From positions 62,001-126,000 of the forward strand of contig JAHFSA010000009.1 in assembly GCA_023265995.1 (NCBI GenBank): 64,000 nucleotides of DNA. The letters run 5' to 3'. This DNA is from Perlucidibaca sp. Lineage in GTDB: Bacteria > Pseudomonadota > Gammaproteobacteria > Pseudomonadales > Moraxellaceae. Position 1 is the first letter of the stretch, and each line of letters begins with the position of its first letter. The notes below the pieces were generated by a model. It saw nothing but the letters and a program-made list of their open reading frames with translations, was not told where the DNA came from and did no database searches. Made by a program: the position numbers and the translations under genes. Below, piece by piece: positions 1 through 64,000 of the stretch.

Positions 1-395
1 CCACCGCCATCCTGTCGCTGCTGCTCGGCGCCATCGCCGGCATCTCGCTGCTGGTCGGCGGCATCGGCATCATGAACATCATGCTGGTGTCGGTCACCGA
101 GCGCACCCGCGAGATCGGCATCCGCATGGCCATAGGCGCGCGTCCGGGCGCCATCCGCATGCAGTTCCTGCTCGAGGCGGTGATGATTTCGCTGGTGGGC
201 TGCCTGCTCGGCGTGGTGGTCGGTGTGGTCGGCGCCTACGCCGCCGCCATGGCCTTCGACCTGCTGGTGATCGTGACCATGAGCTCCATGCTGCTGGCCT
301 TCGGCGTGGCCGGCGCCATCGGCATCTTCTTCGGCTTCTACCCGGCCAACCGCGCCGCGCAGCTCAAGCCCATCGAAGCCCTGCGCTTCCAGTGA
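1..395 (+). CDS. MacB-type ABC transporter permease, C-terminal part (5' truncated by window edge)
   Basis: The reading frame is open from base 3 to the TGA at 393-395, so about 130 C-terminal residues are visible. The segment [20 protein letters not shown] is the hallmark of the FtsX/MacB permease domain. It is followed by two hydrophobic stretches and a short tail ending in EALRFQ. MacB-family proteins are inner-membrane parts of tripartite exporters driven by ATP through a mechanotransmission fold. The ATPase half and the periplasmic domain lie outside the window, so the substrate and any partner adaptor cannot be judged. A LolC/E-like role is less likely from the motif. Confidence 0.85.
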
Positions 396-437
396 GTCCG
401 TCCCGTCGCCATCGCGGCGACGGCGGACTCGCCATGC

Positions 438-761
438 TCAGACCGCCTCGCCGACCATGGGCAGCTTCATGCCCAGGTTGTTGACCACGTCCTGCCGGTG
501 CGCCTCGTCGAGGGCACGGACCTTGTAGTCCTGCACCAGCAGTTCCTGAATGAACAGCTTGTTGTAGATGAACATGAAGATGATGTTGGTGAGGCCGGCA
601 CTGAACAGCCAGAGCGCCAGGATGATCAGCCCCCACTTGATGTCGCCACGCAGAAACGGCGGCACGAAGCCGAAAAACAGCACAGTCCACGACACCCCTA
701 CCGGCGCCTCCTTCTGCGCACCGGTCTGTGCGTTTTCCATCAACATCTTGGTGAATGCCAT
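438..761 (-). CDS. Small inner-membrane protein of unknown function
   Basis: Encodes about 107 residues. I chose the ATG at 761 because AGGAG lies 6 nt upstream; an in-frame ATG at 785 has no such site. The N-terminal third is polar. One hydrophobic segment (VSWTVLFFGFVPPFL) is followed by a charged RGDIKWG turn and a second segment (LIILALWLFSAGLTNIIFMF). A polar C-terminal tail of about 45 residues follows. The layout suggests a two-span membrane protein. It lies 20 bases downstream of the ElyC-like gene on the same strand and may be co-transcribed with it. I do not recognise the family. Confidence 0.7.
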   Translation of the reverse strand: MAFTKMLMENAQTGAQKEAPVGVSWTVLFFGFVPPFLRGDIKWGLIILALWLFSAGLTNIIFMFIYNKLFIQELLVQDYKVRALDEAHRQDVVNNLGMKLPMVGEAV

Positions 762-781
762 GTCCTGCTCCTGGCTTGCGA

Positions 782-1576
782 TCATGTCGCCATTCTAACC
801 GCATCCGGGACTCGGTGCAGACGGTCACGCAACATGCCCAGCCACTCGTGCAGGGCGCGGCAGCTGTCGCCGAGCGCCTCCTGCTGCGGCAGCCAGCGCT
901 GCAGCCTGCCCATGGCGGCGGCATCGGGGGTGAACTGGGTCGGCGCCGGCAACACATCGAAGCCGGCACGGCGGAAGTCCGCCATGGCGCGCGGCAGATG
1001 CGAGGCATGACTGACCAGCACGATGCGGCGCAGGCCCAGCGGGTGCAGCTGGCCGGCACTCAGCTCGGCATTCTCGCGCGTGGTGCGCGCCATCGGCTCG
1101 AGCCAGCGCACCGGCACGCCGAAATCGTCACGCAGGCTTTCCGCCATGAATTCGGCCTCCGCTCGCTGACCGCCGAGCGGGCTGCCGCCAGTGACCAGCA
1201 GCGGCAGACCGGACTGGCGCTGCACATGCGCGGCATAGCGCAGGCGCGTCAGCGTCTGCGGGCTGGCGACATCCTGACCGGCGAATTCGGGCGCCTGCGG
1301 CGTACGACCGCCACCCAGCACCACCACGGCCTGATAGCCGGCGGCCTTGAGCTGAGCGAGATCCTGCAAGGGCAGCACGCGCGCCTCCAGCGGACGCGCC
1401 AGCCAGCCAGCCCCCACCGGGGTCGCCAGGACATAGAGCGAAGCCAGCGCCAGCACGGCCATGACTGCCGCCAGCCGGCGCCGGCCGCGCCAGGCCAGCA
1501 GCAGCGCGAGCAGCCCGAGCAGGAGCTGGCTGCCGGGCGGCAGCAGGAAAAGATGGACGATCTGGGTGAGCAGCAT
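782..1576 (-). CDS. YdcF/ElyC-type DUF218 membrane protein
   Basis: About 264 residues. The start at 1576 follows a GAGGAC Shine-Dalgarno sequence; the longer frame up to 1708 would overlap the leuS leader. The N-terminus carries two hydrophobic segments (LLTQIVHLFLLPPGSQLLLG and LAAVMAVLALASLYVL). The DUF218 core follows, with the strand and turn VVVLGGGR, the segment LLVTGGSP, and EPMARTTRENA. This architecture and length resemble ElyC, an envelope-biogenesis factor linked to lipid-carrier metabolism; other DUF218 proteins are uncharacterised. It is transcribed away from leuS. Confidence 0.8.
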   Translation of the reverse strand: MLLTQIVHLFLLPPGSQLLLGLLALLLAWRGRRRLAAVMAVLALASLYVLATPVGAGWLARPLEARVLPLQDLAQLKAAGYQAVVVLGGGRTPQAPEFAGQDVASPQTLTRLRYAAHVQRQSGLPLLVTGGSPLGGQRAEAEFMAESLRDDFGVPVRWLEPMARTTRENAELSAGQLHPLGLRRIVLVSHASHLPRAMADFRRAGFDVLPAPTQFTPDAAAMGRLQRWLPQQEALGDSCRALHEWLGMLRDRLHRVPDAVRMAT

Positions 1577-1578
1577 GA

Positions 1579-4356
<2,778 letters not shown>

Positions 4357-4385
4357 TGATCGCCGCCGATCCTGGAGAACACCGC

Positions 4386-4919
4386 ATGCGTATCTTTTGG
4401 CTGTCCCTGCTGGCTCTGGTGCTGAGCGCCTGCGGCTTCCACCTGCGCGGCAACTACGCGCTGCCGCCGCAGCTGAGCCCGATCGCCGTGAAGACCTCGG
4501 TGGTGCCCCTCGAGCGCGATCTCGTCGCCGGCGTCCAGCGCATGGGCGGCGTCGTTGCCGCCGACGCGCCGCTGGCCCTGCACGTCATCAACGAGCGCAT
4601 CAACCGCCAGACCTCGACCATCGACAGCCGCGCCAAGGCCGCCGAGTACACGCTGTTCTATGAAGTCGAATGCCAGCTCAAGTACGCCAGCGGCATTCCG
4701 GCCGAGCCGTCGCGCACCATACGTCTGCGTCGCACCTACCAGTTCGACAACACCCGCATCGTCGGCAAGTACGAGGAAGAGAACAACCTCGTCGACGACC
4801 TGCGCCAGCAGGCCGTGGGTCAGATACTGTCGCGCCTGGCACGCATCAAGGTCAGCGAACTGAGCCCGGACTCTCCGGCAGCGGAGGCCGCTCCGGCTGC
4901 CGCTCCGGTCGCGCCCTGA
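4386..4919 (+). CDS. lptE: LPS-assembly lipoprotein LptE
   Basis: 177 residues. It starts at the ATG at 4386, behind GGAGAA. A lipoprotein signal ends in LVLSAC, so Cys16 should be lipidated. The mature part begins GFHLRGNYALP, the typical start of LptE (RlpB). LptE plugs the LptD barrel in the outer membrane and helps deliver LPS to the surface. The C-terminus has an Ala/Pro-rich tail that is not part of the fold. The position between leuS and holA is the classical gammaproteobacterial arrangement. Confidence 0.95.
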   Translation: MRIFWLSLLALVLSACGFHLRGNYALPPQLSPIAVKTSVVPLERDLVAGVQRMGGVVAADAPLALHVINERINRQTSTIDSRAKAAEYTLFYEVECQLKYASGIPAEPSRTIRLRRTYQFDNTRIVGKYEEENNLVDDLRQQAVGQILSRLARIKVSELSPDSPAAEAAPAAAPVAP

Positions 4920-4935
4920 TCCGTCAGGCCAGGGC

Positions 4936-5961
4936 ATGAAGCTGCGTCCCGAGCAACTCGAACGACACCTGCGCGAACCGCTGCGGCCGGTCTATGTCGT
5001 CAGCGGTGACGAGCCCCTGCTGCTGCAGGAAAGCGCCGACGCCATCCGCAAGGCCGCCGCCGCCCAGGGCTACAGCGAACGCGAGCGCCACAGCATCGAG
5101 CGCGGCTTCGACTGGAATGCCCTGCTCGCCGGCAGCAACTCCCTGTCCCTGTTCGCCGAACGCAAGCTGCTCGAGCTGCGCTTCTCCGGCAAGCCCGATG
5201 CCGCTGCCGCCGAGGCGCTGATCGAGCTCGCCCGGCGCCCGCCGGAAGACACCGTGCTGCTCATCCTGCTGCCCAAGCTCGATGGCGCCGCGCAGAAATC
5301 GAAATGGCTGACCGCGCTCGATGACGCCGGCATCAGCATCACGCTCTACGCCGTCGATGCCGCCGCCTTCCAGGGCTGGCTGCAGACGCGCGCGCAGCAG
5401 CTCGGCCTGCGCCTGCAGGCGGATGCCCTGCAGCTGCTAGCCGAACGCACCGAAGGCAACCTGCTGGCCGCGGCCCAGACCCTGGAAAAGCTGCGCCTGC
5501 TGAGCGACAGCGATGAAGTCGACATCGAGGCCGTGGCCAGCATGGTCAGCGACAGCGCGCGCTACTCGGTGTTCGACCTCGCCGATGCCGTGCTGCTCGG
5601 CGACGCGCCGCGCGTGGCCCGCCTCATGCTCGGCCTGGAAGCCGAAGGCCAGGCCGAATCCGTGGTGCTGTGGGCACTGCAGAAGGATCTGCGCGCGCTC
5701 ACCCTGGCCGCCGAACAGATGCACAGCCAGGGTCAGCGCTCGCCTTCGCCGCAGCTGCTCGGCCAGCTCGGCTTCTGGGCCAAGCGCCAGGGTCCGGCCC
5801 AGCAGGCGTTGCGCCGGCTGTCGCTGATCCGCCTGCAGCGTCTCAGCAGCGGCATCATCGAGGTCGACAAGGCGATCAAGGGGCAGTCTCCGGAGCGCGC
5901 CTGGGATGCCCTGCTGCGGCTGGGCATGGCCATGGCCGGCCGGCCGCTGTTTGCCGGCTGA
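4936..5961 (+). CDS. holA: DNA polymerase III delta subunit
   Basis: 341 residues, the same size as E. coli HolA (343). The N-terminus MKLRPEQLERHL and the segment YVVSGDEPLLLQESADAIR are characteristic. The middle reads LLILLPKLDGAAQKSKW, and the C-terminal helical clamp-loader domain contains LADAVLLGD. Delta opens the beta clamp within the clamp loader. It starts 16 bases after lptE and is probably in the same transcript as leuS-lptE. Confidence 0.95.
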   Translation: MKLRPEQLERHLREPLRPVYVVSGDEPLLLQESADAIRKAAAAQGYSERERHSIERGFDWNALLAGSNSLSLFAERKLLELRFSGKPDAAAAEALIELARRPPEDTVLLILLPKLDGAAQKSKWLTALDDAGISITLYAVDAAAFQGWLQTRAQQLGLRLQADALQLLAERTEGNLLAAAQTLEKLRLLSDSDEVDIEAVASMVSDSARYSVFDLADAVLLGDAPRVARLMLGLEAEGQAESVVLWALQKDLRALTLAAEQMHSQGQRSPSPQLLGQLGFWAKRQGPAQQALRRLSLIRLQRLSSGIIEVDKAIKGQSPERAWDALLRLGMAMAGRPLFAG

Positions 5962-6004
5962 GCAAGACCGGGTAACCTGCGGCGACCACGACACGGGAGC
6001 CGCC

Positions 6005-6805
6005 ATGAGCCTGCAAACCATTCTCGACAGCCTGACCAGCCAGCCCGGGCAAGCCGAAACCGTCATCACCATTCCGTCCGGCTGGACCCAGGGCCGCGCC
6101 ACCTTCGGCGGTCTGGTCGCCGCCATCATGCAGGCGCATCTGCAGCGCAGCCTGGGCGAGGAGCGCCCCCTGCGCTCGGCCAACATCATCTTCGTCGGCC
6201 CGGCCGCGCCGGGCGAAGTCACCCTGCGCAGCGAGCTCATCCGCAGTGGCAAGTCGGTGCTGCAGGCCGAGTGCCGCATGCTCCAGAACGGTGCCGTGGT
6301 CGGCCTGATGACCGCCTGCTTCGGCAACTCGCGCGAGTCCAGGCTGCACATTCCGGCAGCGCCGGCGCCGAGCTTCCGCGCCCCCGATGACTGTCGCACG
6401 CAGCCCTTCATTCCCGGTCTCACGCCGGAGTTCCTGCAGCACTTCGATTTGCGTCGCGATCGCGGCGATCTGCCCTTCACCGGAGGCACTTCTGCCGAGA
6501 TCGCCGGTTGGGTGCGTCTGCGCGAGCCCGTCGCCGACATCAATGCCGCTGTGGTCATGGCCCTGATCGACGCCTGGCCACCGACCGTCATCGGCATGTT
6601 CGATACCCTGGCGCCGATCAGCACGCTGAGCTGGTCAATGGAGTTCCTGGCGCCGGCACAGGCCATCGCCGCGGATGGCTGGTGGCAGTATCTGGCCGAT
6701 ACCGACTGCTCGCGCGACGGCTATGTCAACGCGCACTCGTCGCTGTGGTCGCCGACCGGCGAGCTGGTGGCCATCAACCGCCAGACCGTGACGATCTTCT
6801 ACTGA
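6005..6805 (+). CDS. Acyl-CoA thioesterase-like protein, double hotdog fold
   Basis: 266 residues, starting at 6005 behind GGGAG. The N-terminal part (GRATFGGLVAAIMQAHLQRS) and the later segment SAEIAGWVRLREP are typical of TesB-like two-hotdog thioesterases (4HBT_3 type). These hydrolyse acyl-CoA to free acid and CoA. A C-terminal patch (STLSWSMEFLAPAQAIAADG) resembles the second hotdog. The natural acyl chain is unknown. It follows holA after 43 bases, with no terminator seen between them. Confidence 0.85.
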   Translation: MSLQTILDSLTSQPGQAETVITIPSGWTQGRATFGGLVAAIMQAHLQRSLGEERPLRSANIIFVGPAAPGEVTLRSELIRSGKSVLQAECRMLQNGAVVGLMTACFGNSRESRLHIPAAPAPSFRAPDDCRTQPFIPGLTPEFLQHFDLRRDRGDLPFTGGTSAEIAGWVRLREPVADINAAVVMALIDAWPPTVIGMFDTLAPISTLSWSMEFLAPAQAIAADGWWQYLADTDCSRDGYVNAHSSLWSPTGELVAINRQTVTIFY

Positions 6806-6829
6806 GCGCAGGACACGCGGCGGGGGGCT

Positions 6830-7924
6830 TCAGGGCATTTCGCTGACGACGAGACGCGCCAGCACGGCATCCCCGTCACGCAATTCGAGAACGTTGCCGA
6901 CCACACGGTAATCGCGGGTGGCACGCAACGCGGCCAGCAAGGCCTGCTCCTGCTGCTGCAGGGCGGCCGGACAGGTCATGCGCGTGATCATAGGGCGCGG
7001 CACGCTGAGGCGGTTGCCATCGCGCTGATAGGCGGCCTGCATGCGATTGCAGCCGGTGGTGCCGGTCAGGCGACCATCCTGACGCAGCCTGAGCAGCGGC
7101 GGCTCGCTGATGCTGCCGGTGCGCACCCCGCTGCCATGCAGTTCGATCAATACCCAGCTGGTTTCCAGCAGCGGCTGCGCCGGCGATATCAGGTCACGCC
7201 GACACAGGCTGTCCGGCCAGAAGCGCTCAACGGCATCGACGTCGAGATGCTGCACCCGACCACCCGCCTGTGGCAGCTCCGGCCGCCCGCGCACGGCCAG
7301 CAGCCGCGCCGGGCGCGTGCCGGCACGGGCCGCCGCCAGCTCGTTGAATTGCGTCGCCAGCTCGGCACTGCGCGGAGACGGCTGCAGACGCCAGCGCTGT
7401 CCGGTCAGGCATTCGCTGAACCAGGCGCCCTCGTCATCCGGCTGATAGAGGCCGAGCAGGCGCATGGGTGCGCTGAACAGATCGACCTGAGGCTGACGCG
7501 CCAGCACATACTCGCGGATGGAGCGGATGTCGCGCCCCTCGTCATCGAGCAGCTGCAGGCTGCCCTCGTCGCGCAGGCGCAGCTGACGCGGCAGACGCGT
7601 GCCGCCACGCAGAATCAGGCGCGGGTCGTCATCGAGTTCGAGACGCCAGAGGCCGATGTCATGGAAGATTTCGTCGCCGCTGCCGGGGCTGCCGGCATAG
7701 CGGTCGCGCTGGCGGAAGCTGCCATCGCCGAACAGGGTCAGGGTCATCGAGTGCCCGGTGCAGCCGGGACAGGAAATATCGGCGGACCAGGTCTGCGGCA
7801 ATCTGGCGCGCAGCCGGCTGCCGGCGTCGCCATCGGCCCCGGCCGGGCCCAGCGTACAGCCCGCCAGCAGGGTCATGACCGCCAGGCAGATCAGCGATCT
7901 CGCGCGCACGACAACATCTCTCAT
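6830..7924 (-). CDS. Lipoprotein with NlpE-like N-terminal and META C-terminal domains
   Basis: 364 residues. The signal peptide ends in VMTLLAGC, so Cys23 is the likely lipid-attachment site. Residues about 40-130 resemble the NlpE N-domain. They include a CPGC pair, the strand LTLFGDGSFRQRDRY and the segment IGLWRLELDDDPRLIL. The last 110 residues are a META (HslJ-like) domain, with TSWVLIEL, GRLTGTTGCNRMQAAY and MTCPAALQQQEQALLAAL. Such proteins sit in the outer membrane and are linked to envelope stress, copper or novobiocin tolerance in other bacteria; the role here is inferred only. It is convergent with the thioesterase gene. Confidence 0.8.
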   Translation of the reverse strand: MRDVVVRARSLICLAVMTLLAGCTLGPAGADGDAGSRLRARLPQTWSADISCPGCTGHSMTLTLFGDGSFRQRDRYAGSPGSGDEIFHDIGLWRLELDDDPRLILRGGTRLPRQLRLRDEGSLQLLDDEGRDIRSIREYVLARQPQVDLFSAPMRLLGLYQPDDEGAWFSECLTGQRWRLQPSPRSAELATQFNELAAARAGTRPARLLAVRGRPELPQAGGRVQHLDVDAVERFWPDSLCRRDLISPAQPLLETSWVLIELHGSGVRTGSISEPPLLRLRQDGRLTGTTGCNRMQAAYQRDGNRLSVPRPMITRMTCPAALQQQEQALLAALRATRDYRVVGNVLELRDGDAVLARLVVSEMP

Positions 7925-8016
7925 TGACTACATGGCTCCAACACCCGTCCCTGAGCGTGACAAGTCCCTGTTTCCGAAAGCTCCCATGCCCGCCGCCGAC
8001 TGTAAAGAAGTAGTGA

Positions 8017-8045
8017 TCCGAAAAAGCCCGCCACAGCGATATAAT
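8017..8045 (+). promoter_or_regulatory. Candidate sigma-70 promoter for proA
   Basis: A perfect TATAAT box lies at 8040-8045, 35 bases before the proA start. The -35 position (8017-8022, TCCGAA) is poor, so the call rests on the -10 box and its place in the short gap. Confidence 0.45.
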
Positions 8046-8079
8046 GGTTGGATTGCTGCCGATTCCTGGAGACGTCCGC

Positions 8080-9336
8080 ATGGACATCAACGCCTACATG
8101 CAAACCCTCGGTGCCGCCGCGCGCCAGGCATCCCGAGTCATTGCCCGCGCCTCGACGCTGGAGAAGAACACAGCCCTGCAGGCCATATTCGATGCCCTGG
8201 TCGAGGACCGCGCCCACATTCTCGTGGCCAATGCCCGTGACGTCGAACAGGGCAAGGCCGGCGGTCTCGACGACGCCCTGCTCGATCGCCTGGCGCTCAA
8301 CGAGGCGCGCTTCGAAGGCATGCTCGAAGGCCTGCGCCAGGTCATCGCCCTGCCCGACCCGATCGGCGAAATGAGCGACTTCACCTATCGTCCCTCGGGC
8401 ATACAGCTGGGCAAGATGCGCGTGCCGCTGGGCGTCATCGGCATCATCTACGAGTCGCGTCCGAACGTGACCCTGGAGGCCGCCTCGCTGTGCCTGAAGT
8501 CGGGCAACGCCACCATCCTGCGTGGCGGCAGTGAAGCCCTGCACAGCAACCAGGCCATCGCCGCCGGCATCCGCAAGGGCCTGCGCGCCGTCGGCCTGCC
8601 GGAAGCCGTGGTGCAGGTCGTGGAAACGGCCGATCGCGCTGCTGTCGGCCAGCTCATCACCATGCCCGAGTTCGTCGATGTCATCGTGCCGCGCGGCGGC
8701 AAGGGCCTGATCGAGCGCATCTCGCGCGAAGCCCGCGTGCCGGTGATCAAGCACCTCGACGGCAACTGCCATGTCTTCCTCGACCGCGAGGCCGACCCGG
8801 TCAAGGCCGAGCGCATCGCCATCAATGCCAAGACCCATCGCTACGGCGTCTGCAATGCCATGGAGACGCTGCTGGTCGACGCGCCGGTGGCCGGGGCCCT
8901 GCTGCCCGGTCTGGCTGAGGCCTATCGCGCCAGGGGCGTGGAGCTGCGCGCCTGCGAACGCACCCGCGCCATCATCGGCGATGCCGTGGCGGCGACCGAG
9001 GAAGACTGGTACACCGAGTACCTGGCACCGGTGCTGGCCATCAAGATCGTCGACAACCTGGATGAGGCCATCGCGCACATCAACCAGTACGGCTCGCACC
9101 ACACCGATGCCATCGTCACCGAGAACTACAGCCGTGCCCGTCGCTTCCTTGCCGAAGTCGACTCCAGCTCGGTCATGGTCAACGCCTCGACGCGCTTCGC
9201 CGACGGCTTCGAATACGGCCTCGGTGCCGAGATCGGCATTTCCACCGACAAAATCCACGCCCGCGGTCCGGTCGGCCTCGAAGGCCTGACCTCGCAGAAG
9301 TGGATCGTGCTCGGCGACGGCCAGATCCGGCAGTGA
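8080..9336 (+). CDS. proA: Gamma-glutamyl phosphate reductase
   Basis: 418 residues (E. coli 417). It catalyses the NADPH-dependent second step of proline synthesis. Visible family features are [12 protein letters not shown], the cofactor segment TILRGGSEA and VPRGGKGLI. The active-site region [12 protein letters not shown] contains the catalytic cysteine. The C-terminus has [19 protein letters not shown]. The ATG at 8080 is preceded by GGAG. It heads a plus-strand run with nadD 24 bases downstream; proB is not in the window. Confidence 0.97.
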
Positions 9337-9360
9337 TGCCGACCACATGACCGCGCGCCC

Positions 9361-10023
9361 GTGATCCTCATCTTCGGCGGCTCGTTCGACCCCGTGCACC
9401 GGGGCCACGTCGAGACCGCCCGCGCGGCACAGCGGGCCGTGGCGGCCACACGCCTGGTCTGGCTGCCGACCTCGCGCTCCCCGCTCAAGGATCGCAGCCG
9501 CAGCACCCCGGCGCAGCGCGAGGCCATGCTGCGCCTCATGCTCGCGGCCAACGCCGGCGACGCCGGCTGGTCTCTGGACCTCGGCGAACTGCATGCCCCG
9601 CCACCTGCCTACACCATCGACAGCCTGCGCCGCTGGCGCGCCGAAGTCGGCCCGCAGCAGCCGCTGGGCTTTCTCATGGGCCGCGACAGCCTGCAGGGAC
9701 TGATGCAGTGGCGGCATTGGCAAGCGCTCACCGACGTCGCCCATCTGGTCATCGCCAGCCGGCCGGGACACGCCGTGGCATTGCCGGAAAGCCTGCAAAA
9801 CTGGCTGGAAAATCGACAAATTTCGCGGCCGGAGCTGCTACAATCGCGCCCCTTTGGCCATGTGCTCCTGCTCGACACCCCGCCCTGGCCCGTTTCCAGC
9901 ACCGACCTGCGTAGCGCCCTGACTGACCAGCGGCCCACCCGGGACTGGCTGGAACCGGCCATCCGGGACTATATTGATCAGCACGGCCTGTACCGTTCAC
10001 CGGAGAACCCAGCAGCCTCATGA
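9361..10023 (+). CDS. nadD: Nicotinate-nucleotide adenylyltransferase (GTG start)
   Basis: 220 residues. The product transfers AMP to nicotinate mononucleotide in NAD synthesis. The nucleotidyltransferase motif [12 protein letters not shown] sits at the very N-terminus, and the second motif SSTDLRSAL is near residue 180. No in-frame ATG exists between the upstream stop and this motif, so the GTG at 9361 must be the start. The stop overlaps the rsfS start by 4 bases (ATGA), which suggests translational coupling. Confidence 0.95.
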
Positions 10024-10385
10024 ATCCGCTCGATGCCGACACCCAGCGTCTCTACGACACTGCCCTCAACGCGCTCGCCGACCTCAAGGCGCAGCATGTC
10101 ACCACTCTGGACGTGCGTCCGCTGACCAGCCTGGCCGACATCATGATCATTGCCAGCGGCACCTCGACGCGTCACGTCAAGGCGCTCGCCGATGAAGTCC
10201 AGGTCAAGGCGAAAGCAGCGGGCTTCATGCCGGTCGGCGTCGAAGGCGAGAAGGAAGGCGAATGGGTGCTGATCGACCTCGCTGGCGTCATCGTGCATGT
10301 CATGCTGCCGGCCACCCGCGTGTTCTACGATCTCGAACGCCTGTGGACCGCCCAGGGCGCCTCCAGCCAGACTGCCTCGAACTGA
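10020..10385 (+). CDS. rsfS: Ribosomal silencing factor RsfS
   Basis: 121 residues of the Iojap/YbeB family. It binds ribosomal protein uL14 and blocks subunit joining when nutrients are scarce. The motifs [19 protein letters not shown] and [16 protein letters not shown] are diagnostic. The start overlaps the nadD stop. The order nadD-rsfS-rlmH is the usual one. Confidence 0.96.
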
Positions 10386-10388
10386 TCC

Positions 10389-10856
10389 GTGAAGATCCGC
10401 CTGCTGGCTGTTGGCAGCAAGATGCCGGACTGGGTCACGACGGGCTACGAAGACTACGCCAAGCGCCTCACCGATGATGTGCGCCTGGAGCTGGTGGAAA
10501 TACCCGCCGGCAAGCGCGGCAAGAACGCCGACGTGGTCCGTCTCACCGAGAAGGAAGGCGAGGCCCAGATCGCCGCCATCAACGCCCAGGATTACGTGGT
10601 TGCCCTCGAAGTCGGCGGCCGCGCCCTGAGCACGGAAGATTTGTCGCAAATCCTCGGGCGCTGGCTGCAGGAAGGCCGTAATATCAGCCTGCTGGTCGGC
10701 GGCCCCGAAGGGCTCTCCCCCGCGGCGCGCGCCCGCGCCGACATGCAATGGTCACTGTCCCGCCTGACCCTGCCGCACCCCATGGTGCGCGTGCTGCTGG
10801 CGGAGCAGATCTATCGTGCCTGGACCCTGCTCAAGGGCCACCCCTACCATCGCTGA
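10389..10856 (+). CDS. rlmH: 23S rRNA (pseudouridine1915-N3)-methyltransferase
   Basis: 155 residues, exactly the E. coli RlmH length. This SPOUT-fold methyltransferase modifies position 1915 in helix 69. The SAM-binding knot is visible as LLVGGPEGLSP, followed by the C-terminal LLAEQIYRAWTLLKGHPYHR. The start codon is GTG at 10389, three bases after the rsfS stop. Confidence 0.96.
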   Translation: MKIRLLAVGSKMPDWVTTGYEDYAKRLTDDVRLELVEIPAGKRGKNADVVRLTEKEGEAQIAAINAQDYVVALEVGGRALSTEDLSQILGRWLQEGRNISLLVGGPEGLSPAARARADMQWSLSRLTLPHPMVRVLLAEQIYRAWTLLKGHPYHR

Positions 10857-10859
10857 GCC

Positions 10860-12758
10860 ATGAATCAGAACAACAAGCAGACGCGACTGACGATCAAGGA
10901 CCAGCAGCAGGAAGTCGAGCTGTTCCGCACCCGTGCGGCCTTCGTCGGCGGCTTCGTGCTGTTCGCCTTCAGCCTGCTGCTGCTGCGCTACGGCTATCTG
11001 CAGCTGCTGCAGCATGAAACCTACGCGACGCTGTCGGAAAACAACCGCATCCACCTCGAGGCCATCTCGCCTCCGCGCGGCTTCATCTATGACCGCAACG
11101 GTGTGCTGCTGGCCGACAACCGCCCGGTCTTCGCCCTCGTCGTCAATCGCCAGCAGGCCGGCGACCTCGATGACCTCATCAAGCGCATGACGCCCGCGCT
11201 CAGCCTCACCGAGGACGAGGTGCTGCGCTTCCACAACCGCGTCCGCGCGGCGCGCCGCTACGAGCCGGTGATCATCCGCAGCCGCCTCAGCGAAGAGGAT
11301 CTGGCGACCTTCTCCGAGCTGCGCTATGCCTTCCCCGGGGTCACCGCGGAAATCGAAGTCTCGCGCTACTACCCGTTCGGCGACCTCTTCGCCCATGTCC
11401 TCGGCTATGTCTCGCGCATCTCGGAAGAGGAACAGAAGACCCTGGATCCGGCGGTCTATGCCGGCACCAACCTGATCGGCAAGCTCGGCATCGAGAAATA
11501 CTACGAGGATGCGCTGCACGGCCGCGTCGGCTATCAGCACGTCGAGACCAATGCCTACGGCAAGCAGATCCGCATTCTCAAGCGCACGCCGCCGGTACGC
11601 GGCACCGACCTCAAGCTCTACCTCGATGCCAAGCTGCAGCAGATCGCCCACGAGCAGCTGGCCGGTCGTCGTGGCGCGGTGGTCGCCATCGACCCGCGCA
11701 ACGGCGGCGTGCTGGCCTTCGTCAGCAACCCCGGCTTCGACCCCAACCTCTTTGTCGGCGGCATTCCCGGCGCGCTCTATCGCGGCCTGCGCGACCATGA
11801 GGACCGCCCGCTCTACAACCGCGCCCTGCAAGGCATCTACCCGCCGGGCTCGACCATCAAGCCGTTCGAGGGCCTGGGTGGCGTGCACTACGGTCTGGTC
11901 GCCTGGGACTATCGCATTTCCGACCCCGGCTTCTTCACGCTGCCCGGCGACAGCCACCGTTTCCGCGACTGGAAGAAGGGTGGCCACGGCATTGTCGACC
12001 TCTATCGCGCCATCGAGATTTCCTGCGACACCTACTTCTACCAACTCGCCGACCGCATGGGCGTGGACCGCTTCCATGACTGGATGGATCAGTTCGGTTT
12101 CGGCCACAAGACCGGCATCGACCTGGTCAACGAGAAGAGCGGCTCGCTGCCCTCGGTGGCCTGGAAGCGCAAGCGTCTGAAGGCGCCATGGTATCGCGGC
12201 GAAATGATGTCGGTCGGCATCGGTCAGGGCTACTTCACGGTCACCCCGCTGCAGCTCGCGCTGGCCACCGCCATCATGGCCAACAAGGGCCATCAGCTGA
12301 CACCGCATCTGCTCATGTCCAGCCAGGGGCCGACCGCCATACAGCCGCCGACACAGTCGAACAAGACCGTGGCCTTCAATGGCCAGCCGGAAGACTGGGA
12401 TCGCATGCACGAGGCCATGCGCCGCGTGATCCATGGCGCCGGCACCGCCACCAGCCTGGCGCGTGGCCTGGTCGGCTACCAGATGGCCGGCAAGACCGGT
12501 ACCGCCCAGGTCAAGGGCATCAAGCAGAACGAGAAATACGACGAGTCGCGCACCGATCCGCGCCACTGGGACCACGCCTGGTTCATGGGCTTCGCGCCGG
12601 TCGACAAGCCGACGATCGCGGTCGCCGTGCTGGTCGAGAACGGCAAGCACGGTGGCAGCGCCGCCGGCCCGATCGCGCGCGCCCTGTTCGACTACGAGAT
12701 CAACGGCATCATTGCGCCGCCACCAGCCATCGCCGGCGAAGAAGGGGTCGATGAATGA
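10860..12758 (+). CDS. mrdA: Penicillin-binding protein 2 (peptidoglycan transpeptidase)
   Basis: 632 residues with a single N-terminal membrane anchor (AFVGGFVLFAFSLLLLRYGY). A dimerisation domain follows, then the transpeptidase domain. The catalytic STIK serine is at residue 331, the SCD motif is in EISCDTYFY, and KTG is in AGKTGTAQV. The enzyme cross-links peptidoglycan during cell elongation with RodA. It begins 3 bases after rlmH and its stop overlaps rodA by 4 bases. Confidence 0.97.
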   Translation: MNQNNKQTRLTIKDQQQEVELFRTRAAFVGGFVLFAFSLLLLRYGYLQLLQHETYATLSENNRIHLEAISPPRGFIYDRNGVLLADNRPVFALVVNRQQAGDLDDLIKRMTPALSLTEDEVLRFHNRVRAARRYEPVIIRSRLSEEDLATFSELRYAFPGVTAEIEVSRYYPFGDLFAHVLGYVSRISEEEQKTLDPAVYAGTNLIGKLGIEKYYEDALHGRVGYQHVETNAYGKQIRILKRTPPVRGTDLKLYLDAKLQQIAHEQLAGRRGAVVAIDPRNGGVLAFVSNPGFDPNLFVGGIPGALYRGLRDHEDRPLYNRALQGIYPPGSTIKPFEGLGGVHYGLVAWDYRISDPGFFTLPGDSHRFRDWKKGGHGIVDLYRAIEISCDTYFYQLADRMGVDRFHDWMDQFGFGHKTGIDLVNEKSGSLPSVAWKRKRLKAPWYRGEMMSVGIGQGYFTVTPLQLALATAIMANKGHQLTPHLLMSSQGPTAIQPPTQSNKTVAFNGQPEDWDRMHEAMRRVIHGAGTATSLARGLVGYQMAGKTGTAQVKGIKQNEKYDESRTDPRHWDHAWFMGFAPVDKPTIAVAVLVENGKHGGSAAGPIARALFDYEINGIIAPPPAIAGEEGVDE

Positions 12759-13903
12759 AAGAGCAGCAGAGCCGCTTTCTGCGCCAGGCTCCGCAAAGCG
12801 GCGCCGAATTCCACAAGAGCGCCGACATCTGGGGCATCCTGCGTCTTGACCCGACACTGAGCACGCTGCTCGCGATCGCCGCCAGCCTCGGCCTGATCGC
12901 GCTCTACAGCGCCAGCGGCGCCGACCTCGACATGACGCTGAAGCAGGCCAGCAGCTTCTTCATCGGCTTCCTGGTCATGCTCGTCTTCGCGCGCATTCCG
13001 CCCAACACCTACGCCTACATCTCGCCCTGGTTCTACAGCACCGGCGTGATCCTGCTCATGGCCGTCGCCGTCGTCGGCGAGGTGCGCATGGGCGCGCAGC
13101 GCTGGCTCAGCATTCCCGGCGTGACCAGCGTGCAGCCCTCGGAATTCCTCAAGCTGGCCATGCCCATGATGGTGGCCTGGTACCTGTCCAACCGTCCGCA
13201 GCCGCTGCGCGCCGGCGATATCATCGTGAGCATGGTGCTGACCCTGCTGCCGGTCGGCCTGATCGCCGAGCAGCCTGACCTCGGCACCGCCATCCTGGTC
13301 TTCGCCAGCGGCTTTTTCGTGCTCTTTCTCGCCGGTCTGCCGTGGAAGCTCATGGGCATCATGGCCGGGGCCTTCGCCGGCATCGCGCCCATCGCCTGGC
13401 ACTTCCTGCACGACTATCAGCAGCGCCGCATCCTGACCCTGTTCGACCCCGAGTCCGATCCGCTCGGCAACGGCTGGAACATCATCCAGTCGAAAACCGC
13501 CATCGGCTCCGGCGGTCTCTTCGGCAAGGGCTGGCTGGATGGCTCGCAGTCACATCTGCACTTCCTGCCGGAAGGCCATACCGACTTCATCATCGCCGCC
13601 TATTCGGAAGAGTTCGGCTTCATCGGCGTCATCGTGCTGCTGGCGCTGTATCTGGCCATCCTCATGCGCTCCTTCCAGATCGCCACCATGGCGCAGAGCT
13701 CCTATGCCCGCCTGCTGGCCGGCGCGGTGACGCTGTCGTTCTTTGTCTATGTCTTTGTCAACGCCGGCATGGTCAGCGGCATTCTTCCTGTCGTGGGAGT
13801 TCCGCTGCCCTTCATCAGCTATGGCGGCACCGCCATCATCACGCTGATGTCCGGCTTCGGTGTTTTGATGTCCATCCAGGCCCATCGCAAGCTGATGGGC
13901 TGA
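12755..13903 (+). CDS. rodA: Rod-shape SEDS glycosyltransferase RodA
   Basis: 382 residues with about ten membrane spans. SEDS-family marks are VQPSEFLKLAMP, AEQPDLGTAIL, LGNGWNIIQSKTAIGSGGL and GVPLPFISYGGT. RodA polymerises lipid II into glycan strands in complex with PBP2. The ATGA overlap with mrdA supports coupled translation of the pair. Confidence 0.97.
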   Translation: MKEQQSRFLRQAPQSGAEFHKSADIWGILRLDPTLSTLLAIAASLGLIALYSASGADLDMTLKQASSFFIGFLVMLVFARIPPNTYAYISPWFYSTGVILLMAVAVVGEVRMGAQRWLSIPGVTSVQPSEFLKLAMPMMVAWYLSNRPQPLRAGDIIVSMVLTLLPVGLIAEQPDLGTAILVFASGFFVLFLAGLPWKLMGIMAGAFAGIAPIAWHFLHDYQQRRILTLFDPESDPLGNGWNIIQSKTAIGSGGLFGKGWLDGSQSHLHFLPEGHTDFIIAAYSEEFGFIGVIVLLALYLAILMRSFQIATMAQSSYARLLAGAVTLSFFVYVFVNAGMVSGILPVVGVPLPFISYGGTAIITLMSGFGVLMSIQAHRKLMG

Positions 13904-13920
13904 ATCCAGGGAGCAGCAGG

Positions 13921-14970
13921 ATGAGAACAGGTATCTGGCAGGCCGGTCTGGCCGCCCTCGCACTGGTCAGCGGTCACAGCCAGGCTGGCGACTTCTCGCA
14001 ATACGAGGAGCTGACCGCCATGATCGAACAGCTCGAAGCCGACAAGGTCTACGCGCCCGGCGAGCTGACCGGCATCTTCAGCACGGTGACCCGTCAGGAC
14101 AAGATCCTCGAGCTCATCGCCAAGCCGGCCGAGAAGAGCAAGGAGTGGAAGGACTATCGTCCGATCTTCATGACCGAAGGCCGCGTCAGTGCCGGCCTGG
14201 CCTTCTGGGACCAGTATCGCGACGCCCTCACCCGCGCCGAGCAGACCTATGGCGTGCCGGCCAGCATGATCCTCGCCATCCTCGGCGTGGAGACCAAGTT
14301 CGGCGCCAACAAGGGCGGCTACAAGGTCATCGAGGCCCTGTCCACGCTCGGCTTCGACTATCCGCCACGGGCGCCGTTCTTCCGCAAGGAACTGCGCGAG
14401 TTCCTCGTGCTCAGCAAGCAGAGCGGCATGGACCCGCTGGCCGTGCAGGGCTCCTATGCCGGCGCCATGGGCTTTCCGCAGTTCATGCCGTCGAGCTGGC
14501 GCCGTCTCGCCGTCGACTTCGATGGTGACGGCCGCATCGACCTCATCAACAGCCCGGTCGATGCCATCGGCTCCATCGCCAACTACTTCAAGAGCAACGG
14601 CTGGCGCAGCGGCGAGCCGGTCGTGGTGCGCGCACATATCCAGGGCCAGGATTACGACAGCGCCACCACCAGCAAGGAGCTGAAGACGGTGTCCACGCTC
14701 GGCGAGCTGGCACGTCAGGGCCTGAGCCCGCGCGATCCGCTGGCGCAGCCGACTCCGGCCAGCACTGCCGCATCCGGGCTGCGTCTGCAAGGGATGAATG
14801 GCGGGGAATTCTGGATAGGCTTCAACAACTTCTTCGTCATCACCACCTACAACCGCAGTATCCTCTATGCCATGGCCGCGCATCAGCTGGCCGAAGCGCT
14901 CGATACCGCCAGAAAAGAACGCGACCAGGCAGTGGCAACCGCCACCAAGGGAGTCAGTCTCCTGCCCTGA
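13921..14970 (+). CDS. mltB: Lytic murein transglycosylase B, soluble form
   Basis: 349 residues. The start at 13921 has a purine-rich AGGGAG/GCAGG upstream. A signal peptide (AALALVSGHSQA) has no lipobox cysteine, so this is periplasmic rather than lipid-anchored, like Pseudomonas SltB1. The catalytic glutamate is Glu124 in ILGVETKFG. Further family marks are AGAMGFPQFMPSSW and an EF-hand-like DFDGDGRIDL. It cleaves the MurNAc-GlcNAc bond to give anhydro-muropeptides. It follows rodA by 17 bases. Confidence 0.95.
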   Translation: MRTGIWQAGLAALALVSGHSQAGDFSQYEELTAMIEQLEADKVYAPGELTGIFSTVTRQDKILELIAKPAEKSKEWKDYRPIFMTEGRVSAGLAFWDQYRDALTRAEQTYGVPASMILAILGVETKFGANKGGYKVIEALSTLGFDYPPRAPFFRKELREFLVLSKQSGMDPLAVQGSYAGAMGFPQFMPSSWRRLAVDFDGDGRIDLINSPVDAIGSIANYFKSNGWRSGEPVVVRAHIQGQDYDSATTSKELKTVSTLGELARQGLSPRDPLAQPTPASTAASGLRLQGMNGGEFWIGFNNFFVITTYNRSILYAMAAHQLAEALDTARKERDQAVATATKGVSLLP

Positions 14971-14987
14971 GTCGCGCAGGAGCAGGC

Positions 14988-15923
14988 ATGACCCGCATGC
15001 AAAGACTGGCCCTGCTGGTCGCAGCCCTGGCTGCACCAGCTGTGCCGGCATTGGCCGATGACCAGATCGCCGAGGCCATCCTCGCCGAAAGCACACCCTT
15101 TGTTCCGGACCCGGTGGAAATCGCCACCATCAACTGGCAGCAATGGGGAGATGCGACCGAGTCCGCACGCCATCTGGTGGACTCGCCCATAGGCAGCTGG
15201 GGCCTGCTGCCGGACCCGGTGCCCGACGACTACCCTGCCCTGCCCCTGCCCGGCTACGACGATGCCACGGGCTTCTATGGCGCGCGTGCGCCCTGGCTGG
15301 TGCATGGCGAGCGCTACGAGGTGCACAGCCTGACGCTGGGTCATCGCCAGGAAGGCGAGGCATCCTGGTACGGCCCCGGCTTCGATGGCCGCAAGACCGC
15401 CAGCGGCGAAACCTTCGACATGCATCAGATGACCGCGGCGCACCGCACGCTGCCGCTGCCCAGCTTCATACGCGTCACGCATCTGGAGACGCAGCAGTCG
15501 GTCATCGTCAAGGTCAATGATCGCGGGCCCTACCACAGCAACCGCATCCTCGACCTGTCCTATGCCGCGGCACGACGTCTGGGCATAACCGGCACCGCCA
15601 GGGTGGCCATCGAGCCGGTCGAAGGCGGCCCGACCGGGCAGGCCCGCGCCGGCAAGCAGCTGCCGGGGGAAACCGTCTACACCGTCCTGCTCGGGGAATT
15701 TGGCGATGGCGACCAGGCGCACCAGTTGCAGACGCGCCTGCTGACCCGTTTGCCGCCCGGCATTCCGGTCAACGTCAATGCTCTGCCCGGGCCGCTGCAA
15801 CTGTTGCGGGTGGAGATCGGGCCGCTGCTGTCGCGGCTCGAGGTCAATCTGTTGATTCGCAGCCTGCGCGCCGTGCGCAGCGGGCTCGCCGTCGACGTGC
15901 CGAGCCTGCGCGCGGGGCGCTGA
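14988..15923 (+). CDS. rlpA: Endolytic peptidoglycan transglycosylase RlpA
   Basis: 311 residues. The N-terminal signal (LALLVAALAAPAVPALA) lacks a lipobox, unlike E. coli RlpA. The double-psi barrel domain is at about residues 115-205 (EASWYGPGFDGRKTASG). The conserved His is in AAHRTL and the conserved Asp in VNDRGPY, the residues needed for activity in the Pseudomonas enzyme. A C-terminal SPOR-like domain (YTVLLGEFGDGDQAH...) should bind denuded glycan at the septum. AGGAG precedes the ATG. It is the last gene of the plus-strand cell-wall run. Confidence 0.92.
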   Translation: MTRMQRLALLVAALAAPAVPALADDQIAEAILAESTPFVPDPVEIATINWQQWGDATESARHLVDSPIGSWGLLPDPVPDDYPALPLPGYDDATGFYGARAPWLVHGERYEVHSLTLGHRQEGEASWYGPGFDGRKTASGETFDMHQMTAAHRTLPLPSFIRVTHLETQQSVIVKVNDRGPYHSNRILDLSYAAARRLGITGTARVAIEPVEGGPTGQARAGKQLPGETVYTVLLGEFGDGDQAHQLQTRLLTRLPPGIPVNVNALPGPLQLLRVEIGPLLSRLEVNLLIRSLRAVRSGLAVDVPSLRAGR

Positions 15924-15924
15924 G

Positions 15925-16725
15925 TCAGCGCTGCACGCTGCGCGGCAGGAAGCGCACGATACCCTTGCCCTGCACGGCCTTGACGGCCTGACGCTGGTTC
16001 TTGCCGACCAGCAGGCGCAGCTGATACCAGCGTTCGAGGCGGAAGGCCTTGGCCACCGAGGCCGGCCAGGCGCGCTGGAACAGCAGCTTGGTCGATGCCA
16101 CCGAGTCCGGCGAGCGTGTCGCCAGCTGCGCCGCCAGTTCACGCGCGGCGGTCAGCGGATCGGCCATGGTCTCGGTGATCAGGCCCAGCTCACGACCACG
16201 CTCGGCGCTGAACACCTCGGCCGTCATCGCCAGCTTCTTGGCGACATCCAGCGGCAGCACCTCGCGCAGCGTGACCGTGCCCGACATGTCCGGCACCAGA
16301 CCCCACTTGGCTTCCATGATGGACAGCTCGCACTCCGGCGTGGCGAGACGGAAGTCGGCCGCCAGCGCGATCTGCAGGCCGGCGCCGTAGCAGCGACCAT
16401 GGAGCACGGCGATCACCGGCACCGGCAGCTCGCGCCAGACCCAGGCCACTTCCTGGAAGTTGTTGGTCTGACGCCAGAACGGACGCAGGAAATGCCGCAG
16501 GATGTGCTTCGGCTGCGTCATGAACGAGGGAATGTCGAGACCGCTGCAGAAGCTGGGGCCTTCGCCACGCAGGATGACAGCGCGCAGGTCACGATCCTTG
16601 CGCAGCTGATTGCCGATGGCGATGAGCTCGGTCAGGGTGTCCCTGCCCACGGCGTTGTGCTTCTCGGGGCGGGCGAGAATGACCTCGGCGATATCGCCCT
16701 GACGCTCCAGGCGGACTGCAGGCAT
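15925..16725 (-). CDS. Enoyl-CoA hydratase/isomerase family protein (crotonase fold)
   Basis: 266 residues. Crotonase-fold marks are ARPEKHNAVGRDT and FCSGLDIPSF. The oxyanion-hole segment reads HGRCYGAGLQIALAADFR, and the acidic segment is IMEAKWGLVPDMSG. Members hydrate or isomerise acyl-CoA thioesters; the exact reaction cannot be read from sequence. An intrinsic terminator (16741-16778) separates it from nirD, so it is probably not part of the nitrate operon. It is convergent with rlpA, with almost no spacer. Confidence 0.88.
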   Translation of the reverse strand: MPAVRLERQGDIAEVILARPEKHNAVGRDTLTELIAIGNQLRKDRDLRAVILRGEGPSFCSGLDIPSFMTQPKHILRHFLRPFWRQTNNFQEVAWVWRELPVPVIAVLHGRCYGAGLQIALAADFRLATPECELSIMEAKWGLVPDMSGTVTLREVLPLDVAKKLAMTAEVFSAERGRELGLITETMADPLTAARELAAQLATRSPDSVASTKLLFQRAWPASVAKAFRLERWYQLRLLVGKNQRQAVKAVQGKGIVRFLPRSVQR

Positions 16726-16740
16726 GACTAGCTCCAGAAA

Positions 16741-16778
16741 TGAAAACGCCCGCCAGCCTAGCAGGACTGACGGGCGTT
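16741..16778 (-). terminator. Intrinsic terminator of the nas-nirBD operon
   Basis: On the minus strand AACGCCCG pairs with CGGGCGTT, extended by CAG/CTG across a mismatch. The hairpin is followed by TTTTC. It lies 22 bases past the nirD stop. Confidence 0.7.
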
Positions 16779-16800
16779 GCCCATGACCGTGGTGACGCGC

Positions 16801-17145
16801 TCAGGCAGCGTGCGAGACAGCCTCGGCAGCGACCAGAATGCTGCCTGCGCTTTCCTGCACGGCATAGACCGGAATCGACACCGAGGCGTCTTCCAGGCAG
16901 ATGCCGGTGGTCAGATCGAAGTGCTGTTTGTACACCGGCGAGGCCACCACGAGATGGCCCTGCAGGTTGCCGACCAGGCCACGCGAAATGACATTGGCGG
17001 CGGAGAACGGATCGAAGTTGCCGACCGCGTGCAGCGAACCATCGCGCAGGCGGAAGATGGCGACCTGGTGGCCGTTGACCAGCGCGGCCACGCCAACGCC
17101 GGGGATCAGTCTGTCAGCTGCGCAGACGGTAACGAAATCGGTCAT
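16801..17145 (-). CDS. nirD: Assimilatory nitrite reductase small subunit
   Basis: 114 residues, the usual NirD size. The start at 17145 is preceded by GAGGAG. It is a Rieske-like fold protein that partners NirB in reducing nitrite to ammonium with NADH. Visible marks are VNGHQVAIFRLRDG, VGNFDPFSAANVISRG and PVYKQHFDLTTGICLED. The cysteine and histidine ligands of true Rieske clusters are absent, as expected for NirD. It lies 11 bases after nirB. Confidence 0.95.
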   Translation of the reverse strand: MTDFVTVCAADRLIPGVGVAALVNGHQVAIFRLRDGSLHAVGNFDPFSAANVISRGLVGNLQGHLVVASPVYKQHFDLTTGICLEDASVSIPVYAVQESAGSILVAAEAVSHAA

Positions 17146-17156
17146 CTTGTCTCTCC

Positions 17157-19703
17157 TCAAACCGTCACGGTGTCGATCAGATCGGCACGCTTCTCGCTCG
17201 CCGTGGCCGGGCGGATCTGGCCGCGCTCCTCGACGAAGACGATGTTCTCGTCCTTGGCATCGCTGTTCACGAAGCTGGCGAAACGGGCACGAACTTCCGG
17301 CGTTTCGATGGCGGTCTTCCACTCGCACTGGTAGGTGTCGGCGACGTGCTGCATGTCGGCTTCAAGTTCGGCCGCCAGACCCAGCGAGTCGTCGATGACG
17401 ACCTGCTTCAGGTAGTCGAGGCCGCCCTCCAGGTTCTCGCGCCAGACGCTGGTGCGCTGCAGGCGGTCGGCGGTGCGCACGTAGAACATCAGCACGCGGT
17501 CGATGTACTTCACCAGGGTCTCTTCATCGAGATCGCTGGCGAACAGCTCGGCATGACGCGGACGCATGCCGCCGTTGCCGCAGACATACAGGTTCCAGCC
17601 ACGCTCGGTGGCGATGACGCCGATGTCCTTGCCCTGCGCTTCGGCGCACTCGCGGGTGCAGCCGGACACGCCGAACTTGATCTTGTGCGGCGAGCGCAGG
17701 CCCTTGTAGCGATTCTCAAGGCGGACAGCGAGGCCGACCGAGTCGCCGACGCCGTAACGGCACCAGGTCGAGCCGACGCAGGACTTCACCGTGCGCAGCG
17801 ACTTGCCGTAGGCGTGACCGGTCTCGAAGCCGGCAGCCACCAGCTCTTCCCAGATCGACGGCAGCTGCTCGACGCGGGCGCCGAACAGGTCGACACGCTG
17901 GCCGCCGGTGATCTTGGTGTAGAGACCGTACTTCTTGGCCACGGTGCCGACGGCGATCAGGCCGTCCGGCGTGACTTCACCGCCGGCCATGCGCGGGACC
18001 ACCGAGTAGGTGCCGTCCTTCTGCAGGTTGCCGAGGTAGTAGTCGTTGGTGTCCTGCAGGCCGGCGAGTTCCGGCTTGAGGATGTGGTCATTCCAGGTCG
18101 AGGCCAGGATGGACGCGGTGGTCGGCTTGCAGATGTCGCAGCCGTCGCCCTTGCCATGCTTTGCCAGCAGCTCGTCGAAGGTCGTGATCTTCTCGACCTT
18201 GATCATGTGGAACAGTTCCTGGCGCGAGTAGGCGAAGTGTTCGCAGAGGTCCTTCTTGACCTCGACGCCCTTCTTGGCCAGTTCGCACTTGAGGATCTGG
18301 CCGACCAGCGCGGTGCAGCCGCCGCAGGACGTGCCGGCCTTGGTGGCGGACTTGAGATCGCCGATCTCGCAGGCACCGGCCTCGATGGCCGCGCAGATGT
18401 CGCCCTTGCTGACGCTGTTGCAGGAGCAGATCTGCGCCGTGTCCGGCAGGGCATCGGCGCCCAGCGCCGGCGCACCGCCTTCGCTGGCCGGGAGGATGAA
18501 GCTTTCCGGATTGGCCGGCAGCTCCATCTTGTTGAGCATGAGCTGCAGCAGCGTGCCGTAGGCCTCGGCTTCGCCGACCAGCACGGCACCGAGCAGCAGC
18601 TTCTTGTCGGCGGAGACGACGAGCTTCTTGTAGGTCTCGGCGACTTCATCGACATAGGTGTAGGACAGCGCACCCGGCGTGGCGCCGTGAGCGTCGCCGA
18701 TGGAGGCCACGTCGACGCCCATGAGCTTGAGCTTGGTCGACATGTCGGCGCCCTGGAAGGCGTTGTCGATCTTGCCGGCGATGTGATCGGCGGCGACCTG
18801 GGCCATCTGGTAGCCCGGAGCCACGAGGCCGAAGATCTTGCCGCCCCAGAGCGCGCACTCGCCAATGGCGTAGATGTCCGGGTCCGAGGTCAGGCACTGG
18901 TCGTTGATGACAATGCCGCCACGCTCGCCCATGACCAGACCGCACTGGCGGGCCAGCTCGTCACGCGGACGGATGCCGGCGGAGAACAGGATGAGGTCGG
19001 TTTCCAGGCTGGAGCCGTCGGCGAAATTCATGGCATGGCGGGCAGCCTTGCCGTCGACGATCTCCTGAGTGTTCTTGCCGGTATGGACCTTGACGCCCAG
19101 GGTCTCGATCTTGCGGCGCAGCAGGCGACCGCCGCCATCGTCGACCTGCACGGCCATCAGGCGCGGAGCGAATTCGACGACATGCGTGTCGAGGCCGAGG
19201 TCACGCAGGGCCTTGGCGGCTTCGAGACCGAGCAGACCGCCACCGACGACGACGCCGGTCTTGGACTCGGCAGCGCCGGCCTTGATGGCTTCGAGGTCTT
19301 CGATGGTGCGATAGACCAGGCAGTGTTCGCGATCCTTGCCCGGCAGCGGCGGCACGAAGGGGAAGGAGCCGGTGGCCAGCACGAGCTTGTCGTAGGGCAC
19401 GTTCTCGCCGCTGGCGACCTTGACCACCTTGGCGGTGCGATCGATGGCCACGGCCCGGGTATTCAGGTGCAGGAAGACACCGGCGTCGGCGAAGAAATCG
19501 CCCTTGACCAGGCTCAGGTCTTCCGCGGTCTTGCCGCTGAAGTACGCCGACAGGTAGACGCGGTCATAGGCGGCACGAGGCTCTTCGGCGAGCACGGTGA
19601 CTTCGATACCGGCGAACCCGACGCTGTCTTCGACCAGCTGCTCCAGGAACTTGTGACCAACCATGCCGTTACCAATGACAACAACACGCTGCTTGCTACT
19701 CAT
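17157..19703 (-). CDS. nirB: NADH-dependent nitrite reductase large subunit
   Basis: 848 residues, full family length. The N-terminal FAD/NAD module has VVIGNGMVGHKFLEQL and VVGGGLLGLEAAKAL. A Bfd-type [2Fe-2S] domain follows (CSCNSVSKGDICAAIE ... TSCGGC). The C-terminal sirohaem/[4Fe-4S] half has SCVGSTWCRYG and SGCTRECAEAQG. It reduces nitrite by six electrons to ammonium in the cytoplasm. GGAGAG precedes the ATG at 19703, which overlaps the nasA stop (ATGA). Confidence 0.97.
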   Translation of the reverse strand: MSSKQRVVVIGNGMVGHKFLEQLVEDSVGFAGIEVTVLAEEPRAAYDRVYLSAYFSGKTAEDLSLVKGDFFADAGVFLHLNTRAVAIDRTAKVVKVASGENVPYDKLVLATGSFPFVPPLPGKDREHCLVYRTIEDLEAIKAGAAESKTGVVVGGGLLGLEAAKALRDLGLDTHVVEFAPRLMAVQVDDGGGRLLRRKIETLGVKVHTGKNTQEIVDGKAARHAMNFADGSSLETDLILFSAGIRPRDELARQCGLVMGERGGIVINDQCLTSDPDIYAIGECALWGGKIFGLVAPGYQMAQVAADHIAGKIDNAFQGADMSTKLKLMGVDVASIGDAHGATPGALSYTYVDEVAETYKKLVVSADKKLLLGAVLVGEAEAYGTLLQLMLNKMELPANPESFILPASEGGAPALGADALPDTAQICSCNSVSKGDICAAIEAGACEIGDLKSATKAGTSCGGCTALVGQILKCELAKKGVEVKKDLCEHFAYSRQELFHMIKVEKITTFDELLAKHGKGDGCDICKPTTASILASTWNDHILKPELAGLQDTNDYYLGNLQKDGTYSVVPRMAGGEVTPDGLIAVGTVAKKYGLYTKITGGQRVDLFGARVEQLPSIWEELVAAGFETGHAYGKSLRTVKSCVGSTWCRYGVGDSVGLAVRLENRYKGLRSPHKIKFGVSGCTRECAEAQGKDIGVIATERGWNLYVCGNGGMRPRHAELFASDLDEETLVKYIDRVLMFYVRTADRLQRTSVWRENLEGGLDYLKQVVIDDSLGLAAELEADMQHVADTYQCEWKTAIETPEVRARFASFVNSDAKDENIVFVEERGQIRPATASEKRADLIDTVTV

Positions 19704-22450
19704 GAACTCTCTCCGCATGTGGCCAGAATCTGCTTCAGCTCCGGCTGACAAGAACCGCAATTGGTGCCTGCCTTCAGGCAGCGGCCAATTGCGGCCACGC
19801 TATCAAGACCCTCGGCGGCAATGGCGCGCCGTATGGTCTTCTCCCCGACCGCGAAGCAGGCGCACACGGTGCGTCCGACATCGCTGGCGGGATCGGCGGG
19901 ACGGCCCGAAAGCAGCCCGCGTCGTGTCTGGTCATCGAGCACCTGGCCCATCTGGCTGGCAAGCCAGGCACGCTCCGGGACAGAGGCCGCATCGCGTGCC
20001 AGCATGAGCACGCCGAGCAGACGCCCGTCCTTCAGACAGGCTCTACGATACAAACCGCGTGCCAAGTCTGCGTATTCCAGCCATTCCAGGCCCTCCACAG
20101 GCAGCCAGGCATCCGCCAGAGCCAGCAGATCCGCGCTTTCGGCGCCTGCCAGCTCATGCCGCCAATGGCCGTCACCACGCACTGCCACGGCATAATCGAC
20201 CTCCGGCAGCGCCACAGCCTCCGCGCTCAGCCAGAAACCCTGCCAGGCCGGGGCCCAGGGCTTGATGGCCACAGGCGTGTGCTTGTTCTCGGGCTGCCCG
20301 GAAACCGGGTCGGTGACCGGATTAACCAGCGGGCCGACACGGCCGGCGCGGCTCAGTGCACCAGTCCAGTGCATAGGCACGAAAACCGTGCGCTTGAGCT
20401 GACCCGTACTGGACTGCACACGCGCCAGCATGCGACCCCAGCGTGTATGCAGCTCGGCGATGCCGCCATCGTCCAGACCCAGCGCCGCAATGTCGTCCGG
20501 ATGCAGTTCGGCGAAGGGTTCGCTCAGGTGCGCGAGCAGGCGCGGCGTCAAACCGGTGCGCGTCATGGTGTGCCACTGGTCGCGGATACGGCCGGTATTG
20601 AGCACGAAGGGATATTCGGCGCTGGTGGCGTTCTGCGGCAGACGCGGCTTGATCGGCAGCAGTCGGGCCTTGCGATCGGGCGTGAAGAAGCCGCCGTCAG
20701 CGAACAGGCGGGCCTGGCCATCGGGACGGCCGCGACGCACCGGCCACTGCACCGGCATCATGGCGTCATAGTCTTCCGGGCTGAAACCCGCCATGGCGCT
20801 GATGTCGAAGTCACGCAGGATGCCGCTGGCGGCATCGTTCTCGAAGCCCGACAGCTCGGCATGCTCGACGAAGACCTCGGCGGCGCTGTGGAAGGCGAAG
20901 GCCGGGCCGAAACCCAGTGCCTGGCCGACACGGGCCAGGATCCACCAGTCCGGCATGGCTTCGCCGGGCGGAGCCAGGAAGGCGCGCTGACGCGAGATGC
21001 GGCGCTCCGAGTTGGTCACCGTGCCATCCTTTTCACCCCAGCCCCGCGCCGGCAGCTTGATGTGCGCCAGACGGCTGGTGTCGGTATCGGCGATGCAGTC
21101 GGACACGATGACGCACTCGGCACCGGCCAGCGCCGCCTTGACGCGATCGGCGTCAGGCATGGAGACCACCGGGTTGGTACCGATGATCCAGACCAGCTTG
21201 ATCTCGCCGCTGTGCACGGCCTCGAACAGGTCGACGGCCTTGAGGCCGTTGTCCGTGGCCAGCGCCGGCGCCTGCCAGAAGCGCTGCACGATGTCGCGAT
21301 GGGCCGGATCGGTCAGCTCCATGTGCGCCGCCAGCTGGTTGGCGAGACCGCCGACTTCGCGACCGCCCATGGCATTGGGCTGGCCGGTGAGCGAGAACGG
21401 GCCGCAGCCCGGCTTGCCGATGCGGCCGGTGGCGAGATGGCAGTTGAGCAGGCTGTTGACCTTGTCGCTGCCGGCGCTGGACTGGTTCACGCCCTGCGAA
21501 TACAGCGTCATGGTGCGCGCGGTGGCGACGAACCAGCGATAGAAGGTGGCAATGTCGGCTTCGCTCAGACCGGTCACGGCCGCGACCTCGGCCAGCGAGC
21601 CGGCGCCCAGGCGGGCCTCGGCCAGCGCCACGCCGAAGCCGCTGGTGTGCTGCGCCAGATAGTCATGATCAATGGCGCCCTGCTCGGCCAGCCAGACCAG
21701 CAGGCCGTTGAACAGCCAGACATCGGTGCCCGGCTTCAGCGCCAGATGCAGGTCGGCGATTTCATTGGTCGCGGTCGCGCGCGGGTCGATGTTGACCACG
21801 CGCAGGCCCGGCCGGCGCTGCTTCTCGGCCTTGATGCGCTGATACAGGATGGGGTGGCACCAGGCCGTGTTGGAGCCGGTGAGGATGATCAGATCCGCCA
21901 GCTCCAGGTCTTCATAGCAGTTCGGCACGGTGTCGGAGCCGAAGGCGCGCTTGTGGCCGGCGACGCTGGACGACATGCACAGACGCGAGTTGGTGTCGAT
22001 GTTGGCGCTGCCGAGAAAGCCCTTCATGAGCTTGTTGGCGACGTAGTAGTCCTCGGTCAGCAGCTGGCCGGAAACGTAGAACGCCACCGAGCCCGGGCCG
22101 TGCGCGGCCTGCACGCGGCGAATCTCGCCCGCCACCGTGGCAATGGCGTCATCCCAGCTGGTGCGCTGGCCATGAACCTCGGGGTGCAGCAGGCGACCTT
22201 CGAGGTGAATGGTCTCGCCCAGCGACGAGCCCTTGGAACAGAGCCGGCCGAGATTGGCCGGATGGCTGCTGTCACCCTCGATGCGGACATGCCGGGTATC
22301 GGCATCCTCGACCGTGGCCAGCACGCCGCAACCCACACCGCAGTAGGCGCAGGTGGTCTGCACACTGCGCTCGTCCGGCGCTGCCGCGAGACGGATACGT
22401 TCCTGCACGAGCACAACCTGCCCGCCCGTCTTTTCAGGCTGCAATGGCAT
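19700..22450 (-). CDS. nasA: Assimilatory nitrate reductase catalytic subunit
   Basis: 916 residues of the molybdopterin oxidoreductase family. The N-terminal [4Fe-4S] motif reads CAYCGVGCGV with a downstream LCSKG. The body has SRLCMSSSVAGHKRAFG and SLTGQPNAMGGREVGGL, typical of NasA/NarB. The C-terminus carries an extra Bfd-like [2Fe-2S] domain (CACFAVGEKT ... TNCGSCQPEL). It reduces nitrate to nitrite in the cytoplasm with bis-MGD molybdenum. The ATG at 22450 has GGAGGG upstream; its first bases overlap the end of the preceding reductase gene. Confidence 0.96.
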   Translation of the reverse strand: MPLQPEKTGGQVVLVQERIRLAAAPDERSVQTTCAYCGVGCGVLATVEDADTRHVRIEGDSSHPANLGRLCSKGSSLGETIHLEGRLLHPEVHGQRTSWDDAIATVAGEIRRVQAAHGPGSVAFYVSGQLLTEDYYVANKLMKGFLGSANIDTNSRLCMSSSVAGHKRAFGSDTVPNCYEDLELADLIILTGSNTAWCHPILYQRIKAEKQRRPGLRVVNIDPRATATNEIADLHLALKPGTDVWLFNGLLVWLAEQGAIDHDYLAQHTSGFGVALAEARLGAGSLAEVAAVTGLSEADIATFYRWFVATARTMTLYSQGVNQSSAGSDKVNSLLNCHLATGRIGKPGCGPFSLTGQPNAMGGREVGGLANQLAAHMELTDPAHRDIVQRFWQAPALATDNGLKAVDLFEAVHSGEIKLVWIIGTNPVVSMPDADRVKAALAGAECVIVSDCIADTDTSRLAHIKLPARGWGEKDGTVTNSERRISRQRAFLAPPGEAMPDWWILARVGQALGFGPAFAFHSAAEVFVEHAELSGFENDAASGILRDFDISAMAGFSPEDYDAMMPVQWPVRRGRPDGQARLFADGGFFTPDRKARLLPIKPRLPQNATSAEYPFVLNTGRIRDQWHTMTRTGLTPRLLAHLSEPFAELHPDDIAALGLDDGGIAELHTRWGRMLARVQSSTGQLKRTVFVPMHWTGALSRAGRVGPLVNPVTDPVSGQPENKHTPVAIKPWAPAWQGFWLSAEAVALPEVDYAVAVRGDGHWRHELAGAESADLLALADAWLPVEGLEWLEYADLARGLYRRACLKDGRLLGVLMLARDAASVPERAWLASQMGQVLDDQTRRGLLSGRPADPASDVGRTVCACFAVGEKTIRRAIAAEGLDSVAAIGRCLKAGTNCGSCQPELKQILATCGESS

Positions 22451-23669
22451 CTTCGCCCTCCTCAACCACCTTTCCGAACATCAGCCGATCACGCCAGGCC
22501 GAGACATCGGTGCCCTCGCGGATCAGATCGAAATACCACGGACCATCCTGGGCGTCGCCATAGAGCACGGCACCCACCAGGCGTCCTTCATGCACGCAGA
22601 GCTTCTTATAGACACCACGCGCCGGGTCGCGAAACACCAGTATATCGGCCTCGGCATGGTTGAAGTCGCCAGCCGAGAAGAGCTCGACGCCGCTGACCTT
22701 GAGCGTGGTCGCGGTCGGCTTCTGCACGAAACGACCGATGCCCATGCCGGCGAGATGATTGGCGCAGACCTTGGCCTGCTCGTACAGCGGTGCAACCAGA
22801 CCGAACAGTGCACCACGATGCTGCACGCACTCGCCCACGGCATAAACGCGCGGGTCGAAGGTCTGCAGCGTGTCGTTGACCAGGATGGCCTTGTCGACCT
22901 GCAGGCCCATGGCACGCGCAAGCGCCACATTGGGGCGGATGCCGACGGCCATGACCACGAGATCGCAGGCCAGGAAGCTGCCATCCTTGAAATGGACGCC
23001 CTTGAGCTTGCCGGTTTCCGGGTCGTGCTCGATCGACGAGCTCAGCGCCGAGACCTTGAAGGCGATGCCCTTGGCTTCCAGCGCGGAGCGCAGCAGGCCG
23101 GCGGCCTCGACGTCGAGCTGGCGGTTGAGCAGATAGGCGAAGTCGTTGACCACGGTCACGTCGACACCCTGCCGGGCCAGGCCGTTGGCGGCCTCGAGGC
23201 CGAGCAGGCCGCCGCCGATGACGGCCACGCGCGGCTTGCCGACGGCGGCGCCAAGCAGACGATGGACGTCGGCGATGTCGCGGAAGCTGACCACGTCGGC
23301 GTGATCGTGGCCGGGCATGGGAATGATGAAAGGCACCGAGCCGGTGGCCAGCAGCAGGCGATCGTAGGCAATCGCCTCGCCCTGGTCGGTGTGCACGATG
23401 CGCTTGACGCGATCGACGGTATGCACGGTATGACCGGCGAGCAGCGTGATGTTGCGCTCGGCATACCAGCTCAGCGGATGAATGACGATATCCTCGAAAC
23501 GCTTCTCGCCGGCAAGCACCGGCGACAGCATGACGCGGTTGTAGTTGCCGTGCGGCTCACGGCCGATGACGGTGATGTCGTACGTGTCGGGAGCCAGCTG
23601 CAACAGCTCCTCGACAGTGCGCATGCCTGCCATGCCGTTACCGATGACCACCAGCTGCATTCGGGCCAT
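22434..23669 (-). CDS. NirB-N-terminal-like FAD/NAD oxidoreductase, probable electron donor to NasA
   Basis: 411 residues that match only the flavin half of NirB. They include MQLVVIGNGMAGMRTVEELL, LLLATGSVPFIIPMPG, the NAD-binding VAVIGGGLLGLEAANGL and the C-terminal VYAVGECVQHRG. No sirohaem cysteines follow. In other nitrate-assimilation clusters such flavoproteins (called NasB or NasC) pass electrons from NADH to the nitrate reductase. The overlap with nasA makes this the natural reading. The start could be 23669 or 23660. It is the first gene of the minus-strand operon under the sigma-54 promoter at 23707-23723. Confidence 0.87.
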   Translation of the reverse strand: MARMQLVVIGNGMAGMRTVEELLQLAPDTYDITVIGREPHGNYNRVMLSPVLAGEKRFEDIVIHPLSWYAERNITLLAGHTVHTVDRVKRIVHTDQGEAIAYDRLLLATGSVPFIIPMPGHDHADVVSFRDIADVHRLLGAAVGKPRVAVIGGGLLGLEAANGLARQGVDVTVVNDFAYLLNRQLDVEAAGLLRSALEAKGIAFKVSALSSSIEHDPETGKLKGVHFKDGSFLACDLVVMAVGIRPNVALARAMGLQVDKAILVNDTLQTFDPRVYAVGECVQHRGALFGLVAPLYEQAKVCANHLAGMGIGRFVQKPTATTLKVSGVELFSAGDFNHAEADILVFRDPARGVYKKLCVHEGRLVGAVLYGDAQDGPWYFDLIREGTDVSAWRDRLMFGKVVEEGEDAIAA

Positions 23670-23706
23670 GTGCCCAACCCCTGCCAAACCTGAGATGGCA
23701 TGCTCC

Positions 23707-23723
23707 AAGCAAGAGCCATGCCA
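23707..23723 (-). promoter_or_regulatory. Sigma-54 promoter (-24/-12) for the nas-nirBD operon
   Basis: Read on the minus strand this is TGGCATGGCTCTTGCTT. It matches the TGGCACG-N4-TTGCW consensus with one change and keeps GG-N10-GC. Predicted transcription start is near 23697, about 28 bases before the reductase start codon. It is the exact inverted copy of 23744-23760. Confidence 0.8.
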
Positions 23724-23740
23724 CGCACTGACTTGGTGCT
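23724..23740. promoter_or_regulatory. NtrC-like dyad between two divergent sigma-54 promoters
   Basis: CGCACTGACTTGGTGCT fits the NtrC pattern TGCACC-N5-GGTGCA at 9 of 12 defined positions, with the correct 17-bp length. It sits in the 20-base spacer between the two promoter copies. Enhancers usually lie farther upstream, so this could also be an accidental match or serve another regulator. Confidence 0.45.
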
Positions 23741-23743
23741 GCA

Positions 23744-23760
23744 TGGCATGGCTCTTGCTT
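23744..23760 (+). promoter_or_regulatory. Sigma-54 promoter (-24/-12) for narK
   Basis: TGGCATGGCTCTTGCTT carries GG at 23745-23746 and GC at 23757-23758 with ten bases between. The predicted start is near 23770, leaving a leader of about 38 bases before narK. There is one mismatch to the sigma-54 consensus. Confidence 0.8.
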
Positions 23761-23807
23761 CATGGGCTCACCGCCAGCATTGGCAATACTTCCGGAGTAT
23801 CCGTCTC

Positions 23808-25283
23808 ATGGCCTTCCGCTTCCCGCTGCCCTTGTTCAACTGGCAGGAGCCGCGAATCCGCACCCTCCATTTCACCTGGATGGCGTTCTTCGTCACCTTC
23901 CTGATCTGGTTCGCGCATGTTTCGCTGATGCCCATGATCAAGGAATCGATGCACCTCACCGACAAGCAGGTGAAAGCATTCCTCATTCTCAACGTGGCGC
24001 TGACCATCCCGGCCCGCATCCTCATCGGCATGCTGGTCGACAAGTACGGTCCGCGTCGCAGCTACAGCCTGCTGCTGCTGCTCTGCGGCTTCCTCTGCCT
24101 CGGCTTCGCCGCCGCCCAGACCTTCGAGCAGCTCGCCGTCATGCGCTTCCTGCTCGGCCTCACCGGCGCCGGTTTCGTCATCGGCATCCGTCTCGTCAGC
24201 GAATGGTTCCCGGCACGTGAAGTCGGCATCGCCGAAGGCATCTACGGTGGCTGGGGCAACTTCGGTGCGGCAGTGGCCAAGATCAGCATGCCCATCATCG
24301 CCGTCAGCGTCTTCGGCGGTGAATTCGGCTGGCGCTACGCCATCGCCCTGACCGGCGTGCTGGCCATCCTCTACAGCGGCATCTTCTATCGCAACGTGCG
24401 TGACACGCCCAAGGGCGCGACCTACTTCAAGCCCAAGAAGACCGGCGGCCTGGAAGTCACCAGCAAGGGCGACCTCGTGTTCTACATGCTGGTCAACCTG
24501 CCGATCTACCTGATCCTCTACGTGCTGGCCTGGCGCCTGTCGCCGAACGGCCTCGGCATCATCAGCCTGGCCTTCGCCGATGTCTGCTACGTCATCGTCA
24601 CCATCCTGATGGTCTGGCAGTCGTGGAAGATCTGGCAGGTCAACCGTCACCTGATGAACGAGGAAATCCCGGCCACCCAGCGCTACAAGTTCAAGCAGGT
24701 CGCCATCCTCAACATCGCCTACCTGGCCTGCTTCGGTTCGGAAATCGCCGTGGTCTCCATGCTGCCCATGTTCTTCGGTGAAACCTTCGGCCTGTCGCCG
24801 ATGGTGCTCGGCCTCGTGGCCGGCTCCTTCACCATCATGAACCTGGTGGCGCGTCCGGCCGGCGGCCTCATCTCCGACCGCATCGGTCGCCGCAAGGTGC
24901 TGGCCACCTGCCTGGCCGTGCAGACCCTGGGCTACGCCCTGCTGTCGCAGGTCAATGCCGGCTGGGGCCTCGGCCTCGCCATCGCGGTCACCCTCGGCAC
25001 CTCGGTGTTCGTGCAGGCCGCCTGTGGCGCCGTGTACTCGGTGGTGCCGCTGATCCAGCGCCGCATGACCGGCCAGATCGCCGGCATGGCGGGCGCCTAC
25101 GGCAACGTCGGTGGCGTGTTCTTCCTGACCGTGCTCTCCTTCGTCAGCCCGATGACCTTCTTCTTCGTCATCGCCGGCATGTCCGCCGTGGCTTTCGTCG
25201 GTGCCCAGTTCCTCGACGAACCGCGCGGCCACATGGTCGAAATCGACGAAGATGGCAACGTCCAGATGATTGCCGTGGAGTGA
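23808..25283 (+). CDS. narK: Nitrate/nitrite MFS transporter
   Basis: 491 residues with about twelve membrane spans. NNP-family nitrate signatures are visible as YGGWGNFGAAVAKI in the first half and GAYGNVGGVFFL in the second. The arginine-bearing helix includes GIRLVSEWFPA. It imports nitrate across the inner membrane, probably with protons or in exchange for nitrite. The ATG at 23808 has GGAG 10 bases upstream, inside a short hairpin. It is divergent from the nas-nir operon and followed at once by the phosphatase-kinase gene. Confidence 0.94.
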   Translation: MAFRFPLPLFNWQEPRIRTLHFTWMAFFVTFLIWFAHVSLMPMIKESMHLTDKQVKAFLILNVALTIPARILIGMLVDKYGPRRSYSLLLLLCGFLCLGFAAAQTFEQLAVMRFLLGLTGAGFVIGIRLVSEWFPAREVGIAEGIYGGWGNFGAAVAKISMPIIAVSVFGGEFGWRYAIALTGVLAILYSGIFYRNVRDTPKGATYFKPKKTGGLEVTSKGDLVFYMLVNLPIYLILYVLAWRLSPNGLGIISLAFADVCYVIVTILMVWQSWKIWQVNRHLMNEEIPATQRYKFKQVAILNIAYLACFGSEIAVVSMLPMFFGETFGLSPMVLGLVAGSFTIMNLVARPAGGLISDRIGRRKVLATCLAVQTLGYALLSQVNAGWGLGLAIAVTLGTSVFVQAACGAVYSVVPLIQRRMTGQIAGMAGAYGNVGGVFFLTVLSFVSPMTFFFVIAGMSAVAFVGAQFLDEPRGHMVEIDEDGNVQMIAVE

Positions 25284-25284
25284 C

Positions 25285-27000
25285 ATGGTCACCAACCTGA
25301 AGATTGCGGTCGCCCAGCGCTCGCAGGCCGGGCGCAAGCCCGGCAACGAGGATGCCCTCGGCATCCGCCTGCCCGCAGATACCCAGCACGGCAAAGGTGC
25401 CGTGCTGGTCATCGCCGACGGTGTCAGCAGCGCCGAAGCCGGCCGCCAGGCTGCCGAAGCCGCCGTTCAGGGTTTTCTCAGCGACTACTACGCCACTCCC
25501 GACACCTGGTCGGTGCAGACCTCGGGCGAACGCGTGATGACCGCGATCAACCGCTGGCTGCATGGCCGCGGTCAGCAGCACGCCGAAAACCAGGGCTGGC
25601 TGACCACCTTCACCGCGCTGGTCCTGCGCGGTCGCAGCGCCCACATCCTGCACATCGGCGATACCCGCGTGTACCGCCTGCGTGACGGGGTGCTGGAGCC
25701 GCTGACCCAGGATCACTGCACCCGCATCAACGCCGACACCATCTATCTCAGCCGTGCCCTCGGCATGGACTGGCGCATCGACATCGACTACCGCCATACC
25801 GACCTGCTGCCAGGCGACCTGTTCCTGACCAGCAGCGACGGTGTGCATGGCCACCTGTCGTCCGCCGACATCAAGCGCCTGCTCGGCGAGCACGGTGACG
25901 ATCTCGAAGCCTGCTGCGATGCCCTGCTGGAAACCGCACTGGCGCAAGGCAGCCAGGACAACCTGTCATGCCAGCTGGCACGCATCGAAGGCATAGGTCT
26001 GGATGATCACAACGAGATGGGCCTGCACTCGGCGCGTCTGCCGGTGCCGCCGCTGCTGCGGCCGGGGCAGATTCTCGACGGCTACCAGATCGAAGCCGAG
26101 GTGCATGCCAGCCCGCGCAGCCAGCTCTACCGCGTGCGCGACATCCGCAGCGGCAAGGTCTATGCGCTGAAGGCGCCGAGCGCCCAGTTCGAGAACGACG
26201 AGGACTATCGCGCGCACTTCGCCATCGAGGGCTGGATAGGTCAGCGCATCGATCATCCGCACATCATCCGCATCCATCCGCCGGTGCGCTCGCCGCAGTG
26301 CCTGTATCACATCATGGACTGGGTCGAGGGCGAATCGCTGGCCGGCTGGTACGCGCGCCAGAGTCATGTCGACATTGCCACCGTGGTCGGCTTCGCGCGC
26401 CAGATCGTCGCCGGCCTGCGCGCCCTGCATCGCCGCGACACCCTGCACCAGGACCTGAAGCCGGACAACATCCTGCTCTGCAAGGATGGCAAGCTGAAGC
26501 TCATCGACCTCGGTTCGGCGCGCGTCGCCAGCCTGCAGGAGCAAGGCCCGCGCGACGTCCTCGACCGCCCGGGCGCCGCCGACTACGCGGCACCGGAATA
26601 TGCCCTCGGCCTGGCCCGCGACGAGCGTGCCGACCAGTTCTCTCTGGCCATCACGCTCTACGAGCTGCTCACCGGGCAGCATCCGTATGGCGAGGACTAT
26701 GACCAGGCGCAGACGCCGCAGGCATTCCACCGCCTGCACTACGGCAGCGCCAGCCGTCACAACCCGCATGTGCCGCTGTGGCTGGATGCCGCCCTGCGCA
26801 AGGCCTGCTCCATCAATCCGGAAAACCGCTACGAGGCCCTGGGCGAGTTCCTGCTCGACCTCGAACGCCCCAATCCGGCGCTCACGCCAAATCAGCGCCT
26901 GCCCTGGATAGAACGTGATCCCGTGCAGTTCTGGCGCTGGCTGGCGCTGCTCGCAGTGGCCGGGCACGTGGCCTGGGTCGCGGCACTGCTGGCACGCTGA
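25285..27000 (+). CDS. Bifunctional PP2C-type phosphatase / Ser-Thr protein kinase with C-terminal membrane anchor
   Basis: 571 residues, starting one base after narK behind GGAG. Residues about 5-235 are a PP2C domain (KPGNEDALGI, VLVIADGVSS, ILHIGDTRVYRL, FLTSSDGVHG, SQDNLSCQ). Residues about 260-530 are a kinase: Lys296 in VYALKAPS, Asp390 in HQDLKPDNILL, and Asp408 in a DLG variant of the DFG motif. APEY and YELLTGQHPYG follow. A hydrophobic segment (WLALLAVAGHVAWVAALLA) closes the protein. Similar genes sit beside narK-type transporters in Pseudomonas nitrate clusters; the substrate is unknown. Confidence 0.92.
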   Translation: MVTNLKIAVAQRSQAGRKPGNEDALGIRLPADTQHGKGAVLVIADGVSSAEAGRQAAEAAVQGFLSDYYATPDTWSVQTSGERVMTAINRWLHGRGQQHAENQGWLTTFTALVLRGRSAHILHIGDTRVYRLRDGVLEPLTQDHCTRINADTIYLSRALGMDWRIDIDYRHTDLLPGDLFLTSSDGVHGHLSSADIKRLLGEHGDDLEACCDALLETALAQGSQDNLSCQLARIEGIGLDDHNEMGLHSARLPVPPLLRPGQILDGYQIEAEVHASPRSQLYRVRDIRSGKVYALKAPSAQFENDEDYRAHFAIEGWIGQRIDHPHIIRIHPPVRSPQCLYHIMDWVEGESLAGWYARQSHVDIATVVGFARQIVAGLRALHRRDTLHQDLKPDNILLCKDGKLKLIDLGSARVASLQEQGPRDVLDRPGAADYAAPEYALGLARDERADQFSLAITLYELLTGQHPYGEDYDQAQTPQAFHRLHYGSASRHNPHVPLWLDAALRKACSINPENRYEALGEFLLDLERPNPALTPNQRLPWIERDPVQFWRWLALLAVAGHVAWVAALLAR

Positions 27001-27040
27001 AAAACGCTGCCGGCAACGACGGCAGAAGGCAGAAAACAAA

Positions 27041-27066
27041 AGGCCCGCAAACTCTGCGGGCCTTTT
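27041..27066 (+). terminator. Intrinsic terminator after narK-kinase operon
   Basis: AGGCCCGCA (27041-27049) pairs with TGCGGGCCT (27055-27063), followed by TTT. It lies 40 bases past the kinase stop. Confidence 0.8.
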
Positions 27067-27096
27067 GCTTGCCGTGGTCCGTCCCGCCGCGCAGAC

Positions 27097-27126
27097 AAAA
27101 AAAGGCCGCTGCCAAGGGCAGCGGCC
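27097..27126 (-). terminator. Intrinsic terminator after the nrt operon
   Basis: On the minus strand GGCCGCTGCC pairs with GGCAGCGGCC across a 3-base loop, then seven T. It closes the transcript ending with the outer-membrane channel gene and stands back to back with the plus-strand terminator. Confidence 0.85.
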
Positions 27127-27147
27127 AATGACGCGGTGGCCGGTGTG

Positions 27148-28383
27148 TCAGAACTTGTAGTCGATCTGTACCCAGGCCTTGTTGAGGTCCTTGCTGTATG
27201 CCTGCGCGGTGGCGGCACCGGTCTTGATGTCGCCGCTGCCGTCGAAGTGCGCCACCTTGACCATGGCCGACCAGTTCGAGGTGAAGGTCTTGCTGACGCT
27301 GGCATCGATTTCGTTGCCGAAATCGGTGTTGCCGGTATCTGCCTCGAAATGGTGCAGAGCCAGTGCCAGGCCGAGGCCGGCGGCCTTGCCGCTGAACTTG
27401 ACGTTGCGGTCGACGAGACCGCCGGCCGGCGTGACCAGGAAGCGGTCAGCCCAGCCATTGAAGGCGTGCAGCGTCGCCAGCGGCGTCTGGAAGCCCTGCT
27501 CCAGCGTTTCCTGCTGCAGCTTCACGACCACCGGTCCGAAGTCGTAGCCGAGCTGGATGTCGCTGTAGTCGGCATCCGGCGCATTGGCCACGGTGCCATC
27601 GCCATAGCGCTTCTGCTGACCCAGCGACAGGTCGTAGAGGAAGCTGCCCTTCTTGCCGTCGACGCGCACGACACGGTATTCGCGACCCTTGTCGCTGCCG
27701 GCGTTGGCGATCAGACCGGCAGTCGCCGCCAGGCCCTTGGCTTCGCGGCCATCAAGACCGGCCCAGAACAGCGTGACATTGGCGCCCACCGGCGTGCGTG
27801 CCTTGAGATTGACCACCGGCATGCGGATGTCCGCCTCCTGGCTGTTCACCATGGACACCTTGGTGGCATAGGCGGTCTGCACGTCGAGCCAGCTCAGCAG
27901 CTTGGCCTTCTCGTAGCTGAGCGCGGCGAAGGTCTGGTCATCCTGGCGCCAGGCGACATCGCCGATGAAGCGGGCATTGTTGAAAATCAGCTTCTGCTTG
28001 CCGAGCTTGAGGCCGTAGCCGGCCAGCCAGGCCTGGTTGATCGCCGTGCCTTCAGGGTCGATGACATTGGCGAAATGGGCATTGGGCTGTACCGCCGGCA
28101 CGTTGTAGTCATCGGCCAGGGCACGAATGTCTTCGGCTTCGATGTAACCGGTGATGCCTTCGATCGGCGCCGTCTTGTAGCCGAGCACGGTACGCACGGT
28201 GAAGGCCTTGGCCGGGTCGGCCTTGGCCACGCCGTCGTCATCGACGAACTCGAAGCGCGGGCGCACCTGGAAGGTGGCCTTGCCATTCTTGATGGCATCG
28301 GTGACGACATCGGCGGCATGCACATCGGCAATCGCCAGGGACAGCAGGGATACACTCAGCAGCAGTTTCTTCATGATCTTCAT
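27148..28383 (-). CDS. Outer-membrane beta-barrel channel (alginate-export/porin-like) in the nrt operon
   Basis: About 411 residues. A signal peptide (KKLLLSVSLLSLAIADVHA) is followed by alternating beta strands and a C-terminal aromatic end (AWVQIDYKF), the mark of outer-membrane barrels. Segments such as VRPRFEFVDDDG and RQDDQTFAALSYEKA resemble the alginate-export porin family. Starts at 28398, 28383 or 28374 are possible; I chose 28383 because it directly follows a GGAG. It lies 35 bases downstream of nrtC with no terminator, so it may let nitrate or nitrite cross the outer membrane. This is inference from context. Confidence 0.82.
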   Translation of the reverse strand: MKIMKKLLLSVSLLSLAIADVHAADVVTDAIKNGKATFQVRPRFEFVDDDGVAKADPAKAFTVRTVLGYKTAPIEGITGYIEAEDIRALADDYNVPAVQPNAHFANVIDPEGTAINQAWLAGYGLKLGKQKLIFNNARFIGDVAWRQDDQTFAALSYEKAKLLSWLDVQTAYATKVSMVNSQEADIRMPVVNLKARTPVGANVTLFWAGLDGREAKGLAATAGLIANAGSDKGREYRVVRVDGKKGSFLYDLSLGQQKRYGDGTVANAPDADYSDIQLGYDFGPVVVKLQQETLEQGFQTPLATLHAFNGWADRFLVTPAGGLVDRNVKFSGKAAGLGLALALHHFEADTGNTDFGNEIDASVSKTFTSNWSAMVKVAHFDGSGDIKTGAATAQAYSKDLNKAWVQIDYKF

Positions 28384-28418
28384 AACTCCATGGGGCAATG
28401 CAGAAAGGGTCGGGCAGT

Positions 28419-29219
28419 TCAGGCCGCCGGGCGCTTTTCCTTCTGGTAGAGGAATTCGAGCACGCCGGAGCGCAGGTGGTGGTAGGCCGGATCTTCGGCC
28501 AGGGCGAGACGCTCGCGCGGGCGCGGCAGGTCGACGCTGAGGATGTCGCCGATGGTGGCCGCCGGGCCGTTGGTGAGCATGACGATGCGGTCCGACAGCA
28601 GCACCGCCTCGTCGACATCGTGGGTGACCATGACCACAGTGGACTGGGTCTTGGCGACGATGCCGAGCAGCTCGTCCTGGAGATGGGCACGGGTGAGCGC
28701 ATCGAGGGCGCCAAAGGGCTCGTCCATGAGCAGCACGCGCGGCTCCATGGCCAGGGCGCGGGCAATGCCGACGCGCTGCTTCATGCCGCCGGAGATTTCA
28801 TGCGGGCGCTTGTGGGTGGCATGCGTCAGGCCGACCAGGGCCAGCGCGGCCTCGGTGCGGGCCTTCAGCTGCGCCTTGCTTTCGCGGTCGGCAAAGACGC
28901 GCTCGACGGCGAGATAGATGTTGCCGTAGCAGGTCAGCCAGGGCAGCAGCGAGTGGTTCTGGAAGACCACGCCGCGATCCGGACCGGGGCCGGAGATTTC
29001 GCGGCCGGCGCAGATCAGGTGCCCGGACGTGGGCTGCGTCAGGCCGGCGATCAGGTTGAGCAGCGTCGACTTGCCGCAACCCGAGTGACCGATCAGGGTG
29101 ATGAACTCGCCCTGCTGGATGGTCAGGTCAATGTCGCGCAGCGCCGTGAAGCTGCCCTTGGGGGTGTCGAACTTCATGCCGACATCGGTGATCTCGACGA
29201 ATTTCTTGCTGAGGCTCAT
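28419..29219 (-). CDS. nrtC: Nitrate ABC transporter ATP-binding protein
   Basis: 266 residues. Walker A is GHSGCGKST, the signature is EISGGMKQRVGIARAL, and Walker B is VLLMDEPFGALD. The H-loop is MVTHDVDEAV. It matches the NrtC/NrtD/SsuB/TauB group that energises nitrate, sulfonate or taurine import. The C-terminal binding-protein-like extension of cyanobacterial NrtC is absent. It starts 13 bases after nrtB; with nrtA and nrtB it forms a complete importer. Confidence 0.93.
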   Translation of the reverse strand: MSLSKKFVEITDVGMKFDTPKGSFTALRDIDLTIQQGEFITLIGHSGCGKSTLLNLIAGLTQPTSGHLICAGREISGPGPDRGVVFQNHSLLPWLTCYGNIYLAVERVFADRESKAQLKARTEAALALVGLTHATHKRPHEISGGMKQRVGIARALAMEPRVLLMDEPFGALDALTRAHLQDELLGIVAKTQSTVVMVTHDVDEAVLLSDRIVMLTNGPAATIGDILSVDLPRPRERLALAEDPAYHHLRSGVLEFLYQKEKRPAA

Positions 29220-29232
29220 GACGATTCTCCAC

Positions 29233-30096
29233 TCAGTACTGGAAGCGACGGGCGAGCAGCACCAGGCCCTGCTCCAGCAGCAGCCCGATGAAGCCGACGA
29301 TGAAGATGGCGATGATGATGTGAGCGACGTCGAGGTTGTTCCATTCGTCCCAGACCCAGAAGCCGATCCCGGTACCCCCCGTCAGCATTTCGGCCGCGAC
29401 GATCACCAGCCAGGCGACACCAATGGCGAGGCGCACGCCGGTGAGCAGGTAAGGCAGCACGGCCGGGAACAGGATGGTGGTGAGGATCTTCCACTCGCTC
29501 AGGTTGAGCACACGCGCGACGTTGAGATAGTCCTGCGGGACCTGGCGCACGCCGGCGGCGGTGTTCAGGATCATCGGCCAGATGCTGGAGATGAAGATGA
29601 CCCAGATCGAGGCCGGACCGGCCTTCTGGAACACCAGCAGGCCTATCGGCAGCCAGGCCAGCGGCGACACCGGACGCAGAATGCCCATGATCGGGGTGAG
29701 CATGCCGGAGGCGAAGGCGGAGCGTCCGATCAGGAAGCCGAGCGGAATGCCGACCAGTGCCGCCAGGCCGAAGCCGAGACCGACACGGCCGAGCGAATGC
29801 AGGATGTTCCAGCCTATGCCCATGTCATTGGGGCCGTTGACGTAGAACGGATGGGCGAAGAGCTCGACAGCGGAATCCCAGGTCGCGCCCGGACCCGGCA
29901 GGTCGGGGCGGAAGTTGGCGAGCATCTGCCAGCCAAACAGGAACATGAGCACGCCCAGCATGGGCGGCACGACCTGCATGGTCAGCGCCTGCAGGCGACG
30001 GCGCCGCAGGCGGATCTCTTCCAGGCTGCGCACCGGGGCGGTCGCGGCAACCACCTTTGCTCCATGAACAGCGGGAGTCTGGGTGAAATTGAACAT
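29233..30096 (-). CDS. nrtB: Nitrate ABC transporter permease
   Basis: 287 residues, starting at 30096 behind AGGAGAG. About six membrane spans are visible. The EAA-type loop lies in the region IWPMILNTAAGVRQVPQDYL and VARVLNLSEWKIL. The family mark LRPVSPLAWLPIGLLVF is shared with NrtB/SsuC. It is the membrane channel of the importer with NrtA and NrtC. Confidence 0.93.
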   Translation of the reverse strand: MFNFTQTPAVHGAKVVAATAPVRSLEEIRLRRRRLQALTMQVVPPMLGVLMFLFGWQMLANFRPDLPGPGATWDSAVELFAHPFYVNGPNDMGIGWNILHSLGRVGLGFGLAALVGIPLGFLIGRSAFASGMLTPIMGILRPVSPLAWLPIGLLVFQKAGPASIWVIFISSIWPMILNTAAGVRQVPQDYLNVARVLNLSEWKILTTILFPAVLPYLLTGVRLAIGVAWLVIVAAEMLTGGTGIGFWVWDEWNNLDVAHIIIAIFIVGFIGLLLEQGLVLLARRFQY

Positions 30097-30160
30097 GAGT
30101 CTCTCCTGCACCGGGGCGAAAGCGCCCCGGTGTCTTCAGTCAAACGGGTAAAACCGGGCT

Positions 30161-31429
30161 TCAGGCCTTGATGGCGAAGCTCGCGGCGTAGGCCTTGGGA
30201 TCCTTGCCATCCCAGACCTTGCCGTCGATCAGCTTGCTGCTGCGCATGAAGCTCTTCGGCACCGGCACGCGCGCCTGCGAGCAGGCCTGCTTGTAGATGT
30301 CGATCTGGTTGATCGCCTTGGCGACGCCGAGGTAATCCGGGTCTTCGGCGAGCAGGCCCCAGCGCTTGTGCTGGGTCAGGAACCACATGCCGTCGGACAG
30401 GTAGGGCGCATTGACCTGGCCATCACGGAAGAAGCGCATGTAGTGCTTGTCTTCCCACTTGCGGCCGATGCCGTCCTCGTAGTGACCGAGGAAGCGGCCG
30501 GCGATGACCTCTTCCGGGGCATTGACGTAGGACTTGTCGGAAATCAGCTTGGCCACCAGCGGACGGTTCTTGGGGTTGTCGATCCAGCGCGAGGCGTCGA
30601 GGATGGCGGCGGTCAGCGCGCGCGCGGTGTTGGGATTCTCCTTGACCCACTTGGCGGTGGTGCCGAGCACCTTCTCCGGGTGATCAGCCCAGATGTCCTG
30701 CGAGGTGGCGATGGTGTAGCCGATGTTGTCGGCGATGGCGCGCGCGTTCCAGGGCTCGCCGACGCAGTAGCCGTCCATGTTGCCGACACGCATGTTGGCG
30801 ACCATCTGGGGCGGCGGCACGACGATGGTCTTGACGTCCTTGAGCGGGTTGACGCCCTGCGAGGCCAGCCAGTAGTTCAGCCACATGGCGTGGGTGCCGG
30901 TCGGGAAGGTGTTGGCGAAGGTGTATTCGCGCGGGTTGGCCTTGATGTGCTTGGCCAGCGCCGCACCATCCTTGACGCCGAGGTCGAGCAGCTGGCGCGA
31001 CAGCGTGATGGCCTGGCCGTTGTTGTTCAGGTTCATCAGCACGGCCATGTCGTTCTTGATGCCGCCGATGCCGAGATGGACACCGTAGATCAGACCGTAG
31101 AGCACATGCGAGGCATCGAGTTCGCCGTTGACCAGCTTGTCGCGCACGCCGGCCCAGGAGGCCTCCTTGCTCGGGATGATCTCGATGCCGTACTTCTTGT
31201 CGAAGCCCATGGCCGCGGCCACCACCACCGAGGCGCAGTCGGTCAGCGGAATGAAGCCGATCTTGACCTGGGTCTTCTCCGGCTTGTCGCTGCCGGCCGC
31301 CCAGGCCGACGCCGACGTTGCCATGCCGACACCGCCGGCCAGTGTGGCGGCACCCACCAGGGCGCTGCCCTTGAGGAAATCACGGCGGCTGCTGACCAGT
31401 CCGCTGCTGCTCTTGCTGTCTTCGCTCAT
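30161..31429 (-). CDS. nrtA: Periplasmic nitrate-binding protein NrtA (Tat signal)
   Basis: About 422 residues of the CmpA/NrtA family. A twin-arginine signal (SRRDFLKGSALVGAATLAGG) and an Ala-rich cleavage region show export in folded form. The body contains IGFIPLTDCASVVVAAAMGF, FPTGTHAMWLNYWLASQG and MDGYCVGEPWNARAI, typical nitrate/bicarbonate-binding segments. Two adjacent ATGs (31432, 31429) are possible. The second has the better spacing from GGAG. The Tat signal distinguishes it from the cytoplasmic nitrate sensor NasS. A leader with a terminator precedes it. Confidence 0.93.
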   Translation of the reverse strand: MSEDSKSSSGLVSSRRDFLKGSALVGAATLAGGVGMATSASAWAAGSDKPEKTQVKIGFIPLTDCASVVVAAAMGFDKKYGIEIIPSKEASWAGVRDKLVNGELDASHVLYGLIYGVHLGIGGIKNDMAVLMNLNNNGQAITLSRQLLDLGVKDGAALAKHIKANPREYTFANTFPTGTHAMWLNYWLASQGVNPLKDVKTIVVPPPQMVANMRVGNMDGYCVGEPWNARAIADNIGYTIATSQDIWADHPEKVLGTTAKWVKENPNTARALTAAILDASRWIDNPKNRPLVAKLISDKSYVNAPEEVIAGRFLGHYEDGIGRKWEDKHYMRFFRDGQVNAPYLSDGMWFLTQHKRWGLLAEDPDYLGVAKAINQIDIYKQACSQARVPVPKSFMRSSKLIDGKVWDGKDPKAYAASFAIKA

Positions 31430-31450
31430 CATGCACTCCGATCACCAGGC

Positions 31451-31487
31451 AAAAAAAAACGCCCGCACCGCTTTCGCGATACGGACG
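31451..31487 (-). terminator. Leader terminator (attenuator) upstream of nrtA
   Basis: On the minus strand twelve consecutive pairs (three of them G-U) form around a GAAA loop. Stems are 31476-31487 and 31460-31471, followed by nine T at 31451-31459. It ends only about 20 bases before the nrtA start, so unregulated transcription should stop before the operon. Confidence 0.85.
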
Positions 31488-31497
31488 CCGTTGTCCG
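31482..31497 (-). promoter_or_regulatory. ANTAR-type hexaloop hairpin overlapping the nrtA leader terminator
   Basis: Minus-strand CGGAC-AACGGC-GTCCG. The hexaloop has A at position 1 and G at position 4, the signature bound by ANTAR proteins. Its 3' arm shares six bases with the 5' arm of the terminator stem, so the two structures exclude each other. NasT is encoded directly upstream. Confidence 0.65.
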
Positions 31498-31500
31498 AAA

Positions 31501-31564
31501 GTCGCCCCCTCTGGAGGAGGGCACGACAGATCAAATTGTGTGTCAGCCGCCACTAGCGGATGAC
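31501..31564 (-). promoter_or_regulatory. 5' part of nrtA leader RNA with two further hairpins
   Basis: The minus-strand leader begins near 31565. It can form GTCA-t-CCGC/GCGG-c-TGAC at 31542-31564, and GTCG/CGAC plus CCCTC/GAGGG at 31501-31527. One of these may be the first hairpin of the usual two-hairpin ANTAR target, but neither has a clean A1/G4 hexaloop in its most stable form. An AGTGGC hexaloop can be drawn in the first with a weaker stem. Confidence 0.4.
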
Positions 31565-31575
31565 ATCAGAGCTAA

Positions 31576-31591
31576 AGCATTTAGCGTGCCA
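31576..31591 (-). promoter_or_regulatory. Sigma-54 promoter for nrtABC
   Basis: Minus-strand TGGCACGCTAAATGCT keeps GG-N10-GC and differs from the consensus at one position. Predicted start is near 31565. Just upstream (31601-31620) is GCGCAC-N8-GTGCGC, close to an NtrC dyad but one base too long. Confidence 0.75.
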
Positions 31592-31638
31592 ACTTTTTCC
31601 AGCGCACATTTTCACGTGCGCGCCCAGCCCCGTGAAAC

Positions 31639-32205
31639 TCAGGCCTGACGCAGGATTTCGCGCGCCACCACACCCAGGCTGCAGCCCCGTTTCATGGCCA
31701 GACCACGCATGGCCTCGAAGGCCGCCTGTGGTGCACAGGCCTGCTGCTGCGCCAGCACATCCTTGGCGCGCTCGATGTCGCGGCGATCGCTGAGCGCCTG
31801 CTTGAGACTGCTGACTTCCTCGCGCAAGCTGCTTTCGCGCGACACCAGGACATCGAGCACGGGCAGCAGCGCGGCGAGGTGCACGACATCGGACTGAAAA
31901 CCGGCATAGACGGCAAAGCCGGCACGGGTCACGCGCTGTGCCAGCGCCTTGTCGAGGCCCTGCCCGAGCAGCAGCAGCGGCGTGTCGAGGCCGAAAGGCG
32001 CATAGCAGAGCTGCTCCACGCTGTCGCGCAGCGGGTCGGAGTAGTCCACAAGCACCACATTGGGGCGCATCTGGGTCACCAGTGTCTCCAGATGCAACAG
32101 ACGGGAAGCCGGCAGCGTGACAACCTCGTGGCCGGCGTCAACCAGCAGCTTGCCGAGGTCGTCTGAGCGGGTGCCGGGCTCTCCCATCAACAGGACACGC
32201 AGCAT
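31639..32205 (-). CDS. nasT: ANTAR-domain transcription antiterminator NasT
   Basis: 188 residues, starting at 32205 behind AGGA. The N-terminal receiver-like domain has LRVLLMGEP and NVVLVDYSDPLRDS. The C-terminal ANTAR domain reads ALSDRRDIERAKDVLAQQQ and AFEAMRGLAMKRG. NasT binds leader RNA of nitrate-assimilation operons and prevents termination; in known systems NasS holds it inactive without nitrate. No NasS gene adjoins it here. It lies 207 bases upstream of nrtA on the same strand, with its own sigma-54 promoter. Confidence 0.93.
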   Translation of the reverse strand: MLRVLLMGEPGTRSDDLGKLLVDAGHEVVTLPASRLLHLETLVTQMRPNVVLVDYSDPLRDSVEQLCYAPFGLDTPLLLLGQGLDKALAQRVTRAGFAVYAGFQSDVVHLAALLPVLDVLVSRESSLREEVSSLKQALSDRRDIERAKDVLAQQQACAPQAAFEAMRGLAMKRGCSLGVVAREILRQA

Positions 32206-32237
32206 GGAATAAATCCTGGATGAATTTGTTCGAGCCA

Positions 32238-32253
32238 AGCAATCGCTGTGCCA
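32238..32253 (-). promoter_or_regulatory. Sigma-54 promoter for nasT
   Basis: Minus-strand TGGCACAGCGATTGCT matches the TGGCACG-N4-TTGCW consensus with one change and keeps GG-N10-GC. Predicted start is near 32227, 22 bases before the nasT start codon. Confidence 0.75.
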
Positions 32254-32350
32254 TGCGGCATCAAACCTGCATTAGAATGAGCCCCATGCGCGTGCGCCGA
32301 GCGCCCTCGAGCAGCGCGCAACCCGTCAACGCATCGCTCCAGGATTCACG

Positions 32351-33499
32351 ATGAAACGCCTTCCGTTACTCTCCTACGCCCTTCTGCTGGGCACCGCCCC
32401 GGCCTTCGCCTTTGTCATCCCGGCTCCGCCCGTGCTCGAAAACAAGGCCTACGTGGTCATGGACTTCGACTCCGGCAAGATCCTCGCCGAATCGAACTCG
32501 CACATGCAGCTCGAGCCGGCCTCGCTGACCAAGATGATGACCAGCTACATCGTCGAACGCAGCCTGGAAAGCGGTCGCCTCAAGGAAACCGATCCGGTCA
32601 GCGTCAGCGAATATGCCTGGTGCCGCGGCACCAGCACCGAGTCCTGCATGTACCTGCCGCTGAACAGCCAGGCGCCGGTCATCGACATGCTGCGCGGCGT
32701 CATCATCCAGTCCGGCAACGATGCTTCCAAGGCGCTCGCCGAGCACATCGGCGGCTCCGAACCGGCCTTCGCCGAAATCATGAACTCCGAAGCCAAGCGC
32801 CTGGGCATGAAGGACACCCACTTCATGAACGCCACCGGCCTGCCGGACCCGGCTCACCTGACCTCGGCCAACGACATGGCAGTGCTGGCTCGCGCCATCA
32901 TCCATGACAACCCGAAGTACTACCCGATCTATTCCGAGAAGGAATTCAGCTGGAACGGCATCAAGCAGGGCAACCGCAACGCCCTGCTCTACACCGACCC
33001 GACTGTCGACGGCCTCAAGACCGGTCACACCGACAACGCCGGCTTCTGCCTGACGGCGTCGAGCAAGCGCGCCGGCATGCGTCTGATCACCGTGGTCATG
33101 GGCACGCCGAGCATGCAGGCTCGCGCCGACCAGACCCGCGCCCTCTTCAACTGGGGCTTCAGCAGCTATGAAACCGTGAAGCCGCTGCCGGCCGGCAAGG
33201 TCCTGGCCGATGCCCAGGTCTGGTTCGGCACCGAGTCCACGGTCAAGGCCGGTCTCGATCGCGATCTCGCCATCACCCTGCCGCGCGGCAAGAAGGAAGG
33301 CGTGCAGGCCGTGACCCGCATCAACCCGGACATCGAGGCTCCGCTCGTCAAGGGCCAGCAGATCGGTGAAGTCGTCGTCACCCTGGAAGGCAAGACCATC
33401 GCCACCCAGCCCGTGGTGGCCATGGAGCCCGTCGAGGAAGCCAACTTCGTGGTGCGTCTGTGGCACCACCTGAAGCGTTTCCTGAGCCACCTGTTCTGA
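32351..33499 (+). CDS. dacA: D-alanyl-D-alanine carboxypeptidase (PBP5/6 family)
   Basis: 382 residues. The signal peptide ends near APAFA. Active-site motifs are SLTK with Ser58, SGN at about residue 121, and KTG at 223-225. A C-terminal beta domain and an amphipathic tail (VRLWHHLKRFLSHLF) should hold it on the periplasmic face of the inner membrane. It trims the terminal D-Ala of stem pentapeptides. YbeD and lipB follow, the standard gammaproteobacterial order; in Pseudomonas rlpA lies directly upstream, but here the nitrate island intervenes. Confidence 0.96.
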   Translation: MKRLPLLSYALLLGTAPAFAFVIPAPPVLENKAYVVMDFDSGKILAESNSHMQLEPASLTKMMTSYIVERSLESGRLKETDPVSVSEYAWCRGTSTESCMYLPLNSQAPVIDMLRGVIIQSGNDASKALAEHIGGSEPAFAEIMNSEAKRLGMKDTHFMNATGLPDPAHLTSANDMAVLARAIIHDNPKYYPIYSEKEFSWNGIKQGNRNALLYTDPTVDGLKTGHTDNAGFCLTASSKRAGMRLITVVMGTPSMQARADQTRALFNWGFSSYETVKPLPAGKVLADAQVWFGTESTVKAGLDRDLAITLPRGKKEGVQAVTRINPDIEAPLVKGQQIGEVVVTLEGKTIATQPVVAMEPVEEANFVVRLWHHLKRFLSHLF

Positions 33500-33525
33500 G
33501 CCGAGCGCACGAGAAGGAGCCCGCA

Positions 33526-33810
33526 ATGACCCGCAAGCCGACCGACATTGGTAACGAGGAACTCTGGGAGTTCCCCATGGATTTCCCGCTCACGGTCATG
33601 GGCGAGGCCCGCTTCCCGCTGGCCGAAGTGGTGACCGCCATCGTGCTGCGCCATGTACCTGACTTCAACCCGGCCGTGATCACCGTGCAGCCCTCCTCCA
33701 AGGGCACCTATGTCTCGGTGCGCGCGACCTTCCGGGTTGTCAGCAAGGAACAGATCAACGGGCTCTACGCCGATCTGGCGGCCGAGCCCATGGTCAAGAT
33801 GGCGCTCTGA
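33526..33810 (+). CDS. ybeD: YbeD/DUF493 family protein
   Basis: 94 residues with marks [15 protein letters not shown] and [17 protein letters not shown] of the UPF0250 family. The start at 33526 has AAGGAG upstream. The ferredoxin-like fold resembles allosteric ACT domains, but no function is established. The stop overlaps the lipB start by one base (TGATG). Confidence 0.93.
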
Positions 33811-34457
33811 TGCAGCTTCCGGTCGACATCCGCTGGCAGGGCCAGGCCGACTATCTGGCGACCTGGCAGGCCATGCAGGACATCACGAACCATCGTGGTG
33901 CAGAGACCACGGATGCGCTCTGGCTGCTCGAGCACCCGCCGGTCTATACCCAGGGGCAGGCCGGCAAGCCCGAGCATCTGCTGCTGCCCGGCAACATCCC
34001 CGTCGTGCAGACCGATCGCGGCGGCCAGGTCACCTACCACGGCCCCGGCCAGCTGGTCGGCTACCTGCTCTTCGATCTCGCGCGCATGGGTCTCGGCCCG
34101 CGCCTCTTCGTCGAGCGCGTCGAGGATGCCCTGGTGCAGGCCCTGCATGCCTTCGGCGTGCCCGCTGTCGCCAACCGCGATGCTCATGGTGTCTACATCG
34201 ACGGTCGCAAGATCGCCTCGCTGGGCATGCGCATCCGTCGCGGCTGCAGCTACCACGGCTTCGCGCTCAACGTCGACATGGATCTGGCGCCCTGGCGCGG
34301 CATCAACCCCTGCGGTTACGCCGGTCTGCAGATGTGCCAGCTGCGCGACTTCGTGCCCGTGCGCGCCAGCCTCATGGCGGAAATCCGCGCCGCCGTCCTC
34401 GGTGGCCTGCAGCAGCAGTTCCCGGAGCTCGACTTTGGTCGCAGACAGGGCGCCTGA
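33810..34457 (+). CDS. lipB: Octanoyl-[ACP]:protein N-octanoyltransferase
   Basis: 215 residues. It transfers octanoate from acyl carrier protein to lipoate-dependent enzymes. The [21 protein letters not shown] segment, Lys134 in [10 protein letters not shown] and the catalytic Cys168 in INPCGY are all present. LipA, the next enzyme, is not adjacent; it lies 12 kb downstream at 46774. Confidence 0.96.
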
Positions 34458-34529
34458 GGCGCTCCGCAGTCTGGACGCCCCCGCAGCCTTGGACCATAGT
34501 CGCAGCCACCCCCTGGCGCGGAGTCCGGC

Positions 34530-37500
34530 ATGCCGCAATGGTTGCTTCCTGTCGTATCCATCCTCTACATCGCCCTGCTCTTCGGGGTGGCGTACTGGGG
34601 CGACAACCACAGCCCGCGTCTGAGCCGCCGCCAGCAGGGTCTGCTCTACAGCCTGACCCTGGCCGTCTATTGCACCTCGTGGACCTTCTACGGCGCGGTT
34701 GGCGCCGGCATCACCGGGGGCTGGGCCTATCTGCCCATCTACCTCGGTCCGCTGCTGTTCATCTGCCTAGGCCGGCCACTGCTGGAGCGCCTGGTGCTGA
34801 CCAGCAAGGCGCAGTCGATCACCAGCATCGCCGACTTCATCGCCGCCCGTTACGGCAAGGCCCAGCACCTCGCGGCCATGGTCGCGCTGGTGGCCATCAT
34901 CGGCGCCCTGCCCTACATCGCCCTGCAACTGAAGGCGGTGGCGATGAGCGTGCGCGTGCTCTCCGATGCCGGCCTCGGCAGCGCCTTCCCGACCAGCGAC
35001 ACCGCGCTCTGGACCAGCCTGCTGCTGGCCGCGCTGGCCATACTCTTCGGTACCCGCCAGCTTGATGCCACCGAGCATCACCAGGGCCTGATGCTGGCCA
35101 TCGCGCTCGAGTCCGTGGTCAAGCTGCTGGCCCTGCTCACGCTCGCGGTCTTCGCCTGGCAGGGCCTGCAGGCGCTGCCGGCGGGCTGGCAGCAGGATGT
35201 CCGCCTCGACAAGCTGCTGCGCCCGTCCAGCCTGCCCACCGGCTTCATGGCGCAGGTGCTGCTGGCCTTCCTGGCCATGATCTGCCTGCCGCGCCAGTTC
35301 CATGTCGCCGTCGTCGAATGCAACGATGTCGGTCAGGTCCGGCAGTCGCCGCTGTGGTTCGGCGCCTACATGGCACTGATCATTGTGGCCGTGCTGCCCA
35401 TCGCCAGCCTGGCCCTGCTCGACCCGCGCGTGGCCGGCGCCCACCCGGACAGCACCGTGCTCGCCCTGCCCCTGGCCAGCGGCAACGAGGCGCTGGCCAT
35501 GCTCGCCTTCCTCGGTGGTTTCTCGGCCGCGGCCGGCATGGTCATCGTCGCCACCGTGGCGCTCTCGACCATGATCTGCAACGACCTCGTGCTGCCGCTG
35601 CTGATGCGCCTGCGCAGCTTCGGCCGCCAGCCGGTGCCACGCCTGCTGCTGCTCATACGTCGTCTGGCCATCGTCGCGCTGGCCCTGCTCGGCTACGGCT
35701 ACTACCGTCTGCTCGAAGAATACGAACAGCTGGCCGCCGTCGGCCTGCTCGCCTTCTCGGCCGTTGCCCAGTTCGCGCCGGCCCTGATCGGCGGCCTGTT
35801 CTGGCGTGGCGGCAGTCGTCAGGGCGTGGCCGCCGGCCTGCTCGCCGGCTTCGCCGTATGGGTCTACACGCTAATGCTGCCGGCGCTCATGCCCGCCCTC
35901 GGCGGCGACCAGGCCTGGCTGCATGACGGCCCGCTGGGCATCGTCTGGCTGCGCCCGCAGGCGCTGTTCCAGCTCACCGGCTGGGACCCGCTCACGCATG
36001 GCGTGTTCTGGTCGCTGCTGGTCAACATCAGCCTGTTCGTGCTGGTGTCGCTGCGCTTCCGTCCCGGCATCAGCGAGCAGCTGCAGGCCAGCCAGTTCCT
36101 CGACCCCTACAGCAGCCAGGATCAGGCCCTGCAGAGCGCGGAGTGGCAGCGCCTGCCGCTGGGCGAGCTGCATGATCTGGTCGCGCGCATACTCGGCGAG
36201 GACGCCACGCGTCAGGCCTTCGAGCAGTTCGCCCGCGGCCGCATGCAGCTGCTCGATCTGCGCCGCCCGGCCAGCCGCGCCTGGGTGCAGTTCTCCGAAC
36301 GCCTGCTGGCCGGCGTCATGGGCACCGCCTCGGCGCGCGCCCTGCTCACCACCGCCCTGCGCGGCAGCGGCCTCGAAATCGGCCAGGTCGTGGCCCTGCT
36401 CGACCAGAGCTCGCAGCAGCAGCGCTTCAATCGCGGCGTGCTCAGCACCATGATGGAGCACATCGAGCAAGGTATCAGCGTGGTCAATGCCGACATGACC
36501 ATGGTGGCCTGGAACCGCCGCTACCTGGAGCTGTTCGACTACCCGGAAGGCATGGTCTACGAAGGCTGTCCGGTCGCCGACCTGATCCGCTACAACGCCG
36601 AGCGCGGCGAGTGCGGTCCGGGAGACATCGAGGCGCATGTCAGCAGGCGCATCGCCCATATGCGCCAGGGCAGCCCGCACGCGTTCGAGCGCATACGGCC
36701 GGATGGCCAGGTGCTGGAGATGCGCGGCCGGCCCATTCCCGGCGGCGGCTTCGTCACCACCTACGCCGACATCACCCATTTCAAGCGCACCGAACGCACC
36801 CTGGCCGAGGCCAAGGAGGAACTGGAGGTGCGTGTCGCGCAACGCACTGCCGAGCTGGAAGCGGCGCTGCACGCGCAGGAGCAGGCCAAGCAGCAGGCCG
36901 AACAGGCCAACCAGTCGAAGACCCGTTTTCTCGCCGCCGCCAGCCACGACCTGCTGCAGCCCATGAATGCCGCGCGGCTGTTCTCCTCTGCGCTGAGTCA
37001 GCATCCCGGTCTGGGCAACGATGCCTGCCAGCTGGCGCAGCAGGTCGACAGCTCGCTGCGTGGCGCCGAGGAGTTGCTGTCGGCGCTGCTCGACATTTCA
37101 CGCCTGGACGCCGGCGCGCTGACACCGGCGCCGGAGCCTCTCTGCCTCACCGACCTGGTGCGCGAGCTGGGCGAGCAAGTGGCACCGATCGCGGCACAGC
37201 GCCTGCTGGACCTGCGCGTGCATGTCCCGCGAGACGCCGCCTGGGTGCTCAGCGACCGCCAATGGCTGCGACGCATCCTGCAGAACCTGCTCAGCAATGC
37301 CCTGCGCTACACCCGCGAGGGTGGCGTGCTGATCGGCATACGACGCTGCCGGAGCGGCGCCGGCTGGCGTGTCGATGTGCGTGATACCGGGCCGGGCATC
37401 GCGCCCGGCAAGCAGGCGCAGATCTTCGAGGAATTCCAGCGCGGCGGCGAAGCCTCGCCCTGGGGCGAGAAAGGCATGGGGCTGGGTCTGGCCATCGTCG

Positions 37501-38003
37501 ACCGCATGGTGCGCCTGCTCGGCCACCAGATTCGCGTCGACTCGATTCCCGGCCGTGGCGCCTGCTTCACGCTGACGCTGCCGGCGACAGCGGCGGTGAC
37601 ACGTCCGGCGCTGACGTCAGAAGCCCAGAGTCAGGGCAGCGGCAATCTGCAGGGACTGGTCGTGCTCTGCATAGACAACGAGCCGGACATCCTCGCCGGC
37701 ATGCAGGCGCTGCTCGGGCGCTGGGGCTGCCAGGTCATCACCGCCGGCAATGGCGAGGTGGCGCGCACGCTGCTGGCTGCGCATGACCCGGCCGTGGTGC
37801 TGGCCGACTACCATCTTGGCGATGGCGAGGATGGTCTGGCGCTGCTCAGGGAACTGGCGCCCGGCCGGGCCGGCGCGCTGGTGACGGCGGACCACACCGA
37901 CGAGGTGGCGGCGGCCGTGAAAGCCGCCGGACTGGGCCTGCTGCGCAAGCCGGTGAAGCCGGCGGCACTGCGCGCCTTTCTCAGCGCTCAGGCCGCGGGC
38001 TGA
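34530..38003 (+). CDS. crbS: CrbS/MxtR-type hybrid histidine kinase fused to an SLC5-like transporter domain
   Basis: 1157 residues, starting behind GGAG. Residues 1 to about 510 form a sodium:solute-symporter-like region with about 13 membrane spans (YCTSWTFYGAVGAG, QSITSIADFIAARYGK). A PAS-7 domain follows (MEHIEQGISVVNADMTMVAW), then a coiled coil. The HisKA domain has His806 in AAASHDLLQPMN, with an ATPase domain (GKGMGLGLA-like segment) behind it. The C-terminal receiver domain has Asp1093. CrbS proteins sense acetate-related signals and, with CrbR, activate acs. The regulator and acs are 2-5 kb downstream. Confidence 0.9.
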   Translation: MPQWLLPVVSILYIALLFGVAYWGDNHSPRLSRRQQGLLYSLTLAVYCTSWTFYGAVGAGITGGWAYLPIYLGPLLFICLGRPLLERLVLTSKAQSITSIADFIAARYGKAQHLAAMVALVAIIGALPYIALQLKAVAMSVRVLSDAGLGSAFPTSDTALWTSLLLAALAILFGTRQLDATEHHQGLMLAIALESVVKLLALLTLAVFAWQGLQALPAGWQQDVRLDKLLRPSSLPTGFMAQVLLAFLAMICLPRQFHVAVVECNDVGQVRQSPLWFGAYMALIIVAVLPIASLALLDPRVAGAHPDSTVLALPLASGNEALAMLAFLGGFSAAAGMVIVATVALSTMICNDLVLPLLMRLRSFGRQPVPRLLLLIRRLAIVALALLGYGYYRLLEEYEQLAAVGLLAFSAVAQFAPALIGGLFWRGGSRQGVAAGLLAGFAVWVYTLMLPALMPALGGDQAWLHDGPLGIVWLRPQALFQLTGWDPLTHGVFWSLLVNISLFVLVSLRFRPGISEQLQASQFLDPYSSQDQALQSAEWQRLPLGELHDLVARILGEDATRQAFEQFARGRMQLLDLRRPASRAWVQFSERLLAGVMGTASARALLTTALRGSGLEIGQVVALLDQSSQQQRFNRGVLSTMMEHIEQGISVVNADMTMVAWNRRYLELFDYPEGMVYEGCPVADLIRYNAERGECGPGDIEAHVSRRIAHMRQGSPHAFERIRPDGQVLEMRGRPIPGGGFVTTYADITHFKRTERTLAEAKEELEVRVAQRTAELEAALHAQEQAKQQAEQANQSKTRFLAAASHDLLQPMNAARLFSSALSQHPGLGNDACQLAQQVDSSLRGAEELLSALLDISRLDAGALTPAPEPLCLTDLVRELGEQVAPIAAQRLLDLRVHVPRDAAWVLSDRQWLRRILQNLLSNALRYTREGGVLIGIRRCRSGAGWRVDVRDTGPGIAPGKQAQIFEEFQRGGEASPWGEKGMGLGLAIVDRMVRLLGHQIRVDSIPGRGACFTLTLPATAAVTRPALTSEAQSQGSGNLQGLVVLCIDNEPDILAGMQALLGRWGCQVITAGNGEVARTLLAAHDPAVVLADYHLGDGEDGLALLRELAPGRAGALVTADHTDEVAAAVKAAGLGLLRKPVKPAALRAFLSAQAAG

Positions 38004-39247
38004 GGCGACTCCACGGCAGCGGCATTCTCGCTCACCAGGCGATCGCGCCTGGCCAGCTGCGGGAACCAGTACATCCACAGCGCCACCACCGCCAGCGTGC
38101 CGACGCCGCCAAGCACCACCGAGGGCACCAGACCCATCAATGCCGCGCTGACACCGGAGCGGAACTCGCCGAGCTGGTTGGAGGCGCCGATGAACACGAA
38201 GTTCACCGCGCTGACACGGCCGCGCATGGCATCCGGCGTTTCCAGCTGGATCAGCGAGGAGCGGATGACCACGCTGAGCATGTCGGCGCCACCGAGCACC
38301 AGCAAGCTGGCTAGTGAAAGCAGGAAGGACTGCGACAGGCCGAGCACGATGGTGGCCAGGCCGAAGACGGTGACACCGGCGAACATGACATGGCCGACAC
38401 GCCGCTCTATGGGCCGGCGCGCCAGCCAGAACGACACCAGCAGCGCTCCGGCCGCCGGTGCCGAGCGCAGCATGCCCAGCCCTTCCGGACCGACATGCAG
38501 AAGATCCCTGGCGATGATGGGCAGCATGGCGGTGGCGCCACCCAGCAGCACCGCGAACAGGTCCAGCGAGATGGCGCCGAGCACCACCGGCTGACTGCGG
38601 ATGTAGCGGAAGCCGGCGAACACGGAGCGGTCCTCCGGATTGCCCGCCACCGGCTGCGCCCGCTCGGGCTGGCGTATCAGGCCGAGCAGGACGATGGCGA
38701 TCAGGAACAGCAGCGCGCCGCTGCCGTAGACCGCCGCCGGGCCGGCAACATAGACGAAGCCGCCAATGGCCGGACCGAGGATGATGGCGGTCTGCATGGC
38801 GGCGCTGGTGGCGCTGACCGCACGCGGCAGTTCCCGCGCATGCACCAGGGCTGGCAGCAGCGCCGACAGCGCCGGCGACGAGAATGACTTGCCTATGCCC
38901 AGCAGGAACACGCCGACGAAGATCCAGGTCTCGCTCAGCCAGCCCTGCATGCTGCCCACAGCCAGAGCCCCCGCCACCAGGGCCTCCAGCACATGCCCGG
39001 CCTGCACCACGCGACGGCGGTCGAAACGATCGGCCACCTGCCCGGTCACCAGCACCAGCAGTATGGACGGCAGGAAGCCGGCCAGGCCGACATAGCCCAG
39101 CGCCAGGGCACTGCCGGTCAGGTCGTAGACCTGCCAGCCCACCGCCACGGCGAGCATCTGGAAGGCCATCATGGAGCAGACGCGGATGCACCAGTACAGG
39201 GAGAAGTCGCGGTTGATGAAGAGTCCGGAGTCAGCGGAAGCCGTCAT
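37988..39247 (-). CDS. MFS exporter, EntS-like
   Basis: 419 residues with about twelve spans. I chose the ATG at 39247 (MTASADSGLF), because the longer frame has no better ribosome site. Family marks are NRDFSLYWCIRVCSMMAF, VTGQVADRFDRRRVV and FAGFRYIRSQPVVLGAISLD. This resembles the MFS_3/EntS group that exports siderophores or drugs. Its 3' end overlaps the crbS 3' end by 16 bases on the opposite strand. No siderophore gene is nearby, so the substrate is open. Confidence 0.85.
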   Translation of the reverse strand: MTASADSGLFINRDFSLYWCIRVCSMMAFQMLAVAVGWQVYDLTGSALALGYVGLAGFLPSILLVLVTGQVADRFDRRRVVQAGHVLEALVAGALAVGSMQGWLSETWIFVGVFLLGIGKSFSSPALSALLPALVHARELPRAVSATSAAMQTAIILGPAIGGFVYVAGPAAVYGSGALLFLIAIVLLGLIRQPERAQPVAGNPEDRSVFAGFRYIRSQPVVLGAISLDLFAVLLGGATAMLPIIARDLLHVGPEGLGMLRSAPAAGALLVSFWLARRPIERRVGHVMFAGVTVFGLATIVLGLSQSFLLSLASLLVLGGADMLSVVIRSSLIQLETPDAMRGRVSAVNFVFIGASNQLGEFRSGVSAALMGLVPSVVLGGVGTLAVVALWMYWFPQLARRDRLVSENAAAVESPQPAA

Positions 39248-39391
39248 GAAAAGCTCGATCAGGGCAGGCGGAAACGGCAAGCATACGCCGTGGGACAGCT
39301 CACAGACATACGCAGCACAAGACGTCATGTCACACAACTACGCAACAAAGGCTGCATCGATCCCGTGCATGCGCTGTGCTAGAAGTCAGTA

Positions 39392-40153
39392 ATGCTCAAT
39401 GACCGCCACAACCTCCACATGCTCTACCTCATTCTGCGAGACGCTATTTCCAGTCCTCGATACTGGTCCCTACGCGCTACCCTGTACTTCATGACCGGCA
39501 TAATCATGATATTAATCACTGCCGTCGGTACCTGGTGGTCATATCTCGAAAACAGTCCTTATATCGGGGTCGAAAAACGAACCATACAACTGCATCTGGA
39601 TGCATCAGATCACGCCAGCCGTGAACCATACAGCCTGACGCTCACTATCCCAGGTGCTTACTTCGAGAGAGACGTCAGTCACGATGTCTTTGATGGCAAG
39701 CCATCGGCCACCATCATCCTGAACACACTTTTTCCAACCATGGTTCCTGAGCCGGTAACGTCGCAACAGAACCGCCTACGAGCCGACGCCATCAGAATCA
39801 TTCTGTCCCCTATCACCGCTCCTGCTGGTGTCAGCAAGGATGAAGGACTTGCCTGGCTTAACATAAACTTGCGAGGGGTGGACCGGCTATATGAGTACGG
39901 GCACCCGGAAGGGACACCACAGATTCAACAATACCTCTCGAAGGATGGACGCAGAGCCGCGTATACCTTCGTAGATGACCACGGCAATACGGTGTACTTG
40001 GATTGCTTTATCAGAACGTGCGAAGCACGCAGAACCTGGAAAACCAATTACAGAGTCAGCTATCAAATCAGCAAACATCTGGAGCGCCGGTTTGCAGATG
40101 TCGACCAACATGTCCTCTCACTGCTTGAGCGCTTTACCTCGAAAAGCCACTGA
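39392..40153 (+). CDS. Orphan single-span membrane protein in a low-GC patch
   Basis: 253 residues. A polar start is followed by one membrane span (LYFMTGIIMILITAVGTWW) and an extracytoplasmic domain of about 200 residues that looks beta-rich (EKRTIQLHLDASD, PYSLTLTIPGAYFERD, AYTFVDDHGNTVYLDC). I do not recognise a family. The coding sequence is visibly richer in A/T than its neighbours, with codons such as ATA, TTG and AGA. This hints at recent acquisition. It sits alone between the MFS gene and crbR. The ribosome site is weak; an alternative start is at 39419. Confidence 0.7.
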   Translation: MLNDRHNLHMLYLILRDAISSPRYWSLRATLYFMTGIIMILITAVGTWWSYLENSPYIGVEKRTIQLHLDASDHASREPYSLTLTIPGAYFERDVSHDVFDGKPSATIILNTLFPTMVPEPVTSQQNRLRADAIRIILSPITAPAGVSKDEGLAWLNINLRGVDRLYEYGHPEGTPQIQQYLSKDGRRAAYTFVDDHGNTVYLDCFIRTCEARRTWKTNYRVSYQISKHLERRFADVDQHVLSLLERFTSKSH

Positions 40154-40180
40154 CCTGCGGAAACACCGCCAGTAGTCCGC

Positions 40181-40852
40181 TCAGTCCTCCTCCACCACAT
40201 CGACAATGCGCATGCTGGGGTCGAGCTGCAGACGTGCCGCGGCCACCACGGCCTGGGTGCGATTGGATGCCCCCAGCTTCTTCAGGATGGCCGTCATGTG
40301 CGCCTTGATGGTGGCCTCGGAGACATTCAGCTCGTAGGCGATCTGCTTGTTGAGCAGACCGTCGGCCAGCATCATGAGGACGCGGAACTGTTGCGGCGTG
40401 AGGTCGCGCAGACGCCTGGCGATGTCGGCCTCGTCCGGCGCCAGATGCGTCGGCTGCGCGCTGGCGGCACCGGCCGGCAGCCAGATATCGCCATCGAGCA
40501 CCTGGCGGATGGCCTGCGCCATGTCATCCAGCGATGACGACTTCGGGATGTAGCCGCTGGCGCCATGAGCGACGGCACGGCGCATGACACCGGGCTCCTC
40601 GTTGCCGGAAACCACGATCACCGGCAACGACGGATAACGGGCACGCACATGCACCAGCCCGGAGAAACCGGAAGCGCCGGGCATGTGCAGGTCGAGCAGC
40701 AGCAGATCGGGTTCGGCCACGGACTCCAGCACAGTCTGCAGGGACGCCGTGCTGTCGGCCTCGGCGATCACGGCCGCCGGAAACAGGCTGGCGACCGCGC
40801 GCCGGAGGGCATCGCGGAACAGCGGATGATCATCGGCAATCACGAACTGCAT
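40181..40852 (-). CDS. crbR: LuxR-type response regulator CrbR/ErdR
   Basis: 223 residues. The receiver domain has the acidic pair DD at 7-8 and the phosphorylation site Asp54 in LLLLDLHMPG. The conserved Lys is in IPKSSS. The C-terminal LuxR helix-turn-helix reads LADGLLNKQIAYELNVSEAT with IKAHMTAILKKLGASNRTQA. GGGAGG precedes the start. The place just downstream of acs and near the crbS-type kinase fits the acetate-switch regulator known in Vibrio (CrbR) and Pseudomonas (ErdR). Confidence 0.9.
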   Translation of the reverse strand: MQFVIADDHPLFRDALRRAVASLFPAAVIAEADSTASLQTVLESVAEPDLLLLDLHMPGASGFSGLVHVRARYPSLPVIVVSGNEEPGVMRRAVAHGASGYIPKSSSLDDMAQAIRQVLDGDIWLPAGAASAQPTHLAPDEADIARRLRDLTPQQFRVLMMLADGLLNKQIAYELNVSEATIKAHMTAILKKLGASNRTQAVVAAARLQLDPSMRIVDVVEED

Positions 40853-40889
40853 GGCAGCCTCCCCGGCCAGGTCTCGCGCCGTCGCCGGC

Positions 40890-42836
<1,947 letters not shown>

Positions 42837-42901
42837 GGATGACTCCCTGATTCGCTTCTTGTGGCAGCGGCCGAGTATGCGCACGAATGAGCGCCGGCCG
42901 G

Positions 42902-42950
42902 CATTAGCCATTGGTAGTGACCCTATGGTCTTAGAGACCAATGGCTAATG
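42902..42950. repeat. 14-bp perfect inverted repeat between acs and the porin gene
   Basis: CATTAGCCATTGGT (42902-42915) and ACCAATGGCTAATG (42937-42950) are exact reverse complements around a 21-base spacer. The spacer contains smaller dyads, GACC-ctat-GGTC and GGTCT-tag-AGACC. It lies 66 bases upstream of acs and 62 upstream of the porin, a position that suits a shared operator. Confidence 0.85.
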
Positions 42951-43011
42951 GAAGAGGTTTGTGGCCCGACGCTATACCGGAGTCACTGACATCGCGCTGG
43001 AGAACAAGAAA

Positions 43012-44376
43012 ATGCAACGCCTCACCGGACTCATGCCGCAGACACACCACCCGATTGCCGCTCTCAAGCTCAGGCTCAGGATAGCCCCGCTGGCGCTGGC
43101 CCTGATGCCGACCACACTCTGGGCCGACACCGGCAGCGAGATTGCCGAGCTCAAGGCCCGCCTGGCGCAACTGGAACAACAGGTGCAGGCCGCGCGTGCG
43201 GAGGCCGCCGCCAGACCCGCGCCGGCACCGGCAGTCGCCGCGACCCCGGCCACCGCGCTGGCCGGCGGCGTCGGCGACACCAGGGTCAGCCTCAAGGGTT
43301 ACGTCAAGCTCGATGCCCTCTCGAGCACCTTTTCCGAAGGCGAGGTCGGCCGTGTCACCGGGCGCGATTTCTACGTGCCCAATGCCATTCCGGTCTTCGG
43401 AGCAGCCGGCAGTGGCGCCACCACCGGCGCCAACGGCAAGTCGCGCAACTTCTACGACATGCACGCCAAGCAGACCCGCTTCATCATCAACACCGATACG
43501 CCGACCACCGGCGGCCCGGCCCTGAAGGGCCACATCGAGGTCGACTTCCTGAGTTCGGCGCAGGGCAACGAGAACGTCACCAACGGCTACAGCCCGGAAC
43601 TGCGCCAGGCCTTCTTCAGCTACGGCAACTGGATGGCCGGCCAGGCCTGGACCACCTTCCAGGACCTCGGCGCGCTGCCGGAAACCATCGATTTCGTGGG
43701 CGCCTCCGACGGCACCGTGTTCGGCCGCCAGCCACAGGTCCGCTACAGTCGCGGCCCGTGGCAGGTCGCCGTGGAAAACAGCCAGACCGTGACCGGCACC
43801 ACGACCTCGGCCACCGCCATCGAAAGCAATGACAACAGCATGCCCGACCTGGTCGCGCGCTATACCCGCAAGGGCGACTTCGGCCATGTCTCGCTGGCCG
43901 TGCTCGGCCGCCAGATCAGGAACAAGGACAACACCGTGTCCGACAGCGCCAACGGCTACGGCGTGTCGTTGTCGGGCAAGATCAAGGTCCTGGGCACGGA
44001 TGACGTGCGCTTCATGATCACCCATGGCCAGGGCATAGGCCGCTATGTCGGCCTCAACTCCGCCAACGACGCCGTGGTCAATGCCGCCGGCGCACTCGAC
44101 ACCATCGACATCACCGCCGGCTATGCGACCTATCGTCACGCCTGGAACGAGAAGCTGCGCTCCAGTCTCCAGGTCTCCGGCTTCCATGCCGACAACCCCG
44201 TCTCGGCCTCGGCCGACGCCACCCGATCGGTGCGCTCCGGCCTGGTCAACCTGATCTACAACGTCACCCCGAAACTGGAAGTGGGCGTCGAGGCCATGCA
44301 CGCCGAACGCGAGGTCAAGGGCGGCGCCGACGGCAGCATGGATCGCCTGCAGTTCATGGCCAGACACAGCTTCTGA
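43012..44376 (+). CDS. DcaP-like trimeric outer-membrane porin
   Basis: 454 residues. The start at 43012 has GGAG 9 bases upstream. After a long signal region (APLALALMPTTLWA) comes a short coiled coil (EIAELKARLAQLEQQVQAAR) and an Ala/Pro linker. A beta barrel follows, ending in FMARHSF. DcaP-type porins have this coiled-coil-plus-barrel layout and carry dicarboxylates or other small anions. Marks include QTRFIINTDTPTTGG and FSYGNWMAGQAWTTFQDL. Being divergent from acs, it may admit acetate or C4 acids; this is inferred. Confidence 0.88.
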   Translation: MQRLTGLMPQTHHPIAALKLRLRIAPLALALMPTTLWADTGSEIAELKARLAQLEQQVQAARAEAAARPAPAPAVAATPATALAGGVGDTRVSLKGYVKLDALSSTFSEGEVGRVTGRDFYVPNAIPVFGAAGSGATTGANGKSRNFYDMHAKQTRFIINTDTPTTGGPALKGHIEVDFLSSAQGNENVTNGYSPELRQAFFSYGNWMAGQAWTTFQDLGALPETIDFVGASDGTVFGRQPQVRYSRGPWQVAVENSQTVTGTTTSATAIESNDNSMPDLVARYTRKGDFGHVSLAVLGRQIRNKDNTVSDSANGYGVSLSGKIKVLGTDDVRFMITHGQGIGRYVGLNSANDAVVNAAGALDTIDITAGYATYRHAWNEKLRSSLQVSGFHADNPVSASADATRSVRSGLVNLIYNVTPKLEVGVEAMHAEREVKGGADGSMDRLQFMARHSF

Positions 44377-44426
44377 AACACCGCGACAGATCACGCCGAA
44401 CGGCCGAGCCAACCGCTCAGCAGCTT

Positions 44427-44452
44427 GCCCCGCACCCGCGGGGCTTTTTTTT
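44427..44452 (+). terminator. Intrinsic terminator after the porin gene
   Basis: GCCCCGC (44427-44433) pairs with GCGGGGC (44438-44444), followed by eight T. The rest of the 44377-44593 gap holds nothing I can assign. Confidence 0.9.
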
Positions 44453-44593
44453 GCAATGCTTTCCGGGGCTTCCGCCAACTAGCCAAGCCGGTCATCCGAA
44501 ACTTACAATTTGCCTACGACGAGGGGATGGCAAGCTTCATGGAGAGTGACTAGCTTGGGAGACATCCACTCGCGAAAACGCTGGAATACGGAC

Positions 44594-45223
44594 ATGCAGC
44601 GACTGCGCAAACATGCGGACCGGGGCCTCAAGGTTCTCGACACAATCACGGATGGCCCGCCCTCGGGCAAGCACCCGCTGCTGGGTACACGCGGCGCCAT
44701 CGAGCGCCTCGACACGCCGGCATCGCTGCGCGGCGAGCGCCCGCCAGCCATCATCCATGCCGCCAGCGGCTCGGCCGTCATCGCCCTGGCCTGGGCCGCC
44801 TGGGGACTGTTCTGCATCACCATGATCGCCGGTGGCGGTGGCGGCGGCTGGGTCGCCTGGCTCTGCCTGGGCCTGCTCGGCAGCCTGCGCCAGGCCTCCA
44901 ACCAGATCACCATCAGCACCTTCGGCGTGTCCTTCCGCGACGGCGTTGCCGGGCATCGTGACCGCCATCTGCCCTACACCGAGATCGACGCCGTCTGGGC
45001 CAGCCGCAGCCTGCTCGGACGCTGGTTCGGCTACGGCCGCATCGGGCTGCACCTGAAGAGCGGAGAGATCATCTGGAGCCCGGTCATCCACGCGCCCTAC
45101 GTCGCCAAGCAGGCCGTGGTGCAGGCCGTCACCGGCCGCCGCTCCCTGCTCCTGCCGGTGGTGCAGCAGCTGCCCATAGGCCCCGTGCCTCCCCGCCCCG
45201 ACCCCATCCGCGAAGCCAGCTGA
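44594..45223 (+). CDS. Membrane protein of unknown function, PH-like C-terminal part
   Basis: About 209 residues from the only ATG (44594). In-frame TTG/GTG codons at 44510, 44546 and 44555 could add up to 28 residues, and the one at 44555 has GGAG 10 bases upstream. A hydrophobic hairpin (ASGSAVIALAWAAWGLFCIT and GGGWVAWLCLGLLGSL) is followed by a soluble part. That part (ISTFGVSFRDGVAGHRDRHLPYTEIDAVWA) reads like a bacterial PH-type domain. I cannot name a family. It is convergent with sthA, with 6 bases between them. Confidence 0.65.
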   Translation: MQRLRKHADRGLKVLDTITDGPPSGKHPLLGTRGAIERLDTPASLRGERPPAIIHAASGSAVIALAWAAWGLFCITMIAGGGGGGWVAWLCLGLLGSLRQASNQITISTFGVSFRDGVAGHRDRHLPYTEIDAVWASRSLLGRWFGYGRIGLHLKSGEIIWSPVIHAPYVAKQAVVQAVTGRRSLLLPVVQQLPIGPVPPRPDPIREAS

Positions 45224-45229
45224 TCCGCC

Positions 45230-46615
45230 TCAGAACAGCCGGTTGAGACCGTTCAGCGCCGCCACGCGATAGGCCTCGGCCATGGTCGGGTAGTTGAAGG
45301 TGGTGTTGGCGAAGTAGTCGATGGAGTTGCCGGGCAGATTCATCACCGCCTGACCAATGTGGACAATCTCGGCGGCATTGTTGCCAAAGCAGTGTATGCC
45401 GAGGATCTCGCGCGTCTCGCGGTGGAACAGGACCTTGAGCATGCCCACGGTATCGCCGGAGATCTGCGCGCGCGCGAGATGGCGGAAGAAGGACTGCCCG
45501 ACCTCGTAGGGCACCTTCTCGGCGGTCAGCTGCTTCTCGGTCTTGCCCAGGCAGGAGATCTCCGGAATGGTGTAGATGCCGGTCGGCACGTCATCGACAT
45601 GCGGCACATCCTGGCTGCCGGTGATGTGCGCGGCGGCGCAGCGACCCTGGTCATAGGCGGCCGAGGCCAGCGCCGGCGGCCCGATGACATCGCCGACGGC
45701 GAACACATGCGGCGTCACCGTGCGGTACTGCTCGTCGACCGTGATCTGGCCACGGCTGTTGGCCTGCAGACCGACCGCCTCCAGCGCCAGCGTTTCGGTG
45801 TTGCCGGCGCGGCCGTTGCACCAGAGGATGGCATCGGCCTTGATCTTCTTGCCCGACTTCAGATGCAGCACGACATGGTCGTCGTGCGTCTCGACACGCT
45901 CGTACTCTTCCTGGTTGCGGATCAGCACACCGAGATCGCGCAGATAGTGCGAGAGCGCATCGGCGATTTCGTCATCGAGATAGGACAGCAACTGCGGCTG
46001 CGTGTTGACGAGATCGACCTTGTAGCCGAGGCCGACGAAGATCGACGCGTATTCGCAGCCGATCACGCCGGCGCCGTAGATGATCAGCTTCTGCACCGGA
46101 TAGTCGAGCGTGAGGATCTTGTCGCTGTCGAACACGCGCGAGTGCTTGAAGTCGATATCCTTCGGCTGATACGGACGGCTGCCGGTGGCGATCACGGCAT
46201 GCTCGAAGCCTATGCGCTCGTTGATGCCCTCGCTGGTCAGCACCGAGAGGGTGTGATCGTCCTCGAAGCGGGCCTGGCCGAAATAGAGATCGACGTCATT
46301 GCGTTCGAAGAAGCGGTGGTGCGTGCTGACCTGGGTCTCGATGACCTTGTGTGCGCGCGCCAGCACCTGTGACAGCGGCACGCTGCGGATCTCGGCCATG
46401 CGCGACAGCAGCGGGTCGCGGCGGAAGCGCATGAGGTTGTAGACGGTCTGGCGCAAGGCCTTGGAGGGAATGGTGCCGACATGGGCGCAGTTGCCGCCGA
46501 CTTCCCCGAGGGCATCGATGACAGCCACGCGACGACCTTCCTTGACCAGCTTCATGGCCGCCCCTTCACCCGCCGGGCCGGCACCAATCACCACCACATC
46601 GTAACGCGCAAGCAT
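45230..46615 (-). CDS. sthA: Soluble pyridine nucleotide transhydrogenase
   Basis: 461 residues (E. coli 466), starting at 46615 behind AGGAGG. It is a flavoprotein that transfers hydride from NADPH to NAD. The FAD motif is [14 protein letters not shown]. The segment [16 protein letters not shown] keeps only one of the two cysteines of true disulfide reductases, as SthA does. The NAD motif is [15 protein letters not shown]. The product helps balance NADPH in acetate metabolism. Confidence 0.95.
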
Positions 46616-46773
46616 GCTCAGCCTCCTGTCCATGGCCATAGGTTACGGATTTAAGAAGACTTTGTCCGGCACAAGGCGACCAAATCGATGCCAAAGTTGT
46701 AGCCTGCGGCCATCGTCTTTTCGGCCAATATCCATCGAATGCGCTACACTCGCGCCATCGAGCGAGGTCCGCC

Positions 46774-47814
46774 ATGAGCCAACAGATCAACCCTCCCACA
46801 AGCACCAGCCAGTCACCGCGCCCCGCGCCCGTCGAAGCCGGCGTCAAGCTGCGCGGCGCCGAGAAGATGGCGCGCATTCCGGTCAAGATCATTCCGACCG
46901 AGGAATTGCCGCGCAAGCCGGACTGGATCCGCGTGCGTGTGAAGAATCCGGGCGAGGTGCAGCGCATCAAGGCGCTGCTGCGCGAACAGAAGCTGCATAC
47001 CGTGTGCGAGGAAGCGGCCTGCCCCAACCTCGCCGAGTGCTTCGGCGGCGGCACCGCGACCTTCATGATCATGGGCGACATCTGCACCCGTCGCTGCCCG
47101 TTCTGCGACGTCGCCCACGGCCGTCCGAACGCGCTCGATGCCGACGAGCCGCGCCATCTCGCCGAGACCGTCGCCAACCTCAAGCTCAAGTACGTCGTGG
47201 TCACTTCGGTCGACCGCGATGACCTCAAGGACGGCGGCGCCCAGCACTTCGTCGACTGCATCACCGAAGTGCGCAAGCTCAACCCGACCACGAAGATGGA
47301 AATTCTGGTGCCGGACTTCCGCGGCCGCATGGACATCGCCCTGCGCCTGATCAGCGAATGCCCGCCGGATGTCTTCAACCACAACATCGAAACCGTGCCG
47401 CGCCTGTACAAGGCCATCCGCCCGGGCTCCGACTACCAGCACTCGCTGCAGCTGCTCAAGCGCTTCAAGCAGGAGCGCCCGGACATCGCCACCAAGTGCG
47501 GCCTCATGGTCGGCATCGGCGAGACCGAAGAGGAAGTCATGGCCCTGCTCGACGACCTCAAGGCCCACGATGTAGACCTCGTCACCATCGGCCAGTACCT
47601 GCAGCCGTCGAAGACGCATGCGCCGGTCGACCGCTTCGTGCATCCGGACGAATTCGCCCGCTACGCCGCCTACGGCCGCCAGCTCGGCTTCCGCAACATC
47701 GCCAGCGGCCCCATGGTGCGCTCGTCCTATCACGCCGACCTGCAGTTCGACGGTGTCGATGTCGTCGCCCGCTACGAAGCCGGCGTGAAAACCTTCCAGC
47801 CCGACCAGGCCTGA
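46774..47814 (+). CDS. lipA: Lipoyl synthase (radical SAM)
   Basis: 346 residues. It inserts two sulfurs into octanoyl groups. The auxiliary cluster motif is [12 protein letters not shown], the radical SAM motif is CTRRCPFC, and the conserved serine is in RSSYHAD. The N-terminal extension of about 40 residues is Pro/Ser-rich. It lies divergent from sthA and 12 kb from lipB, although the two enzymes act in sequence. Confidence 0.97.
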
Positions 47815-47824
47815 CCGCCGCGCT

Positions 47825-49246
47825 ATGTCCCTGAGCGAGACGTGGTGGGCCTGGCGTGACTGGCTGATGCAGCATCCGGACTGGATACTGCTGCTGATCT
47901 TCGGACTCGCCGCCCTCGAGGCGGTGGCCGTGATCGGCTCCATCATCCCCGCCGTGCCCATCATGCTGGCGCTCACCCTGCTCGCCGGCAGCTCCGAGCT
48001 GCATCTGCCCACGGTGCTGGTCGCGGCCATGCTCGGCGCCATGGCCGGAGATGGCGTCAGCTATGCCATAGGCCATCATTTCAAGCATCGCATCGAGGAT
48101 GTCTGGCCGTTCCGCACGCACCCGCACTGGCTCTCCGCCAGCGAGGCCTTCGTGCAGAAGCACGGCGGCAAGAGTCTGATCTTCGGCCGCTTCATCGGCC
48201 CCATACGCGCCTTCGTGCCCATGGCCGCCGGCATCTTCCAGATGCCCTTCCGCCGCTTCCTCTGGTTCAACTTCATTTCCGCCGTGGCCTGGGCGCCACC
48301 CAACATCCTGCCCGGCTACATCGCCGGCGCGGCGGTGACCAATCACTACATGCCGGGCCGCCTGCAGCTGGCCTTCGTCGGCAGCATCCTGATCGCGGTC
48401 GCGCTGCTGCTCTGGCTGCTGCCCTGGATGAAGTCGAGCACGCGGCGCTGGCGCCAGGGCCATGCCCCGCGCAATGCCGGCATCTACTTCGCCGCCGACG
48501 GACGCCCGGAAAACCAGGTCATGTCCGGCCTCCTCGCGCTCATCGGCGTGCTCGGCTTCATTGCCATCGCGGTCTCGCTGCCGGCACTGCGCGGCTGGGA
48601 CATGACCATCGCACGCGAACTCATGCATCTGCGCCAGCCGGCCATCGACTATCTCTTCCTGGTGTTCTCGCTGCTCGGCGACCGCAACGCCCTGCTCACC
48701 CTCGGCGGCCTGCTCGGACTCTGGCTGGCCCTGCGCCGGCAATGGCGCATGCTCGGCTTCCTGGTGGTCATTGCCGCTCTCTGCCTGATCCTGCCCAACG
48801 CGCTCAAGCAGCTGTTCACGGTGCCGCGTCCGCAGCTGGCCGCGCTGCCGCCGGCCTCCTGGTCCTTCCCCAGCGCCCATGCCTTCAATGCCACCGTGAT
48901 CTGGGGCTTCCTCTACGTCATGGTCAGCCGCCAGATGCACGAAAGCCTGCGCCCCTGGGCGCTAGGCATCAGCCTGACGCTGATCATCTTCACCGCCGTC
49001 TCGCGGCCCTTCCTCGGCGTGCACTGGACCACCGACGTGATGGCCGGACTCAGCCTCGGACTGGCCTTTCTGGCGCTGCTGCGCTGGGCCTGGTATCGCG
49101 GTGACGGCCTCACCGACCTGCCGGTCTGGGAGCCCCCGCTGGCCATCCTGATCAGCGTCATGATCACCGCGCAGATCTGGATCTGGCCGAACTGGCCGCA
49201 CGCCCTCATGCGCTTCGCGCATCTGCCGGAACTGGGCCCGGCCTGA
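47825..49246 (+). CDS. DedA-PAP2 fusion membrane phosphatase
   Basis: 473 residues. The first 200 are a DedA/VTT domain (LEAVAVIGSIIPAVPIM, GDGVSYAIGHHFKHRI, FGRFIGPIRAFVPMAAG). The C-terminal half is a PAP2 phosphatase with all three motifs: KQLFTVPRP, SFPSAHAF and SRPFLGVHWTTDV. DedA proteins flip polyprenyl or other phospholipids and PAP2 enzymes dephosphorylate such lipids. The fusion could therefore recycle undecaprenyl-pyrophosphate, though this is inferred. It begins 10 bases after lipA. Confidence 0.9.
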   Translation: MSLSETWWAWRDWLMQHPDWILLLIFGLAALEAVAVIGSIIPAVPIMLALTLLAGSSELHLPTVLVAAMLGAMAGDGVSYAIGHHFKHRIEDVWPFRTHPHWLSASEAFVQKHGGKSLIFGRFIGPIRAFVPMAAGIFQMPFRRFLWFNFISAVAWAPPNILPGYIAGAAVTNHYMPGRLQLAFVGSILIAVALLLWLLPWMKSSTRRWRQGHAPRNAGIYFAADGRPENQVMSGLLALIGVLGFIAIAVSLPALRGWDMTIARELMHLRQPAIDYLFLVFSLLGDRNALLTLGGLLGLWLALRRQWRMLGFLVVIAALCLILPNALKQLFTVPRPQLAALPPASWSFPSAHAFNATVIWGFLYVMVSRQMHESLRPWALGISLTLIIFTAVSRPFLGVHWTTDVMAGLSLGLAFLALLRWAWYRGDGLTDLPVWEPPLAILISVMITAQIWIWPNWPHALMRFAHLPELGPA

Positions 49247-49329
49247 GGGCCATCGCCAGGGCCGGTACGCGACAGCACCGGCATGACGTTATAGTCTGAG
49301 CCATTCCGCTGACTGCCAGCCGAGACACC

Positions 49330-49875
49330 ATGACGCGACGCGCAACCCCTCTTGCCCGCCAGAGCGCCGCTCCGGCGACCACGGCCGACCTCTTTGGCGG
49401 CCTGCATGTGCACACGCCGGAAGGCGACCTGCCGGCGGCCAGAATAGACATAGGCTGGAGCGCCTGGCGCACCGCCCTGGCAGCGACGGCCGGACGCTGG
49501 CAACGCTGGCGCTTCTGGTTCGCGCTGTGGCGGCACTTCGGCAAGGCCCGCTATCTCGTTCAGGTCGACAGCCAGTACCGCATCGCCACCAGCCTGCGCA
49601 TATGCAAGCGCGTCGGCGGGCCGGGCATGGAGGTGTTGCTGCTGCAATCGGCGACGCCCTGGCAGGGCCTGTGGCAGCGTCTGCACCGCAGCGGCGGCGG
49701 AGGTCAGCGCATCAGTCTGCAGGGCAGCAGGGTCGTCGTGTCACGGCATCCGGCAGGGCTCGCCGCGGCCGTGCTGCCGCCGGCCTCCGCTGCCACGGCG
49801 ACTGCCGACTGCCCCGAGGCAGTGCTCGATGGCGAGCGCCGCTGCAGCCTGCCGCTGGACATCAGGGATCACTGA
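49330..49875 (+). CDS. Hypothetical basic protein
   Basis: 181 residues, rich in Arg, Trp and Ala. The N-terminus (about 1-30) looks disordered. A block WRTALAATAGRWQRWRFWFALW is followed by strand-like segments (KARYLVQVDSQYRIATSLRICK, GMEVLLLQSATPW). No family recognised. No strong ribosome site precedes the ATG. Codon use is like the neighbours, so it is probably a real gene. Confidence 0.55.
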   Translation: MTRRATPLARQSAAPATTADLFGGLHVHTPEGDLPAARIDIGWSAWRTALAATAGRWQRWRFWFALWRHFGKARYLVQVDSQYRIATSLRICKRVGGPGMEVLLLQSATPWQGLWQRLHRSGGGGQRISLQGSRVVVSRHPAGLAAAVLPPASAATATADCPEAVLDGERRCSLPLDIRDH

Positions 49876-49896
49876 CCAGTAATCCCTGAGCAGGGA

Positions 49897-50817
49897 TCAG
49901 TGGAGATCGGCTTCGACGGCGCGCAGGGTATCGCGGATTTCCGCACGGTCAGCCTGCTCCAGCGCGCGCCGCACCAGTGGCAGCGCCTCGCGGGCACGGC
50001 CGTCGCGACGCAGCAGATCGGCCAGGTTGTTGAGCAGCCACGGTTGCTCGGGCATGGCCACCAGGCCCTGCCGCAAAGCCCCCTCTCCCGCCTTCAGACC
50101 GTGCTCGCGTTCGCTCACCTCGGCCAGCGCCAGCCATAGCGCCAGCCCCTGCGGCCAGCGCTGCACGGCGCGCTGCAGGCCGGTCAGGGCCGGCACCGGC
50201 GCCGGACGCGCCATGGCCAGCAACTGACGAGTCACCTCGACCTCGGAGACCGAGGCCGGCCAGTCGCCATCCACCGGCAACAGGCGGATGGCCCAGCGCT
50301 CGCCACGCGTCCAGGTGCGATCCAGCACAGACCAGGTCTCGACCAGGCGACGCTGACTTCCGGAGCGCAGCACGACCTCGCCACGAGCGGCATCGACACC
50401 GATCAGCACCGCGTAATGCCAGACCGGCAACCACGACAGACCGTTGTTCTGCAGCACGATGACCGGCGAGCCTTCGGCCACGGCATCGGCCAGCGCCCGC
50501 AGGGTGGCGGGCAGCTTTTCGGGAATGAAGCCGCGCAGGCGTGACTGCGCCACCAGCTCGTCAGTCAGCGAGCCCTGGCGGCCAGGAAGATAGAGATCGG
50601 GAGCCAATGCTTCCGGCGTGACAGGATGGCCGAGATAGCTCATGACCATGGCCAGCGTGGCCGGCCCGCACTGGTAGTCGGCCTGCGGGTAGAACGGCAC
50701 CCCGGTCAGTTCCGCCGAGGTCGGGGGATGTTCGCGCATGACCAGCGCCTGCGTGGTCATGCAGGCGCTGAGCAGGAGCGGCAGCATGGCCGCCAGGATG
50801 AGCACCAGGCGGCGCAT
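49897..50817 (-). CDS. PA2778-like C39-family cysteine peptidase lipoprotein with TPR tail
   Basis: 306 residues from the ATG at 50817 (GAGG 9 bases upstream); a TTG at 50832 is an alternative. The lipoprotein signal ends in LPLLLSAC. The papain-like C39 domain has its cysteine in ADYQCGPATLAMVMSYLG and its histidine in VWHYAVLIG. The last 110 residues are TPR-like (WPQGLALWLALAEVSEREH, QPWLLNNLADLLRRDGRAREAL). The pair with the upstream gene matches Pseudomonas PA2778-PA2779. Role unknown; processing of a small secreted or envelope protein is possible. Confidence 0.85.
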   Translation of the reverse strand: MRRLVLILAAMLPLLLSACMTTQALVMREHPPTSAELTGVPFYPQADYQCGPATLAMVMSYLGHPVTPEALAPDLYLPGRQGSLTDELVAQSRLRGFIPEKLPATLRALADAVAEGSPVIVLQNNGLSWLPVWHYAVLIGVDAARGEVVLRSGSQRRLVETWSVLDRTWTRGERWAIRLLPVDGDWPASVSEVEVTRQLLAMARPAPVPALTGLQRAVQRWPQGLALWLALAEVSEREHGLKAGEGALRQGLVAMPEQPWLLNNLADLLRRDGRAREALPLVRRALEQADRAEIRDTLRAVEADLH

Positions 50818-50828
50818 GATGCGAAACC

Positions 50829-51227
50829 TCAACGCATGGAGCGGGTGAACGGGAAGACCTTGGTCAGGCCGAGCAGGTCGGTCACCAGCAGCAGCACGAA
50901 GATGAAGACCAGAGCGCCGACGAGGCCGTCGCCCGCGGCCTGGGCCTGGTCAATGCGACCATGCAGGCGCAGCACTTCCTCGTCGGAGAGCGCGGACACA
51001 CGCTCCACGGCCTGGGCGCTGTCGACGCCCATGCGGGTCAGTTCCTGACGGACATCATCACGCTGCAGCCAGGACACCACTTCGGCGCGCTGCTGGCTGG
51101 TGGCGGCACTGATGCTCATCTGCATGGCCTGGTCGGCCGAAATCGGGGCGGCTGCGGCAACCACGCTCCAGAAGCTGGTGGAAAGCATGAGCACGCCGGC
51201 AGTGGCGGCACGAAAGGTCTTGTTCAT
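50829..51227 (-). CDS. PA2779-like small membrane protein
   Basis: 132 residues, starting behind AGGAGA. A signal peptide is followed by a helical domain (SQQRAEVVSWLQRDDVRQEL, VSALSDEEVLRLHGRID). A C-terminal membrane span follows (GALVFIFVLLLVTDLLG) with a short basic tail. It lies 11 bases upstream of the C39-like peptidase and may be its substrate or partner. Confidence 0.82.
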   Translation of the reverse strand: MNKTFRAATAGVLMLSTSFWSVVAAAAPISADQAMQMSISAATSQQRAEVVSWLQRDDVRQELTRMGVDSAQAVERVSALSDEEVLRLHGRIDQAQAAGDGLVGALVFIFVLLLVTDLLGLTKVFPFTRSMR

Positions 51228-51287
51228 GAAGATGTCTCCTTTGAGATGGCTCGTTGAACATACACGAGACGCATCGGTTCCTGATAC

Positions 51288-51935
51288 TCAGCCGCGACGA
51301 TCGGCCACGAAAGGATTGTGACGCCGCTCCTGGCCGATGGTTGACATGGGACCGTGGCCCGGCACGAAACGCATGGCGTCGGGCAGCGACCAGAGCTCGC
51401 GGCGGATGGCATCGATCAGGGTTTGATGATCGCCGAGCGGGAAGTCGGTGCGGCCTATGGAGCCGGCGAAGAGGACATCTCCGACAAAGCTGACACCGGC
51501 GGACTCGGAGATGAACACGACATGTCCGGGCGTGTGCCCCGGGCAATGACGCACGCTCAGGGTCTCGGCGCCGACATTGACCTCATGGCCCTGATCGAGC
51601 CAGCGCGTGGGCTGGAACGGACGCGAATCCGGGAAGCGGAACATGCGCGACTGGTCCGCCAGGCGATCGATCCAGAACTGGTCGCCCGTATGCGGGCCCT
51701 CGACCGGCAGCTGCAGACGTTCGGCCAGCTCGGCGACCGCGCCGGCATGATCGATGTGGGCGTGGGTGACGAGCAGCTTGGTCAGCGTCACGCCTTCGGC
51801 CTCGACCAGCGCCAGCAGCTTGTCGATGTCGCCGCCGGCATCGACCAGGGCCGCCTCGCGCGTCTTGTCACACCAGATCAGGCTGCAGTTCTGCTCGAAG
51901 GCGGTCACCGGCAGGATACGAAAACGCAAAGTCAT
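51288..51935 (-). CDS. YcbL-like metallo-beta-lactamase-fold hydrolase
   Basis: 215 residues. The zinc motif THAHIDHAG, then PGHTPGH, the bridging Asp in VSFVGDVLFAGS and the final PGHGPMSTIGQE identify the glyoxalase-II-like group. YcbL homologues hydrolyse lactoylglutathione-type thioesters in vitro. Its start directly abuts the stop of the hotdog protein upstream, so the two are co-transcribed. Confidence 0.9.
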   Translation of the reverse strand: MTLRFRILPVTAFEQNCSLIWCDKTREAALVDAGGDIDKLLALVEAEGVTLTKLLVTHAHIDHAGAVAELAERLQLPVEGPHTGDQFWIDRLADQSRMFRFPDSRPFQPTRWLDQGHEVNVGAETLSVRHCPGHTPGHVVFISESAGVSFVGDVLFAGSIGRTDFPLGDHQTLIDAIRRELWSLPDAMRFVPGHGPMSTIGQERRHNPFVADRRG

Positions 51936-52442
51936 TCAAGGACTCTCCGACAGGGGTTGCGCGGATGCCTGGCTCGCCGCCGACGGGCGCAGCGCCGGCT
52001 TCAGGCGGACATAGCGGGTCTTGTGCACGCGCGCCACGATCTTGCCATCCTCGCCCAGCACAGCGACGTCGAACTCCGGGCGATGCGCCAGGCCATCGGC
52101 GGCGGCGGCGCGGATCGCCTCGACACGCGCCGCATCCAGTCTGAAAGCGGCATGCACCGTGCCCTGCCCCGGACTGACGAACTCGATGTGCGCGGACTGG
52201 TCCCAGACCAGATAATCGGGCCCGAGAATGCGCATGAGCATGAGCATGTAGAACGGGTCGACCATGCTGTAGAGACTGCCGCCGAAATGGGTGCCGACGG
52301 CGTTGCCGTTCCACGGCCGCATGCGCATGACGACATCGATCTCGAGGAAGTCGGCGCTGATGCGTTCAACATGGACGCCGGAACCCAGATAGGGCCCGTA
52401 CAGATTCAGCCACCATCTCATCAGCCTCTCTCGCACAAACAT
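51936..52442 (-). CDS. Hotdog-fold thioesterase-like protein (DUF4442 type)
   Basis: Up to 168 residues. Marks are MRPWNGNAVGTHFGGSLYSM and VWDQSAHIEFVSPGQGTV, typical of DUF4442 proteins related to acyl-CoA thioesterases. The ATG at 52442 directly abuts GAGGAG; a GTG two codons inside has better spacing and may be the real start. It is translated just ahead of the YcbL-like hydrolase. Substrate unknown. Confidence 0.82.
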   Translation of the reverse strand: MFVRERLMRWWLNLYGPYLGSGVHVERISADFLEIDVVMRMRPWNGNAVGTHFGGSLYSMVDPFYMLMLMRILGPDYLVWDQSAHIEFVSPGQGTVHAAFRLDAARVEAIRAAAADGLAHRPEFDVAVLGEDGKIVARVHKTRYVRLKPALRPSAASQASAQPLSESP

Positions 52443-52487
52443 CTCCTCGGGTATGATGTGGGCCTGTTTTCAGGGGAGAAATCTATC

Positions 52488-52976
52488 ATGCCGTCCATGG
52501 ATGTCGTCTCGGAGCTTGAAGTCTTCGAGGTCAACCACGCAGTCCAGAACACCATCAAGGAAATCGCCACCCGCTTCGATTTCCGTGGCTCCGACGTCAA
52601 GGTCGACTACAACGAGAAGAACAAGGAGATCAAGCTCACCGCCGACTCCGACTTCCAGGTCGATCAGGTCCGCGCCATGCTGGAAGCCCACATGATCAAG
52701 CGCAAGGTCGATCCGCAGGTGCTGGATGCGCAGAAGATCGAGCCCAGCGGCAAGACCATGAATCAGGTCATCAAGCTCAAGGATGGCCTCGACTCCGATA
52801 CCGCCAAGAAGGTCGTCAAGCTGCTCAAGGAAAACGGCTACAAGGTGCAGGCCAGCATCCAGGGCGACAAGGTCCGCGTCAGCGACAAGAAGCGCGATGC
52901 CCTGCAGGAAGTCATGTCCTTCCTGCGTCAGCAGACCCTCGGTCTGCCGCTGCAGTTCAACAACTTCAAGGACTGA
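52488..52976 (+). CDS. yajQ: YajQ family nucleotide-binding protein
   Basis: 162 residues, starting at 52488 behind GGGGAG. The family is recognised from MPSMDVVSELEVFEVNHAVQ, EIATRFDFRGSDV and the C-terminal LRQQTLGLPLQFNNFKD. YajQ proteins have two RNP-like domains. Some bind cyclic di-GMP and act as transcription co-factors, but the role here is not shown. Confidence 0.95.
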   Translation: MPSMDVVSELEVFEVNHAVQNTIKEIATRFDFRGSDVKVDYNEKNKEIKLTADSDFQVDQVRAMLEAHMIKRKVDPQVLDAQKIEPSGKTMNQVIKLKDGLDSDTAKKVVKLLKENGYKVQASIQGDKVRVSDKKRDALQEVMSFLRQQTLGLPLQFNNFKD

Positions 52977-53018
52977 CGAGCGCGACGCTGCCGGGCAGGC
53001 GCCACGCCGCGCCCGGCT

Positions 53019-54041
53019 TCAGTCCGGGCTGCCGGCCTGGCGATAGTCCAGAGGCGTCATGCCGGTCCAGCGCTTGAACACGCGCGAAAAGTTCGAGCTC
53101 TCGCGGAACCCCAGCCGATAGGCAATTTCCTTCACCGATACCTCGCTCTCGCGCAGCAGCACGCAGGCCTGTTCCTGGCGCTGCTGATCGAGCAGGGCCT
53201 GGAAGCTGCTGCCCTGCTGGCCGAGGCGGTTGCGGAAGGTGCGCACCGACAGGCTGAAGGCATCGGCCACCGCGCTCATGCGCGGCAGCGGCCCTTCATG
53301 ACGCTGCAGGTACTGACGCACGGCCTCGACGAAGGAGCCGCGGGTCATGAGCTGATCCATGCGCTGGCTGATCTGCTGCAACAGCACGGCATGGGTCTCG
53401 GCATCGGCGGACGGATTGGGGGCATCGAGCAGCGACAGCGGAATGCTCAGGCCGTTGAAGCTGGCATTGAAATTCACCGTGCCCAGGCAATGCGCCTGCA
53501 GGCTGGCAGCATAGGCCGGCGGCGCGCTGGCCAGATGCAGCCCGAGCTCGCGCACGCGCGGTCCCAGCAGGGGCTCGATGATGTTGAAGGCGGTGGTCAG
53601 CAGCAGCTCCATGACGAAGGCTTCATGCGCCGGCAGCTCGGTGATCATGTCCAGCACCAGCACCAGCTGGTTGCGGCGCTGCTCGCGATGCAGCAGCACG
53701 AACGGCGCCACCACGGCCATGTACTGATAGTAGAGATCGATCACTTCACGCAGCGACGCCGCTGTCAGCGTCGCCATGCCGAGCTGGCCATGGCTGCTCG
53801 GCGGCAGACAGCGGGCATAGCGCAGCGCCAGATCCGGCTCCGGGCACAGGCGCGCGGCGTTGTGGAAGACCAGAAAGACATCGACCAGGGAGACCAGGCG
53901 ATCAGGACGGTCGAGTTGCTCCATGGTCAGGCGCGTGCCTTCCAGCAGTTGTCCGGCAGCGATCTGCCACTCCGACTCGAAAAGCTGGATGAGCTTGCGC
54001 GGGTAGGCCGCGATGGTCACATGTCGATTGCTGCTGGGCAC
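53019..54041 (-). CDS. AraC-family transcriptional regulator (OruR-like)
   Basis: About 340 residues if the GTG at 54041 is used; no good Shine-Dalgarno is visible, so the start is uncertain. The N-terminal ligand-binding part (RKLIQLFESEWQI, LRYARCLPPSSHGQLGMATLT) fits the arabinose-binding-like group of AraC proteins. The C-terminal double helix-turn-helix has MSAVADAFSLSVRTFRNRL and VSVKEIAYRLGFRESSNFSRVFKRWTG. It is divergent from the DUF4442 gene at 54262, a possible target. Inducer unknown. Confidence 0.88.
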   Translation of the reverse strand: MPSSNRHVTIAAYPRKLIQLFESEWQIAAGQLLEGTRLTMEQLDRPDRLVSLVDVFLVFHNAARLCPEPDLALRYARCLPPSSHGQLGMATLTAASLREVIDLYYQYMAVVAPFVLLHREQRRNQLVLVLDMITELPAHEAFVMELLLTTAFNIIEPLLGPRVRELGLHLASAPPAYAASLQAHCLGTVNFNASFNGLSIPLSLLDAPNPSADAETHAVLLQQISQRMDQLMTRGSFVEAVRQYLQRHEGPLPRMSAVADAFSLSVRTFRNRLGQQGSSFQALLDQQRQEQACVLLRESEVSVKEIAYRLGFRESSNFSRVFKRWTGMTPLDYRQAGSPD

Positions 54042-54261
54042 AGGAAAAATACTACATGAATCAATCAGACCTGCAGCATAACAGACGAATACCGCGCTTT
54101 TCCCTAGCCTGCGAGCCGGTTCGGGACTGTCATTTCGGCTACATGCTTGACCATGCTCCGGGACAATCGCGTCATTTCGGCCTACTCCTCGCGCGCCAGC
54201 TGCGGCATGCTCCCGGCATCGGCCCGAAAACCGGGACTGCCCTGCCAGCGAGGAATCCACC

Positions 54262-54753
54262 GTGAGCTTCAGCAACAACATCACGCGCGCCCTGCGCCCC
54301 TTCGAGAAACTGCCAGCCGGCCTGCGCAGCCGCGCCATTTCGCTGATCTTCGGCAACGTCGTGCCCTTCGTCGGCACCTCGGGCCTGATCTACGAGGAAA
54401 TCACCTCGGAGCGCGTGGTGGTCAGCGTGCGCAACAAGCGCAAGGTGCAGAACCACATCAAGAGCGTGCATGCCGCCGCCATGGCGCTGCTGGCCGAAAC
54501 CGCCTCCGGCTTCGTGGTCGGCGCCAACCTGCCGGATGACAAGATGCCGCTGATCAAGTCCCTGCACGTCGACTACAAGCGCCGCTCCACCGGCGACCTG
54601 CGCGCCGTCGCCACCCTGAGCCCGGAGCAGATCGCGAAGATCCGCAGCGAGCCCAAGGGCGAGGTTCTGGTGCCGGTCACGCTGACCGACGCCACCGGCG
54701 AAGAACCGGTGCAGTGTCAGATGCTCTGGGCCTGGACCAGCAAGAAGAAGTGA
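54262..54753 (+). CDS. DUF4442 hotdog-fold protein (GTG start)
   Basis: 163 residues. The GTG at 54262 has GAGGAA 6 bases upstream. Family marks are SGLIYEEITSERVVVSVRNK, QNHIKSVHAAAMALLAETASG and DKMPLIKSLHVDYKRRSTGD. This is the hotdog thioesterase-like DUF4442 group. It is the second such gene within 3 kb. It is divergent from the AraC regulator and convergent with slyX. Confidence 0.85.
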   Translation: MSFSNNITRALRPFEKLPAGLRSRAISLIFGNVVPFVGTSGLIYEEITSERVVVSVRNKRKVQNHIKSVHAAAMALLAETASGFVVGANLPDDKMPLIKSLHVDYKRRSTGDLRAVATLSPEQIAKIRSEPKGEVLVPVTLTDATGEEPVQCQMLWAWTSKKK

Positions 54754-54771
54754 TGCCCGGCGCTGGCCGCC

Positions 54772-54975
54772 TCAGTAATGGGGCGGCGGCGCCTCTTCCG
54801 CCGGCATGGAGATCAGCGACGGCTGCATGGCCTTGAGCTGGTCATAAAGCACGCGGATTTCACCCTGCAACAGGTCGATATCGCGCTGCTGCTTCGCCAC
54901 CACCTGATTGAGCGATTCCAGCAAGTCGTCCTGGAAGGCCACCTTGACCTCGAGATTCGTCAGGCGTGTGTCCAT
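54772..54975 (-). CDS. slyX: SlyX family protein
   Basis: 67 residues: a coiled coil (RLTNLEVKVAFQDDLLESLN) and the C-terminal PPPHY box of SlyX. GGGAG precedes the start. Function is not established in any organism I know of. Confidence 0.92.
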   Translation of the reverse strand: MDTRLTNLEVKVAFQDDLLESLNQVVAKQQRDIDLLQGEIRVLYDQLKAMQPSLISMPAEEAPPPHY

Positions 54976-55106
54976 GATGAGTCTCCCGGCTGTTCATCAA
55001 TCACAAGTATGGCACGAACCGCGCCCCGGCACGCTCCGCCATGCCCCCGGCAGCGAGCGGATTTGCTAGACTGCGCGCCCTAGTTTTCCTGTCCAGGCTG
55101 GTTTCC

Positions 55107-56903
55107 ATGGCCCTGCTTTCCCTGCGTGATGTCTCTGTTGCCTTCGGCGGCCCGCACCTGCTCAACAAGGCCGCGTTCAGCCTCGACCGTGGCGAGCGCG
55201 TCTGCATCATCGGCCGCAACGGCGAAGGCAAGTCGACCATGCTCAAGGTCATTGCCGGCGAGATCCTGCCCGATAGCGGCGAGATCGTGCGCCAGCAGGG
55301 CCTGCGCATCGCCACCATGATGCAGGAAGTGCCGCGCGACTGGACCGGCACGGTGGAAGACATCGTCGCCGCCGGCCTGCAGGACCACCCGGACATGGTC
55401 GGCCACCTGGAGGACTGGGAAATCCAGACCAAGGTCGCCAAGATCACCACGCGCCTGGAACTCGACCCCTACAGCGAGTTCGCCAGCCTGTCCGGCGGTC
55501 GCAAGCGTCGCGTGCTGCTGGCGCGCGCGCTCATCACCGAGCCCGACATCCTGCTGCTCGACGAGCCCACCAACCATCTCGACATCCGCTCCATCACCTG
55601 GATCGAGCAGTTCCTGCTGGGCTGGAACGGCACGCTGCTGTTCATCACCCATGACCGCAGCTTCCTCGGCACCGTGGCGACCCGCATCGTCGAGCTCGAT
55701 CGCGGCACGCTGCGCAGCTTCCCGGGCAACTACACCGCCTACCTCGAGAACAAGGCCGCGCAGCTCATCGCCGAAGAGCATCAGAGTGCTGTCTTCGACA
55801 AGAAGCTGGCGCAGGAAGAGGTCTGGATCCGTCAGGGCATCAAGGCCCGCCGCACCCGCAACGAAGGCCGCGTGCGCGCCCTCGAACAGCTGCGCCGCGA
55901 CCGTGCCGCGCGCCGCGAGCGCACCGGCAATGCCAGGCTCGTCATCAGCGATGCCGAACGCTCGGGCAAGCTCGTGCTGGAGGCCACCGGTCTCTGCAAG
56001 ACCCTCGGCGGCCTGAATCTGGTGCAGGACTTCAGCACCGTGGTCATGCGCGGCGACAAGATCGGCCTGATCGGCGACAACGGCGTCGGCAAGACCACGC
56101 TGATCAATCTGCTGCTGCAGAAGATCGAGCCCGATGCCGGCAGCGTGCGTCACGGCACCATGCTGCAGGTCGCCTATTTCGACCAGCTGCGCGCCCAGCT
56201 CGACCCAGAGGCCAGCGTCATCGACAACGTCGTCGAGGGCTCCGACTTCATCGAGGTCAACGGCCAGCGCAAGCATGCCCTGTCCTATCTGCAGGACTTC
56301 CTGTTCTCGCCGCAGCGTGCACGCACGCCGGTGAAGGCGCTGTCCGGCGGTGAGCGCAACCGCCTGCTGCTGGCCAAGCTGTTCACCCGCCCGACCAACC
56401 TGCTCATCCTCGACGAACCCACCAACGACCTCGATGTCGAGACGCTGGAACTGCTCGAAGAGCTGCTGGTGAGCTATCAGGGCACGCTGCTGGTGATCAG
56501 TCATGACCGCGCCTTCCTCAACGAGGTGGTGACCAGCACCTGGGTCTTCGAGGGCAATGGCGAGATCAATGAATACGTCGGCGGCTACGATGACTGGCTG
56601 CGCCAGCGTCCGACGCAGACCTCCGTGTCGCTGCCCGGCAAGCCGGCGGCACCTCTGCAGCCCGAACCCGTGGCGGCCGCCAGCAAGCGCAAGCTCAGCT
56701 ACAAGGAGCAACGCGAGCTCGACGCCATTCCGGGCGAGATCGCCAGTCTGGAGAGTGAACAGGAAGCAGCCCAGGCCGCCCTCGCCGATGGCTCGCTGTT
56801 CGTCAGCGACCTCGGTCGCGCGAACGCCCTCACCCTGCGCCTGAGCGAGATCGAGGAGCGCCTGCTGCATCTGCTGGAGCGCTGGGAAGTCCTTGGCAAC
56901 TAA
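55107..56903 (+). CDS. uup: ABC-F ATPase, Uup subfamily
   Basis: 598 residues with two ABC domains and no membrane span. Walker A motifs are GRNGEGKST and GDNGVGKTT; signatures are SGGRKRRVLLARAL and SGGERNRLLLAKLF. The inter-domain linker (EEVWIRQGIKARRTRNEGRV) and the C-terminal LSYKEQRELDAIP coiled coil mark Uup. ABC-F proteins act on ribosomes; Uup is tied to ribosome quality and to DNA-repair phenotypes. The start at 55107 gives the standard N-terminus. Confidence 0.93.
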   Translation: MALLSLRDVSVAFGGPHLLNKAAFSLDRGERVCIIGRNGEGKSTMLKVIAGEILPDSGEIVRQQGLRIATMMQEVPRDWTGTVEDIVAAGLQDHPDMVGHLEDWEIQTKVAKITTRLELDPYSEFASLSGGRKRRVLLARALITEPDILLLDEPTNHLDIRSITWIEQFLLGWNGTLLFITHDRSFLGTVATRIVELDRGTLRSFPGNYTAYLENKAAQLIAEEHQSAVFDKKLAQEEVWIRQGIKARRTRNEGRVRALEQLRRDRAARRERTGNARLVISDAERSGKLVLEATGLCKTLGGLNLVQDFSTVVMRGDKIGLIGDNGVGKTTLINLLLQKIEPDAGSVRHGTMLQVAYFDQLRAQLDPEASVIDNVVEGSDFIEVNGQRKHALSYLQDFLFSPQRARTPVKALSGGERNRLLLAKLFTRPTNLLILDEPTNDLDVETLELLEELLVSYQGTLLVISHDRAFLNEVVTSTWVFEGNGEINEYVGGYDDWLRQRPTQTSVSLPGKPAAPLQPEPVAAASKRKLSYKEQRELDAIPGEIASLESEQEAAQAALADGSLFVSDLGRANALTLRLSEIEERLLHLLERWEVLGN

Positions 56904-56907
56904 GGCT

Positions 56908-56921
56908 TGACCGACCGGTCA
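56908..56921. promoter_or_regulatory. TetR-like operator upstream of the acetoacetate-decarboxylase-like gene
   Basis: TGACCGACCGGTCA is an inverted repeat (TGACCG/CGGTCA, 2-base spacer). It resembles TetR-family sites of fatty-acid genes. It lies 46 bases before the next gene. Confidence 0.4.
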
Positions 56922-56967
56922 CGAACAGGCAACCTCCTGCGTCGTTCCCCTGCGACGAGTCCTGTTC

Positions 56968-57660
56968 ATGACCGCCACTGTTGCTCCAGACCACCCCTTC
57001 ATTGACGCCCCGGCACCGTGGACCCTGCGCGGCCGCGGCTACATCCTCGCCATCAGGATGCCGGAAGCGGTGCTCGCCAACTGCCAGCACACCCCGGCCG
57101 AACTGCGTGCCAGCCGCCGCAGCCCGCTGTCACTGGCCATGCTGGTGGATTACGCGGAAAGCCCGGCCGGGCCTTATCAGGAACTGCTGTTCATTCCCGG
57201 CACCTTCGACTTCAAGGGCCTGCGCCGCCCGAGCATTTCACGCATCTTCGTGTCGACCATGGACTCGGTGATCAACGGCAGGCGCAACTGGGGCATCCCC
57301 AAGGATCGCTGCGACTTCAACATCGACTGGCAGGAAGATGGCATTGATCGTGCCGAGCTGACTGGCGATGACGGCAGCAGCATCGCCCGCCTCGTGCTGG
57401 CCGCGCGCGGCCCGCGCCTGCCCATGCCCGGGCACTGGCTGCCGAAGCGCCTGCGCACGCTGTCACAGCTCTGGGAAGGGCATCAGTTCACGCTCGCGCC
57501 CAGCGCCCGCGGCAGCCTGCGCCGTGCGCGCGTGCTCGACTGGGCCTTCGATGCCGAGCAGTTCCCGGACCTGGCGCAAGGCCGCTGTGTCGCGGCCTTC
57601 CAGATACCCGAGTTCGAAATGCTCTTTCCCGAAGCCAGCGTGCGCCGCTGGCACGACTGA
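56968..57660 (+). CDS. Acetoacetate decarboxylase family protein
   Basis: 230 residues. The N-terminal region WTLRGRGYILAIRM, the segment AGPYQELLFIPGTF and the strand NWGIPKDRCDFNIDW are typical of the ADC superfamily. The catalytic lysine of acetoacetate decarboxylase cannot be placed with confidence, and many relatives decarboxylate nothing. The gene follows uup after 64 bases, with a possible TetR operator between them. Confidence 0.75.
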   Translation: MTATVAPDHPFIDAPAPWTLRGRGYILAIRMPEAVLANCQHTPAELRASRRSPLSLAMLVDYAESPAGPYQELLFIPGTFDFKGLRRPSISRIFVSTMDSVINGRRNWGIPKDRCDFNIDWQEDGIDRAELTGDDGSSIARLVLAARGPRLPMPGHWLPKRLRTLSQLWEGHQFTLAPSARGSLRRARVLDWAFDAEQFPDLAQGRCVAAFQIPEFEMLFPEASVRRWHD

Positions 57661-57703
57661 ACGCGCCCTCTTCCGGTCACGGCGGCCAGCCCGGCTGTCG
57701 CGC

Positions 57704-59383
57704 TCAGTCGCGGTGGCCGCGCTCGGTCCACCAGAGCTGGGTCAGCATCCACAGCCAGTAGCCGGTGCAACCGAGCAGGCTGAGCAGCCCCAGCACATGC
57801 ATGCCGAGCACATGCGGACCGTCCTCCAGCTGCAGCATCATGCCGCTGACCAGGAACAGGCCGGCGAGCAGCACGGCACGGGCCTGGCGGTGGCTGGCGC
57901 GCTCCAGGCGCCCGACCAGGCGTGACAACTCCTCGATCTGCATGGGCGGCGGCCCGGAATAGCCGCCATGGCCATTGCCGTTGCCCGGCACGGTGCCGGG
58001 ATGATAGAGGCGCTCGACGGCATCCAGCGCCCGCGAGCGCACCGCCCGCGCCAGCACCTTGGGGCTGTAGCGGTTGGCCAGGGTCTTGCGCAGCAGCGGC
58101 ATGGCCTCGTCCATGAGCTGGAAGTGCGGATCGATCAGGCGACCGAAACCCTCCAGCGTGACGCAGGCCTTGGCCAGCAGGGTCAGCTCGCTGGGCAGAC
58201 GCAGCGAGTAGTTGCGCAGGATGGCGGCGATGGCCGTGAGCAGGGCATTGATGTCGAGCTCGGCCATGGGCACGCCCTCGAACTGCTCGATGAGATTGGT
58301 GACCTCGGCCACCAGGCCGTCACGATTGACATAGCGCCCGGCCGACCACTCCACCAGCACCTGCGTCACCGTGTCCGGCTCCTGCAGCGCGACTCCGCGA
58401 ATAAGACGGATGAGCTGGTCGCGCCGGGTCGCGGTCAGGCGCCCGACCATGCCGTAATCGAGCATGGCGATGCGGCCACCGGGCAGGATGAGGAAGTTGC
58501 CGGGGTGCGGATCGGCATGGAAGAAGCCGTCTTCCAGCATCATCTTCCAGACCGCGCGGGCGCCGCGCCGGGCCAGCTGCTTGCGGTCGAGACCGGCGGC
58601 ATCGATGGCCTCGACATTCTTGGCAGGAATGCCGCGAATGAACTCCTGCACATTGAGGTCGTCGCAGGTCCACTCCCAGTAGATGCGCGGAATCACCAGC
58701 CAGTCGAGCTGACGCAGGTTGTCGCGCATGCGGTCGGCGCTGCGTGCCTCTATGCTGAAGTCGAGCTCGCGCAGCAGCGACGCCTCGAACTCCTGGATGA
58801 TCTCTATGGGCTGGTAGCGACGCAGCTCGGCCGACTGCGCCTCGGCGATCTCGGCCAGCTTCTGCAGCAGGCGCAGGTCGGCCTGGATCTTTTCCTCGAC
58901 GCCGGGGCGACGGATCTTCAGCACCACTTCCTGGCCGATATGCGTCACCGCCCGGTAGACCTGGGCCATGGAGGCGGTGCCCACGGGCTTCTCGTCGATC
59001 TCGCGGAAACAGGCGCCGACCTTGGCGCCGAGGCTGCGCTCCAGCTGCGGCTTGAGCTGGGAGAACGGCACTGCGGCGGCCTGGTCCTGGAGCTTCTCGA
59101 ACTCGCTGATCCACTCCGCCGGCAGCAGGTCGACGCGGGTGGCCAGGATCTGCCCGAGCTTGACGAAGGTCGGCCCCATCTCTTCCAGCGCCAGCCGCGC
59201 CCTGGCCTCGCTGGGCAGGCGGCGGATGTCGGCCGGCAGGTCCTGGCGCACCCAGCGGCGCAACCAGCCCACGCTGCCTTCCAGGTGCAGCCAGCGCACG
59301 ATGTCATCGAAGCCGTACTTGAGCAGGATGCCGATCAGCTCACGCAGGCGGGCGAACTCGCGGGCACTGGAAAAGAGGTTCAT
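57704..59383 (-). CDS. AarF/UbiB/ABC1-type atypical kinase
   Basis: 559 residues. The KxGQ motif is in FVKLGQILATRVDLLP, the A-rich loop in PVGTASMAQVYRA, and the nucleotide lysine in VVLKIRRPG. The catalytic segment is DGFFHADPHPGNFLI and the metal site is in MLDYGMVGRL. Two C-terminal membrane spans follow a Gly-rich linker. UbiB supports coenzyme Q synthesis. The absence of ubiE/ubiJ nearby leaves open whether this is the main UbiB or a paralogue. Confidence 0.9.
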   Translation of the reverse strand: MNLFSSAREFARLRELIGILLKYGFDDIVRWLHLEGSVGWLRRWVRQDLPADIRRLPSEARARLALEEMGPTFVKLGQILATRVDLLPAEWISEFEKLQDQAAAVPFSQLKPQLERSLGAKVGACFREIDEKPVGTASMAQVYRAVTHIGQEVVLKIRRPGVEEKIQADLRLLQKLAEIAEAQSAELRRYQPIEIIQEFEASLLRELDFSIEARSADRMRDNLRQLDWLVIPRIYWEWTCDDLNVQEFIRGIPAKNVEAIDAAGLDRKQLARRGARAVWKMMLEDGFFHADPHPGNFLILPGGRIAMLDYGMVGRLTATRRDQLIRLIRGVALQEPDTVTQVLVEWSAGRYVNRDGLVAEVTNLIEQFEGVPMAELDINALLTAIAAILRNYSLRLPSELTLLAKACVTLEGFGRLIDPHFQLMDEAMPLLRKTLANRYSPKVLARAVRSRALDAVERLYHPGTVPGNGNGHGGYSGPPPMQIEELSRLVGRLERASHRQARAVLLAGLFLVSGMMLQLEDGPHVLGMHVLGLLSLLGCTGYWLWMLTQLWWTERGHRD

Positions 59384-59427
59384 GGGGCATTCCGGATCTT
59401 GTCGTTATGCCCCGAGTGTAGCGGAAG

Positions 59428-60528
59428 TCAGCGCGCCTCGTGATAGCGCGCCGACAGCTCGACGACGGCCTCGATGAAGGCGCCGGCATGGGCCGGATCG
59501 ACATGCTGCTCGATGCCGTGACCGAGGTTGAAGACATGACCGCTGCCGGCGCTGACGCCCAGCTCCGGCGTCCACACCCCGGCATGGCTGGCGAGGATGC
59601 GCTCGACCTCCTGACGGATGCGCGCAGGCGGCGCGTAGAGCATGGCCGGGTCCATGTTGCCCTGCAGGGCGACGCGGGCGCCGACACGCTGACGCGCCAG
59701 GCCCAGGTCCGTGGTCCAGTCCAGGCCGAGGGCATCGGCGCCGGTATCAGCCATGGCTTCCAGCCACTGGCCGCCACCCTTGGTGAAGAGGATGACCGGC
59801 ACGCGGCGACCGTCATGGTCGCGGATCAGGCCGTTGACGATCTGCTGCATGTAGGCCAGCGAGAACTCGCGATAGGCGGCATGCGACAGCGCCCCACCCC
59901 AGGAGTCGAAGATCTGCACGGCCTGGGCGCCGGCCAGGATCTGGGCATTGAGATAGGACGTCACCGATTGCGCGAGCTTGGCCAGCAGCGCGTGCAGGAC
60001 CTCGGGCTGCGTCACCATCAGCGTCTTGGCGGCGCGGAAATCCTTCGACGAACCGCCCTCGACCATGTAGGTCGCCAGCGTCCACGGGCTGCCGGCGAAG
60101 CCGATCAGCGGCACGCGGCCGTTGAGCTCGCGGCGGATGGTGCGCACGGCATCCATGACATAGCCGAGATCCTTTTCCGGATCAGGGACGGGCAGCGCCG
60201 CGACCTCGGCCATGGTGGTCACGGTGTTGCGGAAGCGCGGGCCTTCACCGGTCTCGAAATACAGACCCAGACCCATGGCGTCGGGAATGGTGAGGATGTC
60301 CGAAAACAGGATGGCGGCATCGAGCGGATAGCGGTCGAGCGGCTGCAGGGTGACCTCGCAGGCCAGCTGCGGATTCATCATGAGCTTCATGAAGTCGCCG
60401 GCCTGGGCGCGCGTGGCGCGATACTCCGGCAGATAGCGACCGGCCTGACGCATCATCCACACCGGAGTGCGGTCCACGGGTTGACGCAGCAGGGCGCGCA
60501 GGAAGCGGTCGTTCTTCAGCTCGGACAT
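59428..60528 (-). CDS. hemE: Uroporphyrinogen decarboxylase
   Basis: 366 residues. It converts uroporphyrinogen III to coproporphyrinogen III in haem synthesis. The signature [15 protein letters not shown] is near the N-terminus. Other marks are [27 protein letters not shown] and [12 protein letters not shown]. It is near gltD on the same strand, but a plus-strand lipoprotein gene lies between them. Confidence 0.97.
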
Positions 60529-60690
60529 GGGCAGGCTCGCAGGAGACAGGCTTGAGGTCGATATTCAGGGGCCGTATTGTAGCATCAGGCGGGGGCAATC
60601 CTGCCTGCGCAGCGGCGGCGTATGCAGCACGCCGGACGACCGCGTTATCTCTATTTGCAGCACAGGGCTGCAACCATCCGGGGAGCGGAC

Positions 60691-61077
60691 ATGAAAGCCT
60701 TCCTGCCGCGCGCGCTGATCGTTCTGGCTCTGACCCTGGCCACGACAGCCTGCGCCACCCGCGAGCGCTACGAGAGCCAGCTGCAACGCTGGGTCGGCGC
60801 CAACATCAGTGTCGTCATGGATGCCTGGGGCTATCCGTCCGGCAGCTTCGAGGCGCCCAGCGGCAATCTGGTCTATGTCTGGGATCGCCAGGATGCCTAC
60901 GAGGTCGAGCCGGCGATCTCGACCGGCATCTACGGCGGCAGCGGCCGCTACGGCAGCGCCATCGGTTTCGGCTTTGGCAGCCAGACCCACATGATGCGCT
61001 GCCAGACCTATTTCGAGGTCGACAAGAAGAAGACCATCCTGAGCTGGCGCACCCAGGGCAACAACTGCCGGCAGTGA
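60691..61077 (+). CDS. Small lipoprotein of unknown function
   Basis: 128 residues from the ATG at 60691 (GGGGAG upstream). The signal ends in LATTAC, a slightly weak lipobox. The mature part has NISVVMDAWGYPSGSFEAPSGNLVYVW and a conserved-looking CQTYFEVDKKKTILSWRTQGNNC, like small SmpA/OmlA-type lipoproteins. It is convergent with gltD and has its own terminator. Confidence 0.72.
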   Translation: MKAFLPRALIVLALTLATTACATRERYESQLQRWVGANISVVMDAWGYPSGSFEAPSGNLVYVWDRQDAYEVEPAISTGIYGGSGRYGSAIGFGFGSQTHMMRCQTYFEVDKKKTILSWRTQGNNCRQ

Positions 61078-61094
61078 CGGTCCATCCAGACGTG

Positions 61095-61121
61095 AAAAAG
61101 CCGGGACATGCCCGGCTTTTT
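61095..61121. terminator. Bidirectional intrinsic terminator between lipoprotein and gltD genes
   Basis: AAAAGCCGGG (61096-61105) pairs with CCCGGCTTTT (61111-61120). The A and T runs serve both strands. Confidence 0.85.
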
Positions 61122-61138
61122 CATGCCCGCGAACAACC

Positions 61139-62569
<1,431 letters not shown>

Positions 62570-62586
62570 TCAATACCTGTACGTGC

Positions 62587-64000
62587 TTACTGCGGGTTCG
62601 ACACCGTGTTCTTCAACAGTTCCTTGATATTCGCCGCCTTCGGCTTCACCAGCCAGAATTTGCGGGAATACTCGTCGAACTGTTCAAGAACTTCGCGACC
62701 CCAGTCGCTCTCGGTTTCCTGCACGTATTCCTGCAGAACGGCCTTGAGATGCTGGCGATGCGGGCCCATGGGCTCGGTGCTGATGCGGTGCAGCTCGATC
62801 AGCTCGTGGTTGCAGCGATCGAAGAAGTTGTTGTCCAGGTCCAGCACATAGGCGAAACCGCCCGTCATGCCGGCACCGAAGTTGAGGCCGGTCTTGCCGA
62901 GCACGGTGACCAGACCACCGGTCATGTATTCGCAGCAGTGATCGCCCGCGCCTTCGATGACGGCGTGGCAGCCCGAGTTGCGCACGGCGAAACGCTCGCC
63001 GGCCGTACCCGCCGCCAGCAGCTTGCCGCCGGTGGCGCCGTACAGGCAGGTGTTGCCGATGATGGCGGTGTCCTGCGACTTGAACGGCGAGCCCTTGGGC
63101 GAGCGGATGACGACGCTGCCGCCAGCCATGCCCTTGCCGACGTAGTCGTTGGCATCGCCTTCGAGATACAGGTTGAGGCCACCGGCGTTCCAGACACCGA
63201 AGCTCTGGCCGGCGGTGCCGGTGAACTTCAGGGTGATCGGCGCGTCAGCCATGCCCTGGTCGCCATGACGCTGGGCGATCTCGCCGGACACGCGGGCACC
63301 GATGGAACGGTCGCAGTTGCCGATGCGGAAGTCGAAGCTGCCACCGGTCTTGCCTTCGATGGCAGGCAGCACGGCAGCGACGATCTTCTCGGCGAGCACG
63401 CCCTGGTCGAAGGGCTCATTCTTCGACTGCTGGCAGTACTGCGGCTTGTCGGCCGGGATGTGGTCGTTCTGCAGCAGCGGCATCAGGTCGAGACGCGACT
63501 GCTTGCCGGTCTCGCCGGGCAGCATTTCGAGCAGATCGGTACGGCCGATGAGCTCGGCCAGCGAGGCCACGCCCAGCACCGACAGCCACTCGCGGGTTTC
63601 GATGGCGATGAACTTGAAGAAGTTCATCAGCATTTCCGGCTCGCCGATGTAGTGGTCCTGGCGCAGCTTGTCCTGCTGCGTGGCGACACCGGTGGCGCAG
63701 TTGTTGAGGTGACAGATGCGCAGGTACTTGCAGCCCAGCGCGATCATCGGCGTGGAGCCGAAGCCGAAGCTCTCGGCGCCGAGGATGGCGGCCTTGACCA
63801 CGTCGAGGCCGGTCTTGAGACCACCGTCGGTCTGCACGCGCACCTTGCCGCGCAGGTCGTTGGCACGCAGCGCCTGCTGGGCTTCGGACAGGCCGAGTTC
63901 CCACGGCGAGCCGGCGTAGTGGATCGACGACAGCGGCGAGGCCGCGGTGCCACCGTCATAACCGGAAATGGTGATGAGGTCGGCATAGGCCTTGGCGACG
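62587..64000 (-). CDS. gltB: Glutamate synthase large subunit, C-terminal part (5' truncated by window edge)
   Basis: The frame runs open to the window end, giving about 470 C-terminal residues. The FMN-domain segment [16 protein letters not shown] and [16 protein letters not shown] are visible. The [3Fe-4S] cysteines are in [12 protein letters not shown], followed by ATGVATQQ. The C-terminal beta-helix domain has Gly repeats ([34 protein letters not shown]). It makes glutamate from glutamine and 2-oxoglutarate and thus takes up the ammonium formed by the nitrate pathway. Confidence 0.97.

Follow-up and report, generated by a model that had tools for sequence, protein, structure and literature searches.

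Introduction

Sigma-54 activators are described as looping enhancers. For NtrC, a review gives a minimum distance, the site having to lie at least 70 bp from the transcription start to activate, and places the E. coli glnA sites at about -90 and -140 (PMC7408454). In D. vulgaris, divergent sigma-54 operons that share an activator region are described, namely type III secretion operons with DVUA0100; for other activators the same study reports some sigma-54 promoters no more than 100 nt from the nearest predicted site, and a few sites that lie 40-70 bp downstream, which means that the distance of NtrC is not kept by every activator (PMC4641369). Nitrate transport, nitrite reductase and NasT genes are predicted to be under sigma-54 control across Pseudomonadota (PMC12316311).

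Here we describe the nas/narK region of a Perlucidibaca sp. genome, which lies within a contiguous stretch of 64,000 nucleotides referred to below as the window. The same genes as in PMC12316311 are under predicted sigma-54 control here; divergent layout and activator distance are not mentioned in the accessible text of that study. The region has the same promoter element and the same NtrC dyad motif as E. coli glnAp2 and as glnA of its own genome, but whereas the glnA dyads of this genome are centred at -86 to -147, the nas/narK dyad is centred at -35/-38, between two promoters. In comparison with the divergent D. vulgaris operons, promoters and dyad together fill 54 bp. Among the matches listed in a search of titles and abstracts of open-licence literature, an NtrC site between touching sigma-54 promoters was not described, which does not prove its absence.

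Results

Two predicted sigma-54 promoters face outwards towards the nas operon and narK

The genes and elements of the region are as follows, in window coordinates.

16801..17256, minus strand: nirD, Rieske-type small subunit (PF13806)
17157..19703, minus strand: nirB, nitrite reductase large subunit (TIGR02374 over cut-off)
19703..22465, minus strand: nasA/nasC-type assimilatory nitrate reductase, catalytic subunit with a BFD-like [2Fe-2S] domain
22434..23669, minus strand: first nas operon gene, an FAD/NAD(P)H reductase that resembles the N-terminal half of NirB
23707..23723, minus strand: predicted sigma-54 promoter of the nas operon, TGGCATGGCTCTTGCTT, with TGGCATG at -24 and TTGC at -12
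23725..23739, no strand: putative NtrC-type dyad GCACTGACTTGGTGC, GCAC-N7-GTGC, centre 23732
23744..23760, plus strand: predicted sigma-54 promoter of narK, identical in sequence to the nas arm, 0 mismatches
23808..25283, plus strand: narK, nitrate/nitrite MFS transporter (PF07690 over cut-off)

The nitrate reductase falls below the cut-off of the NCBIfam NasC model and no model scores over its cut-off, and narK reaches 304.0 bits against TIGR00886, slightly below the cut-off of 311.7. Immediately past narK (25270-27000) lies a fused PP2C-type phosphatase and protein kinase gene; further to the right are an nrtA/nasS-like binding protein, an ABC transporter ATPase and an ANTAR (NasT-like) regulator.

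An earlier note, made from the letters of the window, had described a perfect 17-bp inverted repeat around 20 bases between the two transcription units, and both its position and its exact complementarity were confirmed: the letters of 23707-23723 return as an exact reverse complement at 23744-23760, after 20 bases, and when the pairing is taken further it comes to 20 of 21 positions. No other perfect 17-bp inverted repeat with a loop of up to 60 bases occurs in the 64-kb window, and 40 dinucleotide shuffles of it gave no perfect repeat of 14 bp or longer under the same loop limit. Next in length among the window's perfect inverted repeats, again with loops of up to 60 bases, is one at 42902-42950 that has 14-bp arms and a 21-base loop.

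Read outward, both arms match TGGCAYGNNNNTTGCW with 0 mismatches. They hold the full TGGCAYG-N4-TTGCW element, the nas-side arm having 0 mismatches to it, and equally TGGCAY-N5-TTGCW with GG and GC 10 bases apart. Exact TGGCAYGNNNNTTGCW sites number six in the genome (2.64 Mb, 11 contigs), and two of the six are these arms. The earlier note had read each arm as a sigma-54 element with one mismatch; the GG/GC element stands, while the mismatch does not, the base concerned being T in all six genome sites. With transcription starts placed by the -24 convention at 23697 (nas) and 23770 (narK), the predicted leaders are 28 nt to the ATG at 23669 and 38 nt to the ATG at 23808, the same lengths as had been given before. 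It can also be seen that the assignment of one arm to nas-nirBD and of the other to narK agrees with the arm directions and the recognised genes, as each element stands before a recognised gene and faces it. A distance of 25 bp separates the two -24 boxes. RpoN is encoded in the genome (511.2 bits, over the model cut-off), and an alternative sigma-70 promoter for nas or narK was rejected, nothing sigma-70-like being found in 23600-23860. Judged from the sequence, both arms are almost certainly sigma-54 promoters, and the earlier proposal of two such promoters pointing outwards is well supported by RpoN and by their conservation in relatives.

The strand across the inverted repeat folds well (z = -6.66), which would suit a structural repeat such as a cruciform, a terminator-like hairpin or a mobile repeat in place of promoters. 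We regard this as scarcely credible. The repeat lies upstream of both predicted transcripts, and the hairpin or terminator reading was rejected, no terminator-like site being found in 23600-23860. The 17-mer arm, allowing up to 2 mismatches, occurs at just two other places in the genome, which rules out a dispersed repeat. Finally, the promoter letters are kept without exact symmetry in 9 of 11 loci of the family, as set out below.

The promoters are kept in the family and the exact symmetry is not

A family search covered 199 genomes, of which 197 gave some match, and loci were taken from the best 30. Fourteen of these (L005-L018, the window's own and that of the sister species G017 included) have a divergent upstream narK of at least 67% identity and were used; L019 (narK match of 20% identity) and L020-L034 were dropped. 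Elements were scored with GG/GC required and up to 2 mismatches allowed, at -80 to -45 on the nas side and -330 to -80 on the narK side; L018 was counted as a miss in this search despite a sigma-54-like site at -205. On this scoring a sigma-54 element is kept on the nas side in 13/14 loci and on the narK side in 11/14, and the GG/GC pairs that the earlier note had looked to relatives for are there on both sides in 11/14, own and G017 included. By arithmetic, the -24 boxes are about 140-240 bp apart in nine of the 11 two-promoter loci, outside the genus.

Co-evolution of the two arms, also raised in the earlier note, was not supported, the pairing test giving p = 0.13 (n = 11 loci) and p = 0.24 when L006 was omitted. 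The arms are identical over 17 letters in two of the 11 loci, the window's own and L010, where they lie about 180 bp apart; in G017 they differ from each other at 2 of 17 positions, and in the remaining eight they match each other at 0-3 of 7 variable positions. Since identical arms are confined to 2/11 loci and the co-variation test gives p = 0.13, the exact symmetry looks incidental in this alignment.

Among seven genomes of the genus, a true narK ortholog was found only in the window's genome and in G017 (91% identity); four other genomes and a second place in G017 give weak matches, and G029 none. G017 has the same compact layout, with both promoters and GCACCAGCGCAGTGC (nas strand) between them, and the layout was found in these two species only. 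Its nas-side promoter is letter for letter that of the window and its narK-side promoter is TGGCATGGCACTTGCTA. The dyad keeps 8 of 8 arm letters while 3 of the 7 centre bases have changed, and outside the promoters and dyad much of the intergenic gap has diverged. The spacing of the dyad to nas is equal in both species (1 bp from the -24 box, centre at -35). Towards narK, 11 additional bases in G017 place the dyad centre at -49 in comparison with -38 in the window. A difference of 11 bp is about one helical turn, as expected if the facing of the site mattered, though it is a single event; whether natural enhancer indels keep to the helical repeat is a question that PMC4740811 set out to test.

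With -24 boxes just 25 bp apart, two polymerases or activator assemblies might be unable to sit together, so that one direction would fire at a time. This reading, which the earlier note had raised along with a single hexamer that would serve both promoters, draws on geometry. Both genes belong to one pathway, in which such a switch has no evident use, and the spacing is 11 bp longer in G017 and far wider in relatives; we consider mutual exclusion highly improbable.

The spacer holds an NtrC-type dyad whose motif is also found at glnA

The gap between the putative dyad and the -24 box is 1 bp on the nas side and 4 bp on the narK side, and the dyad centre is at -35 from the predicted nas start and -38 from that of narK. 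It is offset from the centre of the inverted repeat by 1.5 bp and is therefore no by-product of the arm symmetry. It has the GCAC-N7-GTGC form, and so the GC-N11-GC form described for NtrC sites (PMC8443478), and the genome has no other exact GCACTNNNTTGGTGC. Upstream of glnA in the same genome, a sigma-54 element is accompanied by GCCCTGTGTTGGTGC, GCACAATTTAAGTGC and GCACTGATTTGGCGC centred at -147, -117 and -86, with 0 mismatches at -117 and 1 mismatch at each of the other two; the motif thus has the classic layout at glnA, and 13 of 15 letters are common to the spacer dyad and a glnA site. The genome also has a gene for NtrC (752.6 bits, against a cut-off of 558.6), whose C-terminal 86 residues match 1NTC, the structure of the NtrC DNA-binding domain (6.8e-15). 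The NtrC-like dyad of the earlier note thus gains support from the glnA sites, from an NtrC with a matching DNA-binding domain and from conservation in G017.

Two further dyads with 1 mismatch lie within 22900-24700 of the window, at 23333 and 23606, and the locus may have imperfect distal sites. The one at 23606-23620 (-157 from narK) was rejected as a candidate; G017 has no counterpart within 1 mismatch, and the site is in conserved coding sequence. Elsewhere in the genome, a pair of NtrC-like dyads (G000:C3:125203-125287), one with 2 mismatches to GCACTNNNTTGGTGC and one with 1, is found about 1.2 kb upstream of ntrC, where the sole sigma-54-like element with up to 1 mismatch in the 2.5 kb examined is about 1 kb away; these dyads perhaps serve autoregulation.

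The dyad could instead be the site of another regulator or a chance match, with the promoters driven by sites that we did not recognise. Perfect GCAC-N7-GTGC dyads occur in the window at the chance level (5 observed, 5.0 per shuffle). What favours this one is where it lies, that G017 keeps it and that it resembles the sites at glnA. Two more predicted sigma-54 elements bear on the same question.

31576..31591, minus strand: weaker sigma-54-like element before the nrtA/nasS-like gene, 1 mismatch
32238..32253, minus strand: sigma-54 element TGGCACAGCGATTGCT before the ANTAR (NasT-like) gene, same element in G017

Within 300 bp upstream of these two elements no dyad common to both species was found, and the genus may therefore drive nitrate promoters without such dyads. 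Against another regulator or chance, we calculate a probability of about 5 in 10,000 that a dyad would fall within the 20-base spacer (6 positions at the window rate, by arithmetic), the dyad arms are kept in G017 while the centre bases changed, and the match to a glnA site extends to 13 of its letters. We judge this alternative improbable.

By eye, a conserved block TCATTCTAATGCAGGT precedes the ANTAR-gene element, which is letter-identical in G017 (32238-32300), and the leader of the nrtA/nasS-like gene (31432-31591) has a conserved G+C-rich stretch ending in a T run. A G+C-rich stretch with a T run at its end is the form expected of an ANTAR antitermination leader.

In the 12 relatives outside the genus (L007-L018), gap dyads with up to 1 mismatch are present in six and absent from six, and this absence from half of them favours another regulator or chance. 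They amount to nine sites, when about five would be expected by chance from the window rate of such dyads (79 per 64 kb). G013 has one dyad-like site with 1 mismatch, at -109 from narK and -151 from nas, and G047 has two, at -87/-135 from narK and -166/-118 from nas; all of these lie between the promoters at classic distances. A GGTGC half-site occupies one alignment column, by eye, in seven of nine aligned loci between L007 and L017. Because six of the 12 relatives have no dyad and nine sites compare with about five by chance, ancestral NtrC sites in this gap are weakly indicated, and an ancestral enhancer between the two promoters is plausible.

Close dyads and back-to-back promoters in other genomes

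The earlier note had remarked that an NtrC-like site so close to the -24 boxes would be unusual, and a survey of 369 genomes of the class (window's genome included, G017 not) bore this out. The exact dyad lies 0-5 bp before an exact TGGCAYR-N4-TTGC in one of 369 genomes, with two matches that are both at this locus; it lies 6-36 bp before an exact sigma-54 element in 4/369 (four matches) and 40-70 bp before one in 36/369 (39 matches). These counts, being of exact patterns that miss degenerate sites, are lower bounds, and reversed-pattern controls gave 0 among the matches listed. The four dyads at 6-36 bp are in other genomes and are probably chance, no nitrogen gene being recognised by eye. 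From these patterns close dyads look to be avoided, and the nas/narK locus appears to stand apart.

Back-to-back sigma-54 pairs with an 8-38 bp spacer occur in four of the 369 class genomes, own included, and a scan of GTDB genomes gave at least 117 such loci (outward elements, 8-38 bp between); the 80 listed by name include Burkholderia, Cupriavidus, Caballeronia, Rhodospirillales and Brevibacillus. By crude ORF calls, the 117 examined divide into 43 between divergent genes, 29 within an ORF, 26 tandem, 12 at an edge and seven convergent; as only 43 of the listed pairs lie between divergent genes, part of them are probably chance. When the spacer and six arm bases on each side of it were searched, one of the 117 listed pairs had a GCAC-N7-GTGC dyad, with 1 mismatch. 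Back-to-back sigma-54 pairs alone are accordingly not new, and it is the NtrC-type dyad that sets the nas/narK locus apart.

Nine of the scanned loci (L059, L078, L110, L147, L152, L157, L162, L166 and L171) have one exact palindrome in common, GCAAAAGACGTGCCA-9-TGGCACGTCTTTTGC; three of them are listed by name, as Prevotella, Palleniella and a Bacteroidales. This palindrome is probably a repeat or a regulator site rather than a pair of sigma-54 promoters.

Discussion

Our preferred explanation, held tentatively and at a little under an even chance, is that the nas/narK region represents a collapsed form of divergent sigma-54/NtrC control, in which one NtrC site would serve both promoters by short-range contact. 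On each arm a sigma-54 RNA polymerase would be bound as a closed complex, facing nas-nirBD or narK, and the single NtrC dimer site between the -24 boxes would be the activator site common to both. Under nitrogen limitation phosphorylated NtrC would gather at the dyad, next to either polymerase, and would remodel the adjoining polymerase by short-range contact without a DNA loop, with the result that nitrate uptake and reduction would be switched on together. The 140-240 bp stretch between the promoters of relatives, with any ancestral NtrC sites it held, would have been lost in this genus; we infer this direction of change by parsimony from a handful of genera. The narrower proposition that one NtrC dimer site activates two opposite promoters by direct contact and without a loop, at 35-38 bp from their starts, is possible but somewhat doubtful. 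It follows from the dyad touching both promoters, provided that the dyad activates.

In favour of activation, the dyad is perfect and is the only promoter-near dyad kept in both species, and nas genes fall in a P. stutzeri ntrC mutant (PMC8443478). Against it, a classical enhancer lies at a distance of about 70 bp or more, whereas the dyad centre is at -35/-38 in the window and -35/-49 in G017, inside the minimum given in PMC7408454, and an NtrC dimer at -35 should crowd the polymerase on either side. A classical enhancer also has two or more sites. In G017 the spacer dyad is the sole dyad with up to 1 mismatch within about 700 bp of the promoters, and one dyad makes a thin enhancer when glnA has three. 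The class survey likewise fits an exclusion of close sites.

The same closeness, within the 70-bp minimum, would suit a brake, NtrC bound at the dyad blocking one or both sigma-54 polymerases while activation came from NtrC in solution or from remote sites such as two dyads within nasA.

20358-20372 and 20377-20391, no strand: two perfect GCAC-N7-GTGC dyads in nasA

NtrC is able to repress, as at repressed promoters of E. coli, and low-affinity governor sites near glnAp2 have been proposed to limit output; the nas/narK dyad resembles these sites and NtrC-repressed promoters in being an NtrC-type site near a promoter (PMC3870243). The nasA dyads, 19 bp apart and about 3.3 kb downstream of the nas promoter, are kept in G017, and they are possible remote NtrC sites; G013 and G047 lack them although they encode the same motif. 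On the other hand, 16% of 165 fully conserved 12-codon windows are as alike as the nasA dyad codons, so silent sites there are not unusually conserved. Governor sites are weak, low-affinity extras beside strong enhancers (PMC3870243), whereas the spacer dyad is the best match and the sole promoter-near dyad in both species, a single perfect dyad with no strong distal pair in the gap, and the 700-bp search in G017 gave no other. We consider a brake unlikely, but it is the main rival of the contact reading.

If the contact reading is right, the activator would sit beside the polymerase on upstream DNA as sigma-70 class I/II activators such as CRP do; unlike CRP, NtrC is a sigma-54 AAA+ activator, of a class described as binding remotely (PMC5505868). 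Activation by contact would then amount to a class-II-like mode for an AAA+ enhancer-binding protein, one that evolved through deletion of the spacer between enhancer and promoter. A conserved pair of promoters that breaks the NtrC minimum on both sides makes the need for distance testable, by setting contact activation against an activator combined with a brake, and the relatives provide a natural spacing series for this, in which the promoters are separated by 140-240 bp at one end and by 20 bp at the other, an intermediate being 11 bp longer than the latter.
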